Source: Lentisphaeria bacterium (GTDB lineage Bacteria > Verrucomicrobiota > Lentisphaeria > Victivallales > Victivallaceae). From it: a DNA stretch of 35,055 nucleotides. Position 1 is the first letter of the stretch, and every line of letters starts with the position of its first letter. The stretch spans positions 1-35,055 of the forward strand of contig JAFSYV010000178.1 in the NCBI GenBank assembly GCA_017443585.1, in the 5' to 3' direction. Of this stretch, positions 1-35,055 are shown one piece after another. Position numbers and translations under genes: made by a program. The notes beneath the pieces were generated by a model. The model searched no databases and had not been told where the DNA came from. It worked only from the letters and a program-made list of their open reading frames with translations.

Positions 1-666
1 AAGACCGCCGCCGACCTGCCGGAAGGGACGAATCTCATCGGCGCCTTCCATCAGCCCGACGCGGTCTTCATCGACCCCGGCTTCCTGCGGACTCTGCCCC
101 GGAAGGAGCTGATCTGCGGCATGGCCGAAGTGGTCAAGACGGCGGTCATCCTCGACGGCGCTTTCTTCGACCGGCTCGAAGCCCTGGGGAGCGGCCCCGT
201 CACCGCCCCCGATTACGATTGCGTCTTCCCCGAACTCATCGGACGCTGCTGCGAACTCAAGGCCTCGGTGGTGGAAGCCGACGAAAAGGAGCAGGGGCTC
301 CGGGCCATCCTCAACTACGGCCACACCTACGGCCACGCGGTGGAACAGTTGAGCTCCTTCACCATCCCTCACGGCGAAGGGGTCGCCATGGGCATGACCG
401 CCGCCGGGATGACGGCGCTGCTTCTGGGCATGTGGACGAAAGAGGAGTTCGCGCGCCAGCAGCATCTGCTCGAAGCCCTCGGACTGCCCACGGTTCTCCC
501 CCGCGCCTTCGCGCCGGAAAAGATCATCGAGATCATGGGCACCGACAAGAAAAACGACCGCTCGGGGATCCGCTTGGTCCTGCCGGAGCGTCTGGGCGCG
601 GCAAAGACCGTTTCCGGCGTTCCCCTTTCCCTGATGCGCCGGGCGCTGGAGGCTTGTCATGACTGA
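1..666 (+). CDS. aroB: 3-dehydroquinate synthase, C-terminal part (5' end outside window)
   Basis: AroB converts DAHP to 3-dehydroquinate, the second step of the shikimate pathway, using NAD and a divalent metal in the cytoplasm. The reading frame is open from base 1, giving 221 residues that start inside the protein with KTAADLPEGTNLIGAFHQP, so the N-terminal NAD-binding half lies outside the window. Metal ligands typical of the family are visible: Glu in GMAEVVKTA (base 118 on), His in NYGHTYGHA and His in PHGEGVAMG. The C-terminus ends normally with TGA at 664-666. It overlaps the dprA start by 8 bases, which suggests co-transcription and translational coupling. The methionine at 121 lies inside the conserved core and is not the start. 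Assignment is confident from the motifs. Confidence 0.95.
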   Translation, partial: KTAADLPEGTNLIGAFHQPDAVFIDPGFLRTLPRKELICGMAEVVKTAVILDGAFFDRLEALGSGPVTAPDYDCVFPELIGRCCELKASVVEADEKEQGLRAILNYGHTYGHAVEQLSSFTIPHGEGVAMGMTAAGMTALLLGMWTKEEFARQQHLLEALGLPTVLPRAFAPEKIIEIMGTDKKNDRSGIRLVLPERLGAAKTVSGVPLSLMRRALEACHD

Positions 667-1762
667 CCGAGAAGGGTGCATCGCCCTCAATCTGATCTCC
701 GGCATCGGCTACACGCGATACAAGCTCCTCACCGGCCATTTCGGCTCTCCGGAGCAGGTTTTCGGCCACAAGGAAGAGGACTACGCTCAGCTCCGGACCA
801 TCGGTCCCCAGCTGAGCGCCCGGCTGGCGGCCTTCGACGCTTCCGGAGCCGTGGCCGCCGAAACCGATCTGGCCGACCGGGCGGGGATCCGGATCCTCAC
901 CTTGTTCGACAGCGCCTATCCCGCCGTGCTCCGGGAGCTCTACGATCCGCCCCTGTGCCTTTACGTCCGGGGCACACTGCCCGAATTCCCCGACAAGGCC
1001 GTGGCGGTGGTGGGCACCCGGCGCATCAGCGCCTACGGCCGCCGGATGAGCCAGCGCATCGCCGGAGACGCCGCCGCCATGGGCTTCGTCGTGGTTTCCG
1101 GCCTGGCCATGGGGGTGGACACTGCCGCCCATCAGGCGGCGCTGGACGCACGGGGGACAACCGTGGCGGTCCTGGGGGCGGGGCTGGCCCATATCCACCC
1201 GCGTGAAAACATCCCTCTCGCCCGGTCCATCGTGGAAAACGGCGGTGCCCTCATCTCGGAGTTTCCCATCGACATGCCCCCTTCGCGGCAGAACTTCCCC
1301 CGGCGGAACCGGATCGTGGCGGGGCTGTGCCGGGCGACCATCGTCACCGAGGCAGGCGTCGATTCGGGCGCATTGATCACGGCCAGAATGGCCATCGAAA
1401 ACAACCGCGAAGTCTTCGCGCTGCCCGGCAATGCGGACAATCCTTCCGCACGGGGCTGCAACGCCCTGATCCGGGACGGCGCGGGGCTGATCGAATGTTT
1501 CGATGACGCCGCCGAAGCCATGGGCATGGGCCGCCGGGTCCCCGTGGGGGAAAACGCTTCCGCCCTGCCTCCGGATTCGGACCTCGACGACCTTTCGCGC
1601 CGGATCCTCGAGCTGCTGAAAAACGGGGACACGGGCTTCGACGAGATGCAGTCCGCCCTCGACGCGGAAACGGGGACGCTCCTCTCGAGCCTGATGAAGC
1701 TGGAACTGAAAATGCTCATCGAACTCACGCCGGAACAACTCTACCGGAGAATGGACAAATGA
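659..1762 (+). CDS. dprA: DNA-processing protein DprA (Smf)
   Basis: DprA binds incoming single-stranded DNA and loads RecA during natural transformation; it is also found widely in bacteria not known to be competent. The 367-residue protein shows the extended Rossmann core of the family: AVVGTRRIS near 116-124, SGLAMGVDTAAHQAAL near 147-162, GLAHIHPREN near 175-184, QNFPRRNRIVAGL near 211-223 and the SGALITARMA segment near 236-245. An N-terminal SAM-like region and a C-terminal winged-helix region (about 310-365) complete the usual layout and length. The ATG at 659 overlaps the aroB stop, and the TGA at 1760-1762 overlaps the mnmE start as ATGA. These overlaps favour one transcript for aroB-dprA-mnmE. 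No other competence gene is in the window, so transformability is not shown. Confidence 0.95.
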   Translation: MTDREGCIALNLISGIGYTRYKLLTGHFGSPEQVFGHKEEDYAQLRTIGPQLSARLAAFDASGAVAAETDLADRAGIRILTLFDSAYPAVLRELYDPPLCLYVRGTLPEFPDKAVAVVGTRRISAYGRRMSQRIAGDAAAMGFVVVSGLAMGVDTAAHQAALDARGTTVAVLGAGLAHIHPRENIPLARSIVENGGALISEFPIDMPPSRQNFPRRNRIVAGLCRATIVTEAGVDSGALITARMAIENNREVFALPGNADNPSARGCNALIRDGAGLIECFDDAAEAMGMGRRVPVGENASALPPDSDLDDLSRRILELLKNGDTGFDEMQSALDAETGTLLSSLMKLELKMLIELTPEQLYRRMDK

Positions 1763-3087
1763 ACACCGCCGACACCATCGCCGCCCCCGCCAGCGCCGTG
1801 GGGGGAGCCGTCACCGTCATCCGCATTTCGGGGCCCGAGGCCCTGAAGGTGCTGAAAAAGGTGTGGTGCGGCAGAAGCGATCCCGGTGCGGAAAACAATC
1901 ACCGGAAGATGCTCCTGGGCCGGGTGGGGTTCGACCATGCGCTGGCGGTCTTCATGCCCGGTCCCCGGAGCTACACCGGGGACGACGTGGGCGAGATCCA
2001 CTGCCACGGGGGCGCGGCGGCCGCCGCCAACGCCATGAACGCCCTGCTCGGCGCGGGGGCCCGCATGGCGGAGCCGGGAGAGTTCACCTGCCGGGCCTTT
2101 CTCAACGGCAAACTGGACCTGACGCAGGCCGAAGCGGTGGCGGACCTGATCTCCGCCGGGAGCGATGCCGCCTTCAAGCTGGCGGGCCGCCAGCTGGCGG
2201 GAGCCCTGAGCACGAAGCTGAACGCCCTTTACGACGGCATTTCCGGTCTCATTTCGGAATGCGAAGCCCGGCTGGACTTTCCCGACGAGGAGCTTGATTT
2301 CGACCCGGCGGACGGGGCGAAGATCGAGGCGCTGCGGAAGGAGACGCGCGGCCTGCTCGACTCCGCCCGGACCGGGGCGCTGCTCCGGGACGGCATCGAC
2401 GTGGTCCTCGCGGGCAAAACCAATGCGGGCAAATCCAGCCTCTTCAACCTGCTCTCGGGCCAGGACCGGGCCATCGTCACCCCCATTCCGGGGACCACCA
2501 GGGACACGGTGACCAGTCACATCGTCCTCTGCGATCTGCCCGTCACGCTGACCGATACGGCGGGCCTGCGGGAAAGTCCCGACCCGGTGGAACAGCTGGG
2601 CGTGGCCCGGAGCCGCCGGGCCATCGCCGCGGCCAAGGCGGTCTTCTGGGTGCTGGACAGCTCCGCCCCCGATCTGACGGAGGAGACTTCGGGCATGGAG
2701 GTGACTCCCTTCACCATCGCCGTGTGGAACAAGTCCGATCTGGCTCCGGATCGGGCCCTGCCCCCCCTCCCCTGCCCCGCCGTGCGGATCTCGGCGACCG
2801 AAAACCTCGGCGTCGACGAACTGCTCGGGCTTTTCGCGAAACTGATTTACGGCGAAGGGGAAAACGCCCGTGTGCCCGAAGTCGCCGTCAACGCCCGCAC
2901 CGCCGCGCTGCTCACCGAAAGCGCCGAAGGTCTGGAACAGGCATCGGCCCGGTTCGCTTCCGGCGAATTCGAGCTTGCGGCGAGCGATCTGCGCCGTGCG
3001 CTCCACGCCGTCGGCAAGATCATCGGGAAGACCGCCGATCCCGACGTGCTGGAGGAAATATTCCGCTCGTTCTGCATCGGAAAATGA
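1759..3087 (+). CDS. mnmE: tRNA uridine-5-carboxymethylaminomethyl(34) synthesis GTPase MnmE
   Basis: MnmE, with MnmG, makes the 5-carboxymethylaminomethyl modification at wobble uridine 34 of several tRNAs. The 442-residue protein has the N-terminal tetrahydrofolate-binding domain (RISGPEAL, PRSYTGDDVGEIHCHGG, NGKLDLTQAEAVADLI). It also has an inserted G domain with P-loop GKTNAGKS near 219-226, the TTRD switch, DTAGLRE and NKSD, and a C-terminal FCIGK that carries the catalytic cysteine motif CxGK. It begins four bases before the dprA stop (ATGA), so it is probably translated by re-initiation. Length and domain order are normal. It is the last gene of the aroB-dprA-mnmE run: the next gene follows 125 bases later behind its own promoter. 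Confidence 0.97.
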   Translation: MNTADTIAAPASAVGGAVTVIRISGPEALKVLKKVWCGRSDPGAENNHRKMLLGRVGFDHALAVFMPGPRSYTGDDVGEIHCHGGAAAAANAMNALLGAGARMAEPGEFTCRAFLNGKLDLTQAEAVADLISAGSDAAFKLAGRQLAGALSTKLNALYDGISGLISECEARLDFPDEELDFDPADGAKIEALRKETRGLLDSARTGALLRDGIDVVLAGKTNAGKSSLFNLLSGQDRAIVTPIPGTTRDTVTSHIVLCDLPVTLTDTAGLRESPDPVEQLGVARSRRAIAAAKAVFWVLDSSAPDLTEETSGMEVTPFTIAVWNKSDLAPDRALPPLPCPAVRISATENLGVDELLGLFAKLIYGEGENARVPEVAVNARTAALLTESAEGLEQASARFASGEFELAASDLRRALHAVGKIIGKTADPDVLEEIFRSFCIGK

Positions 3088-3088
3088 G

Positions 3089-3106
3089 TTTTTTTTCGAA
3101 AAAAAA
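3089..3106. repeat. Perfect 18-bp palindrome T8-CG-A8
   Basis: The sequence TTTTTTTTCGAAAAAAAA directly follows the mnmE stop codon (one base later). It is a perfect inverted repeat. As RNA it could fold into a U-A stem around a UUCG-like turn. It has no GC stem followed by a U-run, so it is not a standard intrinsic terminator. It could still weaken elongation, or act at the DNA level as a rigid A-tract just upstream of the promoter of the next gene. Confidence 0.6.
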
Positions 3107-3117
3107 CGGAATTTCAC

Positions 3118-3146
3118 TTGCAAAACGACACAAAAAGATATATCTT
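3118..3146 (+). promoter_or_regulatory. Sigma70-type promoter of the PpiC-type isomerase gene
   Basis: A -35 of TTGCAA (3118-3123) and a -10 of TATCTT (3141-3146) are separated by 17 bases. The expected start of transcription is near 3153, giving a leader of about 60 bases before the ATG at 3213. The same 17-base spacing is seen at the other promoters in this window. Confidence 0.65.
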
Positions 3147-3212
3147 ATTAGACGTCTATGTAAGTTTCCCCATCGTGGGAGTGTTTTCAAATCAGATGAA
3201 GGAGAAATGTTC

Positions 3213-4316
3213 ATGAACTACACGAAACTTTTCGCCGCCGGCGCCGCCGCCGCGCTCGTGACGGTTTCCGGCTTCGCCGCCGACGCCGCCAAGCCTGCCG
3301 CCAAACCCGCGGCAAAACCCGCCGCCCCCGCGGCAAAACCCGCGGATCCCTTCAGCGCTCTGCCCCCCGTGGTCGCCGAGATGAACGGCAAGAAGGTCAC
3401 CCGGCAGGACATCGTCAATTTCGTGAAGAAACTTGCCCCCGACGGCAAGATCCCGCCCCAGCTCACTGCCGAGATGGTCAAGTCCGGCGGCCATGAGCTC
3501 GTCCACGCCTACATCAGCAAGACCCTGCTGGACCAGGCCATCGCCAGGGCGAAGTTCACCATGACCAGGCAGGAGATCGAAAAGGCCGTTTCCGCTCAGT
3601 TCGAGAAGATGCCCGAAGAGCTCCGGAAGATGCTGGTCACCCAGCTGAGCGCCCAGAAGAAGACCCTGCAGCAGTACATTTCCGAGCTGGCCGCCAACCC
3701 CGCCATGCGCGAGCAGATCATCATCGAATCCTTCGCCCGCAAGAACATCATCAAGGGCGCCAAGGCCACCGAAGCCGATGCGAAGAAATATTATGACGCC
3801 AACAAGGCGCAGTTCACCGTTCCCGCCGATACGCCCGAAACGCTCCGCGCTTCTCACATCCTCATCGCCGTCAAGGAGGGGACCGACGGCAAGGCCGAAC
3901 TCAAGAAGGCTCAGGATATCTATGCCCGGGTGAAGAAGACCCCCGCCGACTTCGGCAAGATCGCTTATGAAAAGAGCACCTGCCCCTCCGGGAAGCAGGC
4001 TCAGGGTTCTCTGGGCGCCTTCCAGAAGGGACAGATGGTCCCCGAATTCGAGAAGGCGGTCCTCGCCCTCAAGCCGGGAGAGATCTCCCAGCCCGTCAAG
4101 ACCCAGTTCGGCTGGCACATCATCCGCCGCGACGCTCTCCGGAAGGCCGAAGTCAAGCCCTACGCCGCCGTCAAGGACGACCTGGTCACCATGCTCACCC
4201 AGCAGAAGGAGCAGGAACTTTTCGTCAAGTACATGGAGAACCTGGAAAAGGCCGCCAAGGCCAAAAACCTGGTTCCCCAGCCGGCCCCCAACATGATGGT
4301 TCCCGGAGCGAAGTAA
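3213..4316 (+). CDS. Secreted PpiC-type (parvulin, SurA/PrsA-like) peptidyl-prolyl isomerase
   Basis: A predicted periplasmic folding factor that isomerises prolyl bonds and probably chaperones outer-membrane or secreted proteins. The 367 residues start with a Sec signal peptide (MNYTKLFAAGAAAALVTVSG, likely cleavage after GFA near 22). A Lys-Pro-Ala-rich linker of KPAA units (about 27-45) follows, then a SurA-N-like helical region (about 52-200). A single parvulin domain spans about 211-307, with LRASHILIAV, the LGAFQKGQMVPEFE segment and QFGWHIIRRD. An Ala/Lys/Gln-rich helical tail ends the protein. I chose the ATG at 3213 because AAGGAG at 3199-3204 sits 8 bases upstream. An ATG at 3207 is only 2 bases from it. 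The gene has its own promoter (3118-3146) and terminator (4342-4391), so it is probably monocistronic. SurA normally has two parvulin domains; only one is present here. Confidence 0.9.
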   Translation: MNYTKLFAAGAAAALVTVSGFAADAAKPAAKPAAKPAAPAAKPADPFSALPPVVAEMNGKKVTRQDIVNFVKKLAPDGKIPPQLTAEMVKSGGHELVHAYISKTLLDQAIARAKFTMTRQEIEKAVSAQFEKMPEELRKMLVTQLSAQKKTLQQYISELAANPAMREQIIIESFARKNIIKGAKATEADAKKYYDANKAQFTVPADTPETLRASHILIAVKEGTDGKAELKKAQDIYARVKKTPADFGKIAYEKSTCPSGKQAQGSLGAFQKGQMVPEFEKAVLALKPGEISQPVKTQFGWHIIRRDALRKAEVKPYAAVKDDLVTMLTQQKEQELFVKYMENLEKAAKAKNLVPQPAPNMMVPGAK

Positions 4317-4341
4317 TTCCGCCGCGAACGGTTTCGATCTG

Positions 4342-4391
4342 CCGGGTTTCGCAGCTGCCGGAAGCGGCGCGTGAAACCCGGTTTTTTCTTT
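4342..4391 (+). terminator. Intrinsic terminator after the PpiC-type isomerase gene
   Basis: A perfect 9-bp stem, CCGGGTTTC (4342-4350) with GAAACCCGG (4373-4381), is followed at once by TTTTTTCTTT. The loop contains a second small stem, GCCG/CGGC. This is the strongest terminator signature on the plus strand in the first 5 kb. Confidence 0.85.
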
Positions 4392-4398
4392 ATCGAAG

Positions 4399-5859
4399 AT
4401 GAAAGCCGGCACTGAAAAGAGGATCTTTTCCGGAGCGCTGCTCTGCGCTCTGGTCTTTTTTGCCGCCGGGAGCTATCTCTCCCGTCCCCTGTGGTTCGAC
4501 GAAGCCCTGACGCTCCAGAACTTCGCCTTCCTCGATTCGGTCCGGAGCATTTTCCGCAACTACGTCATCCCCAACAACCAGCTGCTCTACACAGTTTGTC
4601 TTCACTTCTGGGCGAAACTCTATACGGGCTTCACCGCTTTCGACGACTGGTTCCGGCTGCTCACGCTGCTCTTCGCGGCGGGGACGCTCCTCTACACCTT
4701 TCGCCGGTTCCGGACCGCCTGCGGCACGGGAGTGCTGGCGGTGGTCCTGCTCACCTTCTCCTGTTCGCCCCCCTTTCTGCTCCACGCCACCGCGCTCCGG
4801 GGCTATATGGCCGGAGCCTTCTTCACCGTCCTCGCCCTGGGCGCGGCGCTGGATTTCACCGCCACGGGGAAAAAGTGGCCCTGGTTCCGCTACTTCCTCT
4901 TTTCCTTCTGCTCCGCGGGCGTCGTTCCCTCCGACCTGCTGGCTCTGGGGGGCGTGGTCCTCTACGCCCTGCCCGGCTGCGGGGAGCATTTTCTGCGCCG
5001 CAGACGCTTCTGGATCCTCGCCCTGACGCCCCTCTGCGCCGCATTTCTCTTTTATCTGCCCATTTTCCCCCTGCTGCGTCAGGTCATCCGCGTGGGGAGC
5101 AACGAGACCTGGAAGGATCTGCCGGGGGTGCTTCAGGCGGTCTATCTGCCCCAGCTTTTCACCTACGCCATGCTGCTCCTGCCCGGCTCCGCCGCGCTGC
5201 TGTGCTTCCGCAGAAAGCGCTTCAATTACCTGCGGACCTGCCGGGCGGGGATCTGGCTTCTGCCCCTCGTCCCCATCCTGCTTTTCCCCGCGCCCCCCTT
5301 TCCGCGGGTGTTCTTCCCGCTCTTTCCCCTCTTCGCTCTGCTGGCCGCTTCCGGGGTCCGGGACTTCACCGCCATCTACTGCCGGCTGAAGCGCCGCTTC
5401 AATTACGCCGCGTGGATCGGGGGATTGCTGGTGCTGGCGGTGTCGTGGTGCAGCATCCAGCAGCATGAAAACATCAAACTCCATTTTTCCAGGCGCTGCG
5501 GCGGCGCCGGGCGGGACGACTTCTACCTGCCCTATTACCTGCGGTTTTCCCACATGCCCGACGCCACGGCGAAGTCCCTGGTCTGCAATGAGAAGCTGAA
5601 AAACGCCAACGCCTTTTACCTGACCTTCGACGCCGATCCCTGGCCCCTCATGTTCTATTTGCTCCTCAACGGGGTGGAAAATTCCGGGACGAAATTCCTC
5701 TTCGACGGCCCCCGCGGCCAAGTGGCGGCACTGCCCGCGGACACAACGGTCATCCTCAATGCGAAGGAGTCCGCCGAAGCGCTCCGGAAGCGCTTCCCGG
5801 GGAACTGGAAACGGGAGTTCGCCAACGACAACCATCAGGTGTGGAGCTACACCCCATGA
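4399..5859 (+). CDS. Multi-spanning membrane protein, GT-C-type glycosyltransferase-like
   Basis: A 486-residue integral membrane protein. Hydrophobic segments run from about residue 10 to 360, and a soluble C-terminal part of about 125 residues follows. The first loop after membrane segment 1 reads RPLWFDEALT (D34, E35). This acidic pair in the first extracytoplasmic loop is the hallmark of GT-C enzymes such as the PMT/ArnT/GT39 families, which transfer sugars from polyprenyl-phosphate carriers. Donor and acceptor cannot be read from sequence; a cell-surface glycan or protein is likely. The gene begins only 8 bases after the T-run of the preceding terminator and has no clear ribosome-binding site, so its promoter may lie inside the isomerase gene. 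Its TGA overlaps the miaA ATG by 4 bases, so the two genes are probably coupled. Confidence 0.7.
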   Translation: MKAGTEKRIFSGALLCALVFFAAGSYLSRPLWFDEALTLQNFAFLDSVRSIFRNYVIPNNQLLYTVCLHFWAKLYTGFTAFDDWFRLLTLLFAAGTLLYTFRRFRTACGTGVLAVVLLTFSCSPPFLLHATALRGYMAGAFFTVLALGAALDFTATGKKWPWFRYFLFSFCSAGVVPSDLLALGGVVLYALPGCGEHFLRRRRFWILALTPLCAAFLFYLPIFPLLRQVIRVGSNETWKDLPGVLQAVYLPQLFTYAMLLLPGSAALLCFRRKRFNYLRTCRAGIWLLPLVPILLFPAPPFPRVFFPLFPLFALLAASGVRDFTAIYCRLKRRFNYAAWIGGLLVLAVSWCSIQQHENIKLHFSRRCGGAGRDDFYLPYYLRFSHMPDATAKSLVCNEKLKNANAFYLTFDADPWPLMFYLLLNGVENSGTKFLFDGPRGQVAALPADTTVILNAKESAEALRKRFPGNWKREFANDNHQVWSYTP

Positions 5860-6740
5860 TCGTGGTCATCATGGGCCCCACCGCCTCGGGGAAAAGCGCC
5901 CTCGCGCTGGAAACGGCCCGCCGCCTGGGCGGGGAGATCGTCTCTTTCGACTCCATGCAGGTCTACCGGGGCCTGGAGATCGGCACGGCCCAGCCCACGG
6001 CCGAGGAAAAGCGTCTGATCCCCCACCACCTGACGGGGATCTTCGACTTGGAGAAGAGGGTCGACGTGTGCAGTTTCACCGCCCTCGCGGAAGAGGCGGT
6101 GCGGGATATCCTTTCACGGGGGAAGATCCCCATTCTCGCCGGGGGCACGGGCCTCTATCTGCGGACCTTTCTCTACGGCATGGACGACATGCCCGGAGAC
6201 CGGCAGCTCCGCGCCGAGCTGGACGGACTTTACGACGCCCCCGAAAAGGAGCCGCAACTCCATGAAAGGATGCGGGAACTGGATCCTGAGGCTCTGGAAA
6301 AATGGGGCTCCTGCCGCCGCCGCCTCATCCGGGCGCTGGAAGTGAAACTGCTCTCGGGGAGATCCATCCTCGAACTTCAGGGAAATTCCCCCCGGCTCCT
6401 CCGGCCCGGCGTACGGGCCTTCAAGCTGGAGCTCCCCCCCGACGAACTCAATGCCCGGATCGCCGCGAGAACGGAAAAAATGCTCCGGCAGGGCTGGATC
6501 GATGAAGCGGAAAAGGCCATCTCGCGGGGGCTCCTCGAAACCCCCACCGCCCATCAGGCGCTGGGGTACAGGATCATCGCAAGGTTCCTCGAGGGAGGAT
6601 TTTCCCGCGAAGAGCTGAAGGAAAAACTCATCACCGCCACGAGGCAGTACGCCCGGCGTCAGCGCACCTGGTTCCGCCACCAGCACCCGGAAGCGCAGGT
6701 CCTCACTTCTTCAGCAGCTCCGCTGCCAGTTTCCCGTTGA
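5856..6740 (+). CDS. miaA: tRNA dimethylallyltransferase MiaA
   Basis: MiaA transfers the dimethylallyl group of DMAPP to N6 of adenosine 37 in tRNAs reading UNN codons. The 294-residue protein has the P-loop GPTASGKS (7-14), the DSMQVYRGLEIGTAQP substrate-binding stretch (32-47), LAGGTGLYLR, and a C-terminal region with TAHQALGYR and RQYARRQRTWFR. The ATG at 5856 is preferred because it starts directly with the beta strand MIVVIMGPT and overlaps the upstream stop as ATGA. A GTG at 5841 would add five residues not expected in the family. The last 38 bases overlap the end of the convergent PHP phosphatase gene, so the final dozen codons are read on both strands. The family assignment is secure. 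Confidence 0.96.
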   Translation: MIVVIMGPTASGKSALALETARRLGGEIVSFDSMQVYRGLEIGTAQPTAEEKRLIPHHLTGIFDLEKRVDVCSFTALAEEAVRDILSRGKIPILAGGTGLYLRTFLYGMDDMPGDRQLRAELDGLYDAPEKEPQLHERMRELDPEALEKWGSCRRRLIRALEVKLLSGRSILELQGNSPRLLRPGVRAFKLELPPDELNARIAARTEKMLRQGWIDEAEKAISRGLLETPTAHQALGYRIIARFLEGGFSREELKEKLITATRQYARRQRTWFRHQHPEAQVLTSSAAPLPVSR

Positions 6741-7515
6741 CCACGGTCAGGCCGGACTCACGGGCCCACGCCAGACACTCGGGGACCTTCCTCATGATCG
6801 CCCCCGGCACGTGGGCATCGGAGTTGCACACCACCTCCACGCCGCCGATCTCGCCCGCAAGCTCCCAGAATTGACGCATGGGATAGGTCAGCCGGTACAC
6901 CCCGTTCCCGTCGGTCAGCGTTTTTTTCCGCATCCCGTAGGCATTTATTTCCAAAGGGATATGATGCGCTTTCGCACACTCGATGATGTCTTTGGAAGCG
7001 GCGCGGCTTTCGGCGCACCAGGGGCAGCCGAACTGGAAGAAGAGATCGGGGTGAGCCAGAAAGAGCCCCAGACCGCTTTCGATGTTGGCGGTAATCTGAC
7101 GGACGACTTCGCGGAGCTCCGCGGGCGAAGCCGTCTCCGGATAGGGCCGGGACTGGCCGTTTTCCCAGAGAAAGTGGTTGGAAAGGATCATGTAATCCAG
7201 ATGCCGCTCTTCCTTCAGCTCCTGCTGATAGTTCATGAGTTCGGGGATGTACTCCCCCTCGTAGGCCCGGAGGACCCGGATCCCCGGAAAGGCGGCCGCG
7301 GCCTGCTCGACCTCGCGCCAGAAGAAGGGCTGAAGCCGGATGTCCATCCGGGTCCCGGAGAGAAGTCCCCCCGGCAGCGGCACGTGTTCGCTGAAGCCCA
7401 GCACCCGGAGCCCCGCCTTTTCGGCCCACGCCAGGTAATCCGCCGGATTTCCGGAGCCGTGACGGCAATAATAGGTATGAGTGTGCAGATTCACTTCGTC
7501 GTTTTCGAACATCAT
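6703..7515 (-). CDS. PHP-domain phosphatase, histidinol-phosphatase (HisK)-like
   Basis: A 270-residue PHP-superfamily metal hydrolase, closest by motif order to the HisJ/HisK histidinol-phosphatases of histidine synthesis. Metal-binding motifs are seen in order: NLHTHTYYCRHG near 8-19, FSEHVPLP near 41-48, EGEYIPE, LSNHFL, LAHPDLFF and CNSDAHVPG near 235-243. The start at 7515 is supported by AAGGAG eight bases upstream; a second ATG follows directly. It is the last gene of the envelope-related minus operon, 15 bases after rsmB, and its 3' end overlaps miaA by 38 bases. A second PHP protein of similar size is at 31773-32567. Sequence alone does not say which one, if either, serves histidine synthesis. 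Confidence 0.8.
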   Translation of the reverse strand: MMFENDEVNLHTHTYYCRHGSGNPADYLAWAEKAGLRVLGFSEHVPLPGGLLSGTRMDIRLQPFFWREVEQAAAAFPGIRVLRAYEGEYIPELMNYQQELKEERHLDYMILSNHFLWENGQSRPYPETASPAELREVVRQITANIESGLGLFLAHPDLFFQFGCPWCAESRAASKDIIECAKAHHIPLEINAYGMRKKTLTDGNGVYRLTYPMRQFWELAGEIGGVEVVCNSDAHVPGAIMRKVPECLAWARESGLTVVNGKLAAELLKK

Positions 7516-7530
7516 AGGAAAGACTCCTTG

Positions 7531-8712
7531 TCAAGAATTCCTTTTTTCCAGCACGGCGGCGAAGGCGCCGTCGATGTGCAGATCGGGGAGGAGCTGACGC
7601 ATGGATTTGAGGGAAAACTCCTCGTGCCGCGCCAGAAAGGCTTCGACCTGCCGGGAGTTTTCCTCCTCCTCGATGGAGCAGGTGCCGTAAATGAGTTTCC
7701 CGCCCGGAGCGGTGAGGCGCGCCGCCTGATCGAGAAGCTGAGACTGGAGCTCGGCGAGCTTCGCCAGTTTCGACCGGGTGAAGTGCCACAGGGCGTCGGG
7801 CCGGCGGCGGAAAACCCCAGTGTTGGAACAGGGAACGTCGGCCAGAACGACGTCGTAGACGCCGGTGATCTCTTCCGGCAACGCGGTGATGATCTCGGCT
7901 TCGACGCCCCGTGCTTCAAGATTTTCCCCGGTCAGGCGCTGACGGTTCCGGGAGCGGTCGGCGGCGATGAGCAGCGCGCCGGGGGGCAGCAGTTCGGCCA
8001 GCATCAGCGTCTTGCCGCCGGGGGCGGCGCAGAGGTCGAGCGCACGGGAAGCTCCGGTCAGGTCCGCCTCCTGAAAAAACAGCGAGGCGGCGGGATCCTG
8101 CACGTAGATATGGTGTTTCCGGAAGGGGGCGCTGGCCAGGACTTCGCCGGGGTTTCCCCGGAAAAAGCGGAAGGCGGGGCTCGTTATCGCCTCGGCGTTC
8201 AGCCCCTCCAGAGGCCAGTCCCGCTCGAGGCGGAAGGTGAAATCCGCCCCGGCCAGAAAGGCGCGGGTAAGCTGCGGCAGTTCCGCACCGTGCCGGCGGC
8301 GTTCCAGAAAGAAGCCGGGCAGGACCTTTTCGGGCTCGTCCGAAAAAACAGGCTGTTCCCGGCAAAGCTGTCTCAAGACGGCGTTGACGAATTTGTCCGC
8401 CTTCCGGGATTTCGCCTCGTCGACGGCCACGTTGACCGCCGATTCGGGCGCGATCCCCGTCTGGAAAAAGATCTGGGTCGCCGCCGCCTGCAGAAGCGCC
8501 CGCACCGCCGGATGGGGCGGCCGGGCGACGAGAGGTTTCAGAAGCGCGTCGATCTGCTTGCGGCGACGGTAAAAGGTGAGCACCAGATGGCTGATGCTCC
8601 GGCGAAACCGGGGATCCGCGGCATCCAGTTCCTCATCCAGGACGGCGCGCCCGGAATCGACGGCCGCGATCACTCGGGCGCCGCCGCTCAAGATCCTGCC
8701 GGAATCGTGCAT
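7531..8712 (-). CDS. rsmB: 16S rRNA (cytosine-5)-methyltransferase RsmB family
   Basis: Predicted to methylate C967 of 16S rRNA with S-adenosylmethionine. The 393 residues comprise an N-terminal NusB-like RNA-binding domain (about 1-140: SGRAVLDEEL, AVNVAVDEAKSRKADKFVNAVLRQ) and a C-terminal methyltransferase domain. The domain has the AdoMet loop LDLCAAPGGKT (225-235), motif IV DVPCSNTGVFRRRPD with Cys295, and motif VI GTCSIEEEEN with the catalytic Cys345. Both cysteines needed by RsmB-type enzymes are present. The start codon shares one base with the hldD stop (TGATG), so translation is coupled. The gene sits in a minus operon with lptD and hldD, an unusual place for an rRNA methyltransferase. 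Confidence 0.93.
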   Translation of the reverse strand: MHDSGRILSGGARVIAAVDSGRAVLDEELDAADPRFRRSISHLVLTFYRRRKQIDALLKPLVARPPHPAVRALLQAAATQIFFQTGIAPESAVNVAVDEAKSRKADKFVNAVLRQLCREQPVFSDEPEKVLPGFFLERRRHGAELPQLTRAFLAGADFTFRLERDWPLEGLNAEAITSPAFRFFRGNPGEVLASAPFRKHHIYVQDPAASLFFQEADLTGASRALDLCAAPGGKTLMLAELLPPGALLIAADRSRNRQRLTGENLEARGVEAEIITALPEEITGVYDVVLADVPCSNTGVFRRRPDALWHFTRSKLAKLAELQSQLLDQAARLTAPGGKLIYGTCSIEEEENSRQVEAFLARHEEFSLKSMRQLLPDLHIDGAFAAVLEKRNS

Positions 8713-9686
8713 CAGTCCCCCAGGTACTTGCCGGGGAGAAGGTAATTCACCACGTAGTCCCGGATCGACTCTTCGAGGGAGGGAACGGCCTTGTCGTAGC
8801 CGAGGCCGAAAAGTTTGCCCCTTTCGGCCTTGGTGTAGTACTGGTAGCGGTCCCGCAGATGCTCCGGCATCTCGATATACTCGATGTTGACTTCACGCCC
8901 GAGGGCGGAAAAGACCGCCCGGCCCAGAGCGTTCCAGGTTTCCGCCCGGCCGCTGCCGATGTTGTAGAGCCCGCAGGCGCGGGAGTTGCCGAAAAGATAG
9001 AGGACCATGTCCACGGCGGGCTTCACATAGAGGAAATCCCGCTTGAATTCGCCGTGGGCATACTGAGGATTGTAAGAGCGGAACAGCCGCAGTTTGCCGT
9101 CGGCCGTGATCTGTTCGAAAGCCCGGAGCACCACACTGCGCATTTCGCCCTTGTGCCGCTCGTTGGGACCGTAGACGTTGGAAAATTTGCACCCCACCAG
9201 GCGCTTGAGCCAGCCCCGGCGCCGGGCGTAGAGGTCGAACATCTGCTTGGAGTATCCGTACATGTTCAGGGGCCGGAGCTCCTCGATCCTGTCGTCGTCG
9301 TCCACGTAGCCGCGGGAGCCGTCGCCGTAGGTGGCGCAGCTGGAGGCGTAAACCATGCGGATCCCCTTGGAAACGCAGAACTCAGCCAGCTCCGCCGTGT
9401 AACGGAAGTTGTTGTCGATGAGGTAGCTTGCATTCCTCTCGGTGGTCGAGGAGCAGGCGCCCAGGTGGAAGACGCCCTCCACGCCCCCGGCGAAGTCACC
9501 CTGCTGAAGTCTGGCGCGGAAGACCTCCTTTTCCAGATAGTCGTTGTAGGCAAGAGGGACGAGGTTCTTCCACTTGTCGGAGTTCCCCAGATGGTCGACG
9601 ATGAGGATATCGTCGATGCCTCTTGCATTCAGCGCCGCAACGACGGCACTGCCGATCAAGCCGGCCCCGCCGGTCACGATGTACAT
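8712..9686 (-). CDS. hldD: ADP-L-glycero-D-manno-heptose 6-epimerase
   Basis: HldD makes ADP-L-glycero-D-manno-heptose, the heptose donor of the LPS inner core. The 324-residue short-chain dehydrogenase/reductase has the NADP-binding glycine motif TGGAGLIGS (5-13), YASSCATYGDGS (113-124), catalytic Tyr143 and Lys147 in MYGYSK, and the family-specific stretches FSNVYGPNE, HGEFKRDFLYV, YNIGSGRAETWN and IEYIEMPEHLRDRYQYYTKAE. I place the start at the ATG 9686: GGGGAG lies 7 bases upstream. A TTG two codons earlier is almost on top of that site. It lies 21 bases after lptD and overlaps rsmB by one base. Its presence implies a heptose-containing core in this organism. Confidence 0.93.
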   Translation of the reverse strand: MYIVTGGAGLIGSAVVAALNARGIDDILIVDHLGNSDKWKNLVPLAYNDYLEKEVFRARLQQGDFAGGVEGVFHLGACSSTTERNASYLIDNNFRYTAELAEFCVSKGIRMVYASSCATYGDGSRGYVDDDDRIEELRPLNMYGYSKQMFDLYARRRGWLKRLVGCKFSNVYGPNERHKGEMRSVVLRAFEQITADGKLRLFRSYNPQYAHGEFKRDFLYVKPAVDMVLYLFGNSRACGLYNIGSGRAETWNALGRAVFSALGREVNIEYIEMPEHLRDRYQYYTKAERGKLFGLGYDKAVPSLEESIRDYVVNYLLPGKYLGD

Positions 9687-9707
9687 GGTCAAACTCCCCT
9701 GTTCAAG

Positions 9708-12482
9708 TTAAAGTCCGAAACCGCCGGAACCGCCGCCCAGGCTGCTCAGGACCGCGTTCTTGTTCCCCATGATGGGGGAATCCAGTCCGGTCAGGCGGGC
9801 CGAAATGGAAAAAGAGGTGTCCCAGCGCTTTTTGTGCTCATCGGAATCGTAGTCGAAGGAAAGGATGCCCGCCACCTCGACGCAGTGCATGAGCCGCCTG
9901 AGCATGAACTTGCAGCTGCTGATGTGGCCTTCGATGAAGTCGTATCCCAGGGCGAAGCTGGCGAAAGTCCGGTAGTCCGGCGTCACCGGGACGCTGACGC
10001 CCACGGTGAAGGTTTCGCTGTGCTTATACCAGTCCTTGCGGAACCAGCGGGTGCTTTCGAGCATGGTGAGGGTGGAGCCCATGGAGTAGGGATTGCGTCC
10101 GTTGTAGGGGCGGATGTAGTCGTAGCTGAAGAAGAAGACGACGTGCTCCACGGGCGAATATCTCAGCGAGAGGTTCCAGCGGTTGAGCCACTTGAGATCG
10201 ATCCCCGTCCGTCCCACGTTGCGGTTGCGCCGGTAGTCGTCGGGCATCTTGTCGTTGTTGCCCCCCGCGTCGATGGAGATCTCGGTGCTGAGCGTCAGCC
10301 CCTTGATGGGGTTCAAACTCAGCAACGTGCAGAAATCGCCCACGGGATTCATGCCGTTCTTCCTCGTGGTGTGGATGTCGATGAAGTTTTCCAACCGCAG
10401 CAGTTCGCGCAGGTCGTCTCCGGCACGGGTCTCAAGGCGGTTCTCCACGCCGATCCGGAAGAAACTCTGTCCTTCGATCCGGTCGATCTCGTCGAAGTAG
10501 TAGATGTGATTGCGGCCCAGATTGGAGACACCGATGAAGGTATAGTTGATGTAGGGGCGGATCACGTGGCGCAGGCCGTCGATCAGCATGATCCGGTTCC
10601 TGACGTCGGACCAGGTCCCGTGGATCTTGGTCGAAAGTTCCGCACCCAATTCCGAGGCCAGGCGGACCTTGGAGCCGCCCTTGCCGTCGTAATTGCGGAA
10701 ATAGTAGCCGGTCATGTTGGTGGGCGAGGCCGCGGCGAACATCTTGATGAGATCGTCCTCGCTCACGCTCTCTTTGGAGGTCTTGGAGTAGGCGGTCACC
10801 TTGACGCCGGCCCGAGGCACGAAGACGAAGTAGGGAGTCCGCAGAGGCAGGTAGAGGAAATGGGTGGTGTCCAGCCGGAAGGAGTCATAATCCTTGAGCT
10901 TCGATCCCCACGATGCCCACGACGGGAGCTTCTCGTCGAACTGGATCCACTTCATCCGGTAGTACCCCGCGGTGAGGTCGCCCTGATAGTAGAAGGGCGA
11001 GTCGAAGATCCGCTGGCGCTGGGCCGAAAAGAGCACTTCGGGGAGTTTTTCCACCGTGGTATAGGCGGTCATGATCCGGGGCCGGAAATAGAGGGCCGCC
11101 GTCAGGTAGTCGAACTGCTGTTCCAGAGCCGCAAAGGTGGCGGGCTCGGCGTCGGTGTTGAAACGGGTGCTGAAAAAGTCGCGGGTGAAGTAAGGATCGC
11201 TCGAGTATTCGATCACCCCGCGGAAATCCAGGTAGGGGGTTATGTGGGTCACGTTGGAAAGCCGGAGATCGAAACGGGCATGGGGCACCTTGAGCCGGTA
11301 CTTGTCGTAGTCATCGGTCTCATAGGGCCGGATGTCGTAGAGCCCGTAGGCGAACAGATCGGTCCGGCTGTTCTCGGTGACGAACCGTCCCTCGGCCCCG
11401 TACCCGATGCCGCGAAGCGAATACCAGTCGCCCCGGAGTTTCACCGAGGAGTAGGGATACTCCGAAAGGTTGAAGCGCTTGTAACCGGAGAAGAAATATC
11501 CCCACTTGCTCTTTTTGCCGATCTGGAAGCCGAAAAGTCCGGGGTCCTCGTCCCGCGGCTTGCAGATGACGGGGAAGTAGAAGACGGGCAGTCCGTAGAT
11601 CTTGCCCACCCCGTGCCACAAGGTGACCATGTATTCATCGGTATCCCGCTCGAGGCCCGCCGTGCCCTGGAACTCGCTCTTGTTGGGGGTCAGGCGCAAT
11701 TTCGAGGCGCCGATGGAGAAGTGGGCGTTGTCGGACTCCAGATAGGGACAGGAGCTGATCTCGCCGTTGACCAGTTCGATCACGCCGCTCACGAAACGCT
11801 CGCCGGAATCGGCCCGGCAGACCAGATTCCCGCTCCGCAGCCGCAGACGGTCGAAGCGGAAATATCCCGTCTTCAAATTGCCCGCCACCCGCTGGCAGCT
11901 GATCGACTCCGTGATGCCGTCGACGGCGATCGTGATCTTCTTCTCGCCGAAGACGTCTCCGGCAAGCCCCAGCACCTCGACGGTGTAGCGGGTATCCTTT
12001 TCGAGTTCGGCCAGCTCCTTGACCGTGACCGTCCGGTAGACGACCTTGCGCCGCTGGAGTTTGCAGTTGCCCACAGCCTCCAGGTCCTGAAGGTCCGGAT
12101 TGAAGATCGCCTTATCGCAGCTGATGGTAATGTTCTTGTACCTGATGGCCACATGACCGCTCAGGATGTAGTTGCCGCCCGAAACGCTCCAGGAATCGGC
12201 CTGGATCCGCCGGAGCGCCTTCAGCGTGTCGGGGACGGCGGGCTTGGCCTTTTTCTTCGAAGCGGGAGCCGGACGCCTGGACTTCGCCGCATCGGCGAGA
12301 GGGCCCCTATCCCCTTCCCTGGAAACCGAAGCGGAACGCTTCGGTTTCGGCGCATCGGCGACGGGGAGCCGGTCCCCCTCCTCCGAACCCGAAGCGGAGG
12401 TCCGGGAATTACGGGCATCTTCGGCGGCGAAGCCCAGAAGACACGCACAGAAGAGCAAGAGGATCCCACATATCTTTTTCAT
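9708..12482 (-). CDS. lptD: LPS-assembly outer-membrane protein LptD
   Basis: LptD forms the outer-membrane beta-barrel that, with LptE, inserts LPS into the outer leaflet. The 924-residue protein begins with a signal peptide (MKKICGILLLFCACLLGFAA). A low-complexity, charged linker (about 21-95) follows and contains two imperfect copies of an EGDR-P-ADA-K-R unit. Next is an OstA/LptA-like periplasmic domain (about 95-230: YILSGHVAIRYKNITISC, GNLVCRADSG), then a long barrel region with GLPVFYFPVICKPRDEDPGLFGFQIGKK-type LptD sequence. I place the start at 12482: the ATG overlaps the acyltransferase stop as ATGA, and GGGAG lies 8 bases upstream. The end is glycine-rich (SLGGGSGGFGL) rather than the usual aromatic barrel end. 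The upstream extension in the same frame is not expected to be coding. Confidence 0.9.
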   Translation of the reverse strand: MKKICGILLLFCACLLGFAAEDARNSRTSASGSEEGDRLPVADAPKPKRSASVSREGDRGPLADAAKSRRPAPASKKKAKPAVPDTLKALRRIQADSWSVSGGNYILSGHVAIRYKNITISCDKAIFNPDLQDLEAVGNCKLQRRKVVYRTVTVKELAELEKDTRYTVEVLGLAGDVFGEKKITIAVDGITESISCQRVAGNLKTGYFRFDRLRLRSGNLVCRADSGERFVSGVIELVNGEISSCPYLESDNAHFSIGASKLRLTPNKSEFQGTAGLERDTDEYMVTLWHGVGKIYGLPVFYFPVICKPRDEDPGLFGFQIGKKSKWGYFFSGYKRFNLSEYPYSSVKLRGDWYSLRGIGYGAEGRFVTENSRTDLFAYGLYDIRPYETDDYDKYRLKVPHARFDLRLSNVTHITPYLDFRGVIEYSSDPYFTRDFFSTRFNTDAEPATFAALEQQFDYLTAALYFRPRIMTAYTTVEKLPEVLFSAQRQRIFDSPFYYQGDLTAGYYRMKWIQFDEKLPSWASWGSKLKDYDSFRLDTTHFLYLPLRTPYFVFVPRAGVKVTAYSKTSKESVSEDDLIKMFAAASPTNMTGYYFRNYDGKGGSKVRLASELGAELSTKIHGTWSDVRNRIMLIDGLRHVIRPYINYTFIGVSNLGRNHIYYFDEIDRIEGQSFFRIGVENRLETRAGDDLRELLRLENFIDIHTTRKNGMNPVGDFCTLLSLNPIKGLTLSTEISIDAGGNNDKMPDDYRRNRNVGRTGIDLKWLNRWNLSLRYSPVEHVVFFFSYDYIRPYNGRNPYSMGSTLTMLESTRWFRKDWYKHSETFTVGVSVPVTPDYRTFASFALGYDFIEGHISSCKFMLRRLMHCVEVAGILSFDYDSDEHKKRWDTSFSISARLTGLDSPIMGNKNAVLSSLGGGSGGFGL
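12322..12348. repeat. Perfect 12-bp inverted repeat inside lptD
   Basis: GAAACCGAAGCG (12322-12333) and CGCTTCGGTTTC (12337-12348) are exact reverse complements around a three-base loop. It falls in the linker region of lptD, about codons 45-54. No T-run follows on either strand, so it does not look like a terminator. Related CCGAAGCGG words occur nearby at about 12389, which fits local duplication of the linker. Confidence 0.75.
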
Positions 12483-13312
12483 GCGCCGGGCTCCCTGGAT
12501 TCCGCCTCGAACCAGCGCTTGAGGCGGCTTTGGATGAAGTCGATGGTCCACTGCAGCTGTTCCTGCCCGTTCCCGGTGATCTCCATGGCCGGGCCGAACT
12601 CGAACCAGGTGTGACGTCCGGGATGGACCGGGCCCAGATCGCGGAAAGGCCCCCTGCCCTGGGTGAGAAAGTCGGTCTTGAGGGCAAAGGGGACCACGGG
12701 GACCCCCGCGCTCTTGGCGATTTTGACGCCCAGCGAATTGAACTTTTCCGGATCCAGGAAGGGGGATCTGGTGGACTGGGGAAAGACGATGAGGGATTTG
12801 CCCGAAGTCAGCAGTCTTTTCCCTTCGGTAAGCACGGTCTTCAGGTCATCCCGAGGATTTTTCCGCTCCACCGGGATGTTCCCGATGGCGGAAAGGATGT
12901 CCTTGAAATAGGGGACGCGCATCAGGGAATCCTTGACCACGAAAGCGAAGTCCACGTACTCCCTGGCCACGGCGTGGAAGAGCCCCGTTTCGAGCAAACT
13001 CATGTGATTGCCCATGAGGACCACGGGGCGGCCGTTCAACGCGCGGAGGTGCTCCCGGCCCCGGACGTGGACGGGGCTCCCGCAGCTCTCGGTGAGCCTG
13101 AAATTGATGCTCGACATGCGGATCTGGGCGTCGCCGTCCAGTTTCCCCAGCTGGCCCAGCCGGCCGCTGCGGCAGAAGACGCCGAAGTTCACCGCGTAAA
13201 AGTACCAGCGGCTGCACAGCATCAGCCGGAAAAGCCGGGACTGGGGGGCATCGGCGGGAGTATCGTATGAATCGAGGCCGGTCATGACGGCCCCATCGTT
13301 TAACTTTGCCAT
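12479..13312 (-). CDS. Lysophospholipid/lipid A-type acyltransferase (PlsC-LPLAT fold)
   Basis: A 277-residue acyltransferase of the LPLAT superfamily, predicted to acylate a membrane lipid such as lysophosphatidate or a lipid A precursor. Motif I reads NHMSLLE (102-108), a His-X4-Glu where PlsC enzymes usually have His-X4-Asp. A conserved block 3 is visible as VFPQSTRS (176-183), with Gln-Ser where FPEGTRS is common. FFA or acyl-acceptor pocket residues cannot be read. A hydrophobic stretch, LFRLMLCSRWYFYAVNFGVF (27-46), may anchor it to the membrane. I use the ATG at 13312, downstream of the promoter at 13360-13388. AGGA lies only one base before it, so the second ATG at 13285 is a real alternative. 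Its stop overlaps the lptD start, so it heads the envelope operon. Confidence 0.8.
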   Translation of the reverse strand: MAKLNDGAVMTGLDSYDTPADAPQSRLFRLMLCSRWYFYAVNFGVFCRSGRLGQLGKLDGDAQIRMSSINFRLTESCGSPVHVRGREHLRALNGRPVVLMGNHMSLLETGLFHAVAREYVDFAFVVKDSLMRVPYFKDILSAIGNIPVERKNPRDDLKTVLTEGKRLLTSGKSLIVFPQSTRSPFLDPEKFNSLGVKIAKSAGVPVVPFALKTDFLTQGRGPFRDLGPVHPGRHTWFEFGPAMEITGNGQEQLQWTIDFIQSRLKRWFEAESREPGA

Positions 13313-13359
13313 ATCCTGAAAACACCCTGTTGCAAGTGAAATCCAACAAAACACGTGAT

Positions 13360-13388
13360 AATATAGCACCTGTATGCGGGTTTTTCCA
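13360..13388 (-). promoter_or_regulatory. Promoter of the acyltransferase-lptD-hldD-rsmB-PHP operon
   Basis: Read on the minus strand, a -35 of TGGAAA (13383-13388) and a -10 of TATATT (13360-13365) lie 17 bases apart. Transcription should start near 13353, giving a leader of about 40 bases. The -35 is one mismatch from TTGAAA. Confidence 0.6.
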
Positions 13389-13420
13389 CCGCTTTCCGGA
13401 AAATCCCCTCTTTTTTTTAC

Positions 13421-13454
13421 AAAAAGGGCGCCCGTGCGACGGGCCTCGGGCGCC
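13421..13454 (-). terminator. Intrinsic terminator after the pseudopilin-like gene
   Basis: On the minus strand GGCGCCCG (13447-13454) pairs perfectly with CGGGCGCC (13427-13434) across a 12-base loop and is followed by CTTTTTGT. It ends the DUF4838-pseudopilin operon before the promoter of the envelope operon at 13360-13388. A second small palindrome, GAAGGCC-G-GGCCTTC (13461-13475), overlaps the stop codon. Confidence 0.85.
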
Positions 13455-13473
13455 ACAACGGAAGGCCGGGCCT

Positions 13474-14259
13474 TCAGAGTTTGAGCGCGGTCGGGGACCA
13501 GGTCTGCCCGTTGTAGGAGACGTGGGAGGAATCGGGGAATTCGCTGAAGGTCAGGGTCTTCACGTGGAGATCGGCCCACATGAAGTTCGCCTTGCCGTTG
13601 TGCCGGGGCGGCACAGCCTTGCGCCGACCGTCCAGAGAGTAGGAGTCCTTGTAGATGCAGCGGTAGTCGGTGTTGCCCCAGCCGTTGCCGTCGGCGAGAT
13701 AAACGGTCACCGAAGGCCGGACCACCTGCCGGAGTTTCAGCGTCGACGTCCCGCTGCCGCCGTGGAAGTTTGCATTGAAGGCGAAGGAAAGGTAGACCGT
13801 GTCGGAGTTGGTCGGGAAGCAGGGGATCCCCGGTGAGACGCTTTCGTTGGTGACGAAGCACTGGGGAACTCCCGGCATGGCGGGACAGGCCAGCTTGCTG
13901 CGGTGGATCTCGCCGCTTTCAGTCTTGCAGACGCCGCCCCAGTACTCCTCGTCGTGCTGCCAGGGCATGTAGGCCTTGAGGCCGGTCCAGCGCCGTTCGA
14001 ACCAGTACCAGGGCCGGGTGGCGTAGGTGGTCTTCAGCCCGGCCACGGGATACCAGTCGTTGTTGTCCGCCTGGTAAAAGGCCACATACTTGCCGACGGT
14101 GCCGAAATTGTTGAGGCAGTTGACGGTCTGGGCGGACATCCGGGCGTTCTGGAGCGCAGGCAGCAGCATGGCGGCCAGAATGGCGATGATGGCGATGACC
14201 ACCAGCAATTCGATCAGCGTGAAAAACCGCCGCAGGCGGTAAAGAGGCTCTTTCTTCAT
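13474..14259 (-). CDS. Prepilin-type N-terminal cleavage/methylation protein (H-X9-DG-like end)
   Basis: A 261-residue pseudopilin-like protein of a type highly expanded in Lentisphaerota and Planctomycetota; its role is not known from sequence. It has a short basic leader ([12 protein letters not shown]), then [20 protein letters not shown], with Glu at +5 as prepilin peptidase substrates require. Residue -1 is Phe, not the usual Gly. A globular domain follows, with [13 protein letters not shown], several cysteines and a C-terminal [18 protein letters not shown]. That last stretch matches the H-X9-DG pattern in spacing but has Asp-Leu instead of Asp-Gly. The ATG at 14259 shares one base with the stop of the DUF4838 gene (TGATG), so the two are translationally coupled. 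It is followed by a strong terminator. The product is expected to be inner-membrane anchored and exported. Confidence 0.88.
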
Positions 14260-16811
14260 CAGGGGAGCCTTTCCATTTTCACGCCCCACAGCCGGCACCA
14301 GGCGTTCTTCGGCTGATTGTTCATGCTGATGAGGAGCGCGTACCAGGAGTCGGCGGGGATGGTGATGACCTGTTTGACCGTGAGCTGACCGGGAGCGGGC
14401 TTGCAGGAAAAGTTGACGAGTTCCGGCGTGCGGAACTTCTGTTTCCGGAGCAGCTCCACATCCTTCAGGGCCGCCGGGTCGAACTGCGGGATCTGGTAGA
14501 AACTGAAGTGGATGGGATTGCGGATGGTCAGGCAGGTCGCGGAGAAGCGGTAGACTCCGGCGGGCAGGTAGACGTAGTGCCGCAGTTCGGCATACTTTCC
14601 TTCGCCGATGCGCAGGTGGTTGTTCGCGGACTTCGCCTGAACGAGGCCCCAGCGGCTCTTGTATTCGTCGGACCGGATGCTGCCCACCTGTTCGTAGAAA
14701 AACCAGTCCTCGAGCTGGGGATGAGCGCCGGGAACGTTGGGATCGCCGGGGGACTTGAATTTCTTGAAGTTGCCGTTCTTGATCATGTTCTGGGGGCGCT
14801 TGCCGGAGATCTCGTTCAGCCGCAGGGAGATCTGAGTCATTCCGGGACACTCTTTCCTCATCTTTTCCCAGAACGCCGTTTTCTCCTTGCGCTTCATCCC
14901 CCTGCATTGGCGCTCCTCCAGATTCTTGAGGGCGATGTCCACCGATTCGTACAGATATCCGGAGACCACGTCGCCGAAGTTGTAGAAGATCCGGTTCATT
15001 CTCGGGTTCTTCCCGGCGCGGGGCGTCGTTATGTAGCGGTAGTTGCCGAGGTTGTCCTTGCCGACCAGCTCGTCCCACATCCGCTGGAATTTTTTGCCCA
15101 GCCCGGCCGCCTGTCCGGCGAGATCCCGGATCTGACCGATGGTGAGAGTGCGGTCATTGCGCAGCCGCTCGGAAATGAGATAACGGTCCGCCATGCACCG
15201 GACGTATTCGAAATAGTTGGCGACGATCTCGAGCCGGCGGCGTTCGACGTCGGTCTTGGGAGCGGCTTTGGCCTTCTTCAGCAGTTCCGCCATCCTGTCG
15301 GTGTCGCCTGCCCGGAGCCCGCAGAAGGCGTTGATATGATAGGTGGGGGGCCAGGCTTTCCGGCGGGCGCCTTCGGGAACGGGGGGAGCTTCCGGATCCG
15401 GCTTTTCCACCTGTTGGCGCATCCGGTCGTCGACGACCTCCCACAGGTCGTAATAGGCTTTGACGAAGGGGGCGGCCTCCTTGCCGAAGGCCTTGGTGCA
15501 GTACTCCGTCATTGCCTTGTCCACATCGCAGTTGATGTCCCACAGCAGCCGCCCCAGAATGTACTGTTTCGGGCCGTTGGCGGCGTGGATCATGTAGACT
15601 TCGCCGAAATATTCCCGCAGCCCGATCTTGTGCAGGTGCCGGAGATTGGCCGCGAGTCTCTTCGGATAATGGGGGATCAGGGGATAACGGTAGTCCAGAT
15701 GGTGGTCCCAGAGCCCGCTCTGTTTCAGCCCGTGGGCGGCGAAGTCGTCGAAGTTCGCAGGATTCGTGCCCATGCCGATGATGCCGGGATGGATCTTCGC
15801 ATGGCTGGGCACCTTTCTCGTGCTGGCCTGATAGAGCAGGATGAGGACCTTGACCTCCGGGTCCTTCTGCCGGGCCAGATCCAGAACTTTCGCGTAGAAG
15901 CGGAAGAAACGGTTGGAGTAGTTGTCCGGGGTCACGCCGCCGGGCTCGTCCATGGCCTTGCAGAGGCCGCATTCGCAGACGTTGCCGCCGCCGTCGTTGA
16001 CCGCAAGACTCGCCGCATCGCCGCCGAAGGAGTAGGGCTTCTTCAGCAGATGTTCGGCGCAGAGTTTCTGGACGTCGGGATTGCCCAGACAGGGAGCCCA
16101 GTCGCACAGCTGCTTATGAGGGTTGTTATGACGTTTTCCCTTGACCAGCGGGAAATATTCGGGATGGGTCTTGCCGTACTTCGCCGGGTTGATCACCCGC
16201 CCGAGGAAATGCCACGCGATATTGCGGCCGCTTTCGGCCATGTACATCCTCTGGATGTCCTTGTCCACAAGCTTGCTCATGGTCCAGCGCCGGGTGTTGA
16301 ACGAAGGGATCTGAGTGATGGCGATCGAGCCTGGCATCTTCCATTTCGAGCAGTCCGGGACCACCAGACCGTCGGGACCCAGCCCCACGATGTCGAAGCC
16401 GAGGAATTCACGCAAAAACCAGTTGGCGGGATAGCTGTAGGCCCAGCCGTCCCGGCTCATGAGCAGGCAGATGTTCTTCTTCCCCCTGAAGGTCACGGGA
16501 TAGCGGATGATGAAGCTGTCCCTGGGCTTGCCGGCGAGAACTTTCGCGTATTCGGGCCCCGCGGCGTTCTCGTTGGCGATGACGAAGAGCACGTCGGCGT
16601 CGGCCTTTTCGAAGGGCGTCACGGGAACTTCCCGCTTCACCAGCAGGGAAAGGCGTTTGGCGAAACGCTCCGCCACGGTCTCGCCGCGGCAGGCCTTGGA
16701 AACGACCGGCTCCCCTTCCTGCGGCACGAAGGACACCTGAAAACGCTCCGCCGCGGTCAACAGCGTCGCGGAAACAAGCACCCACAACGATACGAACAAA
16801 CGAATTTTCAC
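14259..16811 (-). CDS. Secreted DUF4838 protein (glycoside-hydrolase-like)
   Basis: An 850-residue exported protein of the DUF4838 family, which occurs in polysaccharide-utilising bacteria and resembles glycoside hydrolases; activity is not established by sequence. It has a signal peptide ([20 protein letters not shown]) and an N-terminal domain ending with [19 protein letters not shown]. The DUF4838 core (about 190-480) contains [15 protein letters not shown] (215-229), the cysteine cluster CECGLC (C279, C281, C284) and [11 protein letters not shown]. The C-terminal region of about 170 residues ([19 protein letters not shown]) looks like a beta-sandwich carbohydrate-binding module. The start is GTG, preceded by a strong AAGGAGG site five bases upstream. 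It is the first gene of an operon with the pseudopilin-like gene and is divergent from the AraC regulator, which is the obvious candidate controller. Confidence 0.88.
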
Positions 16812-16942
16812 GGGAACCTCCTTGTCACCTTTCCGTGTTTACAGGGCTCTTCATCCTTCCCCGGACGGGAAGGGCCGCCGGAAGAAGTTTTATTTGCTAT
16901 TTGTGCAAAACTTCCGGAACACTTCCCGACCGTGTTTGCGAT

Positions 16943-16971
16943 ACTATATCATCACTTCCGCGCAAAAGCAA
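16943..16971 (-). promoter_or_regulatory. Promoter of the DUF4838-pseudopilin operon
   Basis: On the minus strand a -35 of TTGCTT (16966-16971) and a -10 of TATAGT (16943-16948) are 17 bases apart. The predicted start near 16936 leaves a leader of about 125 bases before the GTG at 16811. It is 53 bases from the divergent AraC promoter. Confidence 0.6.
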
Positions 16972-16996
16972 GAGGACCGATATGTGTTTTTTGAGC

Positions 16997-17010
16997 AAAA
17001 ATATATTTTT
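16997..17010. promoter_or_regulatory. AT palindrome flanked by TATGTG direct repeats, candidate AraC operator
   Basis: AAAAATATATTTTT is a perfect 14-bp palindrome midway between two divergent promoters. TATGTG occurs on either side, at 16981-16986 and 17011-17016, exactly 30 bases apart in direct orientation. That is the kind of spacing on one DNA face that AraC-family dimers use. The role is inferred from position only. Confidence 0.4.
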
Positions 17011-17023
17011 TATGTGAAGGCGC

Positions 17024-17052
17024 TTGCATTTTTCCCGGACCGGAGGTATATT
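17024..17052 (+). promoter_or_regulatory. Promoter of the AraC regulator gene (predicts leaderless mRNA)
   Basis: TTGCAT (17024-17029), 17 bases, TATATT (17047-17052). Transcription would start about 7 bases later, at or next to the ATG at 17060. The GGAGGT at 17042-17047 would then lie inside the promoter and not in the mRNA. Confidence 0.6.
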
Positions 17053-17059
17053 CCGGACC

Positions 17060-17965
17060 ATGCAGACGGTGGAATACATAATCGCCCGCGACGGCTGCAC
17101 GGAGCGTTACTCCCGCAACTGGCTGCGGCACAATGAAGTGATCCGGCGGAGCTTTCTGCGTCCCGCCGGGAATGCCCCCTTCTGCACCGCGCTTTTTCCC
17201 GGATACGGCTCCGAGATCAGGCGTTCCGACGTACCCGCCTGGTTCCATTTTCAATGCGCCGCGGAAATGACTCTGGAACTCCTGCTGGACGGCATCATGC
17301 GCTACACTCAGGACGGCATCGCGGAAATCGTCCATCCGGGGGAGCTCTACATCATCCACAAGGGTTCCGACACGCTTTTCGAGCAGAAAAGCGGCGACCG
17401 CATGCACCGGCTGAGGCTCATGCTCCGGGGCAGTCTCGTCACCGCCTTCCGGGATTCGCTCCGGCTGACGGGCAAACGGGTCATTCCCCTGACCGATCCG
17501 GAACGATCCGCCGCATTGTTCCGGCAGATCATCGACCTGATGAACGCGCCCCGGAACGACTCCGGGGCGGAGATCATGGCGCTCACCTGCCGTCTGCTGT
17601 CGGAGATCGCCGCGGAGTCCTACCGGAACGGCGACCGCCCTCCCCTGCTGGAACAGATCCTGCAGGCCATGGGAAAGGACCGGAACCACCGCCTCACCAT
17701 CGCCGACTTCGCCCGGCAGAACGGCTGCGGGGTCCACACGCTGATGCGGCTCTTCCACCGTCATCTGGGCACCACGCCCGCGGCCTACCGGGAACAGCTG
17801 CGCTACGAACGGGCCTGCCAGCTGCTTCGGACCACCATGCGTTCCCTCAAGGAAATTTCCGAAGAACTGGGCTACTGCGACCAGCTCTACTTTTCGGCGG
17901 CCTTCAGAAAACACGCGGGTGTTTCTCCCACGGAGTACCGGAAGACGCACCTTCTCAGGGATTGA
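17060..17965 (+). CDS. AraC-family transcriptional regulator
   Basis: A 301-residue regulator with an N-terminal cupin-like sensor region (about 25-135: VHPGELYIIHKG, DRMHRLRLMLRG) and a C-terminal AraC double helix-turn-helix (about 205-298). The latter has LTIADFARQNGCGVHTLMRLFHRHLGTTPAAYR and then LKEISEELGYCDQLYFSAAFRKHAGVSPTEYRK. These are the two recognition-helix segments of the family; the sensor domain probably binds a sugar-like ligand. I start it at the ATG 17060, which leaves no leader after the predicted promoter. An in-frame TTG at 17024 is the promoter -35 and is not credible. It is divergent from the DUF4838-pseudopilin operon, its probable target. Its stop lies 4 bases from the end of the convergent amidohydrolase gene. 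Confidence 0.92.
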   Translation: MQTVEYIIARDGCTERYSRNWLRHNEVIRRSFLRPAGNAPFCTALFPGYGSEIRRSDVPAWFHFQCAAEMTLELLLDGIMRYTQDGIAEIVHPGELYIIHKGSDTLFEQKSGDRMHRLRLMLRGSLVTAFRDSLRLTGKRVIPLTDPERSAALFRQIIDLMNAPRNDSGAEIMALTCRLLSEIAAESYRNGDRPPLLEQILQAMGKDRNHRLTIADFARQNGCGVHTLMRLFHRHLGTTPAAYREQLRYERACQLLRTTMRSLKEISEELGYCDQLYFSAAFRKHAGVSPTEYRKTHLLRD

Positions 17966-17969
17966 ACAT

Positions 17970-19523
17970 TCAGCGCTTCTGCGGGATCCGGAGCATCCGG
18001 CCGGGGCGGGCGGTCCTCACCTCAGGGTCGGGAGAGTAGGCAAGGCCGCCGTTGACGTACACGGCATGGACACCCTCGGCCCGGACGTTGGGATGGGCGT
18101 AATCCGCAAAACTGTCGTACTTCTCCAGGTCCAGCACGGCCAGATCGGCGAAGTATCCCGGCGCCACGATCCCCCGGCCCGCGAGGTTGAACTTGGCCGC
18201 GGGCAGCGCCGTCATGCGGCGGATCACCTGCTCCGGGGGCGCGTATTTGACGGCGATGCGGAAAAACCTCGGGTGGGTCCCGAAGGCGCGGGGGTGGGTG
18301 GAGGTGTCGTCGAAACGCCGGATGTTCCCGTCGCTCCCCGCCATGACCCAGGGCTTGGCCAGGATCTTATGCAGATTTTCCTCGCACATGCTGCCGAAGG
18401 CGGCGCTGGGACAGCGCCCCGAAGCGAGCAGGTTCACCGCCGCCTCGTCGGGCGTGCAGCCCATGGAACCGGCGATCTCCGTCATGGTCTTCCCGTAATA
18501 CTGCCGGTGCGACGGTTCGAGGGAGTTGACCAGTATCACCCGGTCCCAGGTGGGATAGGGGTGGAGCCGGAAGGCTTCCAGCAGCGCCGCGCGTTCCGCC
18601 GCCGACTCCCTGAGTTTGCCGCAGAGTTCGGTCGAACTGATGACGTTGAAGGGGGGCGGCATGATGGTGAGGAGACTCGTGCTGCAGTAGGTGTAGGGGT
18701 AGCGGTCGGCGAGGACCTTGAGCCCCGCTCTTTGCGCGTTTTCGATGAGTTCGAAGGCGTGGTCGATCTTGGACCAGTTCCGCCGGGGCGAAGCCTTGAG
18801 GTGGCTGATCTCCAGATTGCCGTCGCCCGCCCTGGCGATCTCGATGGCCTCTTCGATGCCCTCGAAGAGCCCGTCGCCCTCGCTGCGCATGTGGGTGGCG
18901 TAGGGTTTGCCCGTGCCTTTCAGGAGCGAGGCCAGCTCCTTGAGCTCCCCGGTGGGGGCGAACTTGCCGGGCAGGTAGTAGGGCCCGCCGGAAAATCCTC
19001 CCGCCCCGTGCTCCAGAGCCTCGGCGAGGAGCTCTTTCATCCGCCGCAGCTCCTCCCTGGTGGCGTGGCGGTTCTCGTAGCCCATGACGAAAGCGCGCAG
19101 GGTGTTGTGGCCGCACATGTGGACCATGTTCACCGCCGGATGGGTGTTTTCCACCAGCGTCGCGTAAGCGTCGAAATTGCCCCGGACCTCGAGGATGTGT
19201 TCCCCCAGGTCGTTGTCCTTGACGGCGTCCAGATAGTCGGAAAACCCGCAGTTGCCGGAAATCCCGGTGGTCACCCCCTGCGAGATCTTGGAATCCGCCG
19301 TGGGGACCTGCACCACCTTGCCGTCGGAGTGGGTGTGCACATCCACGAATCCGGGAGTAAGGGCGAGGCCCTTCCCCTCGATGACGGCCGCCCCGGTCCG
19401 CTTGATCGTCCCCGCGGGGGCCACTTCGGCGATCCTGTCCTCCCTGACGGCCACGTCGGCGGCGAAGGGAGCGTTCCCCGTGCCGTCGTAGAGCTGAAAT
19501 CCGGTGAACAAGAGTTCGTTCAT
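17970..19523 (-). CDS. D-aminoacylase-like amidohydrolase, copy 1
   Basis: A 517-residue amidohydrolase of the N-acyl-D-amino-acid deacylase family, predicted to hydrolyse an N-acyl-D-amino acid or a related amide with zinc. Expected metal ligands and catalytic residues are in place: HTH (H63, H65), Cys92 in GNCGF, H211 in THMRSE, H241 in ISHLK and D398 in AGSDG. C-terminal blocks FGTHPRFFRI and NVRAEGVHAVYVNGG complete the family signature. The loop that in relatives reads SSGLYYLPG is SGGPYYLPG here (about 178-186), a change near the substrate pocket. An AAGGAGG site lies 5 bases before the ATG. It lies 13 bases after copy 2, with which it shares most of its sequence. No signal peptide is seen, so it should act in the cytoplasm. 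Confidence 0.88.
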   Translation of the reverse strand: MNELLFTGFQLYDGTGNAPFAADVAVREDRIAEVAPAGTIKRTGAAVIEGKGLALTPGFVDVHTHSDGKVVQVPTADSKISQGVTTGISGNCGFSDYLDAVKDNDLGEHILEVRGNFDAYATLVENTHPAVNMVHMCGHNTLRAFVMGYENRHATREELRRMKELLAEALEHGAGGFSGGPYYLPGKFAPTGELKELASLLKGTGKPYATHMRSEGDGLFEGIEEAIEIARAGDGNLEISHLKASPRRNWSKIDHAFELIENAQRAGLKVLADRYPYTYCSTSLLTIMPPPFNVISSTELCGKLRESAAERAALLEAFRLHPYPTWDRVILVNSLEPSHRQYYGKTMTEIAGSMGCTPDEAAVNLLASGRCPSAAFGSMCEENLHKILAKPWVMAGSDGNIRRFDDTSTHPRAFGTHPRFFRIAVKYAPPEQVIRRMTALPAAKFNLAGRGIVAPGYFADLAVLDLEKYDSFADYAHPNVRAEGVHAVYVNGGLAYSPDPEVRTARPGRMLRIPQKR

Positions 19524-19536
19524 GACTTCCTCCTTT

Positions 19537-21078
19537 TCACTTGATCCTGAGCATCCGGCCCGGCCGGGCGGTCTTCACCTCCGGGTCGGGGGAGTAGGCC
19601 AGTTCCCCGTTGACGTACACCGCGTGGACCCCTTCGGCCCGGACGTTGGGACGGGCATAGTCGGCGGCGCTGTCGAATCTTTCCAGATCCAGCAGCACAA
19701 GGTCGGCGAAGCACCCCGGAGCGACGAGGCCCCTGCCCTCCAGATTGAACTTGGCCGCGGGGAGCGAAGTCATGCGGCGGATCACCTCGGCGGCCGGGAC
19801 CGATTTGGAGGCGATGCGGAAAAACCTCGGGCAGGTGCCGAAAGCTCTCGGGTGGGTGCCGTTGTCGTCGAAACTGCGGATGTTCCCGTCACTGCCGGGC
19901 ATGACCCAATCCTTCGCGAGGATCCGTTCCAGGTTTTCCTCGCACATGGTGCCGAAAGCCGCACGGGGCGTGACGCCCTGCGAGAGCAGAAGCACCGTCG
20001 CCTCCTCGGGAGAAATGCCCAGTTCGGCGCCGATCTCCACCATGGACTTGCCGAAGAAGCGCCGGTGTTCGGGGACTGAGGTCCACACGAGCAGGTCCCG
20101 GTCGAAGGGCCGGTCCACGCCTTTTTCCTTCATGGCGGCGATGAGCTCCGCCCGGTATTCGGCGGAGTCCCGGAGCTTGGCGTTCAAGGTGGCCGTGTCC
20201 ACCACGTCGAAGGGCGGCGGCACGACCATGCGCAAGGTGGTGCTGGAGTGGATGTAGGGATAGCGGTCGGCGTGGACGTTCATCCCTGCGGCACGGGCCT
20301 TCTCGATTTTTTCGAGGAGCGCGTCGATCTTGCTCCAGTTCTTCGCGCCGGAGGTCTTGAGATGGCTGATCTCGAGGTTCCCGGAGCCCGCGTTGGCGAT
20401 CTCCATGGCCTCGTCCACGGCCTCGAGGAGCCGGTCGCTTTCGTTGCGCATGTGGGTGGCGTAGGGCTTCCCCGTGCCCTTGAGGAGCGAAGCGAGCTCT
20501 TTCACTTCTTCCGTGGGGGCGAATTTACCGGGCAGGTAGTAGAGGCCGGAGGAAAATCCCGCCGCCCCGTGTTCGAGGGCCTCGGCGAGGAGCTCCTTCA
20601 TCTGCCGCAGCTCCTCCTTCGTCGCGGGCCGGTCTTCGTAGCCCAGGACCCGGACCCGCAGGCCGTTGTGGCCGCAGAGGTGGGCGGAGTTCCCCGCGGG
20701 GCGCGCCTTTTCCACCGCGTCGGCGTAGGCGTCGAAATCACACCAGGTCCCCGCAAAGAGACCGGTGTCGTTCTTCGCTTCGGTGAGATAAGAAGAAAAT
20801 CCGCAGTTGCCGGTGATGCCGGTGGTCACCCCCTGGGAGATCTTGGAATCCCCCGAGGGCACCCGGGCCACGGCGAAATCGGAGTGGGTGTGCACGTCGA
20901 TGAATCCGGGCGTCAGAGCCAGTCCCCGGCCCTCGACGACCTCCGCCCCGGTCTTTTTCAGGGTCCCGGACTCCGCCACGGCGGCGACCTTATCCCCCCG
21001 CACGGCCACATCGGCCATGAAGGGCGTCCGGCCCGTGCCGTCGTAAAGCCGAACGCCGGTGAAAAGCACTTCTTTCAT
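19537..21078 (-). CDS. D-aminoacylase-like amidohydrolase, copy 2
   Basis: A 513-residue paralogue of the downstream amidohydrolase, with the same N-terminal layout (LYDGTGRTPFMADVAVRGDK) and the same ligands: H63 and H65 in DVHTHSD, Cys92 in GNCGF, H209 in THMRNE, H239 in ISHLK, and Asp in PGSDG. The pocket loop is the common FSSGLYYLPG form. The central region after YRELI-type sequence differs from copy 1 and carries a short extra segment (MKEKGVDRPFDRD). The predicted role is the release of free D-amino acids from N-acyl-D-amino acids, for example from peptidoglycan or modified peptides. An AGGAG site lies about 9 bases upstream of the ATG. The gene is 52 bases downstream of the Sel1 lipoprotein gene with no terminator between, so all three may share a transcript. 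Confidence 0.9.
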   Translation of the reverse strand: MKEVLFTGVRLYDGTGRTPFMADVAVRGDKVAAVAESGTLKKTGAEVVEGRGLALTPGFIDVHTHSDFAVARVPSGDSKISQGVTTGITGNCGFSSYLTEAKNDTGLFAGTWCDFDAYADAVEKARPAGNSAHLCGHNGLRVRVLGYEDRPATKEELRQMKELLAEALEHGAAGFSSGLYYLPGKFAPTEEVKELASLLKGTGKPYATHMRNESDRLLEAVDEAMEIANAGSGNLEISHLKTSGAKNWSKIDALLEKIEKARAAGMNVHADRYPYIHSSTTLRMVVPPPFDVVDTATLNAKLRDSAEYRAELIAAMKEKGVDRPFDRDLLVWTSVPEHRRFFGKSMVEIGAELGISPEEATVLLLSQGVTPRAAFGTMCEENLERILAKDWVMPGSDGNIRSFDDNGTHPRAFGTCPRFFRIASKSVPAAEVIRRMTSLPAAKFNLEGRGLVAPGCFADLVLLDLERFDSAADYARPNVRAEGVHAVYVNGELAYSPDPEVKTARPGRMLRIK

Positions 21079-21130
21079 GGGAAAACTCTCCTGTTTTGCG
21101 TTTGCGATACCGTTTGTGCGCAGCAGGGCC

Positions 21131-21883
21131 TTATTCCCACTTCGCGTTCAGTTTCCGGCACATTTCCCTGGCCTGCCGGTGGCCCTGCTTGGCCGCCTTG
21201 CAAAGCCAGTACGCGCCCTCGGTCATGTCCCTGGCGACGCCTTCGCCGCGGCAGAGGATCACGCCGAGTTCGTACCGGGCCTGGAGATGGCCCTGTTCCG
21301 CCGCCTTGCGGTACCACTTCACCGCTTCGGCGGGATCCTTCGTCACGCCTTCACCGCGGACGCAGAGCCGGGCGAGTTCGTATTGAGCCGCGCTCCAGCC
21401 CTGTTCCGCCGCCTTGCGGTACCATTTCGCCGCTTCGGCGGGATCCTTCGCCACACCTTCGCCGTCATGGCAGCAGCGGCCGAGCAGGAACTGCGACTCG
21501 GCACGGCCCAGCTCCGCCGCCTGACGAAAACATTTGGCCGCTTCGGCGAGATCCTTCGCCGTGCCCTCGCCTTTTCCGTAAAGCCGCCCGAGAGCCTGCC
21601 AGGCTTCGGCGCAGCCCTGTTCCGCCGCCCGGTGATACCATTTCACCGCTTCGGCGTAATCCTTCTCGACGCCGATGCCCCCATGACAGCGGCGGCCGAG
21701 TTCGAACTGGGCTTTGACATGGCCCCGTTCCGCCGCCTTCCGGTACCATTTCGCCGCCTCGGCGTAATTTCCGACGTCGTCATAACGCTCCCCGTTTCCG
21801 AACTGCTGTCCGGGTGTCAGGCAGCCTTCAGCCAACAACAGGGCCGAGACCGCAAGGCCGAGCATGACAGGCAATTTTCTCAT
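21131..21883 (-). CDS. Sel1-repeat (TPR-like) lipoprotein
   Basis: A 250-residue protein built of Sel1-like repeats, which form an alpha-solenoid that binds other proteins. A signal sequence (MRKLPVMLGLAVSALLLAEG) leads to Cys21. LLAEGC is an acceptable but weak lipobox, because -3 is Ala and -2 is Glu. Five full 36-residue repeats (AEAAKWYRKAAEQG..AQxELGxxCxxGEGVxKD) and a partial sixth run from about residue 38 to 246. I start it at 21883, where AAGGAGG lies 8 bases upstream. An in-frame start 42 bases earlier would put charged residues before the signal. A promoter is seen at 21926-21954. No terminator separates it from the amidohydrolase pair. Its partner is unknown; it could scaffold an envelope complex. 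Confidence 0.88.
   Translation of the reverse strand: MRKLPVMLGLAVSALLLAEGCLTPGQQFGNGERYDDVGNYAEAAKWYRKAAERGHVKAQFELGRRCHGGIGVEKDYAEAVKWYHRAAEQGCAEAWQALGRLYGKGEGTAKDLAEAAKCFRQAAELGRAESQFLLGRCCHDGEGVAKDPAEAAKWYRKAAEQGWSAAQYELARLCVRGEGVTKDPAEAVKWYRKAAEQGHLQARYELGVILCRGEGVARDMTEGAYWLCKAAKQGHRQAREMCRKLNAKWE
21145..21772 (-). repeat. 108-bp tandem repeats encoding the Sel1 units
   Basis: Five full copies and one partial copy of a 108-base unit encode the 36-residue Sel1 repeats of the lipoprotein. On the plus strand the word TTCGCCGCTTCGGCG or a close variant recurs about every 108 bases. Such repeats can expand or contract by recombination. Confidence 0.8.
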
Positions 21884-21925
21884 CGCGATAACCTCCTTAT
21901 TTTCCTCATGACGCGAACGATGCAT

Positions 21926-21954
21926 AATTTAGCACCGCCGTGCCGTAATTTCCA
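21926..21954 (-). promoter_or_regulatory. Promoter of the Sel1 lipoprotein gene
   Basis: On the minus strand TGGAAA (21949-21954), 17 bases, TAAATT (21926-21931). It has the same -35 as the promoter at 13360-13388. Transcription would begin near 21919, about 36 bases before the ATG. Confidence 0.45.
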
Positions 21955-21990
21955 GTGCTTTTCCGCAAAACCCTTTCGTCCCGGCGGACC

Positions 21991-22671
21991 TCACTCCAGC
22001 AGACTCAGGCAGGAGTTCCGGGTGATGATGATGTGATCGAGCAGTCTGATGCCGAAGAGATCGACTGCGGCGAGCATCTCCTTCGTGAACTGCAGATCCG
22101 CCGCCGAGGGGCGGCAGTCGCCCGAAGGATGGTTGTGGGCGAGAAGGATGCTCGAGGCCCGCAGAAGAAGCGCCCGTTCCACGATCTCGCGCGGCGGGAC
22201 GGCGGCCCGATTCACCGTTCCGGCCCATTCGGAAGTGCCGAGGAGCCGACGGCCGGCGTCCAGATAGAGAACGTGCAGCGTCTCCTTCTTCAATCCTCCC
22301 AGTTTGGTCTGCAGAAAGGCCGCCACCTCGTCGTTGTTCTGAAGGAGAGGACGGTCCGAAACCTTTTCCGTGCGGTACAAGGTGATCATGCTCCGGAGAA
22401 AGCGGATGAACACCGCCGCCCGGTTGGATAAGCCGCAGGCCTCGAGTTCGGGGAGTTCCGCATCCAGCAGGGCGCTGACGGTGGAAAACCGCTCCATGAG
22501 GTGTTTGGCCAGCGGCTTCATATCCCTGCGGGGCATGAGAAAGGAGAGCATCAGCTCCACCGTTTCGTAGGGAGGAAAAGAGTCCAGGCCGCCCCTGAGA
22601 AAACGCTCGCGCAATCTCGCCCGGTGGCCTTCCCGCTGCCGGGCCAGAGCCGCTTCATCCGGCTGTTTCAT
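21991..22671 (-). CDS. radC: RadC family JAB-domain protein
   Basis: A 226-residue member of the RadC (JAB/MPN) family. Once linked to DNA repair, its function is still unsettled. An N-terminal helix-hairpin-helix-like region (about 10-80: REGHRARLRERFLRGGLDSF, YETVELMLSFLMPRRDMKPLAK) precedes the JAB domain. The domain has the metal motif LAHNHPSGDCRPSAAD (His-X-His-X7-type with Asp) near 175-190. GLDS and EWAGTVNRAAVPPREIVERALL are typical of the family. I start at the ATG 22671, with AAGGA six bases upstream. A GTG at 22692 would add seven residues. It stands alone behind its own strong promoter (22721-22749), just after the terminator of the threonine operon. Confidence 0.9.
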   Translation of the reverse strand: MKQPDEAALARQREGHRARLRERFLRGGLDSFPPYETVELMLSFLMPRRDMKPLAKHLMERFSTVSALLDAELPELEACGLSNRAAVFIRFLRSMITLYRTEKVSDRPLLQNNDEVAAFLQTKLGGLKKETLHVLYLDAGRRLLGTSEWAGTVNRAAVPPREIVERALLLRASSILLAHNHPSGDCRPSAADLQFTKEMLAAVDLFGIRLLDHIIITRNSCLSLLE

Positions 22672-22720
22672 TCCCTGTCCTTTCCTCCGCACTCCGGAAC
22701 GGAACTCCGTGCGGTCCTAT

Positions 22721-22749
22721 AATATAGGCGTCCCATCGGACCTTGTCAA
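22721..22749 (-). promoter_or_regulatory. Promoter of radC
   Basis: On the minus strand TTGACA (22744-22749), 17 bases, TATATT (22721-22726). The -35 is the full consensus. The predicted start near 22714 gives a leader of about 43 bases. It is one of the best promoters in the window. Confidence 0.75.
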
Positions 22750-22772
22750 GGCCGGGCGGGGAAAAAAGGACC

Positions 22773-22805
22773 AAAAAAATACGGCCCCCGACGATACGGG
22801 AGCCG
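22773..22805 (-). terminator. Intrinsic terminator of the tdh-kbl-aldolase operon
   Basis: On the minus strand CGGCTCCCG (22797-22805) pairs with CGGGGGCCG (22782-22790), with one T-G pair and a six-base loop, and is followed by TATTTTTTT. It lies 16 bases after the aldolase stop codon. Confidence 0.85.
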
Positions 22806-22820
22806 CGGGGGAAAAACCTC

Positions 22821-23681
22821 TCACGCCCGGCCGGAAGAGCCGAAGAAGCGGATCTTCTGCCGGATGACCTCGCGCATGGCGGCGTCGGGATTTTTGCGGA
22901 GCACGGCGGGCCAGACCGCCATATGAGGCTGCTTTTTCAGCTCCTCCGCAAGCGCGGTGTTCCACGCCGTGAGGAGTTCCGAATAGATATTCACCTTGGT
23001 GATACCGTTGGTGATGGCCTCCCGGAGCTGGTCCGCCGGGGTGCCGGAGCCGCCGTGAAGGACCAGCGGGACCTCCCCCGCCGCCGCGGCGATCTCCCGG
23101 AGCCGGGGGATGTCCAGCCGGGGGGCCTTGATGTAGACCCCGTGGGCGGTGCCGATGGAAACGGCGAGGGCGTCCACACGCGTTTTTTCCAGAAACTCCC
23201 GCACACTGCCGGGTTCGGTCAGGGCGTCGGGGCCCGCGGCCCCCTCCCCGGAGCCCACCCAGCCGTTGCCCACGTGGCCCAGTTCGGCCTCAACGGTGAT
23301 GTTTTTGCCCCGGACGCTTTGGACCACTTCGGCGGAAAGGCGGATATTTTCCCCGAAAGGCGCGGCGGAAGCGTCGAGCATCACCGAGGTGAACCCCGCC
23401 TCAATGGCGGCCCGGACCTGTTCGATTTTCAGGGCGTGGTCCAGATGCAGGCACACGGGGACGCGCGCCTCTTCCGCGGCCTTCCTCGCCAGCACGGCCC
23501 AATAGGGCAGACGGCCGTTTTCGAGATCGGGCCACAGCGCCCCCAGAATGACGGGGGAGTTCAAGGCTTCGGCCTCGCCCACCACGGCCCGGATCATTTC
23601 CAGATCGGAAACATCGAACATGCCCACGGCGTAGCCGTTCTTCCGGGCGTCCGCCAACATTTCGCGCATATTGACCAGCAT
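22821..23681 (-). CDS. Class II (zinc) aldolase, FbaA/KbaY/GatY family, divergent
   Basis: A 286-residue class II aldolase-fold protein. Members cleave fructose- or tagatose-bisphosphate, or other 3-hydroxy-ketose phosphates, with a zinc ion. Core motifs are present: CLHLDHA with the catalytic Asp and zinc-binding His (about 78-84), VEAELGHVG, SIGTAHGVY and LHGGSG with the other zinc His residues, and ITKVNIYSELL. Two blocks differ from usual members: GMFDVSDLEMI near residue 20 (usually AFNVNN) and DASAAPFGENI near 104-114 (usually DGS.LPFEENI). The substrate is therefore uncertain. It lies 23 bases after kbl in one transcript with tdh, and AAAGGAG precedes the ATG. The context suggests threonine or glycine metabolism, but that is inference. 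Confidence 0.85.
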   Translation of the reverse strand: MLVNMREMLADARKNGYAVGMFDVSDLEMIRAVVGEAEALNSPVILGALWPDLENGRLPYWAVLARKAAEEARVPVCLHLDHALKIEQVRAAIEAGFTSVMLDASAAPFGENIRLSAEVVQSVRGKNITVEAELGHVGNGWVGSGEGAAGPDALTEPGSVREFLEKTRVDALAVSIGTAHGVYIKAPRLDIPRLREIAAAAGEVPLVLHGGSGTPADQLREAITNGITKVNIYSELLTAWNTALAEELKKQPHMAVWPAVLRKNPDAAMREVIRQKIRFFGSSGRA

Positions 23682-23704
23682 GAGAAAAAAACTCCTTTCC
23701 GGGA

Positions 23705-24892
23705 TCAGATGACGCCCGTGTCCCGCCCGGCCTTGCTGAAGGCTTCGATGGCGAAATCGATGTCCTCTTCGGTGTGGGCGGCGGAAAGCTGGGTCCGGAT
23801 CCGGGCCTGTTCCTTCGGCACCACGGGGAAGGAAAATCCGATGGCGTAGACCCCGTATTTGAGGAGCGCTTCGGCCATGGCCCCCGCCCGGCCCGCGTCG
23901 CCGATCATGACGGGAATGATGGGATGTTCACCCGGCTTGAGGGTGAACCCGGCCTCCTCCAGCCCCTTGCGGAACCGGGCGGCCAAAGCGGCGATATGAA
24001 GCCTTCTTTCCGGCTCGCGCTTGACGATCTCGAGGGCTTTCAGCGCCGCGCCCGCCACGGCGGGGGAAAGGGAGTTGCTGAAAAGGTAGGGCCGCGACCG
24101 CTGGCGCAGGATCTCGACGATCTCCTTCCGGCCCGCGGTGTAGCCGCCCCCGGCGCCGCCCAGGGCCTTGCCGAAGGTCCCCGTGACCACGTCCACCCGG
24201 CCCATGACGCCCCGGTACTCCAGGGAGCCCCGGCCGTTGGGGCCCATGAAGCCCGCGGCGTGGGAGTCGTCCACCATGACCAGCGCCTCGTAGCGGTCGG
24301 CCAGATCGCAGATCTCCTTCAAAGGCGCGATGGTGCCGTCCATGGAAAAGACGCCGTCGGTGGCGATGAGCCGGAACCGGGCCCCGGAAGCCGCCTGCAG
24401 CTGCCGCTCCAGGTCGGCCATATCGCCGTTGGCGTAGCGGAGCCGCTGGGCCTTGCAGAGCCGGATCCCGTCGATGATGCTGGCGTGGTTCAGCGCGTCG
24501 CTGATGACGGCGTCCTCGGGGCCGAGGAGCGTTTCGAAGAGCCCGCCGTTGGCGTCGAAGCAGGAGCTGTACAAGATGGCGTCGTCCATGCCGCTGAATT
24601 CGGCGACCTTGGACTCCAGCTCCTTGTGGAGCTCCTGGGTGCCGCAGATGAAGCGCACCGAGCCGAGGCCGAAGCCGTAACGCTCCATGGCGGCGGCCGC
24701 CGCGGCGATGATCTCGGGGTTGTCCGCCAGCCCCAGGTAGTTGTTGGCGCACATGTTGAGCAGTTCCCGGCCGTCGGCCAGGGTGAGCCGGGGCTTCTGG
24801 GGCGAAGAGATGATCCTTTCGGCCTTGTAGAGCTTGTCGGCCCGGATCGTTCCGATGGTGGAAGCGAGATACTCCTGAAATTTGCCGTACAT
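23705..24892 (-). CDS. kbl: Glycine C-acetyltransferase (2-amino-3-ketobutyrate CoA ligase)
   Basis: Kbl splits 2-amino-3-ketobutyrate with CoA into glycine and acetyl-CoA, the second step of threonine breakdown through Tdh. The 395-residue PLP enzyme of the alpha-oxoamine synthase family has [14 protein letters not shown] near 46-59, [17 protein letters not shown] near 77-93, [12 protein letters not shown] (D208, H211), and the PLP lysine K242 in [14 protein letters not shown]. Length matches E. coli Kbl (398). It starts four bases after the tdh stop, so it is certainly co-transcribed with it, and probably coupled in translation. BioF and HemA are close relatives, but the adjacent tdh makes Kbl the clear choice. 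Confidence 0.95.
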
Positions 24893-24896
24893 GGTG

Positions 24897-25937
24897 TCAA
24901 TCCTCCCAGTTGAGCACGACTTTGCCGGACTTGCCGGAGTTCATGGCGTCGAATCCCTTCTGGAATTCGGTATAATGGAAGCGGTGGGTGATGACGGGGC
25001 CGATGTCGAGTCCCGACTCCAGCATGCTGGTCATCATGTACCAGGTCTCGAACATTTCCCTGCCGTAGATGCCCTTGATGGTGAGACCGTTGAAGATGAT
25101 CTTGCTCCAGTCCACCTCCGTACCGGGGGGCAGGATCCCCAGCTGGGCGATCTTGCCGCCGTGGCTCATGGAGTCGATCATGCCGTTGAGGGCGGCGGCG
25201 TTGCCGGACATTTCGAGGCCGATGTCGAAGCCTTCCTTCATGCCGAGCTTCTTTATGACTTCGGCGAGGGAGGTCTCCTTCGTATTCACCGCGAGATCCA
25301 CCCCCATTTTCCTCGCCAGTTCCAGCCGGTAGTCGTTGACGTCGGTGATGACCACGAACCTCGCGCCCGCGTGGCGGACGATGGCCGCGGCCATGATGCC
25401 GATGGGGCCCGCCCCCGTGATGAGCACGTCCTCGCCCAGGACCCGGAAACTCAGGGCCGTGTGGGTGGCGTTGCCCAGGGGATCGAAACAGCTCAGCACG
25501 TCGGTGCTCAAGGCGGGGTTGCAGTGCCACACGTTGGTGACGGGGATCACCAGATATTCGGCGAAGGCCCCGTCCCGGTTGACCCCCACGCCGGAGGTGT
25601 TGGGGCAGAGGTGGCGGCGTCCCGCCAGACAGTTCCGGCAGCGGCCGCAGACGATGTGGCCCTCGCCGGAGACAAGTTCGCCCTCGGTCACGTCGTGGAC
25701 GTTGCTCCCGAAGGCCGCCACGGTCCCCACGAACTCGTGGCCGATGGTCATGGGGGGCTTGATGGTGGCCTGCGCCCAGGCGTCCCAGTTGTGGATGTGG
25801 ACGTCCGTGCCGCAGATGGAGGTTTTCTTGATCTTGATGAGCACGTCGTTGATGCCGTACTCCGGAACGGGTTTTTCCACCATCTCCAGTCCGACGCCGG
25901 GCCGGGCCTTGATGATCGCCTTCATCATTTTCTTCAT
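24897..25937 (-). CDS. tdh: L-threonine 3-dehydrogenase (zinc MDR family)
   Basis: Tdh oxidises L-threonine to 2-amino-3-ketobutyrate with NAD. The 346-residue medium-chain dehydrogenase has the catalytic zinc ligands Cys42 ([12 protein letters not shown]) and His67-Glu68 (TIGHEFVG). The structural zinc cysteines are in [15 protein letters not shown] (about 97-111), and the NAD-binding loop is [14 protein letters not shown]. The DVHI-NWDAWA stretch and PxT-IGHE spacing are typical of threonine dehydrogenases. I start it at the ATG 25937, with AGGA nine bases upstream and the predicted transcript start at about 25980. Longer in-frame starts would lie upstream of the promoter -10. It heads the tdh-kbl-aldolase operon and is divergent from the XRE-cupin regulator. 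Confidence 0.95.
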
Positions 25938-25986
25938 TTCCGCATATCCTTCCTCGTTGGATGATTTGAAAAGCTGCACAACACAT

Positions 25987-26015
25987 ACTATATTATCAAA
26001 AAGGCGCAATGTCAA
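25987..26015 (-). promoter_or_regulatory. Promoter of the tdh-kbl-aldolase operon
   Basis: On the minus strand TTGACA (26010-26015), 17 bases, TATAGT (25987-25992). The full-consensus -35 stops five bases short of the 20-bp palindrome at 26021-26040, so a protein bound there could block or recruit RNA polymerase. Confidence 0.75.
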
Positions 26016-26020
26016 GGCCG

Positions 26021-26040
26021 TTGTTTAATATATTCAACAA
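26021..26040. promoter_or_regulatory. 20-bp near-perfect palindrome, candidate operator of the XRE-cupin regulator
   Basis: TTGTTTAATATATTCAACAA matches its own reverse complement at 18 of 20 positions (only positions 6 and 15 differ). It lies between the divergent tdh promoter and the regulator start, 19 bases before the ATG at 26060. It also contains -10-like words (TAATAT, TATATT) pointing toward the regulator. This is the expected place for autoregulation and control of tdh. Confidence 0.65.
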
Positions 26041-26059
26041 ATTTTTCAGAAAAGCAAAC

Positions 26060-26641
26060 ATGAAGACAGAAGAGATCGCGACGCCGAAGGTCATCGGCGG
26101 CAATGTCCGGAAGAAACGTCACGAACGGCACTGGTCGCTGGATGAGCTGGCCGACTCCAGCGGCGTTTCCAAGGCGACGCTGTCGCAGATCGAATCGGGC
26201 CGGGTGAATCCCACCGTGGCGACGCTGTGGAAGATCGCCCAGAGTCTGGAAACGGAGCTGAGCCAGCTGATCCGGAACGACGGGGAGATCTCCCGCACCT
26301 TCACCGTGACCCGGAGCGGCGATTTGCCGCGGCTCACCGGCACCACCGGGGTGGAGATCAAGGTGCTGTCGCCCATCACCATGGCGGGGAAACTGGAACT
26401 CTATTTTCTCACCCTCGAACCGGGGGCGGTGCTGGCCTCCGAGGCCCACGAACCGGGAAGCTGCGAACTCATCACCGTCATTTCGGGCACGGTGGAAGTC
26501 GGAGCCGGGAGGAATTCGGCCAAGCTGGAGTCGGGGGACGTGCTCGACTACCAGTGCGACACGAGCCACCGCATCTCCAATCCGGGCAAAGTCGCGGCCA
26601 CGCTCCACATGGTGGTGAACTTCAAGGGCGCTTCAATGTGA
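26060..26641 (+). CDS. XRE-family regulator with C-terminal cupin domain
   Basis: A 193-residue one-component regulator. The N-terminal helix-turn-helix (about 13-66) reads GGNVRKKRHERHWSLDELAD, then SGVSKATLSQIESGRVNPTV and LWKIAQSLETELSQLI. The C-terminal cupin (about 110-188) has LELYFLTLEPGAV, EAHEPGSCELITVISGTVEV, LESGDVLDYQCDTSHRISN. This fusion usually senses a small metabolite such as an amino acid or polyamine and represses neighbouring catabolic genes. The ATG at 26060 is favoured; an ATG at 26009 would read through the palindrome and add unrelated residues. No good ribosome-binding site is seen. It is divergent from tdh, so threonine or a product of its breakdown is the likely ligand. 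Its last 20 bases overlap the convergent metallophosphoesterase gene. Confidence 0.9.
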   Translation: MKTEEIATPKVIGGNVRKKRHERHWSLDELADSSGVSKATLSQIESGRVNPTVATLWKIAQSLETELSQLIRNDGEISRTFTVTRSGDLPRLTGTTGVEIKVLSPITMAGKLELYFLTLEPGAVLASEAHEPGSCELITVISGTVEVGAGRNSAKLESGDVLDYQCDTSHRISNPGKVAATLHMVVNFKGASM

Positions 26642-27740
26642 TGAGGAGGATCTCCCCCGGCCGCCCCAGCCGCAGGGGGAAGCCCCGCCAGAGCCAGGTG
26701 CCGTTGGAAACGAGGAGCGTCATGCCCTGCGCCTCGTAGCGTCCGGAAACCCAGCCGCCGTTGAAGAGGGCCACAAGGAGATCGAGCCCCAGGACCATGC
26801 CTCCGTGGGTGTGGCCGGAAATCTGCAGCCCCACCCCCGTTCCGGCGCTGTTCAGAGCCGTCTTGGGCCGGTGGGCGAGGAGGACCGTGCAGCTCCCCTC
26901 CGGGATCCCGGCCAGCGCTTTCGGAACGTTTTCCCCGTAGGTTTCCTGCAACCGGGGATCGTCGAAGAAGTGTTCCGCCGCCTTGTCTCCCGTTCCCGCC
27001 AGATAAACGCCGTTGGGCAGCCGGACCGATTCGTTGAAGAGGAGCCGCACCTTCGAACGGCGGAAAAAGGCGAGCCACGGCTCCAGCCCGGAATAGAATT
27101 CGTGATTGCCCGGCACCCCGAAAACGCCGAGGGGGGCGTCGAGTTTGTCCAGCTCCGCCAGAGCCTTTCCGCACCGGGCGGGGGAGCCGTCCATCAGGTC
27201 GCCCCCGAGGGCGATGAGATGGGGTTTCAGGGCGTTGACCCGCTTCACGAGGCGGGCGATCTTTTCGGGCTTCACCGTGTGATCCACGTGGAGATCGGTG
27301 AGAAAAACGATCGTCATCCCCTCCGCCGCGGGAGGCAAGTTCTTGAGCTCGACCGTGTACCGGGTCAGCCGGGGCTCGGCGGCTCCGCCGGCCAGCGCCA
27401 GCGCGCTCAGGATCCCGGCGGCAACGCAGAGCCCGAGGTTGATCCTGTTCCAGAAGGACTGCGCCTTTTTCCGGAAGAAGAGCCGCACGGCCTCGCAGAT
27501 GAGCCAGAAACCGACAAGGAAGTAAAAAGCCCCGTGGAGCCACGCGCCGCCGAGGATGACCGCGTCGGGCAGATCGGGAGCGAAGAAGTGGCCGCCCAGG
27601 ACCAGGAACCACTGGAACTTGAGCGCCCCCGCCGCCAGCGGCAGAGCCGGCAGTACCTTGAAGTACCACTTCACCTTCAGGGGCCAAATCACCCGCCACA
27701 CCAGAAGCCCCAGCAAGATCACGGAAAGGGCGAACAGCAT
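26622..27740 (-). CDS. Membrane-anchored calcineurin-like metallophosphoesterase, LpxG/YaeI-like
   Basis: A 372-residue protein with about four hydrophobic N-terminal segments (2-20, 28-50, 60-82, 100-118) and a metallophosphoesterase domain from about 130. The five metal motifs are complete: TDLHVDH (D149, H151), GGDLMDG (D181), GNHEF (N212, H213), LAHRP (H290) and SGHTHGG (H310, H312). The layout fits YaeI/YkuE-type phosphodiesterases. In Chlamydiae, also PVC bacteria, the related LpxG hydrolyses UDP-2,3-diacylglucosamine in lipid A synthesis, so the same job is plausible here but not shown. GAGGAG lies 12 bases upstream of the ATG, a long gap. It has its own promoter and is divergent from the PIG-L operon. 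Its stop falls inside the end of the XRE-cupin gene. Confidence 0.85.
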   Translation of the reverse strand: MLFALSVILLGLLVWRVIWPLKVKWYFKVLPALPLAAGALKFQWFLVLGGHFFAPDLPDAVILGGAWLHGAFYFLVGFWLICEAVRLFFRKKAQSFWNRINLGLCVAAGILSALALAGGAAEPRLTRYTVELKNLPPAAEGMTIVFLTDLHVDHTVKPEKIARLVKRVNALKPHLIALGGDLMDGSPARCGKALAELDKLDAPLGVFGVPGNHEFYSGLEPWLAFFRRSKVRLLFNESVRLPNGVYLAGTGDKAAEHFFDDPRLQETYGENVPKALAGIPEGSCTVLLAHRPKTALNSAGTGVGLQISGHTHGGMVLGLDLLVALFNGGWVSGRYEAQGMTLLVSNGTWLWRGFPLRLGRPGEILLITLKRP

Positions 27741-27777
27741 GATTTTCGAAAACTCCTCTTCTCTTTTCCCTACCTAT

Positions 27778-27806
27778 AATATAGCTCCATCCGGGGGAAT
27801 TTTCAA
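27778..27806 (-). promoter_or_regulatory. Promoter of the metallophosphoesterase gene
   Basis: On the minus strand TTGAAA (27801-27806), 17 bases, TATATT (27778-27783). Transcription should start near 27771, about 30 bases before the ATG. Confidence 0.7.
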
Positions 27807-27872
27807 ACGGATCCTCCGCCGCCGGAAAGGCGCCGGGAAGGGCAAAATCCGCGGATCCGCGTTCCGGAAGCC

Positions 27873-27901
27873 TTGAAAAAAAGCTCTTTCGGGTGTATAC
27901 T
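27873..27901 (+). promoter_or_regulatory. Promoter of the PIG-L-DUF4838-PHP operon
   Basis: TTGAAA (27873-27878), 17 bases, TATACT (27896-27901). The predicted start near 27908 gives a leader of about 27 bases containing CGGAG at 27921-27925, nine bases before the ATG at 27935. Confidence 0.7.
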
Positions 27902-27934
27902 ATGCAAGGTTTGCAATCAACGGAGAAGTGTGTT

Positions 27935-28756
27935 ATGAGCGACAAACAGAAACGTTTTCTGATCTTCGGGGCCCACCCCGACGATCCCGACCTCCTCTTC
28001 GGCGGGACCGCGTACCGGCTCGCCCAGGCGGGCCACGCGGTGAAGTTCGTTTCCATGACCAACGGCAACAGCGGCCACTACAGCATGGACAAGGAGGCCC
28101 TCGCGGTCCGGCGGGCCGGGGAGGCGCAGGCTTCCGCGAAGATCCTCGGCATTTCGGAGTACGAGATATTCCCCCTGAACGACGGGGAACTGGAACCCAC
28201 GGTGGAAAACCGGAAACGGGTCATCCGCTGCATCCGGAAGTTCCGGCCCGACGTGGTCATCTCGCACCGGACCTGCGACTACCATCCGGACCACCGGGCG
28301 GCGGGACAGCTGGTGCTGGATGCGGCCTACTTGCTTTCCGTGCCGCTGACCTGTCCGGAAACCCCCGTCCCCGACAATCTGCCCATCTTCGCCTACACCT
28401 TCGACCGCTTCACCCGGCCCGCGCCGATCCGGGCGGACGCGGCGGTGGAGATGGATTCGGTCCGGGAGATCAAATGCCGGGCTCTCGCCTGCCACCGCTC
28501 CCAGTTCTTCGAATGGCTCCCCTACGGCGACGGCCTGGAGCTGCCCGACTTCGACGCCATGGACTGGCCCGCCCGCTGCGCCCATCTGGACCGCTGGCTC
28601 AAACGCTTCGAAAAAGCGGCGGAACTGGGCCGGGAGACCCTGCGCCAGATCTACGGCGACCGGGCGGCGTCGATCCGCACCGCGGAGGTCTTCGAACAGT
28701 CGGACTACTCCTTCCAGGTGCCGCAGGAGGAATTCGCAAGGCTCTTCCTGCCGTGA
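27935..28756 (+). CDS. PIG-L family deacetylase (LmbE-like)
   Basis: A 273-residue zinc deacetylase of the PIG-L/LmbE superfamily. Members remove acetyl groups from GlcNAc-type substrates such as diacetylchitobiose, GlcNAc-inositol or GlcNAc-malate. Zinc ligands are visible: AHPDD (H14, D17 region) and HPDH (H117, H120). FVSMTNGNSGHYSMDKEALAV-type sequence and VISHRTCDYHP match the family fold. No signal peptide, so the product is cytoplasmic. I start at the ATG 27935 because the promoter and the GGAG site lie just upstream; an in-frame GTG at 27893 overlaps the -10. It is the first gene of the operon with the DUF4838 and PHP genes, 54 bases ahead of the former. The context suggests amino-sugar handling after glycan breakdown. 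Substrate unknown. Confidence 0.9.
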   Translation: MSDKQKRFLIFGAHPDDPDLLFGGTAYRLAQAGHAVKFVSMTNGNSGHYSMDKEALAVRRAGEAQASAKILGISEYEIFPLNDGELEPTVENRKRVIRCIRKFRPDVVISHRTCDYHPDHRAAGQLVLDAAYLLSVPLTCPETPVPDNLPIFAYTFDRFTRPAPIRADAAVEMDSVREIKCRALACHRSQFFEWLPYGDGLELPDFDAMDWPARCAHLDRWLKRFEKAAELGRETLRQIYGDRAASIRTAEVFEQSDYSFQVPQEEFARLFLP

Positions 28757-28810
28757 CATGAAAAACATGCCCTTTCCGGTTCAACGAACAACATAAAGGA
28801 ATCACTGCAA

Positions 28811-31735
28811 ATGAAAAAACTTTCCCTTCTTTTCCTCCTGCTTCTGGCAGGGGCGGTCATTTCCGGTGCGCCCGTGCCCCGGAGCGTGACCATCGGCTCG
28901 AAGCCGGTCTTCCAGCTGACCAAAGACAACTGCGTCATCCTCATCCCCGCCGACGCCTGCAAGGTGGTGAAATTCGCCGCTCAGGAGCTGCAGGAACAGC
29001 TGTCGCGGGTCTTCGACCGCCAGATCCCCGTGGTCACCGCGCCCCAAGCCGGGAAAAGCCACCTGCGTCTGGGCCTCACCCCCGAGGCGAAAAAGGCCGG
29101 TCTCGACCCGGCGAAACTCGCACGGGACGGCTTCTACATCAAGACCGCGGGCAAAGACGTCTTCATCGGCGGCATCGACGACCCCAAGGTCAATCCCCCG
29201 CTGGAGATCAAACGGGGCGGCGGCTGGTCCATGCTCTATGAGAAAGGGACCGTCTACGGCGTCTATGACTTCCTCGAACGCTTCGCGGGCGTCCGGTTCT
29301 ACTTCCCCGGCGAACTGGGCACCATCGCTCCCCGCGCCAAGGCCCTGGCGATCCCCGCCATCGACATCATCGACCGGCCCGACTTCACCGTCCGGAGCTT
29401 CTCGCCCCACAACGACGGCACCTATTTCGAAGGCGAAAAGCGGGACGCCATCATCAACCCCCGGAAAAATCTCAACATCTACCGCTACCGCTACCAGACC
29501 CGGTACATGCCCTGCTGCCACGGCGTGCAGGGATTCGGCTTCGTGCACCGCTTCGGCAAGAGCCATCCGGAGTACTTCGCGCTGACCTCCAACAACCGGC
29601 GCTACAACGACCCCAATCTGCAGGTCCCCGGCCAGATCTGCTGGACGAGCAACATCCGCGAGGAACTCTATCAGGACCTGAAATCCTATTTCACCGGCCG
29701 GCCCCCGGAGGAACGGGGCATGTGGTGGAACAACCGGCACACCTGGGCCTTCCCCTTCTTCCGCAAGCCCTACGTGGACATCATGCCCCAGGACAGCTTC
29801 CTGCGCTGCCACTGCAAGAACTGCGAAGCGGCCTACAACGAAGGCAAATACTACGCCACGGAACTGGTCTGGGGCAACGTGGTCACCTGGGCCAACCGCC
29901 TGACGAAAGAGGGCATCGAGGGCCAGCTTAATATGATGGCCTATCCCCCCTACCGGGGCATCCCCAAGGTGGAGATCCCCCGCAACGTGAACGTGATGGT
30001 GGCCGAAAGCGGCCCCTGGGTCCAGGATCCCGCGAAGATCGCCGAACAGGACGGCGAGATCAAGGCGTGGGTGAAGAAGCTCGGCCGCAAGGTGTGGCTC
30101 TGGAACTACGCCAACAAGCACAGCTCCCTCGCCATCAAGGGGGTCCCCGCCCCCACGCCCCGCGCGGTGGCCCGCTACTACACGCGGGTTGCCCCCTACA
30201 TCTTCGGTGCCTTCATGGAGTCCGAATGCGACCGGTTCCTCTACTTCTACCTGAACTTCTACATCTTCTCGAAGGTCGCGTGGAACAACCAGTGCGACTG
30301 GAAGGGCATGCTCGATGAGCACTACAAGCTGATGTTCGGCCCGGCCTCCGCCGTCATGCAGAAGGTCATGGAACGCTTCGAAGACATCTGGCTCAAGCAG
30401 ATCTACGGCCGCACCGTGGACACCGCCGTCGGCCCCATCAGCGCCGTGCCCTCGGACTACGATCTGTGGCACAAGGTCTACTCTCCCGCCGTCATCGCGC
30501 AGATCACCGCCGACTTCGATCAGGCGGCGAAACTGGTGAAGAAGGGCTCCCTCGAAGCCCGCCGCATCGAAATGTTCCGCCGGGAACTGCTCGATCCCCT
30601 GAATCAGGCGGCGAAGGACTATCTGGCCAGGACCAACGCCGTGGGCGGCGTCTTCGCCCGCTTCGGCGGAGATCCCATCCACCTGATCCCCTTCCGCACG
30701 GCCAAGGGCGTCAAGCCGGAACTGGTGGACACCAAGGTTTTCGTCAACCTGACCGAAAAGGCCCTTGAGATCACCTTCGAGTGCGAGGAGCCCCGTTTCG
30801 GCGAGACCTGCGCCGCAAAGCGGAAATTCGACGATCCCGACACCTGGAAGGACAACTCCGTGGAGATCTTCCTCAACCCCACCGGCGACCGGAAGAACTA
30901 CTATCAGTTCATCATCAACACCAAAGGCACGTTGACCGACAGCAAGTGGTACCGTCCGGGCAAGTCCTCGCAGCATGACGGCTCCTGGAACTCCAACGCC
31001 GCGGTTTCCGTGGCCCCGATCAAGGGCGGATTCCGGATCAAGGCGGCGATCCCCGTCTCTTCGCTCCCCGGCCTCAAGCGGACGGGCTTCCCCGCCAACT
31101 TCGGCCGCAACCGGGTCCTCCAGGTCCAGGGCAAGGCGCAGGTGCTCTACACCTGGAGCCGCTACGCCAAGGGGTTCCACGATCTGGAAAACTACGGCAT
31201 GCTGGTCCCCTGCAAGAAGGAACTGCTCTACGATCCCGGATTCGACAAGGTGAAACTTCTCGGCAACCGCCACTGGGGCTTCAACAGCAAGGGCGGGAAA
31301 TACACCGGATGGTATGCCAATACCCCCACCGCGACGAACTTCAACAAGCTCGACAACACGGAGTTCTTCAGCGCCCCCTGCTCCATGAAGCTGGTTTCCG
31401 GCGATCCCGCCAAGGGCGCCACGGTCAATCAGTTCCTCTCGGGCAAGCTCAAACCCAACACCACCTACCGGGTGAGTTTCAAGGTCAAGCTCCAGAACGT
31501 GGTCAAGATGAAGAACAGTGCCGCCGGCTTCTGCGTCAATATGTGGGACGATGCCAACCGCTGGTTCCCCAGGGGCCGCTGGCTCGACGGGACCATGGAC
31601 TGGACCTATATGAGCTTCATCCACAAGACCAGTGCCAAGGTCGCCAACGCCAAGGTCTCCTACATCGGCGCCCGGCTCATGAACTGCACCGGCACGGCCT
31701 GGGTGGACGATCTGAGCATGGAAGAGATCGAGTGA
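28811..31735 (+). CDS. Secreted DUF4838 protein with CBM9-like and C-terminal carbohydrate-binding domains
   Basis: A 974-residue exported protein. It has a signal peptide (MKKLSLLFLLLLAGAVISGA) and an N-terminal alpha-glucuronidase-like accessory domain (about 40-190: FAAQELQEQLSRVF, YGVYDFLERFAGVRFYFPG). The DUF4838 core (about 190-560) has SHPEYFALTSNNRRYN (251-266) and the cysteine cluster CHCKNC (C333, C335, C338). A CBM9-like beta-sandwich (about 640-800) carries TWKDNSVEIFLNPTG and YYQFIINTKG, and a second beta-sandwich (about 810-974) ends VDDLSMEEIE. The overall plan is that of a polysaccharide-acting enzyme, but no activity is proven for the family. It is related to the DUF4838 gene at 14259-16811, which lacks the CBM9-like part. 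AAAGGA precedes the ATG by 10 bases. It sits between the PIG-L and PHP genes. Confidence 0.88.
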   Translation: MKKLSLLFLLLLAGAVISGAPVPRSVTIGSKPVFQLTKDNCVILIPADACKVVKFAAQELQEQLSRVFDRQIPVVTAPQAGKSHLRLGLTPEAKKAGLDPAKLARDGFYIKTAGKDVFIGGIDDPKVNPPLEIKRGGGWSMLYEKGTVYGVYDFLERFAGVRFYFPGELGTIAPRAKALAIPAIDIIDRPDFTVRSFSPHNDGTYFEGEKRDAIINPRKNLNIYRYRYQTRYMPCCHGVQGFGFVHRFGKSHPEYFALTSNNRRYNDPNLQVPGQICWTSNIREELYQDLKSYFTGRPPEERGMWWNNRHTWAFPFFRKPYVDIMPQDSFLRCHCKNCEAAYNEGKYYATELVWGNVVTWANRLTKEGIEGQLNMMAYPPYRGIPKVEIPRNVNVMVAESGPWVQDPAKIAEQDGEIKAWVKKLGRKVWLWNYANKHSSLAIKGVPAPTPRAVARYYTRVAPYIFGAFMESECDRFLYFYLNFYIFSKVAWNNQCDWKGMLDEHYKLMFGPASAVMQKVMERFEDIWLKQIYGRTVDTAVGPISAVPSDYDLWHKVYSPAVIAQITADFDQAAKLVKKGSLEARRIEMFRRELLDPLNQAAKDYLARTNAVGGVFARFGGDPIHLIPFRTAKGVKPELVDTKVFVNLTEKALEITFECEEPRFGETCAAKRKFDDPDTWKDNSVEIFLNPTGDRKNYYQFIINTKGTLTDSKWYRPGKSSQHDGSWNSNAAVSVAPIKGGFRIKAAIPVSSLPGLKRTGFPANFGRNRVLQVQGKAQVLYTWSRYAKGFHDLENYGMLVPCKKELLYDPGFDKVKLLGNRHWGFNSKGGKYTGWYANTPTATNFNKLDNTEFFSAPCSMKLVSGDPAKGATVNQFLSGKLKPNTTYRVSFKVKLQNVVKMKNSAAGFCVNMWDDANRWFPRGRWLDGTMDWTYMSFIHKTSAKVANAKVSYIGARLMNCTGTAWVDDLSMEEIE

Positions 31736-31772
31736 CCCCGCCGGGGCTTCGAAGAAAGACAGGAGCGGAAAA

Positions 31773-32567
31773 ATGCTTCACTTCGATTTTCCCGGTCCGG
31801 GGAAAGATGTTTCCTATCACAACCACAGCGATCTGAGCGACGGCGCGGCTTCACTCGAAGCGATGTGCCGCGCGGCCAAGGCCGCCGGGCTCCGGGAGTT
31901 CGGCATGTCGGACCACTGGGTCATCCCGCCGCCGGAGATCAAAGACGTCAACTGGCGCATGGATCCCGGAAAGCTGGAGCACTATGTGACCGAGCTGCAG
32001 AAACTGAAGCGGGAGCTGGATTCCGAAAGTTTCACGCTCCGGATCGGCCTCGAGGTGGATTTCTTCTTCGAAAACGCCTCCGACGTGCTCGCGGAACTTG
32101 AGAAGTGGCCCTTCGACTACCTCATCGGCTCGGTCCACTACGCAGGCATCTTCCCCGTGGACCACGACGCTTCGGACTGGGCTCCCCTGAGCCCCGGCGA
32201 GATCGAAACGATCTGCGAGGAGTACTGGCGGAAACTGGAGGGGGCGGCGCTCTGCGGCCGCTACACCTTCATCGGTCATCCCGACCTGCCCAAGAAGTTC
32301 GGGTATGTTCCCGAGGGGAAGTACCTGCCCCACGCGATCCGGCTCCTCGACGCGGTCCGGAAGACCCGCGGCGCCATCGAACTCAACACCTCGGGTTGGT
32401 TCAAGCCCTGCAGGGAGCAGTACCCCGCAGGCTCCATCCTGAAAGAGGCCTGCGCCCGGAAGATCCCGGTGGTCATCAACGCCGACGCCCACGCTCCCGC
32501 CCACGTGGCGCGGAACTTCGGCGAAGCCGCGAAGGTCCTCGCCGACGCGGGATATCCGGCCCGGTAG
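31773..32567 (+). CDS. PHP-domain phosphoesterase, histidinol-phosphatase (HisJ)-like
   Basis: A 264-residue PHP-superfamily hydrolase. Motifs in order: YHNHSDLSDGAAS near 15-27, GMSDHWVIPP near 44-53, GLEVDFF near 91-97, IGSVHYAG, FIGHPDLPKKFG near 169-180, IELNTSGWFKPCREQYP near 204-220, and VINADAHAPAHV. The NTSGW-KP and DAHAP blocks are like those of HisJ-type histidinol phosphatases. AGGAG lies seven bases before the ATG. It lies 37 bases after the DUF4838 gene and is the last gene before a strong terminator, so it may instead act on a sugar or cyclic phosphate released in that pathway. It is not a close match to the PHP gene at 6703-7515. Confidence 0.82.
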   Translation: MLHFDFPGPGKDVSYHNHSDLSDGAASLEAMCRAAKAAGLREFGMSDHWVIPPPEIKDVNWRMDPGKLEHYVTELQKLKRELDSESFTLRIGLEVDFFFENASDVLAELEKWPFDYLIGSVHYAGIFPVDHDASDWAPLSPGEIETICEEYWRKLEGAALCGRYTFIGHPDLPKKFGYVPEGKYLPHAIRLLDAVRKTRGAIELNTSGWFKPCREQYPAGSILKEACARKIPVVINADAHAPAHVARNFGEAAKVLADAGYPAR

Positions 32568-32585
32568 TCAGGAAGAGCGTTTCCC

Positions 32586-32627
32586 GCCGGGAACGTTCCG
32601 CGGCAGGAGCGTTTCCGGCTTTTTTTT
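32586..32627 (+). terminator. Intrinsic terminator of the PIG-L-DUF4838-PHP operon
   Basis: GCCGGGAACG (32586-32595) pairs with CGTTTCCGGC (32610-32619), ten pairs with one G-T, and is followed by eight Ts. A second copy of the 3' arm and T-run (GTTCCGGC then TTTTTTT, 32633-32647) follows at once and can pair with the same 5' arm. Confidence 0.9.
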
Positions 32628-32680
32628 GCGCCGTTCCGGCTTTTTTTGGCATAAATGTCGTATCCGGCGGGGATTTTCCT

Positions 32681-32709
32681 TTGTAATTTTCACCCGGTGA
32701 GGCTATATT
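32681..32709 (+). promoter_or_regulatory. Promoter of asd
   Basis: TTGTAA (32681-32686), 17 bases, TATATT (32704-32709). Transcription should start near 32716, leaving about 39 bases before the ATG. The stretch shows no lysine riboswitch; the leader is too short for one. Confidence 0.65.
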
Positions 32710-32754
32710 ATGCTTTTGAACATCTGATCTTCATCAAGATAAGGAAAAAGAAAA

Positions 32755-33759
32755 ATGAGCCGTAATTACAATGTCGCTGTGGCCGGAGCCACCGGAGCTG
32801 TCGGGGTCGAGATGATCAAGACCCTCGAAAAGCGCAATTTCCCGGTGGCGAATCTGAAACTTCTCGCCTCCTCCCGTTCCGCCGGCAAGACCGCGCTTTT
32901 CAAGGGCGAAAAGGTCACCATCGAAGAGCTGAAGCACGACTCCTTCGAGGGGATCGACATCGCGCTGTTCAGCGCGGGCGCCGACATTTCCCGTGAATTC
33001 CGGGCCGACGTGGTGAAGTCCGGCGCGGTGATGATCGACAACTCCAGCGCCTTCCGCATGGAGCCCGACGTGCCTCTGGTGGTGCCCGAGGTCAATCCCG
33101 AAGACGTGAAGCTCCATCACGGCGTCATCGCCAACCCCAACTGCTCCACCATCATCATGCTGGTGGCGGTGGCTCCGCTCCACCGGGCGAAAAAGCTCCG
33201 CCGCATGGTCGCCTCCACCTATCAGGCCACCAGCGGCGCGGGCGCCAAGGGCATGGCCGAACTGCTGGAACAGACCCGGCAGATCCTGGACGGTCAGCCC
33301 ATCGCCCCCAAAGCTTTCGCCCACCGGATCGCCTTCAACCTGATCCCCCACATCGACATCTTCTACGACAACGGCTACACCAAGGAAGAGCTGAAGATGG
33401 TCAACGAGACGCGGAAGATGCTCCACGACGATTCGCTGCGCATCACCTGCACCTGTGTGCGGGTCCCCGTGCTGCGGGCCCATTCCGAATCGTTGAATCT
33501 GGAATTCGAGGAGGAGATCACCCCCGAAGAAGCCCGGGCCATCCTCGACGCCGCCCCCGGTGTGCAGGTCATGGACGACCCCGCGGCGAAGCTCTATCCC
33601 ATGCCCGTCGAGGCCGCCGAACAGTACGACGTCCGCGTCGGCCGGATCCGGCAGGATATCTCCCGCAGCGACCGCAGGGGGCTTGAGATCTTCGTTTCCG
33701 GAGACCAGGTCCTCAAAGGGGCCGCCCTGAACGCGGTCCAGATCGCCGAACTGCTCTGA
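32755..33759 (+). CDS. asd: Aspartate-semialdehyde dehydrogenase
   Basis: Asd reduces beta-aspartyl phosphate to aspartate semialdehyde with NADPH, the branch point to lysine, diaminopimelate, threonine and methionine. The 334-residue protein has the NADP-binding AVAGATGAVGVEM near 8-20, LASSRSAGK near 38-46, the catalytic cysteine in IANPNCSTI near 125-133, the TYQATSGAGAKGM segment, and the catalytic His in RVPVLRAHSESL near 237-248. AAGGAA lies about 8 bases upstream of the ATG. It has its own promoter (32681-32709) and is followed 38 bases later by a lipoprotein gene on the same strand. Length and motifs are normal. It supplies threonine precursors, while tdh-kbl in this window breaks threonine down. 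Confidence 0.96.
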   Translation: MSRNYNVAVAGATGAVGVEMIKTLEKRNFPVANLKLLASSRSAGKTALFKGEKVTIEELKHDSFEGIDIALFSAGADISREFRADVVKSGAVMIDNSSAFRMEPDVPLVVPEVNPEDVKLHHGVIANPNCSTIIMLVAVAPLHRAKKLRRMVASTYQATSGAGAKGMAELLEQTRQILDGQPIAPKAFAHRIAFNLIPHIDIFYDNGYTKEELKMVNETRKMLHDDSLRITCTCVRVPVLRAHSESLNLEFEEEITPEEARAILDAAPGVQVMDDPAAKLYPMPVEAAEQYDVRVGRIRQDISRSDRRGLEIFVSGDQVLKGAALNAVQIAELL

Positions 33760-33797
33760 AACCGAACGGATAAACGAAAAACGAAGGGGTTTTTCCG

Positions 33798-35055
33798 ATG
33801 AAACAGGTGTTCTGCATTGCTTTGGCCGCACTGGTATTCGGCCTGTGCGGCTGCTCGTCGCCCGCTCCCGACCCGGAACGGCAGCGCTTCGATCGGATCG
33901 CCGCTTCGTTGGAACCTGAAGGGACCGCCTTTTTCATCGGTTCCGCCGTTCAGGTCGGTCCCGCCGTCGACCGGGTCCGCCGGGACGTGGAGCAGAAACT
34001 CTGGAACTCTCCCCTCCCCCCCGAGGAACGGACGAAGCTGCAGAGCCTCGTTTCCGGGATCGAACTCTTTTTCCGGCTCTCCGGGCTGCCCGAAGTGGAA
34101 GGCTGGGGCGGAAGTTCGAAAAGGCTTCCGGAGGGAGTTTTCCGCAACCGGCTCCGGCTGCTGCTGGCGCCCGAAGCAAAAGGGGTCTTCTGGCAGATAC
34201 CGGCGCAGAACCGGCGTCTTGTCTCGGGGGAACTCCCCCCGGACACCCTCACGGCGGGGATGTTCTGCGTCAACGCCGAAGCGCTCGGGCGGCTCCTCGA
34301 CGCCGACAAGAGGGTCTCGACTGCGGCGGATCGCCTCTGCCGGATGTTTCTCGGGCTCCCCGCGAAGGAGCTTCTCGCCGGACTTTCCGGCGTATGGGAG
34401 TTTCTCCTCACCGCCGACGAGGAGTGCAACGTCGACACCTTCGACGGACTTTACGGATCCCTGACCCTGCCCGACCGGAAAGGCAAGCTCTTCGACGCCC
34501 TCTGCGCAAAAGCGAAACTTCTCACGGGGGCACGGGTGGACAGGAATTCCGGTTCCATCCACCTGCCCCCGCTGCCGGGGAAGATCGGTGCGGTGCAGAT
34601 CAGAAGGGGCGAGGGGACCGTCACGTTCTACAACTCGCCCGAGGCCGTCATGCGGACCGCGCGGAAAAAGGTCCAACGTTCCGACAACGGGTCCGCTCCT
34701 TCGGATGACGGCGCCGGGTTCCCGGCCGCCCGTCCGGCTGAGAAAAAGAGCTTCGTCGTCGACGGCGTGGGATTCATCTACAACAGCAATGCCGGCAACA
34801 TCGATCCGAGCTTGAGCGGCCCCGCGCGAAGAATCAAACGTCCCTCGCTGGGGATCCTCAAACGCCTGCCCGACGGCTTTCTCTTCGAGGAGTACTCTCC
34901 TTGCGACCTGAACGAATACGCCGCGCTTTCGCTTTGCGCGATCCCGGTGAAACTCGCTTTCGACATCTTTTCCCAGCCTCCGGAGCCGCCCCAGCCGGCT
35001 CCGGCGCAGCGGCCCGCCCCGGCGCCCCGCAAGGACCCGGCGGCCCGCCCCGGAC
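33798..35055 (+). CDS. Unknown lipoprotein, runs off the window end
   Basis: The frame from the ATG at 33798 stays open through the last base, giving 419 complete codons. AAGGGG lies 8 bases upstream. The protein starts with a lipoprotein signal, MKQVFCIALAALVFGLCGC, with the lipobox LCGC and lipidation at Cys19. I do not recognise the family. It contains charged and hydrophobic stretches without transmembrane segments (FFRLSGLPEVEGWGG near 95-109, SFVVDGVGFIYNSNAGNIDP near 318-337) and turns into a Pro/Ala/Arg-rich tail (QPPEPPQPAPAQRPAPAPR) just before the edge. It is 38 bases after asd, so probably co-transcribed. It might be a PVC-specific envelope protein. The missing 3' end prevents a better guess. 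Confidence 0.8.
   Translation, partial: MKQVFCIALAALVFGLCGCSSPAPDPERQRFDRIAASLEPEGTAFFIGSAVQVGPAVDRVRRDVEQKLWNSPLPPEERTKLQSLVSGIELFFRLSGLPEVEGWGGSSKRLPEGVFRNRLRLLLAPEAKGVFWQIPAQNRRLVSGELPPDTLTAGMFCVNAEALGRLLDADKRVSTAADRLCRMFLGLPAKELLAGLSGVWEFLLTADEECNVDTFDGLYGSLTLPDRKGKLFDALCAKAKLLTGARVDRNSGSIHLPPLPGKIGAVQIRRGEGTVTFYNSPEAVMRTARKKVQRSDNGSAPSDDGAGFPAARPAEKKSFVVDGVGFIYNSNAGNIDPSLSGPARRIKRPSLGILKRLPDGFLFEEYSPCDLNEYAALSLCAIPVKLAFDIFSQPPEPPQPAPAQRPAPAPRKDPAARPG

Follow-up and report, generated by a model that had tools for sequence, protein, structure and literature searches.

A conserved palindrome is very probably the operator of an XRE–cupin regulator encoded opposite threonine catabolic genes in Lentisphaerota

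The window analyzed here, a 35,055-nucleotide stretch of contig JAFSYV010000178.1 from a Lentisphaeria bacterium, contains two genes of threonine breakdown, tdh and kbl, that diverge from a gene encoding an XRE–cupin regulator. In a tree, the genome of the window falls among Lentisphaerota. The genes, promoters and sites of the locus are listed below.

23705–24892, minus strand: kbl, glycine C-acetyltransferase (2-amino-3-ketobutyrate CoA ligase); NCBIfam NF005394, 636 bits (cut-off 460)
24897–25943, minus strand: tdh, zinc-type L-threonine 3-dehydrogenase; NCBIfam NF003808, 561 bits (cut-off 380); TIGR00692, 475 bits (cut-off 458)
25966–25994, plus strand: most likely regulator promoter; −35 TTGAAA at 25966–25971, 17 bp, −10 TATATT at 25989–25994; 10/12 consensus
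25987–26015, minus strand: tdh promoter; −35 TTGACA at 26015–26010, 17 bp, −10 TATAGT at 25992–25987; 11/12 consensus
26021–26040, no strand assigned: very probable operator (O3), TTGTTTAATATATTCAACAA, an 18/20 palindrome; identified by matrix score and conservation in relatives
26042–26061, no strand assigned: possible decayed second operator (O4), TTTTTCAGAAAAGCAAACAT; 21 bp from the main site; weak
26060–26641, plus strand: XRE–cupin regulator gene, 193 amino acids; HTH at about residues 9–71 and cupin at about 98–187 (Pfam HTH_3, Cupin_2)

Two further genes flank this set. A class II aldolase-family gene (22821–23681, minus strand), which reaches only the general TIGR00167 cut-off, lies 23 bp after kbl on the same strand and may belong to the operon. 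A calcineurin-like phosphoesterase gene (26622–27740, minus strand) is convergent with the regulator gene, the two sharing 20 bp at the 3′ end of the latter.

The regulator exceeded the Pfam cut-offs for both HTH_3 (3e-14) and Cupin_2 (5e-9), with the HTH domain N-terminal to the cupin domain as in the XRE–cupin architecture. In an AlphaFold2 model (mean pLDDT of 88.8), helices occupy residues 9–71 and a β-barrel occupies residues 98–187. The closest solved full-length structure was an HTH_3 regulator from Vibrio cholerae (PDB 1y9q), both by sequence (6e-15) and as rank 1 in Foldseek, where a strong E-value was accompanied by 30% identity, a TM-score of about 0.5 and a large r.m.s.d.; the latter two values suggest that the two domains of the model are oriented differently from those of 1y9q. 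The fold matches ranked after 1y9q were HppE enzymes, which are iron-binding cupins of similar length. Across 91 sequences, the recognition-helix region S37–E45 and the cupin residues H130, E136 and H170 were invariant or nearly so. These three residues occupy His/Glu/His ligand positions of metal-binding cupin motifs and may bind a metal, but the second histidine of motif 1 was replaced. Assignment as PuuR, the putrescine regulator, was rejected: the domain order is the same and NF007408 was the top NCBIfam match, but the score of 48.4 bits is far below the equivalog cut-off of 211.

An initial annotation of this DNA had singled out positions 26021–26040 as an operator candidate, and its description of the palindrome was confirmed. 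The site is self-complementary at 18 of 20 bases and lies exactly 5 bp from the TTGACA of the tdh −35, as had been claimed, with 19 bases separating its other edge from the regulator start at 26060. Dinucleotide shuffling of the 116-bp intergenic region gave an equally good palindrome in 1.1% of cases, so that the palindrome taken by itself is suggestive and moderately surprising; its conservation in relatives, described below, makes it secure as a real site. The whole window contains one further palindrome as good, a T-run/A-run at 3088. When scored with a leave-one-out matrix trained without the window, 26021–26040 reached 26.2 bits, compared to 1.8 bits for the runner-up in the 35 kb. A pattern search of the 4.1-Mb assembly returned the operator as the sole full match, with the next candidates carrying two to three mismatches, and a single good genomic site fits a local regulator. 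A wider regulon in the same genome was considered and rejected, the three other, weaker pattern matches being two mismatches off each. The O4 position scored 1.7 bits, under the threshold, and the equivalent spot in one relative (L004) scored 7.4 bits; its placement agrees with the tandem operator spacing of relatives. XRE–cupin regulators are expected to have few targets and to use a palindrome of about 15–25 bp near a promoter, in the intergenic region beside their own gene; the 20-bp site agrees with this, and 26021–26040 is very probably the operator of the adjacent regulator.

The palindrome is positioned differently with respect to the two predicted promoters: it is upstream of the tdh −35, and it is within the regulator leader, downstream of the regulator promoter. 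From the hexamers, the start points were estimated at about 25980 for tdh and about 26001 for the regulator. The regulator −10 overlaps the tdh −10 in the window. The minus-strand promoter on the tdh side is kept in relatives, and the regulator promoter recurs in them as TTGACA or TTGATA (TTGA(C/T/A)A overall), followed after 17 bp by TATATT. The initial annotation had placed the palindrome over −10-like words on the regulator side. Such a word is present (TATATT at 26029–26034), but it was rejected as the regulator −10, as no −35 lies at 16–18 bp from those words; the conserved TTGAAA-17-TATATT element at 25966–25994 is most likely the regulator promoter. Opposed promoters with a common −10 were found in 29 of 46 related regions, compared to 1.4 expected from shuffles, so the sharing of a −10 is established among the predicted promoters of relatives. 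The same pair was found in just 5 of 40 Spirochaetota regions (0.2 expected), making the arrangement mainly Lentisphaerotal.

Conservation of the site was assessed with the symmetrized window site as a fixed query; each region was compared with its own dinucleotide shuffles, and a match was called at P ≤ 0.01. Of 45 distinct regions upstream of the regulator in the order, 33 held a match, as did 34 of the 46 loci of the Spirochaetota type; the compared regions are related, so these counts are not independent. Within the order, tdh occurs both with and without the regulator. The motif was present at the same threshold in all 21 other regulator-adjacent tdh promoters. Twelve further tdh genes have no regulator beside them. 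Eleven of these belong to genomes without a regulator orthologue, and none of their promoters carried the motif (lowest P of 0.05); some of these genomes encode a distant XRE–cupin paralogue with about 30% identity. For the twelfth (G119), the regulator is located on another contig, and the tdh promoter still matches the motif at 15 of 18 specified bases (P = 0.01). These promoters too are related, which makes the counts less independent, but their direction is uniform. The palindrome thus passed the test that the initial annotation had named, conservation in orthologous regions, and its proposal of one regulator site between two divergent genes is supported by the comparative evidence. Sequence comparison establishes that the site is present, is conserved and is tied to the regulator.

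Regulator loci that lack a divergent partner gene usually lack the motif too (the exceptions are L007/L113 and L187), which suggests that the site is maintained by the divergent gene as its target more than by autoregulation. In one incomplete genome (G105; L007, L048 and L113), the regulator, operator and promoter are kept and no tdh was found; the gene upstream of the regulator there, in the same orientation, encodes a class III aminotransferase. In two other cases, L033 (L179) and L037 (L188), the regulator-upstream region is without an operator, and the regulator is located upstream of homoserine dehydrogenase and aspartokinase genes, behind a PutP-like symporter gene. A separate operator-like site of 19.5 bits is present in one close relative, G107 (L195, 1501–1520), 178 bp ahead of homoserine dehydrogenase, which may be an extra target in that clade. 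Because the sites at the same position are weaker in G103 (8.8 bits) and G114 (6.8 bits) (L199–L201) and absent from the genome of the window, we do not count homoserine dehydrogenase as part of the system here.

When GTDB genomes were scanned, the regulator family was found to reach into Spirochaetota, where the partner is a different enzyme. It is a short-chain (GalE-like, SDR-type) L-threonine dehydrogenase that is not homologous to the tdh product of the window, matches L-threonine dehydrogenases in the PDB with an E-value of 3e-128 and usually has kbl after its gene. Other Lentisphaerota partners are an L-threonine aldolase (closest PDB entry, 5e-141) or a MarC/NAAT-family transporter; NAAT members (MarC/YchE and SnatA) have been associated with the transport of threonine and glycine (PMC12003319). 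One of these four partners lies opposite the regulator in 76 of 90 distinct relatives: 20 zinc-type dehydrogenases, 40 SDR-type dehydrogenases, 4 aldolases and 12 MarC transporters. On the regulator tree, the partner types form clusters; a minimum of 15 changes is needed for the six labels, ‘none’ among them. Operators of Lentisphaerota follow the consensus TTGTTnAATATATTnAACAA, and those of Spirochaetota follow GTTCAnTATAnTGAAC. The link to threonine or glycine suggested by the initial annotation is supported by this set of partner genes, as threonine enzymes and a transporter make threonine or a close product the best guess for the ligand. A copy of the Spirochaetota-type module was also found on a contig labeled Gaiellales (Actinomycetota; L152), reflecting either transfer or misbinning.

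We estimate a probability of about 75% that an XRE–cupin dimer at 26021–26040 represses both tdh–kbl and its own gene and is released by a ligand from the threonine pathway. The dimer would bind the palindrome with its center at about −50 of tdh, and overlap of its footprint with the −35 would hinder RNA polymerase at the tdh promoter. The same dimer, sitting about 20–40 bp downstream of the regulator start point, would block its own gene within the leader. A ligand bound in the cupin domain would release the dimer, with threonine most likely in this role and glycine or 2-amino-3-ketobutyrate possible. Plentiful threonine would then lead to release, and the tdh and kbl products would convert threonine to glycine and acetyl-CoA. 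We infer dimer binding, repression and relief by ligand, the sign by analogy, because the XRE–cupin members of Pseudomonas and DbuR repress. As the one strong site left in the window is upstream of the tdh −35 and not on the −10, the geometry alone would also allow activation.

The main rival is accordingly one in which the same regulator, at the same operator, activates tdh from upstream of the −35 and represses only the regulator gene. The fixed distance of the site from the −35 speaks for it, although this spacing fits the repressor reading as well: of the 29 regions whose promoters share a −10, 18 have the operator edge 5–6 bp from the −35 of the target, with differing partner genes, and in some of the remaining regions the operator is about one or two helical turns further off (15 and 25). 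An XRE-family regulator with activator function, NceR, has also been reported (PMC10470515). We nevertheless consider activation unlikely. As many as four operator copies occur in many relatives, one pair at the shared promoters and another near the regulator start; the copies of a pair are 19–21 bp apart, a tandem spacing of 19 bp is found in both phyla, and the window retains one strong copy and perhaps one decayed copy. The extra copies cover the promoter (−10 and start region), which suits occlusion, and the tdh promoter, so close to consensus, should need little help. A center near −50 is in addition an unusual spacing for an activator. The Pseudomonas members examined, moreover, all repress (PMC7901475).

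In a second alternative, the palindrome is the site of another protein, such as an Lrp-type global amino-acid regulator, and the XRE–cupin neighbor is incidental. In Escherichia coli, tdh–kbl is indeed under Lrp control. This alternative is very improbable here, as the motif is missing before tdh in the 11 regulator-free genomes, is present where the regulator is unlinked and accompanies the regulator to unrelated partners and to another phylum; a lone good site in the genome is also unlike a global regulator. Least probable of all is that the palindrome acts as RNA (a hairpin or attenuator), for which its position within the predicted regulator leader would speak, or is a chance AT-rich palindrome, as the 1.1% figure might allow: the predicted folding of the leader is no more stable than that of shuffled sequences (z of −0.07), no terminator and no Rfam match were found, the copies in relatives are also on promoters outside leaders, and chance is excluded by conservation.

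By architecture, placement and operator form, the regulator belongs with the XRE–cupin local regulators. The Pseudomonas representatives (PauR, PsdR, ErfA, PA1359 and others) are local, use palindromic sites and, in all cases studied, inhibit transcription (PMC7901475). They share with the present system the HTH and cupin domains, a gene beside its target, a palindrome in the promoter region and a metabolic enzyme or transporter as the target, and PA1359 controls a gene resembling that of the threonine exporter RhtA (PMC7901475). They differ in their targets and host phyla, and binding and sign are predictions in the present case. The tandem spacing of 19 bp and the common −10 come from relatives of the window; the Pseudomonas systems were compared on other features. 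Another parallel is DbuR of the Pseudomonas putida dbu operon, an XRE–cupin repressor with a 20-bp imperfect palindrome (PMC12724383). As here, its gene diverges from an amino-acid catabolic operon with the 20-bp palindrome in between; unlike here, the target serves the use of D-branched-chain amino acids and the palindrome is described as being at the promoter −10 instead of upstream of a −35.

In a literature search that missed most subscription journals and regulon databases, we found no paper that joins an XRE–cupin regulator with threonine dehydrogenase or describes this regulon. At somewhat less than even odds, we propose that the regulators form an undescribed family of cupin-based sensors of threonine (or of glycine or aminoketobutyrate) in Lentisphaerota and Spirochaetota, in which one operator code is kept while non-homologous enzymes are exchanged and in which, in Lentisphaerota, divergent promoters share one −10 so that polymerase serves one gene at a time. 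In two phyla where few regulators have been studied, the analysis gives one regulator family a likely function and an operator that can be tested, and it predicts how threonine breakdown is switched on in both. It also offers a clean case of a regulator–operator pair outlasting the replacement of its target enzyme, a zinc-type for an SDR-type threonine dehydrogenase. Should threonine prove to be the ligand, the family would represent a threonine sensor built on a cupin.
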